Shown here piece by piece: positions 1 through 64,000 of a stretch of 64,000 nucleotides of DNA (its first letter is position 1; each line of letters opens with the position of its first letter). The notes beneath the pieces are model-generated. The model saw only the letters and a list, made by a program, of their open reading frames with translations, was not told the DNA's origin and made no database searches. The translations under genes were made by a program, and so were the position numbers. The DNA is from Isoetes taiwanensis (Eukaryota > Streptophyta > Lycopodiopsida > Isoetales > Isoetaceae). The stretch is from assembly GCA_021234155.1 (NCBI GenBank), contig JAJEKV010000124.1, positions 930,001-994,000 on the forward strand. The letters are read 5' to 3'.

Positions 1-225
1 GTTGTCTAACTTTACTTAACTCAAGGCCTTTTGTTGCATATACCACGACCCTTTCATTCTATCAGTGTTGCCACCAGGGCATCATTGAAGATAAATGCCA
101 TGTACCACAACATCTAGCATTCAATCACATCAGAACCTACTATACTGAGTTGATTCTACCTAACCAGCTGCTTCATATACTATTGGGGGTTTGCTAGGAT
201 CTTTTCTCCAAGACATCATGGGTGC

Positions 226-669
226 ATGCACTTAGTTATGTCTCCAAACACGTCATTAAGATTAAAATGTATCATAATATATCATTGTACAGTCTCTCAA
301 GATACCTATTACTGCGAAGGTTTCAAACCAATGAAAGAGCACTCAAACATCATGCCCTACTACTCAGCAATCCTCTTGCTCTGGGGTAGCACACATGAAT
401 ATCCAAAAAATTACACATGGAACTTGGATATACTATACTATGTACTCAAGTATGCAATAAAGCTTGAGCTACATAGCCATCTCAACCTAAATGAACAAGA
501 CATTCTAAGGCTTGCCTCCCCAGACATAAATGAAACAAAAGCAAGACTGTTATCTTCAATTTTATTCTCCAAACCAATCTCACCCCCTGAATTTGCACTA
601 GCATGCCTTCAAATACTAACCATATGGAGATCAGATGATGTTGACTCCTCCCCATCGTCAATCAGATAG
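226..669 (+). pseudogene. Helitron Rep-like remnant (putative two-tyrosine region)
   Basis: An open frame of about 147 codons carries YYVLKYAIK near residue 75. This fits the Y-x3-Y-x2-K spacing of the Helitron Rep catalytic tyrosine motif. A Ser/Asn/Pro-rich stretch follows it, ending in EFALACLQIL, in the position where Helitron Rep proteins have an alpha-helical segment. No HUH histidine motif is recognisable upstream, where other frames are closed by stops. The frame is followed about 1.3 kb later by clear PIF1-type helicase motifs on the same strand, which is the Rep-then-helicase order of a Helitron. I infer a decayed Rep-helicase gene cut by the window edge. On its own the Rep assignment is weak; the helicase context carries most of the weight. 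Confidence 0.42.
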
Positions 670-779
670 CGCTTCCTCACATGCAGCATCATGCCAACAC
701 TCCACGCCATAGACCACTACACAGCAAGGCCGACCAACATGAACGCCATAACATATAAACAATTTTACGCTCATACGTC

Positions 780-1018
780 ATCGAACCAGCCACGTCCACA
801 AAGCAAGCTACATTTCACACAGCTCTAGGCCACAAGATCATTCTCACAAACCCACCAGTGCACGTCACCGATAATTATCCCATCCATCATACTAAAGAAT
901 TCTACTACAATATATTGCTTGACAAAATCCCATTCAGAGCAGAAGCTAAACTCCTGTCCCCACGCACAGACATACAACCTGGAATGCCAGCTTTGAGAGC
1001 TAATGTCAATTGAAGTAT
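780..1018 (+). pseudogene. Degenerate linker between Rep and helicase of the Helitron remnant
   Basis: In one + frame this stretch reads without stops for about 75 codons. It includes EFYYNILLDKIPFRAEAKLL, which resembles the 'E-x-Y-x-L-R-L-LL' block that lies before the helicase in Helitron proteins. It ends at a TGA just before a repeat cluster at about 1.03-1.19 kb. No catalytic motif is present. It is best read as part of the same decayed Rep-helicase gene; the family resemblance is from memory and approximate. Confidence 0.35.
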
Positions 1019-1026
1019 GATAACTC

Positions 1027-1185
1027 CAATAACTACTCACAACTGAAGATGATATTCTTACTCACGTGCATGCATACGCAGAAGTATGCATGCACATGAG
1101 TAGTTATTGGAGTATGCATGCATACTCTAATAACTACTCTCAACTGAAGATGACATACTCAGGTGCGTGCATACGCAGAATACCA
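1027..1185 (+). repeat. Direct repeats flanking a 40-bp near-perfect palindrome
   Basis: A roughly 50-bp block beginning ATAACTACTC and ending GCATACGCAGAA occurs at 1027-1083 and again at 1130-1182. Between them, 1099-1138 is an inverted repeat (arms AGTAGTTATT / AATAACTACT around GAGTATGCATGCATACTC) with one mismatched pair, centred at 1118/1119. The arms are made of the same sequence as the direct repeats, so the structure probably arose by an inverted plus direct duplication. It interrupts the Helitron remnant. Confidence 0.75.
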
Positions 1186-1437
1186 TCTCTTAGAGAAGGA
1201 GGAGCAACAATAAATTATAGACGCAATACTCCAAAACATTCCATCACTCAATACACATCATCATGACTCGCCAAACATCGAATAAGAACAACACCACCTA
1301 CACATAGACGAACAATAAGACCACGTAGACCAAGTGCAACAGACAGACCAACCAAACATTTCAGTCAACCCACCGTTGAACCACACTATAACTGAGCAAG
1401 CAGAAATCTACAAAGCAATCACAAGAGAAGCGCACGG

Positions 1438-1946
1438 GTTCCACATCAAGGAAAAAATTAGTGGCTAAACTTAGCCAAATGGCGAAAATTTGGCCTTGTT
1501 TGGAAAAAAATCGGCTAAACTATGTCCCTTTTTGGGCCAAAAAAAAGAAAATATTAGCCAAGTCTATTTCATGTCCCACTTCCATTTCATCCGACTTTAG
1601 CTAATCGCAAGAAAGTATAAGTGCCAAAAATTGGAAAGTTTAGCCAAAACTTAGAAGCTTTTACGTCAAAGTTTGGCGTACTTTAGCTAAATTAGTCTAT
1701 AACCTTTGTTTCTACTATGCTCAGTTAATATTTGGATCTTGAATTAGTGCAAAATAGTCAAACGATAGAAGATTTTTTTATTTTCTAATAAAAGTTTAGC
1801 CAAACATAAGAAAGTACAAGTCACAAAATTTAAAAAGTTTAGCTTAACGATAGAAGCTTTCGCCTCAACTTTTGGCATACTTTAGCCAAGTCTATTTCAC
1901 CACTTTGGATATAAAAGTTCCTTAATTTTTTCCCTGTTCCACATCA
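1438..1946. mobile_element. Non-autonomous DNA transposon with 10-11 bp target-site duplication
   Basis: GTTCCACATCA occurs at 1438-1448 and is repeated exactly at 1936-1946. Immediately inside are imperfect inverted ends: AAGGAAAAAATTA on the left and, as reverse complement of the right end, AGGGAAAAAATTA. The interior (about 490 bp) has no long open frame but repeats TTTAGCCAAA-type motifs several times in both orientations. Removing the insert and one duplicate joins the reading frame ...EAHGFHI to ISGTPRSGKT, exactly before the Walker A motif of the helicase remnant. A 9-11 bp duplication suggests a Mutator-like element; the short ends make the superfamily uncertain. Confidence 0.72.
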
Positions 1947-3115
1947 TATCGGGCACACCAAGATCTGGAAAAACCTACTTGATGAAACACATGATACAAT
2001 ACTACATTAACAAAGAGAAAGCAGTGCTGCCTATAGCAACCCCAGGAATAGCTGCAACAAAGCTATGAAGAGAAGCAACTAGTCCGCATTACCAACTTGC
2101 AATTCCAGGTAAATACACAAAACAAAAACATGTACCATAACTCTCCAACTGTACTAATCAACAAAGCTCATGCATTACGCAGTAAAAAACAATTGCCAAA
2201 CAAAATCAGACACGTAGATGTAAGGCACACAGATCCAAGCGTTCCAAGTTCTCATCATCGATCGGATATCAATGCTCGCATTCATCAACCTCAACGTGAT
2301 GTCTAGGCAAATAGAAAAAGTCACGAAGCAACCAGCAAGTGAATTCTTGCAAACACGAGCAATAATCCTCGTCAACAACCACGCTCAACTCGCACCCATA
2401 TGCAAGCATAAAAGGAGAGACGCCGAATGTCGTGTACAAGCTATGCATCCTCGCAAACGACCCTTACCTTATGCAAGCAAAGAAGTATCACTTGATGCAA
2501 TCAATCAAGCACTTCTTCGACCAGAGTACATAACCTTCCTCAACACTATAAGAGTAGGGCCACTGACCCAAAGCGAACTTAAACAAACACTGGGAGCCTA
2601 CATCGAAAAAGCCCTTAGCAAAATTGACAATAACACCACAATGTTATGCACCCACCACAAGGTCGTTCGACATTACAACACAATGGCTGATCAAAATGTT
2701 TTCCAGTAATCGTGCATAAGATACGAGTCCACATCAATACAGCAGCAGAAGGCAGAATGAACGACTGGATTGAAGGTCCGACATTCGACCAAATACCTTA
2801 CGTCGCCATAGGATGCAGAGTCCTAATCATTACCAATATGGACATACTGGGAGAAATAATTAATGGAACAACAGGAGCAATCACATACATAGAGACCGAC
2901 GACCAAACGGGAGACACAAAAAGCATCTTGGTCCACATTGGAAACTCTCTCCAACGCATGTGTGTCAAATGCATGCTGGTTGAATACATACATCAAGGGC
3001 CCAAGACCATCTTCAAGAGAACGTTTCCACTTGCACTAGCATATCCCACGGCATGACACAAGAGTCAAAGCTCCACGATAGAAGGCAATGCAAACTAACA
3101 TTTCATCATACATGA
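1936..3115 (+). pseudogene. PIF1-type DNA helicase of a decayed Helitron
   Basis: PIF1-family helicases unwind DNA; in Helitrons the domain is fused behind Rep and drives rolling-circle transposition. Visible motifs in order: Walker A GTPRSGKT (1952-1975) followed by ATPGIAATKL, which matches the A-x-TG-x-AA motif; FLNTIRVGPLTQSELKQTL near 2545-2600, which matches the 'L..IR-G..t' block; VAIGCRVLIITNMDI...NGTTGAI (about 2800-2880), the 2B-domain segment; and FKRTFPLALAYPTA-stop-HKSQSSTIEG (about 3015-3085), the final 'FPL.LAYA.TIHKSQG.T' motif, in which a TGA replaces the isoleucine codon. Several stops and frame changes (2067, 2709, 3053) show it is dead. It belongs with the Rep-like remnant upstream. 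Confidence 0.8.
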
Positions 3116-3179
3116 CCAGCAACAACAGAAGCATATCATCAAACTCCATTAGATAATCATGTCAAAATAAGCTTTTGAA

Positions 3180-3955
3180 TGTAACTTCTCTATCCCCATC
3201 CTATCCTTTACTCCAAGCCGACATTTTTGCTAGTTTTCTTGTGCGGAAAGAAAAATGACGAGCAAAGCAAAAACAATATGAGATTATCACAAAATAAAAA
3301 AGAAGACATGGATGACGTGATGAAAATCCTTTAAAAGCAAGGGTAGAGAGGGAAACAAACAAAGGATGAGACAAAGGACATATCTACAAAAAGTTAGAGG
3401 CGGCGGAAGAGGAGGGGGTCTAATGGCCCCCTCTGTGAGGCGGTCCCCTTCCTAGCGCACATGGGGTTTCCATCAACTTCTTTGAAGCTTTTCAAGAGAT
3501 GCAAGAGGCAAACGTGGCAGATATCTACATCCTTAGAAAACCCTTTCAAATAATTTTCAAATGCACGTGTCGATGTGCTAAACAGAGATGGGAAAGAGAA
3601 GTTATGACACTTCTAGTGAGGCGTCCATAAATCGTGGCAGATGGGCCTATAAACCGTGGTGGATGGGCCCTGTTATCATGACATCAAATCTTAGCCATTG
3701 ATTTTTTATTTTAACGTTCTGCAACATATGTTCAAAGGGAGGGGGTTGAGCAATGACTGAGTCCATGCGCAAAGGAAGGCGACCATACCATAATGAAATA
3801 AATATTAGAAATTGAACACTAATTTTCTATCTTTACAGTGATGCTAGCAGCAAACACAAAATTGCCAAAATATAGGAGTAATAAAATCCTTTAAAAGCAA
3901 GGGTAGAGAGGGAAAGAAACAAAGGATCAGACAAGGAACCGCAAAAAGAGAATAT
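3180..3955. repeat. Non-coding spacer with a ~555-bp-spaced duplication, LINE target
   Basis: No gene is visible. A block reading AAAATCCTTTAAAAGCAAGG followed by GTAGAGAGGGAAA occurs near 3330 and again near 3886. The sequence just before the second copy (about 3795-3880, TAAATATTAGAAATT... CTAGCAGCAAA) also reappears at 9722-9800, on the far side of the LINE. The LINE therefore inserted inside an older duplicated segment, and the duplicated units now lie on both sides of it. A G-rich/C-rich stretch at 3405-3455 is unremarkable. Confidence 0.6.
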
Positions 3956-4097
3956 ATATATATTTTTTTTTTTGAAGGATGCTTTCATTCATAATGGATT
4001 TATGTGTACAACTTAATTCTATGTGATATCAAAACGTCCACAACGTCTTGACGACTGTGCAGAGTTAATCACATAGCAAGATTAAGCGTGCCATACA

Positions 4098-7000
4098 TCA
4101 CAATTGACTAAAGAAAGAATCCCATAGTTGATGAGCCATTCTTTGATCTTTCGCAGCTTGAACCTGTTTACTCAGTTTAGCTTTAAGAGATATCAAGATC
4201 CTGGAGGAATGCGTGTAATTCTGTGAGAAGACAAAAGCCCTGCGTCTCTTCCAAATAATCCAGAGCAGCCATCCCTTACACAAATGCACAGCATCCCTTT
4301 TCAATGCAGACCATCCTCTAGGATAAATTCCCAGGACAACATTTAGAACAGGGATAGATAATTCAAAAACTTCTTTCACGCGGTCCCAAACTGCTTGGAT
4401 GTCTCTGCATTCTATAAAGCAATGCTCAATAGATTCCTCCGTACAATCACACATAGGACAGATAGTACTAACTTGTGGGTTGAACCTGCTGACCACACTG
4501 TTAGTTCTTAATGCCATGTGTATTATCTGCCATGTGAGAACTTGCACTTTGGGGGGAAGACGATTCTTCCATACCTGTTTCCACATGCGCTTCAAATCCC
4601 CTTCCTCACTTTGCAAGGACCACTTCGACGATAACTGTAATACCTCGTTGAAATGAAGAAGTTTGTAACAAGAAGAAACTGAAGGGTGCTCGTGCAAAGC
4701 TTCATGAGATGTCACAAAATCCCCCACCAATGGTATTGCGTAATACGGAATGCTACCTACGACCGACCGCCAAATTGCTTCATCTTGTGGGCGCAGCTTA
4801 AATTTTTGTTTGAAGTCTTCCCATGATAAAAGCACCCCCTGTGAGTACCAATCGCCAACAAAATTAATTCCACATGATGACCACCTTCTCTGAGTCCTCA
4901 TATCCACTAGAGAAAATAGAGGCTTTGGATCCCCATCCGTTTCTATGGCTAACCACCACACCGGCATTGCGATGGAGTGGCAGTTCACTACATTCAGATG
5001 CCATAAACCCCTCACTGATTCCCATGCTTTAAGTAATCCCTTCAGAAAAGGTGAAGCCCCTGAGAAAGGTTTTAATTTGTAAAAGAGAGCCCATGGCAAC
5101 TCCACTCTCATGGCGATTTTGTCACATGAAATGCAATGTAAAAGTGATTGTTTCAGCAGCTGAGTACCAGGAGAATTCACCTGCCCATTCAACACCTGCC
5201 AAATGAATTTGCTCGCCAAGAACTTTAGTGTGCAACGCAATATCTAGCATCCCTAATCCACCCTGGTTTCTATGAGTGCAGCACTTGTCCCAGGCCACCT
5301 TAATATCCGCTCCCTCCTCATTTCCACCCCATACAAAATTCCTTATTGATTTCGTCAATTCCGAAAGATGATGCTTTTGGGGCCAACAAAGACTTGAAGG
5401 TTTGCATATCGTCACGATACTACAAAGTACTGATTTAGCTACCACAATCCTGCCAGCCATAGAGAGCTTACATATTTTCCACCAATTTAAATGTTTTTCC
5501 AACCCAAGTAGGATCTCATCCCACGTCTCTATTGCTGACCTGTTAATACCAATCGGAATACCCAACAATCTGGATGAGGCACCGCTTGGTGTTACTTTCC
5601 AAGGATATTGGAGAATGCACTCAGGTATGGTTTCATCCAAAGGCCACAATGCCGCACATTTGTTCCAATTCAAAGAACAACCAGAAGCCATGGAAAACAT
5701 GTTAAGAAGCCTAGTGGCGCAAGATAGGTTCTCCTCTGTTGCTTCCAAGAATAGAAAGGTGTCGTCCGCATATTGGCTACATACCTGTTGAGTTCCATCA
5801 TGCATAGCAAGACCATTAATGATTCCATCACCTGTAGCTGAAAGAAGCAATTGGGAAAGACACTCGGCTACAACATTAAAGAGAAATGGTGCCAATGGAC
5901 AGCCTTGCCTGATGCCTCTACCAATTGGAAAAATAGAAGAAGATTCACCAGAAAAAACCACTGATGCGTGACTAGTATCAAGAAGATTCATTACCACTGA
6001 TGTGAAGTCTGAACCACAGCCTAGAGCTAAAAGCATCTTCTGAAGAAAGGACCAGCTTACACTGTCGTATGCTTTCTTAAAGTCCAGCTTCAAGTATATG
6101 ACTCGCGTTTTTCTTGCCCAGTGCAAACCTTCGAAGGCTGCAGCAACATTGCTAAGAATGCTTCTTTTGGGCAAGAAACCAGACTGCGTATAAGTGATAT
6201 GTTCCATAAGAATTGGTTTTAGCCTCTCTGCATATGCCTTAGCCACAATTTTGTAAAAGGAGGACAACAATGTAATCGGTCTCCAATCATTAATTGATCT
6301 AGGCTCTTTCACTTTTGGTATCAATGTAATGACGCCAGTGTTAAGTCTCTTGTCCAAGTATTCCTTTTCTAAAAAATCAGAATACGCGCTATAGACAAAC
6401 GGCTCTATCCATTCCCAGTTGGTCTGAAAAAACTCAACGGGAATGCCATCCATACCTGGGCACTTGTCTTTAGCCAACAAGAAGGCTGCTTCCTTAATCT
6501 CTTCCCTGGATAGAGGTGCTCCCAGCGCATCCCTTTGTGGTTGCGTCACCTTAGGTTTTACTTTAGCAAGGATCATGTTTTCAAAACAATCCTGAAACTC
6601 CACATCCTTTTTCTCAAAGAAACACCTAAAGTAATTATATAAATATTCTTTGATCAGTTGAGGTTCCCTGACCATCCGCCCGTCTTCCGTCTGAATATGA
6701 GTAAGAGTAGCAGCATACATTCTTTGCCTTGCAACCTTGAAGAAAAATTTAGAACATTTGTCCCCTTCTCTTATCCAGGTAAGACCTGCTTTTGTTTTAG
6801 CCTGAATGACTTTGATTGTTTCCAGGTTTTTTATTTCTTTCAGAACTTCCTTCTCGCGATTTCCTGTAATAATTCCCCCCCTTCTAAGATTGGAGAGCTC
6901 CTGATACAAAGAATCCAATCTCGCCTTTTCCTCTCTTACCTTGGTTTTGCCCCACTCTTTAGCAAATTTCTTAATAGCTGCTAACGATGAGATCATTGCG

Positions 7001-7854
7001 TCCATTCCTATTTTATTTGAGCTCACCTCTAACCATATTCTCTTGCATTGCAACTTGAAATGAATATCATTCAAGTATCGAGTATTTAATTTAAAAACTG
7101 TTCTTAAAGGTTTAAAGTTGTCCAGAATGCGACCACTCACCAATTGCGGGTTGTGATCAGAGATGGAATTATCCAACAGATTTTGACGATATAGAGATGG
7201 GCACCTAGATGCAGCGATCTGGTTAATATAACACCTATCGTGGCGAGCGTATGCCCTTCCTTCCGCTACCCGTCCGTTGTGCCATGTGAACCCGCCATCT
7301 CCATGCAATTCTGATAGTTGCAGTTCTGCTAACAAACTAACCCATTGCTCTTTTTCAAAGCCAGACACAATTTCTGCCGCATTACCCATTCTATCCTCTC
7401 TGCTTTCCACCATATTAAAGTCACCCAGCATGATCCACGCAATGTTATTGCCACCGAAACGTCTAACCTTATTTTTAATTGAGGCCCACAGTGTACCTCT
7501 CTTTCTTGCAACGTTATGCGCATAAACGTTAATTATACCCCGTAGTTGTCCGCCTGCATCCCAGGTGATTATACTACATCTGCCAAAATTGTCTACATAT
7601 GTAGATAATACCTTGATTTCCTTCCTCCACGCGATTAGGGTCCCTGCACTGGAGCTTCCACTCGTTGATGCAATTCCAACAAAACTATTTCCTAGCAAAC
7701 CCAGAAGATGTCCTATTTCTTCATTCTTACATCTGTGCTCCTGTAAGCATATGAAGTCTGGTTTAATTTTAGCCAAGGCCAGAGCTAATCTACTACCCTT
7801 TATCTCTGATGATTTCACCCCTCTGATGTTCCAGCTTAAAATCTTATGATCCAT
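4098..7854 (-). pseudogene. LINE ORF2: endonuclease / reverse transcriptase, one frameshift
   Basis: ORF2 starts at ATG 7854 (MDHKILSWNIRG) and spans about 1,250 codons. An N-terminal APE-type endonuclease shows WNIRG, LQEHR, GDFNMVESREDR and the SDHNP catalytic end. The reverse transcriptase shows KEPRSINDWRPITLL, LKLDFKKAYDSVSW, GIRQGCPLAPFLF and the catalytic QYADDTFLF. After GGLGMLDI the frame changes: the first frame runs on to a stop at 5122, while the correct continuation (LASKFIWQVLNGQV...) is in the next frame from about 5230 to 4098. Near the C-terminus CPMCDCTEESIEHCFIEC is a zf-RVT zinc finger. The enzyme nicks the target and reverse-transcribes the RNA in place. One frameshift at about 5220-5235 is the only break seen, so this copy is nearly intact but probably inactive on its own. 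Confidence 0.9.
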
Positions 7855-9667
7855 TTTTGGGAGCGGGTTTCTTCCGTTTGGATGGTATTCTCTCTTCTTC
7901 ACCTTCACCCTGTTTACCCTTTTTTCTAGATTCATATTCCATACTGTTTGCATTATCACATACTTCTTCTAATACCAGGTCAGCCCATCTATTTGAATGG
8001 AGAGGTATCCCAGCCATCGGATCAGGAGGCGAGAGATTAGGTGGGTCAATACACATCAACTCACTGTTATCCAACGGAAAATCATTATCACCTGCCACAT
8101 GCACTTCTTCTCTTATTTTTGGAGGTTTCATTGGAGCATCATGTATAGAAGCATTCAAGCCTTTTCTTTTTATACTTTTCCATTCTGAGTCTGAAACCCG
8201 TTGACTCCACCCAGCCAATCCATGATTGGTCAATTGAGAGGAAAGACAGCGAGTGTCAAAGCCAGATTTGTTTGATTTCTCCTGCGCAGCGTGACTAATT
8301 ATTGGATCTACTTCTAACCGTTTCTTTTCATCAGAAGAGATTAAAGATAGCTCTAAGGGATTATCGCCAGTGACCATACCCTTCGTAGGTTCTGTTGAAG
8401 GGGGTGTGTGTTGGGGATGGTTAGAGTCCGGAGTATGCATCTCCCTTTCAGCACTTTTCTTGTTTTGCGTAGTATCAAGCCCTTCAATGTGTAGCTTGGG
8501 AAACATTCTACGCAAGTCCCAGCCATTTAATAACTTCAAGTTGAGTAAAGAGAAGTACGTACCACTTTGCACAACCACTTGCTTCGGTATACCTTCTGCA
8601 GCCGGTATGCCAACGCAGATCTTAGGACCTCTAATAATTGAGTGAGAAATATAAGTACCAAGTGTATTGGCGATTGAAATCAGAAAATCTGGATCAAGCA
8701 TATCAGGAGGCAAACGCTCAATCTCGAGCCAGCAAGGAAGTTTTATGGCAGACAGTTTATCTGAAGTGAAACCAGGCGCATAATATTGGTATAAAATAAA
8801 CTCTTCTGCAAAGTAATCTACAGCTCTACTAACAAGTTTCTCCACAGTAGATTCGCTGTCAAACAAAATAAGAAAAAAATTCCCTCCAATGGCTTTCAGT
8901 GATTGAAACTGTGGCAGTCTTAACTTCTCTAGATGCCTGGTCAACCAAGAGTGTAACCTTCTGAAGTCCAAGAAACCTCCCGTGTAGAAGCCAACAACAG
9001 ATTTGGCGACTAGATTTTGAATATTTTTCAAATGTTTATCATGATCTATAACCGCTGTCTTAACCTTGCTACATTCAAATGGAGCACCAGAAGATTGATA
9101 CAACTTACTCAGATCTGGCATAAAATTATCAGAACACAACATACTAAGAGCATCATTTACTCTATTGCTTCTAACCTCTGCAGATAAGCCCTGCTTTATC
9201 CAGTCAGAAAATCGGGGCTTTGAGATTTTTTCTACAGTATTCCCGCTCTTCCAGGCTCCAGTATCATTTCCCTTCAAATTGCTATGATTGTAGCCACGAT
9301 TCTGCTTTAGGACACTGTTAATCCCTAATTCAGCATCAATTACATCCGAGACCTTGAACTCTGCTCCATTTGTCGCTAATGCCTCCCGCAGATCATGTTT
9401 CTGAGCATGGCCAGTAACGGCAGGACCAGGAGTGGTCTCTGCCGGAGTCTCCACCGACAAAACAGTTTTGTTAGAAGCCCCAACAATTGGGGACGATTTA
9501 CAGGCCCCTGAAACCTGCTGTAAGGCCGATATCCCGGCTGTAACCATGCTTGCAGTGCAAATCGGTGGCCCTGGGGGCCCGTTAAGAGCACCTGGGTCGA
9601 ACCCAGGTCTGTTCCTCGCCGCCGCCAAAGCGGCCGTTTCTACTGCGCCTGCGCCTTCGGACAACAT
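7844..9667 (-). CDS. LINE ORF1 protein, DUF4283-type RNA-binding protein
   Basis: About 607 residues from the first ATG at 9667; the frame stays open a little further upstream, but only from TTG inside the target-site duplication. Residues about 205-350 form the DUF4283 domain usual in plant LINE ORF1 proteins, with VGFYTGGFLDFRRLHSWLTR at its start and KLPCWLEIERLPPDML near its end. These proteins bind the element RNA and form the ribonucleoprotein particle. The N-terminus is Gly/Pro/Ala-rich, and the C-terminus is basic with KKGKQGEG and KRKKPAP, a possible nuclear signal. I see no CCHC zinc knuckle, which many relatives carry. Its stop overlaps the ORF2 start by 11 nt (ATGGATCATAA), so ORF2 is probably translated by termination-reinitiation. 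Confidence 0.88.
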   Translation of the reverse strand: MLSEGAGAVETAALAAARNRPGFDPGALNGPPGPPICTASMVTAGISALQQVSGACKSSPIVGASNKTVLSVETPAETTPGPAVTGHAQKHDLREALATNGAEFKVSDVIDAELGINSVLKQNRGYNHSNLKGNDTGAWKSGNTVEKISKPRFSDWIKQGLSAEVRSNRVNDALSMLCSDNFMPDLSKLYQSSGAPFECSKVKTAVIDHDKHLKNIQNLVAKSVVGFYTGGFLDFRRLHSWLTRHLEKLRLPQFQSLKAIGGNFFLILFDSESTVEKLVSRAVDYFAEEFILYQYYAPGFTSDKLSAIKLPCWLEIERLPPDMLDPDFLISIANTLGTYISHSIIRGPKICVGIPAAEGIPKQVVVQSGTYFSLLNLKLLNGWDLRRMFPKLHIEGLDTTQNKKSAEREMHTPDSNHPQHTPPSTEPTKGMVTGDNPLELSLISSDEKKRLEVDPIISHAAQEKSNKSGFDTRCLSSQLTNHGLAGWSQRVSDSEWKSIKRKGLNASIHDAPMKPPKIREEVHVAGDNDFPLDNSELMCIDPPNLSPPDPMAGIPLHSNRWADLVLEEVCDNANSMEYESRKKGKQGEGEEERIPSKRKKPAPKNGS

Positions 9668-9812
9668 TTTTCCTCCCTCAATAATTCGGTCCTCTCGCAA
9701 AAAGAGAATATTAACAAAGTAAATATTAGAAATTTAACAGCAATTTCCTATTTACGATGCTGCTAGTAGCAAATACAGAATTGTCAAACTATAGAACTAA
9801 TAATATAATAAT

Positions 9813-9994
9813 GAGAAAACTAGCAAACTACCCTTATGAGTTTTTGTAATTACTAAAATGCCCTTATGAGTTTTAAAATTACCAAAATGCCCCTACACAC
9901 CTATTATACACAAGGACATTTTGGTAATTTTGAAACTCATAAAAGTATTTTGGTAGTTACACAAACTCATAGAGGTATTTTGATAGTTTTCCCT
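9813..9994. mobile_element. Foldback / MITE-like inverted repeat
   Basis: The left arm (9813-9895, GAGAAAACTAGCAAACTACC...) and right arm (9912-9994, ending GATAGTTTTCCCT) are inverted copies built from a repeated 'AAAATGCCCTTATGAGTTTT' type unit. A third, single copy of the arm unit lies at 10089-10131 (GGGAAAACTACCAAAATACC). There is no open frame, and I could not assign a target-site duplication. This is a common kind of plant foldback or MITE made of short units. Confidence 0.6.
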
Positions 9995-10131
9995 AAAAAT
10001 TTAATGGTTGGGTAGAAACTAATCCTAAAATGTATGTAGCCAGCAAAGCATTACTCTAAAAAAATTCCTTTAGTAGTATATTATTATAGGGAAAACTACC
10101 AAAATACCCCTATGAGTTAAGTGTAATTACC

Positions 10132-10610
10132 AATTTATTAAACTTCGTTTCTGTTCTCTAGTATAATTTTGACCTTGAGGAAGCAATCTAAAATCTGTTT
10201 CTGAAAAGGCCACTAGGCGTGCATTAAATTGTTAATCTATGTTAAAATTTGCTAAGAGCTCATATTCCAGCAAGGGAAACAATTAAGATTTTTCATACTA
10301 AACCAAATGTCAAAAATGCTTTCATTAACAATAGCAGCCAAATAAAATTCACCCATGTGGTTTGATCTGTTTCATGGTTCAGAAATGCTAAATGGGTTGA
10401 CGGATACAGAACTTCCATAATACATCAAGTATTAAAAATAAACCAAATGTCAAAAATGATTCCATAGTAAACCAAATGCCAAATGCAACGTGATATCGTG
10501 CTATATTATACACTCAAATTGTGCACTCTTTTAAGTGCTATCAAGCCATACGAACGCATTATCACCACGTAACAATTTTATGATGGCCAAAGGAAAAAAA
10601 TTTACATTGC
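10132..10610. other. Intergenic AT-rich spacer downstream of the PQ-loop gene
   Basis: No coding frame with recognisable content. It contains two partial copies of an AACCAAATGTCAAAAATG phrase (near 10303 and 10441). It must hold the 3' UTR and polyadenylation region of the - strand PQ-loop gene, but no single poly(A) signal stands out. Confidence 0.4.
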
Positions 10611-13600
10611 TTATTTTTCATATGCTTCATCACTGGACTCATCTGAATGGTAGCGCTTACCCTTCTTAAGATAAAAGAATAAGAATTGCGTAAGGATCTG
10701 CAGCAACAAGAAATTAAGGGAACACACTTTGAATGCAAAGACAAACGCAAAAGGTAAGCCTGTAATTTAAGGATACAAATAAGTCCAGGAGGACACAAAC
10801 AGCAGCGTCAACCAACCATGGAAGGTTGGGCTTCAGCCTCTCCCACTCTAGGGTTCTGAATAGAATGCTGTACCATAAACAATAAACAGCCACTATCAGA
10901 ATGCTTCAAACGTCTAAAAGTCTAGTTCATCATTTTACCTTCCCACATATGCAGCATTACCAACAAGAGCAAACATGAACATCAACGGATTCAACCCCTG
11001 CACAAACATCCACCAACTATTGAAACATATACCTTGGAACAAAACGAATAACAGCAAGGCTTTTGATAAAATAAAGTGATAAAAATATCATTTTTTTGTT
11101 GATAGGATTCAAGATAATCTGATACAAATGATACTACTTTTTTTCTGGATATGTTACACGATAATTGAATAAAAATGGAACTTTTTTATAGGTAGGTTAT
11201 AAATTTCATCTTCCCTTGCAGAGAGTTACCTAACTCTTTTATGTACACTTGACTTCCCACACAATCTACTTTGGGTCTTTTATTTACATAAAGTTTGGGC
11301 TACCCACGCATTCAAGTAGATTGGCATGATCATTCACATACTTAAAAGGCCAATTTATTGACACTAGCATCAGATGTAGCACAATAATGTAAGTAACCTC
11401 AGTAAAACAAATGAGTTGAATAGCACAGCTTACCTCAACAGTACCACGCTTGCTCTATTCTCCAAGGAAAATGTGAAAAAATGCACAGCGATGTCAGTAA
11501 AAAGTTGAATGGAACATCAACGACGATGTCGAATACCACAGAAAATTTTAGCATTAGCAAACTAAAAACAATTATTGAGAACCCATGTACATCCTAATTC
11601 AATGAGATTGATGCATGACGACACAGAAAATCAGCATAAGCAAATAAGAGAAATACATTGAGCCAAATCTGAGGAAGCCTTCCACCCATGTATATTGCTG
11701 CCATGAACCATCCAAGAATTTCCCCAGGAGTACTGCTCTCATCGATTTCATTACCAAGCTGAAAAAAAAACATTTACCACAAACGTTAACAAATTTGTCA
11801 TGGAGTTGGCCATATAAAAACAAAGCATTCTGAGGCAGACCAACCTGCAAGAGTCTCCTGCTTCCAGCATACAGGACCCTGCCATGGGAACTGGAAACCC
11901 TTGTTGGAGTCCCATTAGTGGCTCTGGAATAAAGGCCAAGGCCTCCAACAAATACCACGCTTGAAGTTACCTGAAGACCGACTCTCTGTTAGTTTTACAC
12001 TGAAAAGCCGAGAGGCAACAAAAGCCACAAGAAACAGAAATAGGAAATAAAATCTTGAAATTTTTTTTTACCACTCGAGCCAGCACAGGGCCAGCATTTC
12101 CAGGAGATAGAACGTTGACATCATTTGGTAAGGACAAGTGCGATACAAGGTAACCTGCACCGTGTCCTCCTGAACGATTTCCTGACAAGAAAGAACCTGC
12201 AGTTGGGGTGTGGCTAACAGATAAAGATCTAGCAGACCTGTAAAAACAACACACAGTCATGAATACTCAAAGATTCTTTCTGCTAAACTGTAAAGAAATT
12301 TTACATATAAGGGAGAGCTTTCAATTACATAAAATGTAGATCCCTTCTAGAATGGTCTCGTGGCCGAACAGAGGGAATAAGCTGTGCACTTGCATGCTGT
12401 TCCTCAGATTGTGAGAAATTATTTGGAACATCGACTTTCGACACATCATATTTTGTTTGCTTCTAAAATACCATCATAACAGAAAAAAAATTAGGGAAAA
12501 GAGAAGCAAGCTTAAGGGAAGACACATTACAAGTAAATGATCATGTCAGTATTAGATTAAAAAAGGACATGCCCACAACATAAACAAACGCAGCAGATTG
12601 CAAGAAACGTTGGAATATGCGAGGTAAAAATTTTGGACATTACGAAGAGCACAAGCAGATCTACAAAACTATGTAGATGGGAGTACAAAGCTTATATTTC
12701 ATATACTAACTATATTTCATGATACTTCTAATCCAATTATACTCTGCAGTGTCTGAACTATTACCTCTATAAAGACATTTGTCTGAGCTTTAAGCAGAGG
12801 CTCTTCAGCATCATGGTGCGTTTTCTTCCTCCATTTCAGCCAATGGTCATAATATAGAGTTTGACCCACAAGAACTATTGTAGTGACAGTGTAAAGCTGT
12901 AAAATAAATTTTAAAAAGGTTCGCGAATCAGCTCCACATATATGTGAATACATAAGGTTAAAGCATACCTACCACAGCAGTATATAATTGTGTAGGAAGC
13001 TGAACAAAACAGAGAAGGAAAACAAGACGGTGGTCAGTAAAGCAAGTTTCCAGAGACTCAAAACAAATGAGAGCTTTACATATGCAAGCTTGATGATTTC
13101 TTTTTTAGTATATGAACAACAAAGATAATAGATAATAAGCAAAGAACAGATGTTGATGGATTACTTTTGAATCAAAATTAAGCCAGCAGCATCAGCCAGC
13201 AATTTAAAATAGTTGCACGTTTCTTGGCTCTTGAAGACCAAAGGGTTAACGTACCTTGATGACCCAAGAGTTAATCCTACAGACATCCTGATCTATACAG
13301 TTAGCAATGTAATGGTCCCATAAAATCACTAGTCCTACGGGCAAATCAGGCTAACGTTAGTATGCAGTTCATTGCAACAAGGAAGAAACTTACAGTTGCA
13401 GGCTCCAAGTAACAACCCACCAGATTAAACAAGTCCCTGTAAAATATAGCATAGACTGATCAGACAGAATTGACATGCCGATGGTGAAACCTTGCAGAAA
13501 TTAGATACAAATCAATGATCGGAATTGATATGCATTTCGTATTCTTTATTCATTGGGCTTTTAGAGACTAAAGATCATAGTATAAGATCCACTGTCGTTA

Positions 13601-13866
13601 ACATGGACACGGAGCTAAGATGCCCAGACTCACCCAACAACCCAAGTCATAAGAAATGCCAATGAGACACCTTCTGTAGTTTTCTCCTTGCAATTCGTAA
13701 TGATCTGAGGAATCTCAGCAACACCCCAACTGAAAACACTAAGCATTCCAAGCGAAAACGAAACAATGTCCCTCGAGCTAGATACACAATCACGAAAATA
13801 TTTATGTATCCATTTTATGCAATGCTTCTGTACTTGCAACTGCTGCATTGCTTCATTCAAAGCCAT
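10611..13866 (-). CDS. PQ-loop repeat transporter (YPQ/PQLC2-like vacuolar amino-acid transporter), 12 exons
   Basis: Spliced CDS, 406 aa, all phases consistent. Exons (+ coordinates): 13634-13866, 13394-13436, 12973-12999, 12765-12896, 12329-12462, 12072-12237, 11845-11970, 11657-11758, 11434-11454, 10939-10997, 10777-10867, 10611-10697. The first PQ loop is SWGVAEIPQIITNCKEKTTEG in exon 1; the second is GWFMAAIYMGGRLPQIWLN in exon 8. Hydrophobic segments such as VTTIVLVGQTLYY, PLMFMFALVGNAAYVG and AVCVLLDLF give the expected seven-helix plan, with a long polar loop (Ser/Pro/Arg-rich, exons 4-6) between the halves. In yeast and animals this family exports cationic amino acids from vacuoles and lysosomes. 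The ATG at 13866 lies directly after a splice acceptor, so a 5' UTR exon lies upstream, probably within 14000-14350. The C-terminus ends KGKRYHSDESSDEAYEK. The gene looks intact. Confidence 0.92.
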
Positions 13867-14360
13867 CTGCCAATCCTTGAAATGGATCAAATTAGATCAG
13901 TTGATACTGAAAATAGACTAAGAGAAAAATAGCGCACCTTCAGGAAATGATTCTTGCGAGAATTCGCAAGGACATTAAATTTTAAACACCCAAAAAAAAC
14001 CGCAAGCGTTGCAGTTTATTGGGTAAGACCGACAAGGAAAAGATCACCAAAAAGCATGAGGAGAGTGACTAGTTTGAAAGATCGAAGATAAACTCGAAAC
14101 CGGATAGAGCAGACATGTAGCATCTGCAAGTGGGCGATGGCAAAAGGGCAAAGGAGAAAGGGACGGAGGAAGAAAGGACAAGGAGACAGAGACCGCCTCC
14201 AGCGACCTGTAAAAATGACGAGGATGAATCAGAGCTGATCCGGCAAGAAAGCTTTGGGAAAGCCCCCAACGGAGGAAGGACGGAAGGGGAGAATCCGCTA
14301 CACTTATTACTAAGTGCATGGCCATAGCCTAATGCAAGCATTCCAGATGATGACAAGCGC
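13867..14360 (-). promoter_or_regulatory. Probable 5' UTR exon/intron and promoter side of the PQ-loop gene
   Basis: The CDS starts right after TTGGCAG, a splice acceptor, so the transcript must begin further up. The purine-rich stretch at 14100-14300 (pyrimidine-rich on the gene strand: CTCC/TCTT runs) is typical of plant 5' leaders. The open frames here overlap each other in several registers and look non-coding. No TATA box was singled out. Confidence 0.4.
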
Positions 14361-16740
14361 GGCGAATCGGGCGCGTAAGCTGTGGCAGGAGCATGCAGGG
14401 GTAGAAAACAAAATTAGAAAATGGATTTTCCCTTGTTACACTTGCCACCTTACTGCCATATCTGATCTATTCCAATGCTTATCCTCCTCGCTCTATACAG
14501 TAGGTTACCTAACTCCTGTTCCTAAGCTTTTTTCAATCCATGAGTTTTCCAAAATGGTTTCAGGGTTTAAGGTTTACGGTTTATGGGTTTATTAACACCT
14601 TGCATGGTCCTTGATCCAAAAAATTCCCCACAAGCCTTCTCATCTCCCGTGTGGAGTTGAAATTCCAGAGTAGAGTTTAAAAACAGTAGAAAATTTTCCT
14701 GCTAAAAATAGCCAATTTCTTGGTACTCCTCGGCAAAAAAAAAACTGCTAAAAATAGCCATTTTTCTTGGTACTTCTGGTCGGAGGGGTATGTAGCTGGT
14801 AGGCTGGGCTAGATCCAGTAGGAAACTTGCCAAAGGGTAAGGTTTATACCACCTCCATCCAATTTGGTTCAATTCTCAGTCCTCAAATGCCACCTTCCTC
14901 GACATGTCTCTCGCCGACGCCGACGAGATCTCATGTTGATCAACCATCTCGGATATCCATTATTCCATCAATATCTCGGATATTCATTATTCCCTCACCC
15001 TTGGATGAAGATCTCTTGTGTGACTTTCTTGATCCAGCAATATCCATCATTCCCTTTCACCTATGTCTCATGCATTATTGTTCCTTCTACACTCATTGGC
15101 TAGTTGTCACCTCTATGTGTATCATCTGTTTCTCCCCAATTAACCCACATTAGCCCCCCTTCACTGCTTGCCACCTGTGGCTCTGCATCTGTGTTTTTTC
15201 TCCGCATATTATCTAATCAACAAAGAACCTAATCTAATCAACCGACCTTTGTTGATTTCATAATTATGCCTCTCACCTTGACACTTGACACTGACACTGA
15301 CACTGACATTTCAAAGTTATTTATAAAACTAATTCTTTCCCAAAAAAGGTAGTATGTCCACATTTGTGGGACCATAATTTGGATATGTGTGTCGACATTA
15401 ACTTTGAAAATCATATAAGATATGCACATAGAAACGTGAACTTTGGATATGACAAATGCGGAGTAAAATATATAAAGTAGTCCTATGCCAAATATAGATA
15501 AGCTTTTGTGTATACACCAAGGGTTAAATACCCCTTACTGCAAATAAGTGGGCGAGCCTAGCCCGTCTATTTGGTGTAAGGAGCAGGCAGGGGTACTTAA
15601 CCCCTTTTACTGGCAGGCAGATTCACTTACACTTAGAGAGTAGGATTATCAGACCTGAGTCTGGATTATCAGCATCTAGTACTCAATTATTAATGAGTCC
15701 AAACCTGACTAGTAGCGCACAACAAGATTATCAACAATATGAGGTAAGCATTGGCGCAAGGACGGTTTATCATGCTCTCTTGTGTCAATTATGCCTTGTC
15801 ACATTGTTGCAACCAAGTGCTAGGATTGAGCAGATTAAAAAGCCTGCCGGTTATGTTTGGTAATAACATCATAGAACATCTTATTATAAACAACAATCAT
15901 TAACGTACCAAGTTGATATCACATAGGTGTCACCACGTGTATAACACCTTACATGTGAAAATGCTTTTGAGAGAACAGTTCACATGTTTTAACTATGATG
16001 CATAATTGTTTATAAGATTCCTTTTTATAGGGTACAAGAAATTTATCGCGGCGGCCAAGGCCGCCGTGAACATTTCTTTGGTTCGAATTGTGTGAGTTCG
16101 GAATAGTTTGCAAGACACCCGATTATGTGAAATTGGAACGATCTGAAAGAGATGATATTTGGCTTGAGGATACGACAATAGGACCTCATGGTAGTCAAGT
16201 AAAACTAAAGAATTAAAGGGTTTTAGATTGTCACTTGAAGACAAATGACATGTTTTGTTCGCATTAGCGATTTGTCTAATAGAAAGACATCTTGGTTTAT
16301 ATTATGCTCTCGTGCCAATATATCAATTGAGAATGGCAATGAGGCACACAAAATTACTACCCGTTAGAAAAAAATCATGATATTGATGCATGTTTTAACA
16401 TATGGGCCTACCAAGCTTATAATGTATTGTTCAATTAGTAGTTTTTGGCACTACGATTGATGCTATGAAGATGGATATCAACCCTCTTGATTCTAGATAC
16501 ATGCATGTCGTGCATGTTATGCCAAAGAATAAAACTTTGATTATGAATTCAAGTATGTTGTCGCTGGTATTTGCTAATTTTATTTCTTCTCAAATTGTAT
16601 CTTTTCCATTGATTTCTATGTTGGAGTGCGATCATGTCCGATTGATATATAGTAATAACTCGAATATTTCACACAAAGTATATACAACATTGTATCTATC
16701 TAAAGTCAGCAGAGAGCACCCATGAGGTCCATATATTTAC
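14361..16740. other. Intergenic region, no recognisable gene
   Basis: I see no protein family here. Small features: a short (TGACAC)n run at about 15283-15310; a GC-rich perfect palindrome CGGCGGCCAAGGCCGCCG at 16049-16066 in otherwise AT-rich DNA; and a loosely inverted GGGTTAAATACCCC / GGGGTACTTAACCCC pair at 15525-15608. An open frame at 16465-16725 (86 codons) has no recognisable motif, and I do not call it a gene. Confidence 0.5.
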
Positions 16741-16811
16741 AATATGCCAAATTGGGCCTCACAGGGAACTCGCTGCCAGCTTCCTCAAGATTGAGATCAT
16801 AGAATTCCAGA

Positions 16812-18010
16812 TCAGAAACAGAAATAACCACGTGGAACCCTGCCTGTTTTACAAATTCTGTCAGCTTCCTCAGAGACTCTGGCCATTTTCTTTCCTTTGC
16901 TGGCAGTTGCAGAAGCCTTCAAATTCTCTGCTTTCTTGTGTGTTGTTGCTATTTTGTTCTGCATTTTCTCAATGGCTTTGGCCTTCTTCTGCTCTACTTT
17001 CATCTGTAAAAGCCAGTTTACAGATTGAATAAGAGAATTAAGTAACAAATATAGCAATCTTTGTGTATTGATATTGGCATCGACAAAAACTTACTTCTGC
17101 CTTGTTAAACTTAATTCTGGATTTTGCATGCTCATGATCCTCCCATGCTTCTATCTTGTATTCCTGTCTTTTGAACCTACAATACAGCAACAATCATGAG
17201 TACACACGATTATTCTTCTACAATGGATAGAAATGGTCAAGGAACTACATCATGTACCGTTTTCAATCTTGCAATTTTGTGCCTTTTTCCAGGCTGCAGC
17301 TTTAGAAAGAGTCTGTTGCTTTTTTATTTGTTGCAAGGCTAACCTTTTCGGTGTCACATTCACTTCTCTTGAACAGTAGCATTTTCATCATATTTTGCTG
17401 GTACCTGCTTCAACATGCTTGGATTCTCTTGTTTTAAATCTGCACAGAAAGGTTCTCGCGTTAGAAAACAGATCTGCTTTGAGGGTATAAAAATCACCAA
17501 GATAGAAGCAGAACTAGTTAGGTGTTGAAGGTACATAAAAAAACAGCAGGATAGAAGAACTTACTTTGAAATGTTGTATGATCCTTTGAAGAACTTACTT
17601 TCATTGTCTGTGGAATTCCAACATTTTTGTTTGTGACCCCACTAGGCTTAGTGTCAGCTTCAATTTTATTCTTATCTGTGCCCTTGGGACTTTCATTACT
17701 AACTTGTCCTATGCTTGCAGCCACCGCTGCAGCCAAAACAGCATCAAGTTCCCTTCCTTCCTCATATTCAACTGAATCTGCACCAGATAAGCCCTGGCTA
17801 CCTGATACCTTTTTGGGTGTGCCTTAATGGCCTCTCTGACATAGCCTGAAATTTGGACAACCTTTTTTATCTCGTTCTTCTGTTATAAAGTATAAGCATA
17901 AAACATAACATAATCTCAAAATTTTCGTGGAAATTCTACCTCCTCCAGTTTGCCTCTTTGAAACAGGATTCGACATGCCCATTTCGCCACGGTTTGCCCT
18001 ATTCTGAATA
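16812..18010 (-). pseudogene. Remorin-like gene with a complete C-terminal domain, phases inconsistent
   Basis: The last exon (16812-17003) encodes AKAIEKMQNKIATTHKKAEN and ends KTGRVPRGYFCF-stop, the remorin C-terminal coiled coil with its terminal cysteine anchor. The exon before it (17095-17176) gives KRQEYKIEAWEDHEHAKSRI, and a further one near 17265-17345 gives SKAAAWKKAQNCKIEN; both fit the 'AWEKAE..K...Y.REE.KI.AWE' core. Upstream exon-like pieces read ELDAVLAAAVAASIGQ (about 17700) and NRANRGEMGMSNPVSKRQTG (about 17955-18000). Remorins are plant-specific peripheral proteins of plasma-membrane microdomains. The joins near 17345-17400 and 17176/17265 do not keep one frame, and no start is clear, so I think it is decayed. 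It could be intact with an exon I failed to see. Confidence 0.68.
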
Positions 18011-19410
18011 TGACATTAGCCATATTCAAAGAGAAATCATTACTGTATAAAAACTTTTGCCGTAGATCCTCTTCACGATTTTTTGCGACTGAAAATGGGA
18101 CAGATCAATCCGGGGGTGATGCTAGTTCAGAAGAGACTATGCATTTGAAGGAGCGATAAATCGATTGCCGCACAAATGGGGTCAAGCGAGTCTGTTGAGA
18201 GCACTCAGCCTGATCATTATTTAAACCGGAGGTTGCAGCAGAAGAGAAGGACTCCCCCAGGCCTGGCGCATGTCTCGACAGGTTACAGCATCGGAGGTCT
18301 CGAACAAAAAACGTGGCAACAAAATATGAAGATAGATTGCGGCGCGGAAATATTCAGGGGAACAAAAACAATGAAAAACTCAAGACTGCATTATATATGT
18401 CTAGATAAGGTCCTTTTTACCTTGCAAAGTAAGATCCTATAAAATACCTTCATCCATCCGTGCAAAACTAAATGCTCGTGCATGTGAACATTTTTCAGTG
18501 TCTAAGTTCAATGAATATGATTCAATGAAGACTTGATTCGTGTACAACCTACTATCCAATGTATCACATACTTTTGGGTGAAAATAAAGTTACTCGTTAT
18601 GGGTCATGATACAACCATGATCGTTGGTTATTCTGCGGGATGGAATCACCAACCGTTGGGATTGCGCTACATCAGCCTTACAATGGTCGAGTGAAAGCTG
18701 CTGCTAAAAGCATTGCTCTTTCAATATGAATTGTGTCACGAGACTAACAAAACAAATGATCGGAGACAGCCTCTGATGGTGGTTGTGGTGATCTTAAAGC
18801 CTAAACAATATTTCCAGTAAGATAGTCAGAGACTAAGCTTGTAAAAGCTAGTGGTGACCAGTGTTGGACAAAGTTGGGGGAACACTATAAACCAACTAGT
18901 AGAAATTGAAACTTTTCTGTGAAGTTAGTGTATTGTAGAAATTTTTCTGACGACTTTTCTTGTGGTTTTCAATTAAGATAATGAAAATTTCCAGCTCTAA
19001 ACACAAGATATTTGACTGACAAAGTAATCATAAGAAACTTTCCAATGGATCTAGAAAATTTTCCCACCGTAATGGTGACTGAAGCCAGAGCCTATAGCCG
19101 AAACCTTAACCTCACCTAAAAGACATTATTGCTGCCGAAGTAAAAAAATTTTGTAAATGGCTCCATTCCTCTTTTCTTAACTAAATCATTTCTATTATTT
19201 CGCCAACCACCCTTGCCCGACTATGAACTGCTATATGGATATGTAAGGATCTGATACATTTAGAGATTTAAATTTGAATCAATACTTTTGTATGATGCAT
19301 ATGATTGTTTGAGCATGTATGTTTAATTATTTGAATGGGATAAAGTTTTTTTTTTACAAGATGTTTATGTCCAAATAATTCTTTAAATTACTTCCTAATG
19401 GAGGAAAAAG
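18011..19410. other. Intergenic region, nothing recognised
   Basis: A short open frame at 18176-18442 (88 codons, + strand) starts with ATG but shows no family motif. The rest is AT-rich with no repeats that I can group. Confidence 0.4.
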
Positions 19411-19414
19411 ATTA

Positions 19415-19735
19415 TCTTTCTTGTTTAAGTTGAATGGTGATATTTAACTTAAAGTATAAAAAAATGGGATCTTTCTTGTTCAAGCCAGATTGGGATACTT
19501 GAAGGATTAAAAAGGGAAATATCTTTCTTGTTCGAGTTAGATTGAATAATCTACTTAAAGTATCATAAAGGGGAATATCTTTCTTGTTCGAGTGTGGAAA
19601 ATCTTCTTGAAGGATCAAAAAGAGGGTCTTTCTTGTTCAAGCGAGAGACATTCACTTGAAAGATCAGAAAGGGGATCTTTCTTGTCCACATAGGCAAAAC
19701 TTACTTGGAAGATCAGAAAGGGTGTCTTCTCGAAG
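19415..19735. repeat. Degenerate minisatellite, six ~50-56 bp units
   Basis: Units begin with TCTTTCTTGTT at about 19415, 19470, 19522, 19578, 19627 and 19677, each followed by a CAAG/CGAG pair and then 'CTTGAAGGATCA-AAAGGG'. Spacing is 49-56 bp, and identity between units falls toward the left end. There is no coding frame across it. It may be part of a retroelement LTR or leader, but no terminal repeats were found. Confidence 0.7.
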
Positions 19736-20985
19736 GTGATATGGGATGATTAAGCTTGAAAAGGAAAGGACTAATGCACTTTTCAGAAGTCAATCAATTG
19801 ATCAACTTTGAAAAGGGAGGTTTGATGATCTTCTTTCCGAGTTACTGACGTTCGAGGACGATCGATCGTGAGAAGAGAAGGATTGATATGGTGCAAGCAT
19901 GGGGAGCAATCCATGGTGAAAGTGTTAGGGAAGTAGGCAAAGCTATGTAAAATATTATCCTCTATATTCCCTAGTAATATAATATGGCAAGGGCTAATAT
20001 TAAGGGGTATTTCCTCCTTAAGACTATTGTTATTAAGAAGGGCAATATCTATTCTGAGAAAAGCCTTTTTTATTAAGACTAGTACGAATAATAGAAGGGA
20101 TTGTGATTGTAAAAAAGGTGAAGACATAGACTATTTGTATTAAGGAGAAGGCAACATCGAATATATGAAGGAAAAGTTGCGACCATGTTTGGAGAGCAAC
20201 AACTGTTGAAAGCAGTAAAGACAACAAACCATCCCTTATTTTAGCTTCCGACACTTACAATACATCAGCAAATAGTTTGAACGACGTCAAGATAAGTGGG
20301 TCTTCGTTCCTTCTATTTCTTGGATCATTCTCATCAAGAATGAAAAGTGCCTGCAACAAAACCTGTAGAATCCAGTAATCTCTTACCTTGACGTCATGGA
20401 ACAAGAAGGTTTTGAGCATTCTTGCTAGCACCCTGACCTGCCCTCCCCCAAGAAGGGGAAGGGGGCTGGCAAGAATGCCCTCCCCCTTCCCCTTCCCCTT
20501 CCACATCACATCAAGTCACAATTACTTTGTCCAAAGCTGACATGGCGGACAAATAATGAGCAGCACAATGCATTCCGACCAAGTTGTAACCATTTTGTCC
20601 ATGCGATAGAATGATTCTGCAATCCAAATCTACAGATATTTAGAGCATGGGTCGCCCAAACTAATTATGAATGCTCAGTTGGACTAGAGACCATTTCCAT
20701 CCTCAAGCAAACTGAATGCCAGTTTGATCGGAGGTTGCAGAATTAGCAATGATGATCATATCCAAAAGCCAGGGCAATGTTGTAGCTCTTTTGGAGGTGG
20801 AATTGGTTGAGTAGAAAAGTACATGTAATATATCAATTGTTTTATGTAAATTTCCAGATTATACAGAGTTTTCTCTCAGTTGTTCCGTACTTCCACATTT
20901 ACTATACATTCTGAGCAGACCATTTTCGTCTATGATATCGACTAATCATAATGTGGGGCATGAACTAGATTTCAATCAGCACAAT
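19736..20985. other. Intergenic region with a C/T-rich patch
   Basis: No gene recognised. A cluster of CCCTCCCCC and CCTTCCCC runs lies at about 20440-20505. The phrase GACGTTCGAGGACGATCGATCG near 19848 resembles the sequence just past integrase in some plant LTR retroelements, but no retroelement protein is visible on either strand. Confidence 0.3.
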
Positions 20986-21205
20986 GGCATATCTTATTTC
21001 ATTCTTTAGCATTTTATCCTTTTTGACACTGTGCCTTGGGAAAAACTATGGGCAAGATTGCAATAGCTGGGGGTTCCTGTAGATTTGCAGAATGCAGTGT
21101 ACATGCTATATGAAAGATGCTCGGGCGATTGCAGCCGACAAGCCAACCATTTGATAGTAGTATCGGGGTTCATCAGGGATGCCCTCTCTCCCCAACATTG
21201 TTCCA
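20985..21205 (+). pseudogene. Reverse-transcriptase fragment of a different non-LTR element
   Basis: One frame reads FDTVPWEKLWARLQ, then a stop, then LGVPVDLQNAVYMLYERC. A shifted frame continues IGVHQGCPLSPTLFHC, which is the exact pattern of the reverse-transcriptase G-x-x-QG-x-P-L-SP-x-LF motif. The 'FDTVPWEKLW..L..LG' block differs from the 'DFKKAYDSVSW' form in the L1-like elements here, so this is a second lineage of retroelement. The degenerate LINE that starts at about 21211 seems to have inserted into it. Confidence 0.7.
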
Positions 21206-21405
21206 TTGTCATGAATATTCTTAGTTGGAATGTTAGAGGGCTCAAATCCTCTTCTATAAAAAGATCTAGAGCTGCAAAAATAGTTAGGAGGCTTGCTTTA
21301 CAACTCCTATGTCTGGAAGAGCATAAATGGCACCAAGGCTCTGTTGGTGGTTTATTAAATCATATGGGTCGCCATCATATTGGACTTGCAGTGCAAGTGT
21401 CTCTC

Positions 21406-21438
<33 letters not shown>

Positions 21439-23959
21439 GGGGAGGCATCTTCATCTGAAGGTGGCTTTTACAGGTAAAAAAAGGAGGAGTAGGTAGACAT
21501 TCATGCAGCAGAAGTAGGACGGGGATGATTGGGGCATTGTCGATATGTATCCCTCTAATGTCCATAAACAAGGGGCATCCATGTGGGGCTTCTCTAAGGA
21601 ACAAGATGAAGAAATTTTTGGAGGGCTGGTAATGTATGGTTTTCTTGATTGGCAGCTGCCTCTAGTGAACTGGCACTCAGAGGGCGATGAGAGTTGCAGT
21701 TCGGCATGGTAGGTATTATGCCAGCATGCACGCTTGTCGCAAACTTGCTGGTTCATAAGAATTATGTCCTCCAAACAGTATCTGATCACCATCTCCAAAT
21801 TAGAAAGCACAGACTCCCCGATTCGTCCTAGGGAGAAAAGACAGTCTTCAAACTCAATTCTTAGTATTTGGCTCATGAGAAATTTCTTGAGGGGATCAAG
21901 CAGGTTTTAGTAACCACTCCACCTATAGCGAGCCCAATGAGAAGAATAGCGTCTGCTCAAGCTAATGTGAAACCCTTTGCAAAATAGTGGGGCCTTGAGC
22001 AGGCTCAATGAAAGAGGGATGTGATGAGACAGAAGTACAATGAGTTGGAGCAGCTCAAGATCCAAAATATCGATCATGCCCGGGAGATAGAACTAGTGAA
22101 ATAGATCCAGGGCCTTGAAGAAGTAGAGGCACAAGTCTCTATTGGCTTAGAGATGGAGATAGGTGCTCAGAAGCTTTTTCCAAGTCTACTCACTTAAAGC
22201 ATCAGGGTTCGGCTTTATCGTCTCTTCAATTCGACAAGGTAATGTCATCTCCTTTCCAGAGCAGTTGAAGCTTTTTTATCATCACACTTTAGTTCTTTCT
22301 TCGAGAAGAAATCTGTTCCATTTGATGTTGAGGCAGTAGATATTGCTCTTTCGAAGATTTCTCCAATCATTTCTTCCCCCAATGATAGTGCTTGGAAATT
22401 CCACTCACCATTCAGGATCTCGAGTAGGTTGTATTCCTCATGGCCAGTGATAAGTGCCTAGGTAGATTTGCCATTCCTATGGAGTTTTTTAGACTCTCGT
22501 GGAATGGACATCTGGCTTGCTTTGGCAAGCATATGAAGATCTTTTGCAACCACAAATCATGAATACTAGCATCATCACGCTCATTCCAAAAGTCAAAGAG
22601 CCTACAACGATTTCTCATTTGACGCCTATTGCTCTTCTGTCAGTGGTCTACAAGATCATAACCAAGGCATATGCGAAAAAGATGAACTCCGTTAGCCAAG
22701 ACCAGTCTGATTTTTTGTCTGGATGTTATATTTTAGACAATATGACAACCGCTTACAAAGGCTTGTATTGGGTGCAACATACGAGGCAATAACTTGTTTA
22801 TCTGAAGCTTGATTTCGTCAAAGCATATGACATTGTTTCATGGACCTTTCTAATTTGTATTATGCATAACTTGGGTTTTGGACCAATCTTTTGCAAAATC
22901 ATTTTGAAATCTATGAAGGCAACCGTGTTATTTTAAGGAGAGCCTTTCGCCATGTTTGACGTGAGGAAACGTATCAGGCTAGGATTGTGATTAAGGGTCT
23001 TTTATAGCTCCTTTGGCATGCAGTAGATGATTTATTTCTTTTGTGCTTACGATGGATGATGATTCTCAAATAGTTTGTAATGAGTTTGCAAATGACACCT
23101 TCCTCCTGTTAGAGGCTACTGAAGGCAATCTTGATAGGGTTAAACAGCTGATGGATACTTTTCCTCTTGCTTTTGGTTCCTTGCTCAACTGGCAAAAATG
23201 TAGTGCCTTGTGGGCCTTGGATACTCCATCACTTCTGTGTGTGCAACAATATCCTTGGAATGTTTCCCCTCACATTGTTACTAGACTCTTGGGGATCCCC
23301 TTTGGTGTTCAAGTCCCCGCCACATAGGTTTGCAGAGGCATTTGCTTTGGTGGAGTAGGTGCAGTCATGTCCTTGCTAGACACATTCAAGTAGCTAAAAC
23401 AGTTCTTAATAATACCCATATCTATGTCGCGTCTGCATTGCTGGCCCCACCACTAAATTCAAAGGGATTGTTGCCATGGTTCATAACTTTGTCTCAGGCA
23501 GCAATGAAGCAGATGCAGTGGTTAAGGTTGCTTTGACAAAAGTGCATATGCTCAAAGAAAGATGGCGGCTTGGGTATGATGGATTTATTCGTCTGGCAGA
23601 TCTTGATTGGACAGACGCAATCATGTGGAATGCGATTGCTTGTTCAGATTCTTAAGCATTCCTATGTGTTTGGAAAATTGACACTTACCCCATGTCTACC
23701 ATAGGCATTGTCTTTTTCCATAAAGCCGCCTCCTCATGCATCCCTTTCTCTAGGGCTTTCTTAAGGCATGGAAAGTTGTGGGATCTTTGGCCTTTTTACA
23801 CTCAAATTGGTCTCAGGCTACCTCACTTTTCTTTTGGGTACCTTTACCTTAACTCCCTAGCTTTATTCCGCTTGTCTCGTCCATGCATCCCAAGACTCGA
23901 CGCAGATGGCTCTCAACAGGTATAACTCATCTTCAAGCCTAGTGCTTTGATAGCTACTA

Positions 23960-25650
23960 ATAATTGACAAAAAAACTTAGTTCACAAATTCAACATCCAT
24001 AGTAAAATAGTTACAAGGGCAACCCATATTGCCTTACCTTATTTTATATTTTTTATCTGTAACACGTCATTACAAAACAAAAACGAGATCTCAAACTAGC
24101 AGTTCGACATTAGAAGCAGGATTGCTATAAACATAGGGGATGCTGGAACCATGAGTTCCTAGTGGACAGTAAGTCCCAAGACAACCCATTTCTCTTGCAC
24201 TAAGAGCCCCACAAACAAATTTTTGAATGTTTGTCCTAGATAGTGATTTGGTAATGGTATTTATTCCAATTTCCTTGTATAGGAGCTTACAACATCAGAA
24301 AGCTTGCTAGGCCTTCCAGAAGAGAGCTGATGGATTATATCAATGGTGCTTCTGTTGAAAAATGTAGAGTACCTGGATCACATATGTGAATCAACACTCA
24401 ATTAATTTGTTAGGTTGGGTTTACAGTTTATAGCAATGAAATAGTGAGGAGAGAACATACAAGAGAAATGTGAAAATTGATGAACACATTCCTTTGCCCA
24501 TTATATAAGGAGGCACGTATTGGAAGTGAGCATGATAATGTCTCAGACACATGTTTGTTTCAAAATGTAAAGCATCTGTCTTAAAGTAGGTCTTTAGAAA
24601 TTGAAGCTGGATTTCTTGTTTCACTTGAACCATTAGATGACCCCTCAAAGGGAGAAGGCTCTCCACATTTGCTGCAACATTAAATTGTTGACAACCCATT
24701 TCCAAGACAACCCATTTCCATTTATTTATGCATCTCGAAAATCCTGAACCAGAATTACCACTTTTTCTGCATTAAATTATGGAAATCAAAATCTTTCAAA
24801 GCAGTCCATAGATTGATAATGTTAAAAGACAAGAAGCTACCTGCTTGGAGCACCCTTGCATGCACTAGATCAAGTTCATATAGGGGAGACCCTTTTACCA
24901 TGAAAACATCTTTAAATATACCAACACATCCCCATTGTTTGGCATCAGATTCATTAGGATGTAGTATAACTATGGGGGGTTCAGGCATGATAGGTGTCCT
25001 TAGATTTGCCACAAAGTAGAAAAGATTAACAGGCCATTCCCCCTCAATCCACATTAATATATGTGGACTAATCAAAGTGACCATATGTAGGGTTCGCTCT
25101 TTCAAATTCTTCATAATTATTGATGATCATCATCCAAGAACAGCTGGATTAGGTTTGGTATGGTGGCCAGCTCATTGCTATATCTATGGCATCTTCCAAT
25201 GATGTTACAAGTTTCATTTTCTCAACGTCTTCATTGCACCCCTCTTTCAGAGAGTTACTTAAATCTTCTCTTCATTGTGAATGTTGCTCATATAGACTAG
25301 GTATACCATGCTTCTGACATTCTTCGAGCATTTTGTGTTGTCTTATACTGGGTTTTCCCTCTTGCATTTGTGATGGTTGTACTTCTTGTAGAACCATAAT
25401 CATCTACTTGTAATTCCTTGGTATTACATGGTAGATCAGTCAAGTTTGCACATTTTTTAGATGGCATTTTTTGGAACTTTGAAATGCTTCAAACTATAGA
25501 TACATCTTTAGCAATGACCAAACCAACATCAGAATCAAGGATTTGGTGTCCCCTTGGATAGATAAGCATGCCTCTTGATCCATCTTCCATCACCATGTCC
25601 AGGCCAAATGTATTGCATTGTATTTGATGTATATAATTTCTGCAGTCTTT
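23960..25650. mobile_element. ~1.7-kb insertion inside the old LINE, carrying host exons
   Basis: The limits are inferred from where the LINE alignment stops and restarts. No terminal inverted repeats, poly(A) tail or target-site duplication could be assigned with confidence. On the - strand it holds two exons of a Slo/BK-type channel with their splice sites, so it is not a processed pseudogene. The likely vehicles are a transposon that captured genomic DNA or a repair insertion. The rest of the insert shows no protein family. Confidence 0.55.
24841..25645 (-). pseudogene. Slo/BK-type potassium-channel fragment (RCK1 end and RCK2 start)
   Basis: Two exons on the - strand. Exon A (about 25640-25504) ends GMLIYPRGHQILDSDVGLV, then IAKD, then a GT donor. 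This matches the end of the first RCK domain of BK channels ('L-x-NPG-x-H-x-I...G..IA.D'). Exon B (about 25110-24841) reads NLFYFVANLRTPIMPEPP, then HPNESDAKQWGCVGIF, then VKGSPLYELDLVHARVLQAG, then a GT donor. This matches the second RCK domain (the 'V.PLR' segment, then 'G-S/T-PL-x3-DL'). Slo channels are calcium- or ion-gated potassium channels with two cytosolic RCK domains. No pore segment is present, so this is a fragment. The order and orientation of the exons agree. It lies antisense inside the broken LINE. Confidence 0.65.
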
Positions 25651-26287
25651 TTATCAGTAGTAGTTGTCTTTGCTCCTGGCAGGACTTCAAAGCACTTATA
25701 ATTTGACATCGCTGGATTATTACACATGGGAAGTCGTTGCTGGCAACATTCCCCTGCGGCCCAACATTGCTACTGAGAGTTTGTGTGGAAGTTTACAATT
25801 GATATTCCCTGGGATAGACACTTTGTTAGAAATTGCTACAAGCATATCATTATGCAGCCTCCTCTGCCTTCATCGCTGCATTAGCAACTAGTAAATCCAA
25901 ATGCCAATCATTGGCTCGTTTGGGACAAAAATATTCCTCTTAAGCAGTCCGTTCTTCTCTGGCAGGTTGTGAGCGTTGAGAACCAATGTTACAGTTCACT
26001 CTTTTAAACCCAACGTTAGCTCTCTTTGCCTGGTCTGCAAGGCCAAGCCGGAGTCAATTGAGCATTGTTTTCCCTTATGTGATCATCTTCCCATTTGGGC
26101 ACGAGTTCGAGAATCTTTTCCTACGTGCCCCATGAGCCAAGAAATCCTGCTCGACCTCCTTCCTCGCAGATGGCCGCGTTTTAAGAAGTGGCCATTTAAT
26201 ATTTCCAAGGCTTTAGTTTTGTTGGGTGGTGTGGAAGCATAGAAGCCAGATAGTTTTTAGAGGGCGTAAATTCTGTGACAGGCCTCT

Positions 26288-26760
26288 ATCAAGAGGTTAC
26301 ATCTCGACTCTGTGACTAGTATTTGACTTCGAGGTTGCTCCTAATGTTAAGGATGAGGCTTGGGGTTATCTCCACCGCCCTTAAAATTTTCATGTAATAT
26401 CTTCCTCATTTTGATTTGATTTTTGTTAGGGATAATGGGCGCAGTGTGCCTTTACGCAGGTAAGGGGCGTGGTGAGCGGGCAGGAAGCCATGTCCGAGCT
26501 ACGTAAGGGCCTGCCTACGCCCATTATTATCAAGAGGTTACATCTCGACTCTGTGACTAGTATTTGACTTCGAGGTGAGGCTTGGGGTTATCTCCACCGC
26601 CCTTAAAATTTTCATGTAATATCTTCCTCATTTTAATTTGATTTTTGTTAGGGATAATGGGCGCAGGCAGGCCCCTTACGCAGGGTAAGGGCGTGGTGAG
26701 CCCGGCAGGGCGAGCCATGCCCGAGCTGCGTAAGGGCCTGCCTACGCCCATTATTTCCTA
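26288..26760. repeat. ~241-bp tandem duplication, each unit ending in a GC-rich foldback
   Basis: ATCAAGAGGTTACATCTCGA starts at 26288 and again at 26529. Each unit is the tail of the old LINE followed by a foldback of about 100 bp: AATGGGCGCAG...TTACGCAG on the left and CTGCGTAAGGGCCTGCCTAC then GCCCATTAT on the right. The foldback occupies about 26434-26528 and 26653-26755. The first unit also has an extra TGCTCCTAATGTTAAGGATG. The foldback looks like a tiny MITE or hairpin element that was duplicated together with the LINE end. Confidence 0.75.
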
Positions 26761-27403
26761 TATTATTTTCCTATATTATAAAATTATATTGTATGTCTGT
26801 CGTGTATGTCGCCCTAAATCTGATGGTCTAGAATTTTGCCCTAAAATTTGGACGGCCACGATTTCCGCTGCAAAATTCTCTCTCTTCCTCTTTCTCGACT
26901 TTATCGTCTTCCGTTGCACTAGGTCCATGGCGATCTACGCGAAGGTCCTTAGGAAGATACTGTGATGGTCGGATTTATTCTTAGGGTCAGGTTTCATCTG
27001 AAGGATTGCATTTTGTGCAGAGGGTTTTTGTGCCCAACCTCTTTTAGAATAGGGATTGGAGCAGATACAAATGGGCTTCCAGCTATTACAGTGCAGCTCG
27101 CGAAGATAGGATGTATTCCATTGTGAAAAAATAGTCTGGACACAAATATATGGAGTCGCCTCATGCCTAAAATGGCTATGCCTTATCCTACTGTGCCTTA
27201 AGCGGCATTGCCAGATTCTGTTGCGAAGCCGATGTGATGCTTGATGGAGCTTTAGTTCAATTACAAAGTCTATAATCCCAAATAGCATGATCGCTGCAGA
27301 TGCCTTGGATTGGAAGGGTGTTGATTGGTTGTGGATGGGTTTTACCAAAAATTCTAAATGAGCTAGAAAGGCAAGCTGATCTTTCAATTGATCACAGAAT
27401 AAA

Positions 27404-28562
27404 TGAGCAAAAGAACAATGGAGCTATGGAAAAATGGTGTTGACGACATCAACATTTATTATACATTGGTGTTTGATGTAGGGCTTCCGGAAGACATGGT
27501 AATGGCAGGTTTGCATTCTACAGAATCACCCCATTTTCTAGATTCGCAATTTTTTTAAATAAGCTCTCTGCATTTTTAGACAGCACTCCCCATTTGCACA
27601 TGCAATTGTCTGAAAACGTTTGCAAATTTCTAAGCATCCCATTGAAATGGTCGTGCTAAAAATAACGTAATTCTTCAAGGTTTTACAAGAGACGAATCTC
27701 ACTTTCGTCATGGATATAGATGGAGGAAATATGGCCAGAAAAAAATTAGCGGATCACAACATCCCAGGTAACCAACGCCATATGTGAATTCGTCTTTTAG
27801 CCATATGATGCTTATGGTTTTCTCATGTTATACATGTTTTCCAGGTGCTACTACCGTTGCAACGTGAGAGGAGAGACAGGATGCCTGGCAATTGCACAAG
27901 TGAATACGTTATGCTCTTACTGTGACTTTATGACAGTTATACAATCACATATGCCCAAAGTTAATGCTTTAGAAGGGCAAAACCCAGGACTATTCTTCTG
28001 TTAGATGCCTGAAGATGAAGAAGTTTGTTAGACCAGCCTTTGCTTTCAGTTTTTTCTTATGGACCAGAACATGTGCTCTACCTTTTCAAGGTCTTCGTAT
28101 TTCCAGTTTATTTAAAGTACCTAATACAGGAGTGGGCAATATAAGCATGCCTTTGCTTCCTTCTTATGCGAAGGGAGTGAAACATCATCTTAGACTTATC
28201 TTCAGTAAATAAGAAAAAGCTCAAAGCTTGAGTATCCGAGGATGCATTTTCAAGATGTTGTTTAACTGCACATTTACTGCCATGCTGCAACGCGAATTAT
28301 CGCGTGTATGACATCCCACTATGTGTATGAGGCCCAAATGCCAGTTACATCCTCGACCAGCCCAACACCGTAAGTAGTTTGAAACAGAAACAGACTATTC
28401 TGAGGTATTATTGCATATTGATTTTATTATGAATGGCGCAGGCATTCTGGCAATGAAGCTGCTGGATTCCAAATTCAGGAGCAATCTAGGTTTGACCTCC
28501 ATCATAGAATGGAGACAAATTTAACAGAAAGTGCATCTGTGTATACTGGCTACATGTTGTAG
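27404..28562 (+). CDS. WRKY-domain protein gene, short and partly resolved
   Basis: The exon 27680-27767 encodes HGYRWRKYGQKKISGSQHPR and ends at a GT donor. The exon 27845-27899 continues CYYRCNVRGETGCLAIAQ before GTGAAT. Together they give the DNA-binding strand WRKYGQK and the two zinc-ligand cysteines (C-x4-C form). A possible first exon is 27404-27507 (MSKRTMELWKNG...). A last exon, 28442-28562, reads HSGNEAAGFQIQEQSRFDLH and ends YTGYML-stop. WRKY proteins bind W-box promoters in the nucleus. I cannot place the C-terminal H-x-H/C zinc ligands between 27900 and 28375; the frame there (SHYVYEAQMPVTSSTSPTP) does not match the family, so the domain may be broken. Confidence 0.7.
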
Positions 28563-29189
28563 CTAAGAAACGCAGGTTAGTCATGTTGTAGCTACAGAAT
28601 GCTGCAGATTAGTCAACTTCTGTCATTGAAAATGGTATTGGATTAAAGCTGGAGGTTAGTCAAGCAAGGACAGTAGAAAAAATGCATATATTTCTAAAAT
28701 GTTGGGAGCTAGGGTTAATCTTAAGTCACTTGCAAATTAATGCAGAAAAATATTACCATGTCTAAGGATGCTACCACAGTTGTAGATGGAGTTGTAGATG
28801 GAGCAGGAGATAAGAAGGGAATGAGTTAAGAGTTATTTCCAAAACTATGTACTCCAGGTGTTGAGATTTTCCGCATTCACATATGGCAAGGTTTATGGCA
28901 GCATCACATACACTGGGTGTGAACTGTCATAACAAAGGCTTGATTGACAGGAAATAAAGATCTAAGTTAGAGTCTTCTGTTTTGTGCTTTGTGCTGAGAT
29001 GATACTGACCTTGAAGGCCCATAATTCATAGTTCTTGCTATATCACTATGACCCCAAACAGCCCCACACAACACCCCGGGATTCCCCTATTTGCTTATTT
29101 ATCTGTATAGTGACAAATTCAGGTTCGCCTCAAAAAATAGCCCATCTTAGCCAATCAACTGCCTGACGACAATGTTTTTGCACAACTCC
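28563..29189. other. Spacer between the WRKY gene and the CACTA element
   Basis: No gene recognised. A short duplicated phrase, 'TTAGTCA(A/T)...GTAGCTA', sits near 28570-28610. The 3' UTR of the WRKY transcript would fall here. Confidence 0.35.
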
Positions 29190-29680
29190 CACTACAAGAG
29201 GATAGGCTTTTTGTGTCAAGCCCTGCGTCACTACCTCTTAAGGTTCGTCAGATTTGTGTCAGAAGCTTGAAAGTGACACAAATTAATTTGATTGCGTCAA
29301 TACTTGTGTCAGTGTAGTTGTGTCAACAACAACGTCCTTTTTTTGTCACATATTTGTGTCAAAATTTTATTACTTTTTCGTTAGCATTTGTAATGACGAT
29401 TACATCATGTATTGTGAAAGGATTGTGACATAATTTAAGTCACGAATAACAATAAGTTTACGTCCACTATAACGTCGCTAATTCTAAAGTTTTAAGTCAA
29501 TTTTGTAATGCTTTTGTGTCACATTTTATGATAGCTTTTTGTCACCTTTTGTAACACGTTTGTGTCATTTTACAGTGTCAGACACATCGGCAATTTTATA
29601 TCCACTTTCTATTATATATTGTGGCACTTACATATCATGATTGCGTCAAAGAAGTGTCAATACAGTGACATTGTGAATTA
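29190..29680. repeat. Left subterminal repeat array of the CACTA element
   Basis: At least eight TTTGTGTCA, TTGTGTCA or TGCGTCA motifs and their complements occur between 29215 and 29660 in both orientations. In En/Spm elements such motifs bind the TnpA protein and bring the ends together. No coding sequence is present. Confidence 0.75.
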
Positions 29681-30168
29681 GAAATGCATAGACATCTTGA
29701 CGCAAAAGGGGCTAAGTCTGACACAAATGTGCCACTAGCTATTATAAGGAAAACAACATTGCAAATAAACATTTTATGATATTCAATTAGACTGGCACAC
29801 CATACTATGCATAGCTTATTAGACCTTGACTTCAACCTCAATGCACACCATACTATGCACACCTTATTACAAACTATTAGTGCATTCTACAAATGATCTT
29901 GCAGAAGCTTTGGAAAATGAAAAGCATCTCGCCTTAAGGGCAGTTCAAGAAGATAAATAGGGACACCTTCCGACTTGGGAGCATTGCTAGCCTATCATTT
30001 ACAAGTTCCCAAATTATAAACATATGCATATATATTCTTAGGTGTTATACAACTAAATAAACTACAAGAAAAGCAATTTAGAGCAGACTTTTACATAATA
30101 TTCAACATAATTGTCATAAAGCATTGAACTGGTCTTCAATATCATGCTCAATATCGTCCAACTCATCA

Positions 30169-33100
30169 TCATCCAAATGCAAGCACAAATTTTATGCATA
30201 AATTAGAGCGTGAAGCAATGCTTGGAACTTCTTCGTCTTCAATGTAGTCATCACTAATGCCATTGTCACTTAGTTGCCCACTGCTTCCAGCCTCATCTCG
30301 TGGAGGAGAATTCATCATTGGAGGTCGAAAAATAAAATCAGTATCTCCTTCATTTATATCATCATTAATATCTGATGGTTGAGGTAATGAATCATTTGCA
30401 CCTTCATTATCCCATATAGGTGTAGTATTGCCTTCGATAGTATCGAAGTGTGATACATCATGATCAACGTCCCTTTCTATTACAAGTGTGAAATCCTCTG
30501 CTATATGCTCCGGTTGCCGATCTTCATCATCAGATATTGGCTCAATGTTGTCTTCAATTGCAGGATTTCCAATCACACGACGGGATCTAGGTTGAGAATG
30601 TATAACGATCCACCAATCATTATTGTCAGGATCTGGATGAAAGAAACTTGCTCAACTTGATTTGGAAAAACAAATGGCTCATCCATATCCGCTAGCACTT
30701 TAGTGGAGTCAATCTCCATAAATCCAGAAGCATGTGTTTTTATTGTTCTTCCACGACCTCTATAAACAACTCTGAACCACTTTGCTTTCAAGACATTTAC
30801 ATGAAATGTCCGATAGTTTAACTCAATGATATTGGATATGGTTCCAACATAGCATAATTCACCATCAATAAGGTTACGATCCCTACTGCTTGCTTGACTC
30901 TTTTGCTCAAAGTGTGCCATGATTCCAGAGTCAAAAGTAACTCTATGTTTATCAACACTACTGATACGAAAGTGTTGTCCGTAAGCCCACATAGATGTAT
31001 GAAATCGCGCCTAAATAACAAAAGTGTAATTAGCAAAATCAAGTTTTCCATCCAATAGCAATCTCGTAATCATCATCCGGAATGACTTGTCCACTATCTC
31101 TTGCTTCATCCATACGGGCTAATAACCAATCATTGGTCATGGTGTCTGCCAAAGCACATTGTTCAATTGTTGAACCACGTCTGTGTGAGCCATTCCTTCG
31201 TGCTTCCTCCTTTGCACGTTCATACATATCTCGCCAAGGTTGCAAAGTTGTTGTGTTATTTATGATAAAGGCATTTACAGAACGAAACATTTCATCAGTT
31301 AGATTCTGCTCCACACCATTGCCTTGTAAAACTTCCGATATAATCTCATCTGCCTCTTTTTCCTCCCACATTTTAAGGCCATCTGGATTGCATGCAATGG
31401 TCACATCATTCAAGAAGAAAAGAGTTTCTTGTACGAGATGACCTTCGGCCATACACCCTTCTGGCTTAGCCATTTGGCGTACAAATCCTTTGAGCACCTT
31501 CATATAACGCTCGAGGAAGAACATCCATCGTGCAGGGGCAGGTCCAGCTAATTTAATCTCATTTGGAATGTGTATTAATAAGTGCACCTACATCAATGTC
31601 ATCATCTCATCTCATTAGTTAGCAAAATATATGCATGTCAACATGGAAAAACATGGGGGTAAGGATAATGTCATACTTGTAGATCTAAGAAGCTAGTAGG
31701 GAACTCCTTTTCAATATCACATAAAAGTAAAATAGCTTCCTCCTCCATCTTTATAATCTCAGAGACATCAATTTCCTTTGAGGATACCCATCTCACGAAT
31801 TTTCCTAATCGGTATATGATACTCCTTATTGCCGGTGTTAAATAGTTTCCAATGACGCATGGAAGAATATGCTACAACAACAAACAATAGTTCATCGCGT
31901 GCAACTATGTAATTCCAATCATTAAAAGTGAAGAATAAATTACCTGAAGAAATTTGTGCCAATCGTGTGTTTTCAGCCCACTAAGATCTCCATCTTTTGT
32001 AAACGCTTTTCTTAGGGATGCACCATATCCAGTCGGTGTTCGACTTTTTTGTATTCTCTTATGCACTGTTGCAAGTTGTTGTTTCTCTAACACCCAAGGT
32101 CCCTTTTTCCATGTGCTTCCTCTGCCAGCCCTCTCATTTGGCCATAAATCTCTTCTTATTCCTCTTTCCTTAAGGTCCTCTCTAGCTCCTAATGTTTCCC
32201 ATTCACCAGTTAGATGCCTCCAAAGAGAGTGTGCAATGTTCTTGAATATATGCATAGGATCCAGTAAATGCACGACTTCCAAGTCTGGCCAGTACTCTAA
32301 TCGATAAAATATAGATAAACGTTTCATTCCAGGTGGGAGATTTGTATTGCTTTCTCCGGCATTGGCCAAGTAATCCAAATTTGGATTTGCATTCTGCCAA
32401 GCATCCAGCCAATCCCTACTTGTCCAACGTTTTGGTGGCGGCATCACCTCACGCCCACGTGCATGATGCTCTTCAGGCAAATATTTCTTGTGACCAAAGT
32501 ATATTTGCTTCTTGAGATGTTTGGATCTATACGATGTTAGGCTAGTTCCACATGAAGAACAACCATATGCTCCACTCGTTTGTAGACCTGTTGTGTTACA
32601 AATAACAAAAATTTTACTATGATTTTTGAACAATCCAAAGATTTCTAAACCATTCCATTTGTAAATAGAACTTACCGGATGCTACAGAAAAGCCTGGATA
32701 GTCATGAATAGTGAAACATAGCATACCATGTAGCGTGAAATCATGTGGCTCTCTTGAAATGTCATACATATGAATCCCCTTCCATAACAATTCCAATTCC
32801 TCTACCAAAGGTTCCATATAGACATCCATATTTTTAACTTGATATTTTCCTACAAAATGCATACACATTTATTGGTAAATAAATTTGAACAGCTTCAACA
32901 ACTGCATCTTCTCCATTCCATTCAAGTCAAGTCATTTCAATTCATTTCATATTTATAAATAGCTACTGAGTAAAAAGTCAAATAAGTACCTGGAACAATC
33001 AACGTCAACATGATATGACCAGGTTTGGTAGCCATCCACGGTGGAATATTGTAGTTAACAATGACCATCGGCCACACACTATGTTTTGATGACATAGATC

Positions 33101-33940
33101 CCCAGGGGCATATTCCATCTAGTCCTAGTCCAAGTCTAATGTTGCGAGACTCCAATTTAAATTGTGGCCACTTTTCTTCGATATTTTTCCATGACTCTCC
33201 ATCTGCAGGCATCCTCATTTTCCCATCTGTACTGCGGTTCTTTGCATGATAGTCCATAAATGAGGCAAGGGATGGAGATCGAAACATATGACGTAAACGA
33301 GAAATGATAGGCATGTGTCGCAATGTTTTTCTTGCCACCTTCGACCTCCTGCCCTCCTCATAGCGTGGCTCATTGCACTTTGGACATGATTGATCTCCCG
33401 CATAGTTGTTGCGAAATAATATGCAATCATTGATGCACGCATGTATACAATTATATTCTAGGCCCAATGAACGAAACAACTCTCTTGCCTCTCTCCTTGA
33501 CTTTGGAAGACAATGCCCATCTGGTAGTATTTTGCCTAGTAAACTAAATCAATTTTTTCAAATGTCAGTAGTTATTAATAATTGTGTGCTTAAGAAAATG
33601 CAAGTTATAAAAGTTGTACACATATACCTGAAAAGCTCAGAGACACTGTTGTTGCTCCAACCAACTTTATGTTGAAGATTCAAAATTAGCAAACATGTGG
33701 CAAGACGAGACACGCGCGCATTTGGATACAATGGGGTTGTTGCCTCGTTATGTAGGAATTCTGCCTTATCCCTAAACCCATTGTCAACACCATTATAATC
33801 TTCTGCCTCATTTCACCTATTGGAAAATAATTTGTAATGGTCTCATGTATCACGTCCCCACCAATGAAAGAACTGTTTGAATTCGATGGCTCTCCATGCA
33901 ATGATTCATCATCGGTGGACTGAATATATAACATCATGAA
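30169..33940 (-). pseudogene. TnpD-like CACTA transposase (Transposase_21, DUF4218, DUF4216)
   Basis: Exons in gene order: about 33810-33628 (AEDYNGVDNGF, TPLYPNARVSRLAT); 33540-32990 (FRSLGLEYNCIHACINDCIL, LDGICPWGSMSSKHSVWPM, IVNYNIPPWM, LTLIVPG); 32852-32676 (MEPLVEELELLWKGIHMYD, HDYPGFSVASG); 32590-31945 (YGCSSCG, HLLDPMHIFKNIAHSLW); 31872-31681 and 31588-31040 (DUF4218: LPCVIGNYLTPAI, HLLIHIPNEIKLAGPAPARW); and from about 31010 (DUF4216: DSGIMAHFEQ, FHVNVLKAKWFRVV). The enzyme excises and reinserts the element. Near 30640 one base is missing: FVFPNQVEQVSFIQ shifts into DPDNNDWWIVIHSQPRSRR in another frame, followed by an acidic tail. The rest is open and splice-consistent, so only the C-terminus is clearly damaged. 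The first exon is uncertain. Confidence 0.85.
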
Positions 33941-34143
33941 ATATAGTTGCCATTTTTATATTAGAGGTGCTATTATACAATAGAATGAAGATAAGAATGA
34001 GACCGTAAAATCTTATAAAACACCCGTGTACAACATTCATTCCATTGTAAGCAATATGAAAGCATATACGGAATAAGAAGTTCAACACACCACAAAATGT
34101 CAAAGGAAAATAAAGCCAACCTTAACATATCAGAGTCTACTAA

Positions 34144-35475
34144 TTACACATTTTTTCTGTCCTTATGAGGCCTTCCACGAGGAACCATAATAGGACCCCC
34201 ATTTCTAAGACGTTGAACCCTCCGAGGAGTAGGCCTTCTCCAATTATAATGAATTAACAGCTCGTCACCAGGCTTTAAACTACGTGTAGCACAAACAACA
34301 ACATAGGTCCCAACTATGGGACCTTCCATGTATTGTGGAAGAGGTTCGGTGCAATCTACTTCAACAAATTCTGCATTAGGAAGCACACCATAAATGCCAC
34401 ATGAACTGTTAATTAATCCCCGCAATGTTGCCATGTAATTGTGGCCTCCCATCAACATATATCCGGGCATCTCGAGACTTAATCCCAGCTTCTCTCAATG
34501 ATGCTGCATTTGATGCAATCCCATATGTTGACATGCTTGGCATCCATGAAGCTAATTCATGCCAGGTCCCCCAGTCATAAGCAGGACCCCCATAAGCCAT
34601 CAATGTTACAGAATTATTTGTCTTGGGCACATTAACTGGTTCCATTATATATAAGCTTCTTCCTGCATCGGGTTTCAAAATGGATGGAGCTATCATGTAC
34701 TTGCGGCCCCAATAATAAAACTCTTGTAACATTGAGGGCAATTTTCCTTCTAAGCATCCGTGTATCTTACGATTATAAGGTATTATTTTTTCTAGCAAAG
34801 CTTCAGGCATTGACATAACAAGATCATTTTTAGTCTCATTAACATGTTCCAAATCTAGAGTAGCAAATCGAGTTTTGAGTCGCATTGCTGCAGTGTTAGA
34901 CCTAGTGCAAACACATGTACTTGATCTGAGGCTATGGCTCTGCAAAGCAAGGTCCTTCATACTAGAATTTTGTGCTCCCTCTACTGAGTTGATAAGACTA
35001 CATCTAGGTTCTTCATCAGCTAGCATAAAGTTCCGTGCACTATTTTTCCCTGACATAATAAACTGCAAAGAATTGAAAAAATCAAATGCATGTGCCAACT
35101 AAACAAAAGTTGTTCTATACATCGGTCACTGTTTTTTATTCTATTGAGAAAGTATATGTAGCATACCTCATTGGCTTCTTGCTCAAGCCGACATTCTTCG
35201 TCACTTTGTTGTGGCATATTTTGCCACATGCCATATCTTGCCTCATGTTCTTGACGAACATGATAAGAACGTGCAGCACTACCACGACATGTATTGCACC
35301 AACAACTTTTGACCGAGGTACAATGCCTCAATGGGATCATTTCTAGGTCTTTTTACGTGTCTTCCGTTCGAGGCGATAAAAAGGACGAAGATGAAGAGGA
35401 AGATGAAGACGAGGATGCACGACCTGGTAAATAATCATTTCCGCTACTAGTGTTGGTGGTGCCACTATCATTCAT
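34144..35475 (-). pseudogene. SET-domain protein carried by the CACTA element
   Basis: The ORF starts at ATG 35475 with a Ser-rich N-terminus. A cysteine-bearing segment follows (HCTSVKSCWCNTCRGSAARS), then a splice donor at 35166 and an acceptor at 35063. The C-terminal part is a SET domain: ARIYVDGRPQLHGNIAG, then INSSCG, PNAEFVEVDC, VVVCATRSLKPGDELLIHYN, then a basic tail ending KDRKNV. This corresponds to the SET signature (vDg...GNiArfiNHSC..NA.....A...I..GeEL..dY). SET enzymes transfer methyl groups to lysines. Two lesions: an in-frame TAA soon after the Ser run (about 35355) and a 1-nt frameshift inside GNIAG/LINSSCG (about 34427). Its stop lies only about 200 bp before the TnpD region, so it is either a separate gene or a former N-terminal part of the transposase transcript. 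Confidence 0.72.
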
Positions 35476-36207
35476 AGTGAGAAAACAACTGTGAAAATGC
35501 CAACAAAAGTATAAACGTGATAAGAAGGTGCAATATGCTAATATAGACCTAGTAACATGAAAAATGAATGAATGCCAACATGCAACAAGGAATTGAAGGT
35601 TTAACAAATTAAACTCTAGCAACGTTCTTAACTTTAAATTAAAAAAACTTAGGATATCCAATGGTTCAAACCAGCCCAAATCTATATTTTACATTTTCCT
35701 ATTTAGGGTTTAGGGTCCTTTTTTAAGGGCTTAATGGTTTTTCTAGACTATTGAAGGTTTAGGGTTTTTTTTAAGGGCTTAATGGTTTTTCTAGACTATT
35801 GAAAGAATACAGGATGTCACAAAAACGAATCCCATAGGCCGAGGGGCTTGATGGGAGGAATCGATCGAATCTATGAACCCACCGAAAATGATAAGAATGC
35901 CAAGATTAGAAATCAACATGGCGCCAAATTTCGATCAGTATCAGAATCGGCCTCTCCAGAATCAGCGTCTCTCCTCTTGTCTTTGCCGTGGTCGGCCATC
36001 TAGCCTTCGCTCTCCACCAAGTTCCTCCAATCCAAGTAAGATTCTATGGAACCTACACTCACGATTAATTGTGGAAAAGTTTCCATTTTAAGCTTTGGTT
36101 ATATTGTCTCGATTGGTGGTGGACAAGACAAAGGTAAGGGCAAAGCCCATGCTTAACGGCAATCGGCAGGGGGATGAGAAAATGACGACCATGCTAGAGA
36201 GGAAAGA
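35476..36207. promoter_or_regulatory. Divergent intergenic region between the leftward and rightward transposon genes
   Basis: The SET ORF runs left from 35475 and the rightward ORF starts near 36208, so this ~730-bp stretch must hold both promoters. It contains two copies of a GGTTTAGGGT...TTTTTTAAGGGCTTAATGG block (35704-35740 and 35757-35795) and a dense GC patch near 35835. The open frame at 35873-36091 shows no known motif and may be leader. Confidence 0.5.
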
Positions 36208-38820
36208 ATGGCCACATTTTTTGGTAATATGCCTAGTGAAATCTATCAAGATTTCTTTGATGAAATGGAGAAACGTGTAAGGAGAAGTCTTGAAATCAGG
36301 CAAAGGGAACCTGGAAATAACGAAGAACAACAAGAAAGAGACATCTTAGTTGGTGGGTAAGATTCTTTATATTTGTTAATGTTTCGATTCTGCTGGCTTT
36401 GTTACAAAGAAAAAAGGCCAAAGCCAGAATGTCCAGGTGTGAATCCTTGCCTTTCTTTATCAAACAGTCCATACTTTATTCTCTAAATGATGTGTTATAT
36501 TTGATTGGTGGTCTTATGTGGCTGTCCATTTGAAGTACAGTAGGATAAAATTTCTGGTGGATGCTTATTGTAATTATGATGCTCACAGTCTGTTTTGTTG
36601 AAGGCGAAGGCTTTGGTGTTGAATCGCTTCTCCCTTTTGTGTAGGTTCTTGAGGTTTCTTTTTTTCATAAATCAACATTTTTTCCAACTATTGTTTGCTT
36701 GCAGAGGGCTGTCTGTTGGTGCTGCAGTGCAGTGTAAATATTTGCATGGGGCTGTAGAATATGGTGTTGGACTGTTTTCATAATAGGGTGCTGGACAAAG
36801 CGACTGTTAATCTTTGATTCTACATCACAGGGAATAGTGCTTACAGCAGCTTGGCAGCTCATTAAGGCCTGATCTATTGTTCCTTCAGATTCTTCAGATT
36901 TTTGTAAACAAAGCCTCCAAATTCTTCCTTTTCTGTAAAAGTCCCATTGGAATTCTCCTGTATTGAATTCTCCATTTGAATTCTCCTGTATTGTTAAAAC
37001 TTTGGAATCAGAGTCGTATGCTTTGGAATAGTGTGTTAGACTGTGGCAATAACATGGCTGGACTGTTTTTGCATGGTTTTTTTTTGTACTTACATTGCTT
37101 GTATATTCGTTAATCTTTCTTGTCATTTTATAGCTTGAAACTCCTAAAAGCACGAAGGAGGAGCAGCATTTCAGAAGGTATGTCAGGGGCAGGAGAGTCG
37201 TCAAGACAAGGCAGGAAGCGTGCAAATAAGAAGAAAGATCCATGCGTCCTCAAAAGACACGTTGTTTTGAGCGGTTCATCCTCAGAGGAGGAAAGCGACT
37301 CTGATTCGAAGTCTGCTCATTCTTTTGATGAGGGCGAGAATCAGATCAAGCACGATCAAGATTATCCGGAGGAGATCAATCTGTCATATAACGTCCAATT
37401 TAAGAAACTATCCAAGTCTGAGGTATGCATTTCTTTTTGTCTTTTTTTAAGGTATTCTCTATTTTGAACTATTTGATGATTAATATATTGATAGAATTAA
37501 TGCTCGGAATACTTTAATGCTTTTAAATAGGTGTATTATTATAAAGGCATGCCATTTCTCGATGATGCTGGAAAAGAATTCATCGAACAAGCCACAAATG
37601 CAATGAAGGCATATTGTCACGAGGTTGATAAAACCTGGAGGCAAGTGAAACCACGCCATCGAGAAAGAGCTCTAAGGTACATTATCAATAACTTTGGACA
37701 AGGTTTAAATGAATTTGAGCTCAACAAGTTGCTAGCTAAGAGGTGGAGGCATTACAGGTAATTATTTTTACAATGCTTAGCTTTTGTTTTTTCAGATAAT
37801 TATATTCTTTAGCATAAGTATTTAACATCACGGTTAGTACAGGGACAACTTGCGGCGCAAGGTGCGAGCTGGTAAGGATTGTTGTCCCTTGAAAGTGAGC
37901 AAAGAGGTATGGGAAAGGTTCGTCGCACAATGCAATCGCGTCTATCAAAAGCAAAGAGATGCAGCTGCAAAGCGTGTTCTGAGACAGGCAACGCCACGGG
38001 ATTTGGCGGGGACATGTCTATCAGATCCAAGTTTGTAAGTCCATTTCCTTTTTTCTTGAATCAAATAGAAATAGATTAAATTTTGACACATTGAATGATG
38101 ATCTGCAATGGCAAATTGGTGAAAAATTCCTCATGAAGGCAGCTTGACCTTTTGCTCTAAGCAAGCCCATCTCTGCAAATTACAACTGTCTAGAGCGTTG
38201 CTTTTGCCTAGACAAGTCTTTGGTAGTGGCAATGTATCTTAGCTGATTTGAAAATGTTGCAGCATCTTTGACAAGTCAAGAATTGGTTAGAATGTCTGAT
38301 AGAATGCTTACAAACAAGTTAATGTTGAATTCTTTTTTCAATCTGTGGTTTTACCTTCAATGGTGGAAATAAAAAATAATTCGATTAAACAGAGCCAAGA
38401 TTTTGCATCTTAGCTCTTGCTCATGTTTGACCTGTTTGCTCATGTTTTCTCATGCTCTACACAATAGTTATCTACATGTTTTTTTAATCCCAGCATGTCT
38501 TAAAAGTTTGCTTGTGGAGGGATCATAATGCCCTGATCCGAAGTATTGCCTGAGAAAATAGTCATCTCTTCTGCTTTTAATGTTCATTTTATTTACATGA
38601 TATTATAGAAACTGCTTATCACCATGCCTTCTGAGTGATTGGTACCAAAATAAGCGCAGATGTAGGGCAAGTAAGGGGCCTGGTTTACGCATCGCTTTCC
38701 TCATTAAGTAAGCGCTTGACAACTGAGCAAAGAAAAAGTCTGCACTTATGCACATGGTTTGGGGAATTCCCTTTTTAATGCGCCTATGGAGAAGATAAGA
38801 TAAATAAATAAATATACACA

Positions 38821-39680
38821 AACCTTGTGGCCCAGCAGTTGTAGAAGCTATTGACTTTGAAGAAACCAGAGAATCTGACAATGGTGGCTTTTGATTGACT
38901 GATGCTGTTATAAATGAATATTAAGAACATGTAAGCCTAAGAAACGTGCTAAAAGCTAGAGGGTGTAATATAAGAAAGACCTTGTGGGGACAGACTTTGA
39001 GATTGGGACAATTGTTGAATCTGCCGGATAGTTTGGCTGGAGGCCTGTGTGGTGTCTCCCACAACAATTGATTGTTGTTGCACCTGCCCTTGGAAAGATG
39101 AATGCATTGGCTTTCCAGTAGCCTGCAACATATGAGGCTGCAAACTACCTTGCATTTGAGACCCGGCTTTCTTTCTTTGTGAAGGTAATTGTGAATTTGA
39201 GAAACGATTGGCTGTCCCGAACGGTGCATCAAAATACCTTGTGATGCAACATGCTCGAAGCGTCCTTGCTGGCGACTTTGGGTTAGAATTTGTCTTTGGC
39301 ATTTGTCGGGCGTTGGAATATATTGTTGGCCTTGTTGGACTGAGGTTGACCAGATGACTCTTGTGTTTGAGCTTGCTTGACCTGCATTTGTCTGTGATGT
39401 CCATTTTTGGGACGGATTTGGCGATTGCAAGCCCCGCAAATATGATTCTTCTTGTCTCTCGAGGTGTCGTTGTTGTGTCTCTGTGAACATTAACGTGGCA
39501 GGTTTATCCCATTGAGTAGCTCGGTCAGAGGGTTGTGATAGAATGTCACGCCATCACGGAGCAATATGTGTTGTCCAACAGGCTACATTTTTACTGTCTA
39601 CATTTGCTGATTGGTAGCTACTATTTTGTAAAGCTGCACTTGCTGTAGAAAGGGAAGCTCCATGGAACTTTGACGTATCC
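38821..39680 (-). pseudogene. Captured fragment of a Gln-rich host gene, antisense in a transposon intron
   Basis: Gene order on the - strand: DTSKFHGASLSTASAALQNS (about 39680-39620), TETQQRHLERQEESYLRGLQ (about 39480), SGQPIVSQIHNYLHKER, then QMQGSLQPHMLQATGKPMHS and TIRQIQQLSQSQSLSPQG up to a GT donor near 38985. A second exon (about 38903-38826) gives SVNQKPPLSDSLVSSKSIAS and ends at another GT donor. Gln/Ser-rich sequence of this kind is common in plant transcription co-factors, but I cannot name the gene. Introns are kept, so it was copied as genomic DNA. Frame changes near 39130 and 39570 show decay. Confidence 0.62.
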
Positions 39681-41029
39681 ATTTCCCTCTTATAATCATT
39701 ATCCCAACAGGCTTGTATTGTTTATAGAACTCATTTCCTATATTAATTGGTAAAAATTAAGTATTTTGATCAATGTCTTTGATGTTCTAGTTCAATGATT
39801 GGGGAACCTTTCCAATAGATGATCTAGTACGCAAGATAAAAGAGGATGGTGGATATACAGTATGGAAGAAGAAAATGATTGCGAAAGGGTATGAAGTACA
39901 TAAGGTATAGAAAAAATGATCATTTTCATTTGAATTATTATTTCATTGCCGAAAAATTATATAGTTATGCTATCATTTATGTTTGCAGCATAAAGCTAGT
40001 GACTACGTGAAGAAACCTAGCCCTGGCGTTGTGTTCAAGAAGAAGATCAAACAAGAGGATAAAGGAAACTTGAAGAACCAACAACCGATCTATCTTGATT
40101 TTGAGGAGGTTAGTAATCTCATTTTTTAGGAAAATTTTAAATAATGACCCATTTGCAGCATAGCCAGCTTGACTTGGCCTATCATATGCAGCTGCTGCAT
40201 TGTACCCATATGTAAAAATTCCTGAAGCCCTATAAGAGCTTATGTCGTTAGATCAATAGTAACCACCACGTCCTAAGCAATCCTGTTCTAAGCAACTGCC
40301 AAATCCTTGTCTAAGCAACTGCCAAATTGTTGACATTAGGAAGTGTTCTAAAATAAGTTACAGTGGAGAAAACTTAGAGTCTGGCAGATTGATCTTGGAG
40401 AAAAATACAGCGGATAGAGTCTGTAGAAAAATACAGTGGAAAATCTGCTTTAATACAGGGTGGCAGCTTGATCGTGGAGAAAAATACATTGGATAGAGGA
40501 AGACAAGGGCTTTTAACTTATCTTTCAGAAAGTTTTATAAGGTAGAGGTAGATGGCAGCTAAGTTGTAAACCATGGAAAACAAGGTGGAGGATGGACTTA
40601 AACCTTGCATACAACTTGCTGACAAGATCAGAAAAGCTGTAGAACAAGTAGATTTGTTTAAACAAGATCTTAACAGGCGTGTTTAAAAGCTGAGGAATTT
40701 GCTAAGGAAAGCTGTAAGATTATCTACCGCATATCCTAAAATACATATTGAAGATCTCGTTAATTTCTTTAACACTGACGTTTGCCCATATGATTGCTGA
40801 AATCTGTAGCATGTGGCAGTGGAAAATTCGCTTTGAATATAGTCCAGCGAAAATACAGTGGATAGAATCTGGAGAGAAATACAGTGGAAAATCCGCCTTG
40901 GATTGATGATTCTTTAGCTGTATCAATCAAAATCTTGGCTGAGGCAATTGGGGCTGAATCAAGGCATGCATGCATGCCCAATGAGGGGAAAAAAGGGCAT
41001 GCAGCGACCTCCACTTATCTGCTATCTCC

Positions 41030-41404
41030 TTGGCAACATAAATTTAGATGAATATGCTGCTGGCAATAAGACATATGATTTTGGAGTTGACATTCTATAA
41101 TTTGACCATGTATCACCCTGCCATGTTCTATTGCATTCAAGCTGCTGCATGCCTTCAGAACACTTGAAAATGTAACTGCATTTGGATTTACGCTTTCTTG
41201 TTGCATTTTCTCATAGAACCCCAAGGCATGAAGACCAGAATCATGCTGGGAAAACCCAACAATCATTGTGTTCCATGACACCAGATCTTTTTTCTGCAGA
41301 TTATCAAATACTTCCTTTGCTTCCTCCAGCATGCCACATTTTGCATACATATCAATGAGTGCATACACTTCTTGGTAAATTGAATACAATTTGAGAATTG
41401 ACAA
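41030..41404 (-). pseudogene. Captured PPR-protein fragment inside the transposon's last intron
   Basis: The - strand reads YALIDMYAKCGMLEEAKEVF, DNLQKKDLVSWNTMIVGFSQ, HALGFYEKMQQESVNPNAVT and FSSVLKACSSLNAIEHGRVI, followed by HGQIIE. This is about three repeats of the PLS-class pentatricopeptide family, which binds organelle RNA and is often used for editing. No start and no C-terminal E/DYW domain is present, and flanking frames are closed. The fragment is about 110 codons and open throughout. It lies antisense in the intron between the last two exons of the rightward transposon ORF. Confidence 0.85.
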
Positions 41405-42089
41405 ATTTCTTGTTTTATTTTTTTTACACAGGTTAGCGAAGAGGAAGAGCGCAATGAGCCCACTGATAAAGGTTCGTCTCCTGCTAAGGACGATAACCTG
41501 GAATGAGAATTATGCATGAGAGAAATTGTCTCAAATTAAAACTAAAACAAATAACTTTTTATGTTAAAAGTACATCAAATGTAGAATGATCTTTCATTCG
41601 AATTAATGTAATGTTCTTTACTTCAAGTAATTTGATTGGGATTGAGTTTTTTTATCATTACTCGTGCAATTTCTTAAATCATTTTTCCTTTCTTTGTATA
41701 TATGCATGATGCAACCATGGACTCAAACCAGACCAATTTTGCACATATGAACAAAAGATCCCAATACTAATGTCTAAAAAAAATATCTATTACCGTAACT
41801 AGAAAAATGACAAAAATTGAAAGTAGAATTGCCACAAAGAGACTTGTGATTTAGACACAAATTTGACAATGGTATCATATACGCTCAAAAACATTGACAT
41901 ATATATGTCACAAAAGGATCTAAAATTTGACAAAATTTTGTTACTCACACATCACAAAATTTGTTATACCTATTAAACTAAATGTTACAATCATGTTGCA
42001 AAATAAAATATGCTCGCTATAAGTTGCATAAAAAAGGGATATAAAACATGTTGCAAGAGAGTTACAAATATGACGTAAATGATGTCAAC

Positions 42090-42410
42090 TTGGTGTAACA
42101 ATTTGGTTGCATAATCGAGACTAATATGATAGAAAGTATGACACAATTATTGAATAACATGGATAAGCGCTTGATGCAAACATGCCATGCAATTGCTCAA
42201 ATGTAGTCGTTGAGTCGAGACTAATGTGATAGAAAACATGACGCAATTAGTGAATAACTTGGATATAAGCTCGATACAAATATGCCATGCCATTGCCACA
42301 AATATAGTCATGGTGTTGAGACTAATATGATAGAAAGTATGATGCACTTATTGATATAACTTGGATATAAGCTTGACACAAACATGCAATGTAATTGCCA
42401 CAAATGTAGT
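42090..42410. repeat. Three ~97-bp tandem units in the right CACTA subterminal region
   Basis: Each unit contains 'GAGACTAAT(A/G)TGATAGAAA', 'ATGACGCAATT', 'AACTTGGATATAAGC' and 'AACATGCCATGCAATTGCC', starting near 42117, 42215 and 42318. They carry the TGACACAA-type motif of the left end, so they belong to the transposase-binding region. Confidence 0.75.
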
Positions 42411-42435
42411 CGTTTTGTCATTTTTGCGTTATGTA

Positions 42436-42535
42436 GCCATGACACAATAGTTGACGCAATGGGTGTCGCCCATGCGACATCAAAGCCATGACACAATAGT
42501 TGACGCAATGGGTGTCGCCCATGCGACATCAAAGT
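42436..42535. repeat. Two 50-bp tandem units next to the right CACTA end
   Basis: GCCATGACACAATAGTTGAC followed by GCAATGGGTGTCGCCCATGC and GACATCAAA occurs twice without visible change (42436-42485, 42486-42535). Inside each unit ATGGGTGTCGCCCAT is an inverted repeat. Identical copies indicate a recent duplication. Confidence 0.8.
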
Positions 42536-42650
42536 ATATGACTTTTAGCGTCAACCTCGTGACATTTAGTGGGCCTCTGAGATTACGTATAGCGTCACTT
42601 TGTTTGACACTATATCCGACGAAAAATACCCTTTTCTGTTGTAGTGCAAG

Positions 42651-42803
42651 TTAAACTGATTGTAGTTTGATATCTTCTGGCAGTGCAAACAAGGTAGAAA
42701 CTATGGACTGAAGCTTTTCTGGATGTTCCTTCACGTATTGTACAAAGCCTGGCTTCCCCCTTTGCATATAAAATCCAGGTATTCCCAATTGTAAAAGCTT
42801 CTG
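42651..42803 (-). pseudogene. Orphan exon of an unidentified gene at the right CACTA border
   Basis: A splice acceptor (TTGTCTTTCAG) is followed on the - strand by KLLQLGIPGFYMQRGKPGFV, QYVKEHPEKLQSIVSTLFAL and PEDIKLQSV, then a stop five bases from the transposon end. Composition and the clean acceptor look like a real exon. I do not recognise the family. The transposon may have inserted into this exon, or the exon may have been brought in with neighbouring DNA. I found no continuation on the left side of the transposon. Confidence 0.5.
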
Positions 42804-43450
42804 AAAGACAATTGGAAAAGGAGTAACTTGCAATCTGTACTCTCAATGCATATATTTTTCAATGCATTAATCTACAAATAAAATAGCAACAAGGACATGA
42901 GATTAAAAAGAAGAAATAGTTAAAACATCTAATCACGTCCTCCCTCTGTCTTACAACTATAGTTGTAGCATATAACTACCAGTTGCCAAATGATTAATTT
43001 TTGAATGGGACAATGCCTGCAAATGGTTATCAAGACTATGACCACAATTCAGATCTATTAACTGCTCAACGTTAACAGAGCAACAGTTTCTTAAAAATAT
43101 ATTAAATTTGTCTATAGAGAACTTAAACCATAAAGGTACTTCCAGCTTTTATTTCGCACATAATGGAGTTCCATAATTTATGGTAAACGTTTTTGCATTC
43201 TTTCTTCCCAGCCTCAAGATTCTCATGAGAATACGACCTACCATGAAGAAGTTAATATTTCTATGAGGGAATACGTTTGCCTCCTTGAAAAATTAGAGCA
43301 GGGAGAAGCGAAACACCAAACAAAGGAATACAAAGGCCATTTATACTATTTGCTGCATTAGATGCTGTGCAACACAATGGTAAGCCACATTTCAACACCC
43401 AACCAATTGCTATTGAGGTGCACAGCTTGCTTCACATTTTTTCAAGTGAT

Positions 43451-43806
43451 ACACTCTTTTGTTTATAATGGTGCACCAAGCTACTCCATTTTTCATTCTA
43501 CATACGCATCACTTGATTGGATCCACAGAAAAAAAATTGCAGTTGTGAATGCCATTTCTTGGCTACTTAACATTGGCAGGTCCTTTACACTCTTTTGTTT
43601 ATAATGGTGCACCAAGCTACTCTATTTTTCATTCTACATACGCATCACTTGATTGGATCCACAGAAAAAAATTGCAGTTGTGAATGCCATTTCTTGGCTA
43701 CTTAACATTGGCAGGTCCTTTTCAAAAAATAAAAAACACACAACAAGGCAACCACAGAAAAAAATTGCAGCTGTGAATGCCATTTCTTGGCTGCTTAACA
43801 TTGGCA
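43451..43806. repeat. 136-bp tandem repeat, two and a half units
   Basis: ACACTCTTTTGTTTATAATG starts at 43451 and 43587. Each unit ends in CACAGAAAAAAATTGCAGTT followed by GTGAATGCCATTTCTTGGCT and a TTAACATTGGCAGGTCCTTT end; the third, partial copy (43751-43806) keeps only this second half. The half unit contains AATGCCATTTCTTGGC. The open frames running through the repeat are by-products of it. Confidence 0.8.
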
Positions 43807-43899
43807 GAATAGCAAGTTGGATCAAGTTAAGTCCACACACGACCATAAAAGAAATATGGCCACAACCACAAGGACAACAGAAACGATGATTAACTTGCC

Positions 43900-44825
43900 A
43901 CCCAACCTATGAGTTCAGACAAATCTGTAACTCTCCACCGAGCTGAGAGCTAGCATACACAAGACGACCATGTGATCTCAGGATTTCTCCTCCCCAGATC
44001 CATGTAACTCCATGTGTCATTCTTATATAGCAACGACACAAAGATTTACACAACCATTCTTACATTATCATTTACAACTCTCTTAAACCTCAACTCAAAT
44101 TTGATAGATCAAGTATTATTAACATGTTAAGTTAATGAAATCGAGCATTTTTTAAAAAACCAAGGAACAAGTCAAGAATGAAAGACACGTAGCAAAGACT
44201 TACACAGAACAATTGTTAGAAATTTTAGATAACAAAGACGATCGCACATATTGTTTACAAGTTTGGTTTATATCATCTACAATAAATTATGATTGTTGAG
44301 GCCCCAGTCCGATCACCACCTTTGAAACCCAAATCAAATAATATTCCAAAGCTAATGTAACTATGCAAGTTCATTTTGCATAATTATTGTATTTAAAGTA
44401 ATGCTTCATGGTTCCTCATATAAACACAAATTCCCTATAGCCCGACATATAATTCCTCCTTATCTATACTATGATCCCACTATACTACAATAGGAACCTT
44501 ATGGAATAATTTGCTAGCAAATGGGAAAATTATTTCCTTACGTACCAAACATCTACTTCATGAATTCACTACTCCCACTCAAAATTGCTACGACGGTGTT
44601 GTTCTACTCACTCTCAGCGGTAGCTATGCGACACTTCTAACATGAAGGAGCTAGGTTTCTATTAAACAATGTTAAACCTATAGAAAGTCACAAAAGTTGC
44701 AGCCAAAACAAAAGTTACAAAAGTAATAATCAAAATTGGATTATTACTGCCAAATTCCTCATAGCAGTCAAAACATGTACAGGTTCCCAACTTATGCCCA
44801 GCAACGCTGGGCACCATTACTAGTC
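43900..44825. other. Intergenic spacer, nothing recognised
   Basis: AT-rich DNA without coding frames of known type on either strand. No repeats were grouped here. Confidence 0.4.
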
Positions 44826-44830
44826 CAACA

Positions 44831-45002
44831 TAAAATTAGGGGGGAGAACTTTTTGTTGCCACGTGGCATCATCGCAGCCACAAAACTTGAAAAAACCGTT
44901 ATCAGCCAAAGAGAGCGCCGGAGAAAAGGGAAGCCAGCCGCAAGAGATTACCTGTTTTAATATGGGCTGAAATATGGCGAAATGTTCTCCCCCCTAATTT
45001 TA
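44831..45002. mobile_element. Small MITE with inverted ends and TA flanks
   Basis: The left end TAAAATTAGGGGGGAGAAC and the right end GTTCTCCCCCCTAATTTTA are perfect inverse complements over 19 bp, about 172 bp apart. The outermost TA on each side would be the target-site duplication, which would place it with Tc1/mariner-type (Stowaway-like) MITEs. There is no coding capacity; the interior frame over 44736-44960 crosses the left border and is not a gene. Confidence 0.68.
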
Positions 45003-45179
45003 CGTGCCCTTAAAAAAAAAAACCTCTACGATGACTTCGAGCTTCGCCCACCTTCAATGAATCAGCTGGGTCCTTTCCTAGCCCATCAGCTAGGTCCTTT
45101 GCTAGATCAAATCCATAATCTCCAAGTAAATTGTAACTCCATGACCAATATTTCAAGGAAATTGTGGAATTAAGCAAAT

Positions 45180-45700
45180 TTGAGAGCTAGTTACATTGTG
45201 GCCATAGCCAAGTGGGAAACCGCCCTTAAAATTGGTCAAAAGCTATTTCGCCATTCCAGCTATCTCCAAACTGGGTTGCCCACCTGTTGACTGGAATATT
45301 CCCAACAGGCACCAATCAACGGCAGGCATCAACCCACGCTCGTGCACGATCTCAGCCCTTGATCCCACGTCCATAGACGCATGGCTGTGACGGTCTAGAT
45401 CTTGAGGGTCCTTTCATGATAGGATCGTAGCCGCTGCGGCCTCCTTGGTGCCCCTGTGCTGGGGCATCTTCCTCAGGATTATGCTAAGCATTGCCAATTC
45501 GAAAACAAATTCTCTGATCTCGGAGCTGGAGCACTGAATTTTGTTGCACCCACAATTTGACATTTCTTGTTTGATGCCAGTCTGATCTGATTCCCTTCGA
45601 TGCTTTGCTCAGCTGTTTCTTATCGTATAAGCTCAAATCCTGCAGAATTGGGGGCTGCATGCTAAGCATTGCTCCTGATGTGGGCAAGATTTGGTGAATT
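45180..45700 (+). promoter_or_regulatory. Upstream region and probable 5' UTR of the fimbrin gene
   Basis: About 520 bp between the MITE and the start codon. It includes a GC-richer patch (45330-45480) with short repeats of ATGCTAAGCATTG (about 45481 and 45659) in the probable leader. No TATA box was assigned with confidence. Confidence 0.4.
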
Positions 45701-48700
45701 ATGGGTTCAATGAACGGCGTGGTGGTTTCTGACCCCTTTCTTGCAAGTCAATTTACACAGAAGGAACTGCGCCTCTTTAAAACAGAGGTTAGTACTGAAG
45801 ACAAATAAATCCAATCCATTAAATTAAGAAAAGTTAAGAATTTACTGCATTCTATTTATGGAATTTACAGTTCGATTCCTTGAAGAACGAGGATGGGTTT
45901 CTGCCTGCAGCAAAGTTAGAAAATAAAATTAGTTTCTTGGAGCAACCATTGAGCAAAGATGAGATAGATGTCATTATGCAGACTGAAGACCCGCACCGTA
46001 ATGGGGGTCTTGATTTTGAAGGTTTTCTAAGAGTAAGTATGGTTTCTTTTATATAATTAAAGATTACATGTAGAAAGTTCAAAAACAAAAATCTTTGCAA
46101 AGACCCTGAGATCTAATTGAAGGTCTATGCTCTGTGCTTTTAAATAAGGACCTAAATAAAGTAATGGCATGCAGATGTATTTAGGTTTACAAAAACATGG
46201 TAGCACTAAAATCAGTCCACAAAAGCCGACATTTTTGAGAACGACAACCACCACCTGGGTCCATACAATCAGTGATTCAGAGAAGAAAGCTTATGTGGAA
46301 CATATCAACACCTATCTGGCTGATGATTATGCTTTATCTGAATTGCTTCCAATAGATCCCCGGACTGACGACCTCTTTGAGATTGTAAAAGATGGCATTC
46401 TAATCTGGTAATGCTTACACACTTATCATCATCTAAAGACATGACGTTTGCATAGTGGAGTATATTCACTGACTCTTGGTACATTGACGTTTTGGTCTAG
46501 CAAGCTGATAAACATAGCAGTGCCTGGTACAATTGATGAAAGAGCTCTTAATATTAAGACGAAACTCAACCCATGGGAAAGAGTTGAAAATCATACACTT
46601 GGCTTGAATTCTGCAAAAGCCATTGGTTGCTCAGTTGTCAACATTGGAACTCAAGACTTAGCTGAAGGAAGGGTAAACATCTCCTTCCATACATTATATC
46701 TAGCTCTGATAAGATTATAAATTGAGATTTGTTGCATACCACAAACGGTTGCACAAAAACATGTGCAGTGCAATTCTTGTTTGACATTTGCTCCTATTAC
46801 TTGCAGCCCCATCTCGTCCTTGGACTTATATCTCAGATTGTGAAGGTAAATTAATCCAGAATAATTGGTTACTCAATGATACAAGTTACTAATTTAATTC
46901 TGATTGGAAACTTCAGATCCATCTACTGGCTGATGTAAATTTGAAAATGAGACCCGAGCTTGCAGAAATGGTCACTGACACTGAGGTTGTAACTGCTTTG
47001 AATTAATGTATTAAGTTGTCTATGTCGTTCAGCTCTTGACCTAGCTATCTTCTATAATACAGGAAATTGAGGAACTTCTTCATTTGTCAGCTGAGAAGGT
47101 CTTGCTGAGATGGATGAATTTTCACTTGAAAAAGGCTGGCTACCCAAAAGAAGTATCCAACTTTTCATCGGACCTAAAGGTATTTGCTTCAGCCTCTGCC
47201 AATTAAACTTTCTAGAGGATAGAAAAAGGACCATGTTACCATGAAGAAGAAACTTGACTGATCCTTTGTCATAGGTTTCATCCCCCAGATATATTCAAAT
47301 AGAAACATCTTGAATGCACCTTTTCTAAGGATTGACTCAGTTAGACATTTAAACAAATACTTCTAAATTACATTCCAAAGCCTAGCATCTAAGAATGTCA
47401 GGGCATGTAAATGCGTTGACTAATTGTGCCCATTTTCACTACAGGATGGGGAAGCATATACCGTTCTCTTGAATGTGCTAGCACCTGAGAGTTGTGACCT
47501 GTCACCACTGGATATTAATGATCCACAGGAAAGGGCAAGGGCAATACTGGCACAGGCAGAAAATATTGATTGCAGGAAATATGTCTCCCCAAGGGACATC
47601 TGGGAAGGGTCTACAAATCTCAACCTTGCATTTGTGGCAAACCTTTTTCATCAAAGGTACATTAGATCCAATGCCTTATAAAATCCAGTGAAGAGCTCTG
47701 CTAACTTCAACAAGGATTAAAATGCAGTGAAGAGCTCATATAGGAATGTTCAAAATACAAGTCTTTTTGTGTACAACTGCATCTATTGTTCAAGAATGAA
47801 CAGGCAAAGGTTTCCATTCTGCAGGAATGTATGTTATAATAAAATATGGGATGCGTCCATCTTCAGTCCACCACTGCATATTCTATTTGAAACGGCTTGT
47901 TAACTAGTTAAAATACTAGTTATGATACTAATTAGTTCTTCACATTTTAGCTTACAAAATGTCAATGCTTTTACAGAAATGGTCTTACGCTGGACAGTAA
48001 TAAAATCTCATTTGCGGAGATGCTGGAAGAAAATGAAAATGACTCTAGAGAGGAGCGTGCATTCCGCATGTGGATAAATAGCCTTGGCACTGCGACCCAC
48101 TTACACGATCTTTTTGGAGATGTTCGAGACGGGTGCACATCCCTAGTTTTTACGTGATGTTCGTTCTATCCCATTTAAAATATAATGTTAATCAAATGTC
48201 AGTGACGTGCAGGTGGGTGCTGCTTGAGGTTCTTGATAAGGTTGCACCTGGATCTGTAAACTGGAAGCTTGCAAATAAACCACCAATCAAGATGCCCTTC
48301 AGAAAAGTTGAAAATTGCAATCAAGCAGTAGATATTGGGAAACGTTTGAAGTTCTCAATGGTCAACATTGCAGGACATGATGTGGTTCAAGGAAACCGGA
48401 AACTTATATTAGGTCTATTTGCTTATAGCTATTCAAGCTCCCTTGTTCTATTTCTCCTTTCCAATCCAAGCTCATGTGTTCACTTTTATGTGCAAAGCTT
48501 ATCTATGGCAGCTCATGCGCTATAATGCGTTACAACTTTTAAAGAACCTTAGATTGCGAGGGAAAGAAGTTTCTGACACAGATATTATTGAATGGGCCAA
48601 TAGAAAGGTTAAAAGGTCAGGTAGAGGATCTCGGATGGAGAGCTTCAGGGTACAACTTCTTTATGCAATAACTACAGGGTTCGTTTCTAGTATACTTAAC

Positions 48701-49263
48701 ATAGAAACCTAAAACTTGATTATCAGGACCCAAGTTTATCCAGTGGCTTGTTCTTTCTTGATTTGCTGTCTGCGGTGGAACCTAGGGTGGTAAATTGGAG
48801 ACTTGTGACAAAAGGAGAAACGGGTAAGAAATCAACAAGAACTTTCAGATGTCTATTTCAACAGCTTATATTTCTAGTTATCTCTTGCAGATGAGGATAA
48901 GAAGCAAAATGCAAATTATGCAATAAGCGTGGCAAGGAAACTTGGATGCTCAATATTTCTTCTCTGGGATGATATTGTAGAGGTAAGGATAGATCATGTT
49001 GAATAGAACTCCCCTCTCTATAGTAACAGTATGTATTGTAGCAGTTTTTTCAGTGCTATAACAAAGCTATCCGTTCTGGGCAGTCATTGTCCATAATACC
49101 ATCTGACACATGACGTCTTCTGTGATGCTAGGTGAGGCCAAAGATGATAATGATATTGACAGCCAGCATCATGTTATGGGGATTGTCACAGGATGCCAAG
49201 AAGGCCGCTGCAACTGCGTCTGTATTGGAGCTTCATGAAGATAATGGGAGCACAACTAATTAG
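45701..49263 (+). CDS. Fimbrin (actin-bundling protein), 14 exons, intact
   Basis: CDS of 1,920 nt, 639 aa, every splice phase consistent. Exons: 45701-45787, 45871-46032, 46175-46407, 46501-46672, 46807-46845, 46917-46985, 47063-47179, 47445-47656, 47977-48132, 48213-48412, 48498-48649, 48727-48823, 48891-48982, 49132-49263. An EF-hand-like N-terminal region (residues 1-85) is followed by four calponin-homology domains. Landmarks: [14 protein letters not shown] and [20 protein letters not shown] (CH1), [20 protein letters not shown] (CH2), [20 protein letters not shown] (CH3), [20 protein letters not shown] and [20 protein letters not shown] (CH4). Fimbrins cross-link actin filaments in the cytoplasm. 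The tail ends [11 protein letters not shown], shorter than the long tails of some angiosperm isoforms. AATAAA at 49410-49415 is a likely poly(A) signal. Confidence 0.95.
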
Positions 49264-49576
49264 CAGTCTGTCCAAAATATGTATAAAATTCTTTGATTTT
49301 CCTGAAGACGATTCAGAAGAACCATTTATACCAGCCCAGAATATATACGGGTCTGTCAAAAATGAGAAGCGGTGATTTATTGTACATTGTTTTTTGTACA
49401 TTCCGGATGAATAAATAGCAAAAGAAATGAATCTGTACCTGGGTTAGAGCGCGTCGACAGAGCAGTCATTGGTCTTCCATGAACCCTAAACTGCGTCGTT
49501 CGTCCGAGAGCCATAGGAATTTTCTTGCTGTTAATTTGCTGACGTGTCGTCGTTGCAACATTACTTAAAAGGAAGG

Positions 49577-49790
49577 GGGAATTTTTGGGTTGCCCCTAGG
49601 GGGGCAAACCTTCCCTTATGTGGATATCTAGGTATATGCTGGAATATACCTAGGATATGCTGGTGACTGCTCCAAACTCATTGTTGCCTATAAACTGGCG
49701 GTCTCGTGGGTTCTGGACTGCGGATGTTCTAACCGGGTAACCGGCAGAGCAGATCGAAGCTCCAAACTGATGCTCTTGTTCTCTTATTCG
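49577..49790 (+). repeat. ~210-bp dispersed repeat, copy A
   Basis: Begins AATTTTTGGGTTGCCCCTAG, with an internal palindrome TTGCCCCTAGGGGGGCAA. It continues TATATGCTGGAATATACC, TAAACTGGCGGTC and GAAGCTCCAA. It matches copy B at about 53770-53980 over its whole length with scattered differences. Homology starts abruptly at AATTTTTGGG in both. Different gene fragments follow each copy, so it may be the conserved end of a gene-capturing element, though no matching opposite end was found. Confidence 0.75.
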
Positions 49791-49959
49791 TCCTGAAAAA
49801 ATCAGCTCCGCTTATCTTGAATACATGGCCGCCTTCACACCTCTGGTTTCTGCCATGGCTCGCCATAGCCATAGCCAATGCCAAAGCCAACCTAATCGAA
49901 TAAGGGGGGACCAGGGTTCAATTCTGCAGAGAAAAAGGACCGCTCTACAGTCTCAGCTT

Positions 49960-51240
49960 GCTACAATCCCACCAGGTCACCTAGAGCAGAGAATCCAAGC
50001 ACTGCAAGTGCATCTCCGCACAAGGAATTTGCAATGCTGGATAGAGTTGTGAAACAGAACATGCAGGGGAAGACCTGCCTGGTTGTGGAGGTGCCTAAAA
50101 TCTCGCCCCATGAAGCCAAGGAATCAATAATAGATGGATGCAGGCTATATGCTTCTTGGGGAACAGACTATATGCTTCCTGGGGTAATTACGTATGTCAA
50201 TTTAACTTTTCTATCATTATTTGTGTTTATGTTCATGCAAGTTGAGTTTGCTGTTGATTCTTTTCTTTGTTTAATCTGATGCACAAACAATAATTCTTGA
50301 CCTTTATCAATTCTGAACTAAGTACTTGCACCTTTAAGCTTATCTTGAGTTTCTTTGATGGTTTTTGCTGTTGATTCTTTTCTTCGTTTAATCTGATGAA
50401 TAAGCAATAATTCTTGCTCTTTATCAGTTCTAGACTAGGTACTTGCACCTCTAACCTTATCGTGACAGTTTGGGAAAACCAATCAAGCAAGAGGGAAATA
50501 GATCCTTAAATGCCCGTCACTGATTTTTTAGACTTCCATATTTGTTATTTGCGAGTATGTGCACTTGTTCCGCAAATGAAGAAGAGATTTTCGAAGCTTA
50601 CAAGCGAGTTCTGGATGAAATTAGAATGTGCAGTACAACCAATATTTCTAAATGTTAATGCAAATCATGTACCTGGCGCACTTCAGTATAAGCCGTCTGT
50701 CTTTTTCATTCCCTACATGCTAAAGTTATCAAGTTCAGATATTTCAAATTGGTACCAAATTTTGGGATCATAAATCAAATGGTATAGTGTTGGAGATTTC
50801 TATGATTGTGCCATCTTTAAGAAGTATCTTTAGCTATGCCTGTTATAGGTTTAACACGCTTGTTCTGTTTGATAGCATTCAGGAAGTTTTTGCAGGGGTT
50901 GATGTGCTTGCAGTCTCCGTTGGTGATGTTATATAAATAAAAGACCTACCAGCTGTTTGCAATGGTAGGCATTGTGCTCCCTACGGATGCATATTTGAGT
51001 GAATGATAGCTTTGAGCAATGATGTGCAGTTGTGGATGTGCCGATTCTTTAGAAAGGTTGGATTATCCATCCTATTCAGGTACTTATAAGAAGAGCATTT
51101 CTTTATTGGAGGCAGTTATTTAGTACCAAACCTTGCTTTCTAGCCAGTTTTACTGCTGCAAGCTTGCAGAAGCAAGGGAGGCTGGTGCTTCTGCTATCAT
51201 GTTAGTTCATGCAATCCTTAGGAAAGGTATTTATGCACAC
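49960..51240 (+). pseudogene. Fragments of an unidentified enzyme-like gene
   Basis: One frame at about 50005-50185 reads KEFAMLDRVVKQNMQGKTCL, VVEVPKISPHEAKESIIDGC and RLYASWGTDYMLPG. Further exon-like pieces are FAGVDVLAVSVGDVI (about 50890) and CKLAEAREAGASAIMLVHAI (about 51165, ending at a GT donor). The second resembles the 'DALAV-x-G' strand of TIM-barrel aldolase-like enzymes, and the third an '(A/R)EAGA.AI' barrel strand, but I cannot name the enzyme. The pieces are in order on the + strand with stops between them and keep splice sites. A 117-bp tandem duplication (50247 and 50364) interrupts them. Confidence 0.4.
50247..50480. repeat. 117-bp tandem duplication
   Basis: TTTGCTGTTGATTCTTTTCT starts at 50247 and 50364. 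Each unit continues TTAATCTGATG, AATAATTCTTG, CTTTATCA and TACTTGCACCT. About 85-90% identical by eye. It lies in an intron-like part of the gene fragment. Confidence 0.75.
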
Positions 51241-52967
51241 TGGATTTTGTTATTGTAAGGTTTGATTCTATGACAAGAGATCTTTGCTCAATGTCCAAAG
51301 GAATTTTGTAAAGCGACTGGAACATGTATTGTAGTGCTGTATTGATCAATTTTCTAGGTGTAGAATCTATGCCATCTCCTGGATTTTAAAGTTACAGGCT
51401 GTCTGTTTGGATTGATTACAATAACGCCTACATCAGGTTGGTGGGGCTTGAATAGAATTGAGATATGCAAGAATAGAATGGCCATCTATAAGTGTGAACA
51501 CCATATCACACTTAGCATTCTGTACATGAGGCTTCAAATTTAACACAGCATATATCGTGGGTGGCTAAGGACAATTTGCTGATTTACATATGGTGGAGGT
51601 TCAAAAGGTAAATATTTTATCACATGGCATAATCGAACTTTCCAAGTGCATTAGAAGTAAGAATATTCCTTTGATGGAAATGATAATATGTTGTATATTT
51701 CTGAGATTATGTCCATTGCACATTGTCTGGATTGGTTACTTTGATATTTCAGCCTTAACATCCCATATACAGAGTAACGTACCTTAGAGAATGCATGCTC
51801 CATTTGGCTCAGGTACGATCTTTCTCTGATGTTGTATGGGTTCTTTTGCATAGAATTTGGAGTAAACAACCTTTGATATAAGGCTTGGTCAATGAGTTTG
51901 AGCAACTGTATTATGCACTGATTTGTAGATACGGACACAACATCATGCCAAATTGTAGATAAGAAATGAAAAAGATTAACATCATAGCAGAGTGTTGATA
52001 TGAAAATCTAGTGACCAATATACAATACAAAAGTTCAAATAAGCATATAGTATTTGTGCCTATAAACAAGGCAGCTAAAACCTTACTCTGCCTAAGTTGT
52101 TGTAGTTGTTTGGAGATAATATGGCACATGATAACACAATGAGAAATGTAATATCTATTGATACCACCAGCAAGGAGCAGTGTTGCATTGCTGCTGATGG
52201 GTAGAATTGCCACAGGGAAGTATTGTTGTGTTAAGCTTTGCCCAAACAGAGTTCTAAGTTCTTTGTTTCGTATCATACTATAACTATTTATTGTAATGTT
52301 GTTACAGAAAGCTTGTGCATTTTTTGTTCCAAACCAATATCCAGTTGCTCCATCTTGTGATTGATATTGGGAAGAAAAAAAGTTTGGTTTCACATCATTT
52401 CTCAAACATAAGGGAGTCCAGCAGAAGAAACGTTCGCAGCGGCCAGTTGATGGAACGACTTGGGCCTTTCCTATCTGCTTCTATAGCTTCAAAAATTGCA
52501 CCTTGGGTAGCATAGTATATGCATGATGTTTATGTTGCTGGACATATTTTGAAGCAAAATCTGGTAGGAGCATCATAAATAAGTACTAGAGAATTTTTGT
52601 GGTGCTGCAATTATCAACCATGGTCTCAATCCAAGAAATTGCTAATGTTAGTTTAACTTCCATCCACACTCTAAAAAGTGCTAATAATCACAACAACTAG
52701 AAAGATGTCCAAACTAACCACAGGTTTAGAATTAATTGCACACATAGTTCTGTAATATTAATGGATGGCTTAATGATTTCTCTAAATACTTCATTAATTT
52801 GCTCGGACACTCTATCTATTTGAACCTTGCACCATTTTAAGTCGTGGTAACCTGGTTAGGCGAGAATATTTTGAAACCCAAAAGTTGACGATACATAATA
52901 CATGAAAGCTCCATGAATATACATTGCAAAAAGAATTAAATTGAAGCTTTGTACTGTTCATTTTAAC

Positions 52968-53085
52968 AGCTCCATCATAAATGTAGATATCTCTATGTAT
53001 AGACATTGCCAGGATGAAATGTTTAACAGCACCATCATAAATGCAGCTATTTCTATGTATAGACATTGCCAGGATGAAATGAAAT
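52968..53085. repeat. ~57-bp tandem duplication
   Basis: AACAGCTCCATCATAAATG then TCTATGTATAGACATTGCCA then GGATGAAATG is repeated immediately with few differences (from about 52968 and 53026). It lies in non-coding DNA, upstream of the Helitron 3' end. Confidence 0.7.
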
Positions 53086-53315
53086 AACGCTTTATGCCAC
53101 AAATGTGACAAACAACAAAAATCAGCTTAGCCATCTATTGTACTATCTTTATATTGGAAAACACAACCCTTCTGTGGACGCTAAAAACAAGAATCAATTC
53201 CATAAGAATTATCCTCAGCTATCACACTATCCTTATATTAAAAACCGTAAAACTACACAATCAACAAGAATCATCCTCAGCTAGCGCACTAATATTGAAA
53301 ACCGCGAAGCCGCAA

Positions 53316-53342
53316 GCCCACCGAAGGTGGGCATTTTTCTAG
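53316..53342 (+). mobile_element. Helitron 3' terminus (hairpin plus CTAG)
   Basis: GCCCACC-GAA-GGTGGGC (53316-53332) is a perfect 7-bp hairpin. It is followed by ATTTTT and CTAG at 53339-53342, with T as the next base. This is the standard Helitron 3' end: a GC hairpin 5-10 nt before CTRR, inserted between A and T. The 5' TC end of the element could not be located, so its length and content are unknown. The gene fragments upstream (49.9-51.2 kb) may be its cargo. Confidence 0.72.
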
Positions 53343-53769
53343 TTGTAGTATGTATTGTGCAAATATTTTTAAAGGTTTTGGCCACAAATGTTAGCCAAGT
53401 GATATTCTGGCCATTTCTTTGCTAACAAGCAAGGATATCCACACTGGAAGAAGCAATGTTAATGAGGCTTTCTGTTGCAGATGTTGTATATGTGAGGCAT
53501 GAAATAATTGAAAAAGAAACATATCAACAAATGTTTTTGGAAAATCTTAAGTGTGCATTAACGTAAGATGGGATGTTGTAAGTGCTTGATTGCAAACACA
53601 TTTTCGAGATGAGATTATACCCTTCCACAAGAAAAGCAAATAAATGCAGAGATATGAAAGTAGCCACCAACATAAATGCTCACTTCCTAGTGTAAGTAAG
53701 TACATATATAAGGTAGAAATTTGTACACTCTCTCGATCTTACTAAAAACAACCACCAACCCATTCTCAA

Positions 53770-53980
53770 ATTTTTGGGTTGCCCCTAGGGGGGCAAATCC
53801 TTGCTTTATGTGGGTTTCTGGCATATTCTAAGTATATGCTGGAATATACCTAGGATATACCGGTAACTGCTTCAAACCTATTGTTCCCTGTAAACTGGCG
53901 GTCACCTGCATTCTGGATCGCGGATGTTTGAACCAGTTAATTGGCAAGGCAGACCGAAGCTCCAATCTGATGCAATTGCA
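53770..53980 (+). repeat. ~210-bp dispersed repeat, copy B
   Basis: It matches copy A at 49.58 kb from AATTTTTGGGTTGCCCCTAG to GACCGAAGCTCCAA. It is followed directly by a leucine-rich-repeat gene fragment instead of the fragment found after copy A. Confidence 0.75.
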
Positions 53981-53984
53981 AGCA

Positions 53985-54255
53985 AAAAACAATATGCTAG
54001 GCCCTGGCTTACGGGTCCGATAGATGCGGTGGAAAGCATGACATTGTTCACACAGTTGCGGCTCCAAGTGAATGAAATAACAGGGCCAATTCCTGCTGGA
54101 TTACGCAATGATGTTACTCTGGAAGATCTGAAGCTGGACAACAATCAATTAACTGGTACTGTTTCCTATCTCCTTCTCTTGCTGATTTAACAGCTCTTAT
54201 CAGCTTGAAGCTTAATGGCAACAACCTTACTGGTTCAATACCTAAGGAGATATTG
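53985..54255 (+). pseudogene. Leucine-rich-repeat (receptor-kinase type) fragment
   Basis: One frame reads LRLQVNEITGPIPAGLRNDV then TLEDLKLDNNQLTGTV, two plant-type LRR units (L..L.L..N.LTG.IP). After a frame change it continues SPSLADLTALISLKLNGNNL then TGSIPKEI, a further unit. No signal peptide, membrane segment or kinase is nearby, so it is a fragment of an LRR receptor or LRR protein. It starts where the dispersed repeat ends. Confidence 0.82.
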
Positions 54256-54259
54256 TGGC

Positions 54260-55400
54260 ATGGATGCTGTTGTAATTTCTATGAAGTCAAGCATTAACTA
54301 CCTAAAACAAAATATGTATTTCTATCCTCTGCTCTATTACGTTTGTCCTTCTGCTTCTGATCCTTGTTCCAGGACGAGCACCAAAGATTTCTTCAGGCCA
54401 ATTCTCATAAAGTCATGGTATCACGTATTCTATTGTTTTGAAGTAACAATTCTGATTGATTGCGGAAACATGACTTTAAAAAATGATTTAAGCCACCTCG
54501 CCCTCCGGCCATGGAGGGCAACCCTCCGTGCGCAGCAGCTTGTTAAAAAATGCCTTATATTTTGGCGTCTTTGTCAAAATTTCATGCCCTTGTATTTGAA
54601 AGAAATGCCAAATTGCCCTCTCATGCTCATACTCGTTCCATAATGAATATACAAGCGGATATTCTTTATCCTCCAACCCTGACCGTCTGGCCAAAAAGAA
54701 GATGAGATCAAACCCCATTTTCCACGTATCCTATGATTTGAAGGCCATGGTTTCAAAGTCAATCATACAGTAATCAAACAACACATTCAATCACATAACA
54801 TGAAGAGGAAGATCCATCTTGCACAAACATGGGAAACATGGCTAGAAGAACAAATCTGACAGAACTGTGTCGTTCAATCCCAACAAATATTTATTCATAA
54901 CAAGGTGTTACATTACAAAGAAAAATTGCATTTCATATCCATCATTACAAAATATTGGCAGAGAACGTAGGCACAGAAACTTGGCCTTCCTCAAACAATT
55001 TGCACTTGTGCAAGAAGTTGCATTGGAATGGGCATGATAACAAAAACCTGTCTCTGATAACCAAAATGAAACCAGAGGCATAATCCTTCCATTTTCTACA
55101 AATACAACAATCGCCCTCTTCTTCTAAAAGCACAGTGGCCGCCCTCAAAATAAGCCCTCAAAGGAACCAATACAAACTTGGTCCCTGCAAAAACAACAGA
55201 GATGTGTCTATGAAGGAAAGGCGCCCACGAGCATCTGCATCTATAATTAGGGAGCCTAGATTACAATGACCTTGGGTCCAAAATAGACATATGGCAGAGA
55301 TTTTGTGATCTTGGTTACCAACTCCTGGATCATATGCTATATTTGAGGGAATCTTTGCAGTGCCCATTAGTACTTGGAATCCCACTAAGTTAAGACCGCG
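54260..55400. other. Intergenic region, no recognisable gene
   Basis: No protein family seen. A short palindrome GCCCTCCGGCCATGGAGGGC lies near 54507. The - strand frame at 54488-54718 has no known motif. The right part (54890-55400) may be the 3' region of the - strand coding remnant that follows. Confidence 0.4.
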
Positions 55401-55414
55401 CTCCCCGGAGGTGG

Positions 55415-57985
55415 TTACTTGTCTTGTCTAGTCCTCTTCTTTGACTGGGGCGTGAGTTTCTGCTTGGGTTTCAGGGGGGAGGGGGGTGTGGGTCTGCTAC
55501 CTGACAGTTGACCTTGACCCTTCCCCTGTGTTATATATAGAAATAGTCCAGTGCCTGGCTGCATAGGACTAACACTCCCCTCCACCAAAGAACACTCGAA
55601 GGAGAGAAAAGCAGGAACAGTTTCTGGAGGTGGAAAACCTGGCACTTTATCAAAATCATCCTGACGACTATGAGGACCTGAGTGAGACTTTTGGATAAGA
55701 TCCTGTCGATCTGTCAAGGCATCCACAGTATTGACCCCAATGGATGGTGACACGTCGATCAGAAAGCCAGACTGCGCCATGTCTTCAAAAGCACGGCGGG
55801 CCTCGGCTGGAACATACTGGCATTCAATGAGCAGACCAGTCTGGAGGCCAAAAGCATCGGCACTGGCGTTGGGGTTTCAATAATAAACAGCACGATGGCG
55901 GGCAATAGAATAGGTAAGAAGACACTTCAAAACAGCACAAAAACCTGTCTGCCGATGAACAGATGGATCAGGGGACGTTGCAGCTCTTTCCAAAAATTGA
56001 GTGAGTCCCCAGACATCATTATTTGGGGTCTGCCAATCTCGCTCATTAGGAATATAGATCCAATTTTTGTTATGATCCAAGGTTTCTCCTTTCTGCTAGA
56101 CGTTGCGACGCACAAAGCGTGGATCCCACTTGAGGTCTGTAGAAATCAGCATGACCAGCCAGAGCCTTGGTCCAAAAAGATGAGCGCCAATCAGAAGTAA
56201 GAAACTGATGCCATGGAGGTGTTCCCAATGACGCATAAGGAGTATCACGTTGAGGAGCAGGATGCATCATCAGCCACTGAGCTTGAGTGCAGAATTCTTG
56301 AAGTAAGTCGGTGTCCAGGGTTTGACACCAACATTCCCAGTCTGGACAAGGAAGAAGTGTATTGATAGAAGAAGGGACCGATTCCAGAGGAATGATCTGA
56401 CCGTCGATATAGACACGAAGACTGTTGAAGGTGCCTAAGTTTGCAAGTAGAGTTGAGCGAACTCAATCCCCATTTCCTCATACATGTGTTTACGAACTTG
56501 CTGCAAAGTTTCTGCAATCTAGAGGGGCAAGTTTCCAGCCAGCTCGGGCATGTACTCGACCTGAAGAGCATTAATCCATGATCGATCCTAGGATATTTAT
56601 TGTCCTGCTAAAGTAGCCAGCTGGCGTGAGTATCCCCTTTAAACTTATCCTGTGTGTTCGCTAGATAGAAATCATGCATGACATAAGCCATTGGCTGGAC
56701 AAGACGAAGAATGAAGAAATCTTTGTCATCACAGGGGATGAGCTAAAAGGTAAGGAGAGCATAAAGAAGGCCTTTGTCTTCTATAGAAAGATCCGGCCAC
56801 AGAATCAACAAATCCTTGATAGTGGGGTTCTCTTGAAGAGCTCCATTAGCATTAAACCATTTGAGCAGAAAGAGATGTCTGCAGGACTGAACATATAGTC
56901 CAAATACCTCATGGAGTTTGGGAACTCACCAAGGATGCGGATAGCTAAGGCGATGTAAGTCTCATGCTATTGATGAGCATCATCGGCAGACTGAATTGCC
57001 TGTTTCAACTGATGTTCCAGATCATGGATTCTGTTGTCTTTCTCAATAATGAGACGGAGTTGTTCCATGATCTTGCAGTGAGGATGCATGGTATGTGAAG
57101 ACGAGGGACCTTGAGTGGAGACCTGTAACTGGAGACTAGCAATCTCAGCGTCATCCATGATCTTCTGTTTTTGCATGTCACTGAGCTGCGCTAGCAATTT
57201 TGTAACCTGAGTTTAAACTGCTGCTAACTGTCCTTCCAAAACAGTAATACGTATTTCACCCTGTGTGTTGGTATATTGTTGACGGGTGTATTCATTCTGT
57301 AATCCTGTGTAGAGAGCTTGTGTATCAACAAGAAGTTTGTCCTTGTCCTTGATCATTGTAGGAAGCTCAGTGATGGTAGCCCGGAGTTCGGCTTGTTGTT
57401 CTTCCACGTCGCTTGTTTCTTAAGGAGTTCATCCTGTGTCTCCAACAAGGCACTATGTTTAGTCTAAAGGTTTTCTTCGAAAGCCCGGTTCTGAGCATGG
57501 GCAGTCTGAAGATCACGCCTCAATGCGTCAATGGAATCCAGATAGTTTTTAATGCCATTCATGAGGTGACCTTGAGATTCTTGTAGCATGAGCATGCAGT
57601 TGGCCACATTCTCTTCATATTTATACAGGGCTCTTCTGGATGGTGGAGGGATAATCGGCAGGACAGACAAAGGAGGCTATGGGATGATGTGCGTAGACGC
57701 GTGGGAAACGTGACCAGAGGTGGAGACATCAGCGTGAGTGTGACGTTGATGACTTTAGAAGGAGAGGGGTGCGCGTCTGGCTGAGTGGTGGTTGCTGAGA
57801 AGGTTGAGCCTCGGGGCGTGGCCGAGAGGTTTCTTCTTGAAGTTCACGAACAGGTCGGATGACGGAATAGGTGCGACTGGAAGCTTGAGAGATAGCATCT
57901 AAGTGTCTGGTGGAGAGGGTAAAAGCACGCTGTGGTGTTCCAATTCGGCTGTCCCCCCTGTCCCCCCAAAATGTGGCGTTGCATC
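55415..57985 (-). pseudogene. Degenerate coiled-coil protein of unknown family
   Basis: Reading the - strand: SRIGTPQRAFTLSTRHLDAI (about 57950-57890); a Pro/Gln-rich stretch; ANCMLMLQESQGHLMNGIKN and ALRRDLQTAHAQNRAFEENL (57470-57610); ELLKKQ; EEQQAELRATITELPTMIKD (about 57400); LLAQLSDMQKQKIMDDAEIA (about 57190); then less regular sequence; and an open C-terminal 121 codons (55415-55780) ending KPKQKLTPQSKKRTRQDK. Heptad-like Leu/Gln/Glu spacing across about 57000-57600 indicates a long coiled coil. Stops and frame changes are frequent. It may be a retroelement gag-like protein or a repeated plant gene family; no protease, reverse transcriptase or integrase is adjacent, so I leave it unassigned. 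Confidence 0.5.
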
Positions 57986-58429
57986 CACCACTTTTGTGGT
58001 ATGAAAGTATAATTATGGCACCGCTCAGCTGCCGTTATTTAAGAATAGAGTCCCAATTTGTGGGGAAAATTCTAATTTCAAAAACTAAAATTCAAATTCA
58101 AATTCCTATTCTTTGGCCCCTTCCTGTTCTTTGCCTACATCCTGTTCTTTGGCTCCCTCCCTGCCGCAAGCTCCAATCCATTGTGGATATGGATGTCAAT
58201 GAGTAATCTGTCCACAAACCGGCATTTCAGACAGGAGAAAACGAAGAAGAACCAAGGAACAAGAAATGTTGAAGAAAAGACGCCAGAGGAAAAGAAGAAG
58301 AGAGGAAAAATTGGAGCTTGCAGAATTGGCAGAAGGATCCGGTTCATCAAGAAGTGCAAGCGATGCGCCCGTATTGTCCTTAATTTGCTAACGTCTTTCC
58401 ATAAACAGACCAAAAGAATGGAGGATAGC

Positions 58430-58930
58430 ACGAAGAAAGAAATTTTACTTGAGTTTTTGAGGGATAAAACATTGGAAAAATTCATAGGTGAAGAGTTAAA
58501 GGATTTGGAAGCCAAGAGCATCGTTATAAGGAGCCTCTGGGACTCCATGCAGACTATCAAACTCTCTACCAGCAATGACCGCCTAGCGACCAAGAATAGC
58601 TGCCTTGCAATACCAGACCCGCCGTGCGGATTCTGAAACAAGTGACAAAATCAGCCCGTGAGATCTTGGAAAGGTATTAGGTGTTCACCCAAGAAACCGC
58701 AAAAGGCAAAAAAAAAGAGGGAAGAGATCGATTACAATGGTGGGAAATGGGTTTCTTACAAGAGGGCTAAAAGATTCGATGCAATTTCGGATGAACATAT
58801 AGAAAAAGATTCAAAAATTTTGGATTGAGAACACGAGAGTGTCTCTAACCCAAAGGATGTTAGAACTAGAAGATTGAGAGAAATGTAAGAGAAGAACATG
58901 GTGCCCACTATCCGGAGGAATCACAGGTTA
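58430..58930 (+). pseudogene. Basic/acidic coding remnant upstream of the DDE-like gene
   Basis: One frame reads RMEDSTKKEILLEFLRDKTL, EKFIGEELKDLEAKSIVIRS and LWDSMQTIKLSTSNDRLATK. After a gap another continues KKREEIDYNGGKWVSYKRAK, RFDAISDEHIEKDSKILD with a stop, and KDVRTRRLREM. It lies on the same strand as, and about 1.8 kb before, the DDE-transposase-like exon. It could be that gene's N-terminal, DNA-binding part, since related proteins have a charged N-terminus. Stops within it suggest decay. Confidence 0.4.
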
Positions 58931-59323
58931 GTTTATTTTACATTATTCATGTTTTCTTAGTTATGGTGCTTAGTGTGGTGGTGCATGTGGTGGTTATTGT
59001 GTGATTGATTGTGGTGTCTTGTATGCGACATGTGAATTGTGTGTAGTTGACTCTAGTCCGAAATGCAATATTTAATATTTGGAATATTATTAGAACATGA
59101 CAGAATTGAGTACTCCTTTCTTTGGGTGTGTGTACAGTCTAAAAATATTTGAGATGATAACTAAGCGATCCCGAAATACAAATTTTTGTTGAATAAAGAT
59201 AATTTTTGTCGATTCAAACCATGACTACTGTTGGAAAGTATGATATATTAAAAAAGGATCTTACAAAATTTGGGTTTACAAAATTTGGCTTTCCATTGAA
59301 AGCTCTGTACCCGAGAACTAAAT

Positions 59324-59867
59324 TTACATGCATGATTTCCTAAGCAACAGGAAATTTGGTATGGTAGCTCGAGAACTGGTGCATCTAAAATTATTGTTTT
59401 TCGCACTAAAGCATCTAAGCTTTTCTGCAGTCATCCCGAAATTTAACGGGATGAGGTTTGCCAGTGCTTCCTGCATCCCCTGGTGGTAAGTACGCAATTC
59501 TGCCAGTAAAACCCGCTGTTGCAGAGTCAGAGCGGACAAGTGACAGAGAACAAATATACCAGCTGCCCTTGCAGCAGCATGTAACATACTCATGGACCTT
59601 GTCTAAGAGCTCTCTTCCTGTCAATCTGACTCCAAGCATAGCCATTGAAGGCCCAGCATCCAGTCTGTTGTATGCCTTTAGATTGGATTCGAAATCAGCA
59701 AAGAAGGTGGATTTAGGCATATCCACCTTCAGAGATTGATCACGAGCCCTGTTTAACATGTGCCGAATGCCCTCCTCACTCACCTTACAATAGCCGTAGT
59801 GATCTCTGAACATCCCTCCTACCATGTTGCCGGAATGAACTTGTTCGAATTTGGAATGAAACGCCAA
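59324..59867 (-). CDS. Unidentified coding-looking ORF, 150 aa, alternative frame downstream
   Basis: The frame (59415-59867) reads FHSKFEQVHSGNMVGGMFRD, HYGYCKVSEEGIRHMLNRAR, LKVDMPKSTFFADFESNLKA and MAMLGVRLTGRELLDKVHEY. After that an overlapping frame (59324-59593) gives LQQRVLLAELRTYHQGMQEA and LANLIPLNFG. Either frame may be the true end, implying a frameshift at about 59590. The mix of residues looks like a real soluble protein, but I do not recognise the family. It lies antisense between the two parts of the DDE-like locus. Confidence 0.4.
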
Positions 59868-60011
59868 AAACCAGACGTAGGAACAGGATTTAGGACCCAG
59901 ATCCTTTTCTAATGATTAGAAGAGGACTGTAATTATTATCAGGGTGTACGAATTTCAGAAGTGTTTATGAGAGCAGGCTAGGCAGATTTTTTATGTCAGA
60001 CGAAATAGGAT

Positions 60012-60740
60012 AAAAGTGATGTGATGTGATGTGTGGTGTCGTGATGGTGTGGTGTGGTGTGGTGTGGTGTGGTGTGGTGTGGGTTGCGTTATGTCCATGG
60101 TGTCATGTGGGTGTGTGCATGTTAATGTATGATATGTGTGGATTCAATTTTATTTATTCTCCCCCCTCACCCCACCACACCCCATCATCTATCCCACCAC
60201 CATAGACTACCACCACATCTTTGCGACCACCACATTACCACCACATGCACACACATCCCACCACATCCCACGCCACACCCCTCCACCACCACCACCACAC
60301 TCCACCACCACCACACTTCACCATCAACACACTCAACACACCACACCCCTCCACCACCACCACCACACTCCACCACACCACATCACACCACAATCCACAA
60401 CACCACACCACACCACCACCACTACACCCCCCACCACACACCACCACCACCACCACACCCCACCACACCACATCATACCACCACACACCACTACACACAC
60501 CACCACCACCACGCCCCACCACCACACCACACACCACTCCACCACACTCCACCACCACCACCCCCCACCACCACCACACTCCACCACCACTCCACACTCC
60601 ACCATTTGGTGTATGGTGTGTGGTGAATGTGGGGGGTGGTGTGGTGTGTGGTAATGTACACAGCACTAAGGTGCTCGTTCTGGTGAATATGATGAGTGTG
60701 GGGCATGGTATGGTGCATGGTTTGGTGTGATATACACATC
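60012..60740. repeat. Strand-asymmetric GTGTG / CCACCA simple-repeat block
   Basis: 60015-60120 is rich in GTGTG and GATGT units. 60165-60605 is almost pure C, A and T on the + strand, made of CCACCA and CACACC units. 60605-60740 switches back to GTG-rich sequence. The flanking GT-rich parts can pair with the central AC-rich part, so hairpins are possible. Long open frames in all registers (His/Thr/Pro-rich on +, Trp/Cys/Val/Gly-rich on -) are by-products of the repeat. It ends about 30 bp before a splice acceptor at 60768. Confidence 0.9.
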
Positions 60741-60768
60741 CTAACAGTTTAGTGTTCATTTCATGCAG

Positions 60769-62643
60769 ATGCTATTGTTCAAGAGGTTTCTGGACCAACA
60801 TCCAGAAATTAAGATTCGTCTTCGAGCTTTTGAGAAGCTAAAACCCTGGTTTGTTGTGAAATTGAAGGACTTCAATAGTTGTTGTTGCATTCAGCACGTG
60901 AGGATGCAAATGCTAGTGGATGGACTCAATGGGATGAGAACCAAACATCCGAAGAATTGCACTTGCACCTGCGATGTTTGTAGATCACATGAACTTGGTC
61001 AATGCAGGGCACACCAGCATAAAATTGCAAGTACAGGAAGCTTATGGAGATCTATATTGTGTCCAAAGAGTGAATTAGATGAGTTTCACAAGAAGGCGTG
61101 CATCCTTGAAAATTGTGAGCTGTGTGGAATCAAGAAGTTTCAGACCTGTCCCATGGAAGGAAGTGGCAGTAGGAAAGTGAAATGGGAGTACATTGACTAT
61201 GAAAAAGACAATGTCTCGAGTTCTGGTAGGAGACTGACTCATCAGTACAATGAGACAGAACCCAAGGAGCTTCTGGATAAACTGAAAGAGCGTCTAAAAA
61301 TCTTTCCACTGCATAATTTCAGGTACCAATGGCAGGCAAAACAGTTTAAGGAGCTTCTGGAGAATCTCCCAACAGATGCATGTCTCTCAGTAGTGGATTT
61401 TGCAGAGAACTATACATTCAAGGAACAAGAGGAGGTGCAGTCGATGCGCTGGGTCAATAACCAGATTACCATTTTGGTTCAAATAACATATCAGTATGAC
61501 TCAGTGGCAGATGAGATTATCAAGGAAACACATTACTATATATCAGATGATAGGGAACACGATACTTTGTTCGTGCAACACTGCTTCATGAAGCACCACA
61601 AATATCTGGAGCAGAAAGGAAGGGTGCCAAAGAGACATTATGTGTTTTCAGATGGTGCATCATCTCAATTCAAGGCTTCTAGACCATTTTACTTTGTGCT
61701 AGGTACACAAACGACACTGATGTCTATATGATGTGGAATTTTTTTGGTTCTAACCATGGGAAAGGTGAATACGATGGCAAAGCTGCTGAGTTGAAGAGAT
61801 GGTTAAGACAACTGCAATTAAAATACAGCAGCATAAAATTGAGTAATGCTCATGAAGTGGTAGAAGTTGCCGAAGAGATGTTTGCTTTGTGGAACATCCA
61901 GAAAGTGGATGAACACATCTGAAACCAAGAAGAGGAAGAATATAAAAAGGTTCTTTTGGGAAGTCAAGGTGGAGGATATAGATAGAAAGAAAGCATGGGG
62001 TGCGAGAAAGGATTTTGGACACTAGGCGGATCCATTGTGTACATGCATTCAATCCACGAATCTCCATTGCGGTTGCACGAGGGAACTTTCATGCTTCTGC
62101 AGCTACTGCTTGGATGGCATGTGGGTCAGTTGTGTGAACAAGCACTACGTTGATGATTGGAAACTTCAAGTTATTGTACCATCTTCCAATGTGCATGCTG
62201 ACATTGAGGACCGTAAATCCAGCAGGTCCTTGTTCTCCTCCAATCCCACGATGTTAGCAGAGGCACTTAGAGTTGGTGATAATTTTGCTGTCATTGCTCC
62301 GAAAGGGAATGATGAGGGTTCTGAATTTTGGATTCTGATGTGCACAAAACCAAAATGGATAGTGGAGAAAGACTTCCATTTCAATGGAACATGGTACCTC
62401 GCCGGTGATAGTGTCATAGAAGGTATGTATTACAAGAAGGGCGCAAGATCAACCGTCAGCTATGATCTTTGTAGTAAAGACGCCTTAGGCATAGTATTCA
62501 CAACACAGATCTGTGCAATCAGACTTCACATGCCACCAACTAAACGTCAAAACAGGATCAGTATATATAGTTTGGATCCTTTAGATGAGGAGAAAATTTT
62601 TCTGAAATTTACCCAAGTTCTTTTCGATGATGATGAAATGTAA
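60769..62643 (+). pseudogene. Cys-rich DDE-transposase-like protein of an animal-type family
   Basis: The exon begins after acceptor TTTCATGCAG. Order of motifs: LFKRFLDQHPEIKIRLRAFE and KPWFVVKLKDFNSCCCIQHV; a cysteine cluster CTCTCDVC...C, then CILENCELCGIKKFQTCP; a putative catalytic core SVVDFAENYTFKEQEEVQS (first D), HYVFSDGASSQFKASRPFYF (second D) and WNFFGSNHGKGEYDG (third acidic residue); then a Cys-rich segment CFCSYCLDGMWVSCVNK and a C-terminal domain LRVGDNFAVIAP...WYLAGDSVIEGMYYKKG ending at 62641. Large uncharacterised animal families share the 'DFAENY...SDG..SQ(F/Y)K...WNFF..(S/N)HGKG..DG' pattern. One base is missing at about 61697, and further shifts lie at about 61915-62035, so this copy is broken. 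The function is inferred from motif spacing only. Confidence 0.7.
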
Positions 62644-63572
62644 AAACCATTCACGTAGTTTTCAGAACTCATGTGAAGTTTTGTGCTTTAGCTGTGAAAA
62701 TGAGTTTGTCTTGATTTCTTTTGAAGATTTGAATTCTTCTGAAACACTTGATTCCTTTGTTTGTGAGATGAATTGAATATGAATTTTCATTGAAATGAAT
62801 CGAGGTTACAATAACAATTATGTACATAAGAAAGATATCTGATGATTTAAAATACGAGGTGACTCATGCACCTACATACTTCCCAATACATATGTTCCTC
62901 GGTTCCGGCTTTTGTTGCTTCTAATCTTAAAACTTCAAGCATGAACACTCTAACATCAACTAGATCCTGGTGCGAAATGTCCACAACTGCGAGTTAACCA
63001 CACTTTGTCAATAACCGAGTTTGGTTTGTCTGTACATTTAAGTTGACTTACTAGATCGGGCAACAATATATTCACTCCTTTCAAGTACCCCCTCACAAGT
63101 TTGTGCATAAACGAACATACGGCGAGGGAATACATGAATGACCATCGGTTTGAAGAGGCGTTCGGAAATTTTCACAACATCTGAGGTTGTAAAGCTGAAA
63201 TTATTGTGTCCAAGCAATTCCAGGAACCTGCACTCAAAGTTTGTTGTCATTGTGCCACAATAGCAAAATGCAATGAGCAAGCACTAACCTCTCAATATGT
63301 CTGCTTCTGCCATGCAAGCCCGAGCTATCAAAGTGATATATCCCCGGTTTATATCTGCATGCGAGACACGCGTGGCTTACAATCGAAAACAGGTCCGATG
63401 ATGTCCATCACAAGGGGCAAAAAACATGTCGCGGCACTTATCCAGATTCACATGTTTCCTTATTGTTTTGTAACTATTTGTGTCCTTGGACAATGTCCTT
63501 GGACACTCAGCAGCTTTGCCATCTTAGATTTTTCTTAGATTTGAAGTTGCATGAATCTGTTTTATATTGCAG
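62644..63572. other. Non-coding spacer or intron within the DDE-like locus
   Basis: No recognised coding sequence. It separates the broken first copy of the C-terminal domain from a second copy and ends at splice acceptor TTTATATTGCAG (63561-63572). The short frames at 63038-63280 (-) and 63206-63538 (+) have no known motif. Confidence 0.45.
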
Positions 63573-64000
63573 GTTCTTTTGGCATATTGATCCCCAAAGT
63601 GTAGACAAATCTGAAAGGAAGGAGTGGAAAACACTATGTGGGAGCTCTAAACTTCATTGCATCAGACCATGTGACAAAAAGAACCCTGCAAAAGTTGCTT
63701 ACAGGTGCCTCTCTTGCTATTGTTCCTACTGCTTTCATGGTAAAAGGGATGATTGCACGAACAAAGCACGTTTGGGAGCATGGCTCACAGCAGAACTGAA
63801 ACCAAAGATGAATTCTATTGCTGGAGAAACATCCACAGCAATTAGTCAGGGGGAAGAAGAAGAAGATGAAGAAGAAGAAGATGAAGAAGTAGATTACCTT
63901 AGTTCTCTTCTAGAAGTTGGAGATAACTTTGCTGTAAATGCACATCCAGAACATGATGAGAGAGTTGACTTTTATGTTCTTAGGTGTACAGGAACTAAAC
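63573..64000 (+). CDS. Second copy of the DDE-like protein's C-terminal domain, cut by the window
   Basis: From the acceptor the frame is open to the end: FFWHIDPQSVDKSERKEWKT, LHCIRPCDKK, then RCLSCYCSYCFHGKRDDCTN, a Glu/Asp-rich linker (about 63847-63890), then LEVGDNFAVNAHPEHDERVD and FYVLRCTGTK. It aligns with 61965-62345 of the upstream copy (FFWEVKVEDIDR, SCFCSYCLDGMWVSCVNK, LRVGDNFAVIAP, FWILMCTKPK). The shared pattern is a C-x-C-x2-C zinc-finger-like cluster followed by a small beta-rich domain. This copy shows no break so far and may be the 3' part of an intact gene continuing beyond 64000. Confidence 0.65.

Follow-up and report, generated by a model that had tools for sequence, protein, structure and literature searches.

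The window analysed here, a stretch of 64,000 nucleotides of Isoetes taiwanensis DNA to which all positions given without a locus name refer, carries in its right-hand part what is very probably a dead member of a large DNA transposon family of autonomous type. As a whole, the observations are best explained, we are fairly sure, by a transposon family that combines a DDE/D-type transposase with a phosphatase. Intact members most likely encode a transposase of ~850-870 aa from two exons. Its basic N-terminal region would bind DNA and its Cys/His region zinc; a putative RNase H-like core with three Asp would cut at the inverted repeats, GGGTAAAAG, and insert the element with 4-bp staggered cuts, movement presumably being of the cut-and-paste kind; the predicted C-terminal part is Cys-rich and has a VGDNFAV domain. 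The NIF/FCP1-like phosphatase is encoded on the other strand of the same element, and any role assigned to it is conjectural.

Ends and copies of the element

The left end of the element is the terminal inverted repeat GGGTAAAAGCACGCTGTGGTGT at 57917-57938 (forward strand): when copies are aligned together with their flanks, four of them are alike from exactly position 57917, and the DNA outside is unrelated. At the right end, which was read in three copies, designated L013, L014 and L016, the sequence stands inverted, as ...ACACCACAGCGTGCTTTTACCC (mutated in L014). L013 has its inverted repeats and a duplication, GCAT; a target-site duplication was not found at the ends of L014. The terminal pattern GGGTAAAAGCACGCTGTGGTG, allowed up to 2 mismatches, matches the assembly (1,658,258,908 bases in 1,110 contigs) at 741 places, 369 forward and 372 reverse, while the reversed control gives 0 and 0. 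The assembly also contains a chloroplast-type rbcL. Facing pairs of the pattern lie at least 9.5 kb apart among the places listed; the element measures roughly 9-10 kb and is present in hundreds of copies. Ten elements were cut at both ends, having been picked for an exact match of the pattern at each, which makes them a best-preserved sample; the duplication was not a criterion of choice. Perfect inverted repeats were found in every one of the ten, and so was a perfect 4-bp target-site duplication (AAAA, TTAT, CATG, CAGT, AAAG, AAGA, CATG, ACGT, TACT and TTCA). The exact ends and the length of the duplication are usable for annotating the element.

The initial annotation, made from the window sequence, had proposed that a DNA transposon family is present in this plant lineage; the element is indeed such a transposon and is multi-copy, with inverted repeats and target-site duplications. 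It had also suggested looking past the window for terminal inverted repeats, and repeats are indeed what the ends of other genomic copies consist of. The contrary case that it had named, a single-copy host gene whose ends lack repeats, is at variance with a sequence that is multi-copy, has repeats at its ends and lies at unrelated sites. The left end of the element at L056 (position 2681 of that locus) resembles that of the main family. This left end falls within an LTR retrotransposon, in a gag-like ORF (L056:1861-2739), and the element has thus inserted into another transposon. The 10 kb examined did not include a recognisable right end, and a search for terminal inverted repeats in L057 found none.

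The transposase gene

Transposase exon 1 (58189-58926, forward strand) is frameshifted in the window and was recognised because it matches, in tblastn, exon 1 of L056, which is open; its start codon was placed by reading the sequence and comparing it with copies that are open. The donor GT is at 58927, and its context is kept in each of the 3 other copies whose alignment spans it. The product of this exon is the basic N-terminal region, which would likely bind DNA. The intron (58927-60768, forward strand) contains CCA/TGG-type simple repeats and ends in the acceptor TGCAG (60764-60768). Eight copies align at 60769; seven of them have TGCAG there and one reads TGCGG. The feature outlined in the initial annotation began at 60769, which proves to be the first base past this acceptor. 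The splice signals point to joining of exon 1 to exon 2, and the intron is supported by the homologous protein of L108, described below, because that protein is a single uninterrupted ORF across the junction. Two other features of the intron may be recorded. Long simple repeats of CCA/CCACAC type fill 60150-60610, and about 5-6 kb beyond this point other copies have a similar repeat, inverted. An open frame of 166 codons (59415-59915, minus strand) has relatives in most copies and is without a Pfam match.

Exon 2 (60769-62643, forward strand) is broken in the window, whereas intact versions of 616-622 aa exist elsewhere: it is open from 60769 to 61728, changes frame after 61674, has a stop at 61920-61922 and changes frame again before 62026, from where the last open piece runs to 62643. 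Most copies of the family are likewise broken; intact exon-2 ORFs of 622 aa and 616 aa do exist in the genome, in L056 and L057. For this one pair dN/dS is 0.11 over 616 codons, the synonymous sites of other pairs being saturated, so that the value comes from L056/L057; as judged from this pair, the intact transposase ORFs are under purifying selection. Matches within the genome span 46-100% identity, and several families must therefore be present.

Conserved motifs and a distant homologue

The motif set described in the initial annotation lies, in the order given there, at 60880-62292, all of it on the forward strand. CCCIQH (60880-60897) is followed by a Cys cluster of putative zinc ligands, CILENCELCG (61099-61128), whose Cys columns are common with L108. 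The first conserved Asp (61396-61398) is in DFAENY (61396-61413), the second (61651-61653) in SDGASSQFK (61648-61674) and the third (61773-61775) in HGKGEYDG, part of WNFFGSNHGKGEYDG (61734-61778), which in the window is in a different frame from the preceding motifs; all three are invariant in the alignment, designated A4, of the intact plant proteins with the L108 protein. A second Cys cluster, LSCFCSYCLDGMWVSC (62086-62133), is common to the plant families in A4 and is not aligned with L108. VGDNFAV, the motif of the C-terminal domain, is at 62272-62292 and again, also as annotated, at 63916-63936. These motifs are not a product of chance, because the scored candidates in the genome include ~40 copies of the 1-kb core, 92-100% identical, and the protein segment has 134 scored matches in the same genome.

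A DNA pattern for HGKG-DG-KR was found at 42 loci, of which L108 alone is homologous to the transposase by profile search (73.2 bits, E 2.4e-22, 252 six-frame sequences searched). L108 is JAAEPJ010000558.1, a 4-kb contig with the record title 'MAG: bacterium isolate Cli_8'; it may, we believe, be animal DNA in a bacterial bin. Searches of viral and prokaryotic contig collections with back-translated patterns found no relatives. The L108 protein shares with the plant transposase the three Asp, SDD-H, Q-F-K, HGKG-DG-KR and a set of Cys/His ligands, all invariant in A4, and it differs in being a 690-aa product of one uninterrupted ORF without an intron, in having a different C-terminal domain and in its overall identity of 23-25% with the intact plant copies; its host is only putative. 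The positions of the conserved aspartates are those expected for the acidic residues of a DDE/D enzyme, as the initial annotation had anticipated; the three are probably catalytic, and the Cys/His clusters would bind zinc. Such proteins are known from animals, as the initial annotation too had it. The link that the words 'animal-type' imply is tentative, depending as it does on one homologous protein from a record with a bacterial MAG title and on this background. Short repeats of the type GTGTTGGACGTACA surround the 690-aa ORF (L108:1-4028) and are possibly subterminal repeats of that element.

Predicted fold of the core

The structure model computed from the L108 core and rows of the window is of low quality (mean pLDDT 41.9, pTM 0.33). 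It predicts a strand at 189-197 containing the first Asp (195), two further strands, a helix, a strand at 269-274 with the second Asp immediately after it (275), another helix, a short strand and a helix at 314-331 that contains the third Asp (316). This order of strands and helices would be that of RNase H-like enzymes, with Asp placed where the expected strands end, which is supportive, not conclusive. Foldseek returned no match to the model at E <= 0.001; among its weak matches are RNase H-like chains and chains of actin-like ATPases. With VIA-align 2, residues 183-292 of the low-confidence model could be superposed on chains of Argonaute/PIWI and retroviral integrase as well as on RNase H-related and actin-like ones, at best with Z up to 7.8 and an rmsd of 3.2 over 93 residues; according to the tool, a Z below 8 can reflect a common arrangement. 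In one such superposition, on the integrase chain 6u8q_K, model residues 187-290 fall on 56-132, and the first Asp would come to lie near integrase D64, as judged from the range ends. The likeness to retroviral integrase and other RNase H-like nucleases is thus one of predicted fold, below the level at which chance is excluded, and no sequence similarity to them was detected. An RNase H fold for the transposase core is supported but inconclusive.

A second family joined at position 63497

The 9-kb family stops, and a different one starts, at a sharp breakpoint, 63497/63498; five other copies carry on with another sequence at the same base. Beyond the breakpoint lies a C-terminal exon (63571-64000, forward strand) that belongs to another transposase family, related to the first; it is open to the end of the window and reaches its stop 251 bases further on. 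This exon matches the profile of the first family, and its own family numbers, by a rough count, 5717 first-look candidates in the genome. The joining of this second family at 63497 is the reason that the C-terminal domain appears twice. The initial annotation, which saw one broken and one intact copy, was right that there are two; the second belongs to a different, related family. A tandem duplication of the domain was considered and dropped, since the breakpoint and the second family's own copies rule it out.

A phosphatase and other genes carried by the element

Downstream of the transposase gene, on the minus strand and pointing towards it, the element has a gene for a NIF/FCP1-like phosphatase. 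In family 1 it matches PF03031 at 4.7e-17 (62.6 bits, cut-off 21.8) and UBLCP1 weakly; it differs from UBLCP1 and other NIF/FCP1-like phosphatases in being carried by a transposon and in the LDFNGVL that takes the place of DxD. Sequence matching the phosphatase is present in 8 of the 8 other copies examined, one of which is a short end piece only. The initial annotation, for all that its motif set held good, had missed this gene, as it had exon 1 upstream and the true left end at 57917. The second family has a phosphatase gene too, past the window on the minus strand (L009:5915-6640): it is 35% identical to that of family 1 and matches PF03031 at 6.3e-14 (52.4 bits, cut-off 21.8). Comparison of at least 86 second-family-exon places with at least 120 NIF-domain places genome-wide yielded 5 transposase/NIF pairs within 6 kb, every one of them convergent, against 0.07 expected by chance. 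A NIF/FCP1-type gene convergent to the transposase gene is thus a property of at least two families; among 14 places of the L056-type family no such NIF pair was found within 6 kb. A rough count gives 3263 first-look candidates for NIF-domain matches in the genome, with a large group at ~70-80 bits that may be mostly transposon-borne. Among the papers listed by literature searches there was no account of this family or of a NIF-carrying transposon.

Whether the phosphatase is catalytically competent is doubtful, to judge from its DxD position. The copies of it that were read do not have an intact DxD: in L013 and L016, among the few family 1 copies examined, the position reads LDFNGVL, without the second Asp, so that the family 1 phosphatase may be inactive. 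A short minus-strand frame downstream in L056 has FELDGVL and resembles, by eye, the start of a NIF domain; it has no NIF match in Pfam. In both families the NIF frame is adjoined by a coiled-coil frame whose end is RING-like in its Cys/His residues (in the second family a Cys/His-rich one, at L009:7524-8267, after the NIF frame), and the similarity of the coiled-coil frames between families is weak (E 0.018). The right part of L013, L014 and L016 has an additional minus-strand frame near the right end (TLMESELNATGY...), common to these copies and without a Pfam match.

Classification

Neither the plant transposase nor the L108 protein has a match in Pfam, a sequence search of the PDB found no credible relative, PHROGs gave no match, and none of the papers listed by literature searches contained the HGKG motif. 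Membership of no catalogued superfamily, to which these results of the Pfam, PDB and literature searches would point, is a reading that we hold only tentatively: Pfam is without several transposon superfamilies, and a name may already exist, since such proteins are known from animals. The best lead to a name is Sola2. In Sola2-type elements the duplications are of 4 bp, the inverted repeats measure 12-21 bp, the transposase has 888 aa and extra genes have been captured (PMC3627910); Sola groups occur in bivalves also (PMC10294476). The element is like them in its 4-bp duplication, short inverted repeats, transposase of ~900 aa and additional captured genes. Even so, that the element represents a plant branch within Sola2, a group of the Sola superfamily, and thus already catalogued, is possible and somewhat short of an even bet. 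The published Sola2 duplications are AT-rich (PMC3627910), whereas those of the element vary (CATG, CAGT, ACGT, TACT) and are not AT-restricted; the extra gene is for a NIF-type phosphatase here and for Fanzor1 in Sola2; and the comparison is by description, not sequence, with a 4-bp duplication that many superfamilies could share.

An element that carries several genes might also be moved by some other transposase, the gene described above being a passenger. This is very improbable: that gene alone has DDE-like conserved acidic residues, it is under purifying selection, and its homologue in L108 is a single ORF without the element's other genes on that 4-kb contig. The intact ORFs of some copies would likewise suit a domesticated or ordinary host gene family, but the hundreds of termini, the duplications that accompany them at sites unrelated to one another and the broken state of most copies leave that reading next to no probability. 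The account that we favour remains a transposon family with its own DDE/D-type transposase and a phosphatase. Going beyond it, one may picture a superfamily without a catalogued name, common to a lycophyte and a distant lineage, with a plant branch in which a standing second gene, convergent to that of the transposase and coding for a coiled-coil/RING plus NIF-type (pseudo)phosphatase, is kept across ~50%-diverged families, its product perhaps acting on host transcription or silencing; in its entirety that picture is unlikely, if worth stating.

Significance

Lycophytes are a branch of plants whose transposons have been sparsely curated, and the map of a lycophyte genome now gains a large transposon group, part of which is still intact. 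That a phosphatase gene is kept convergent across diverged families suggests that a protein of the element may act on the host.
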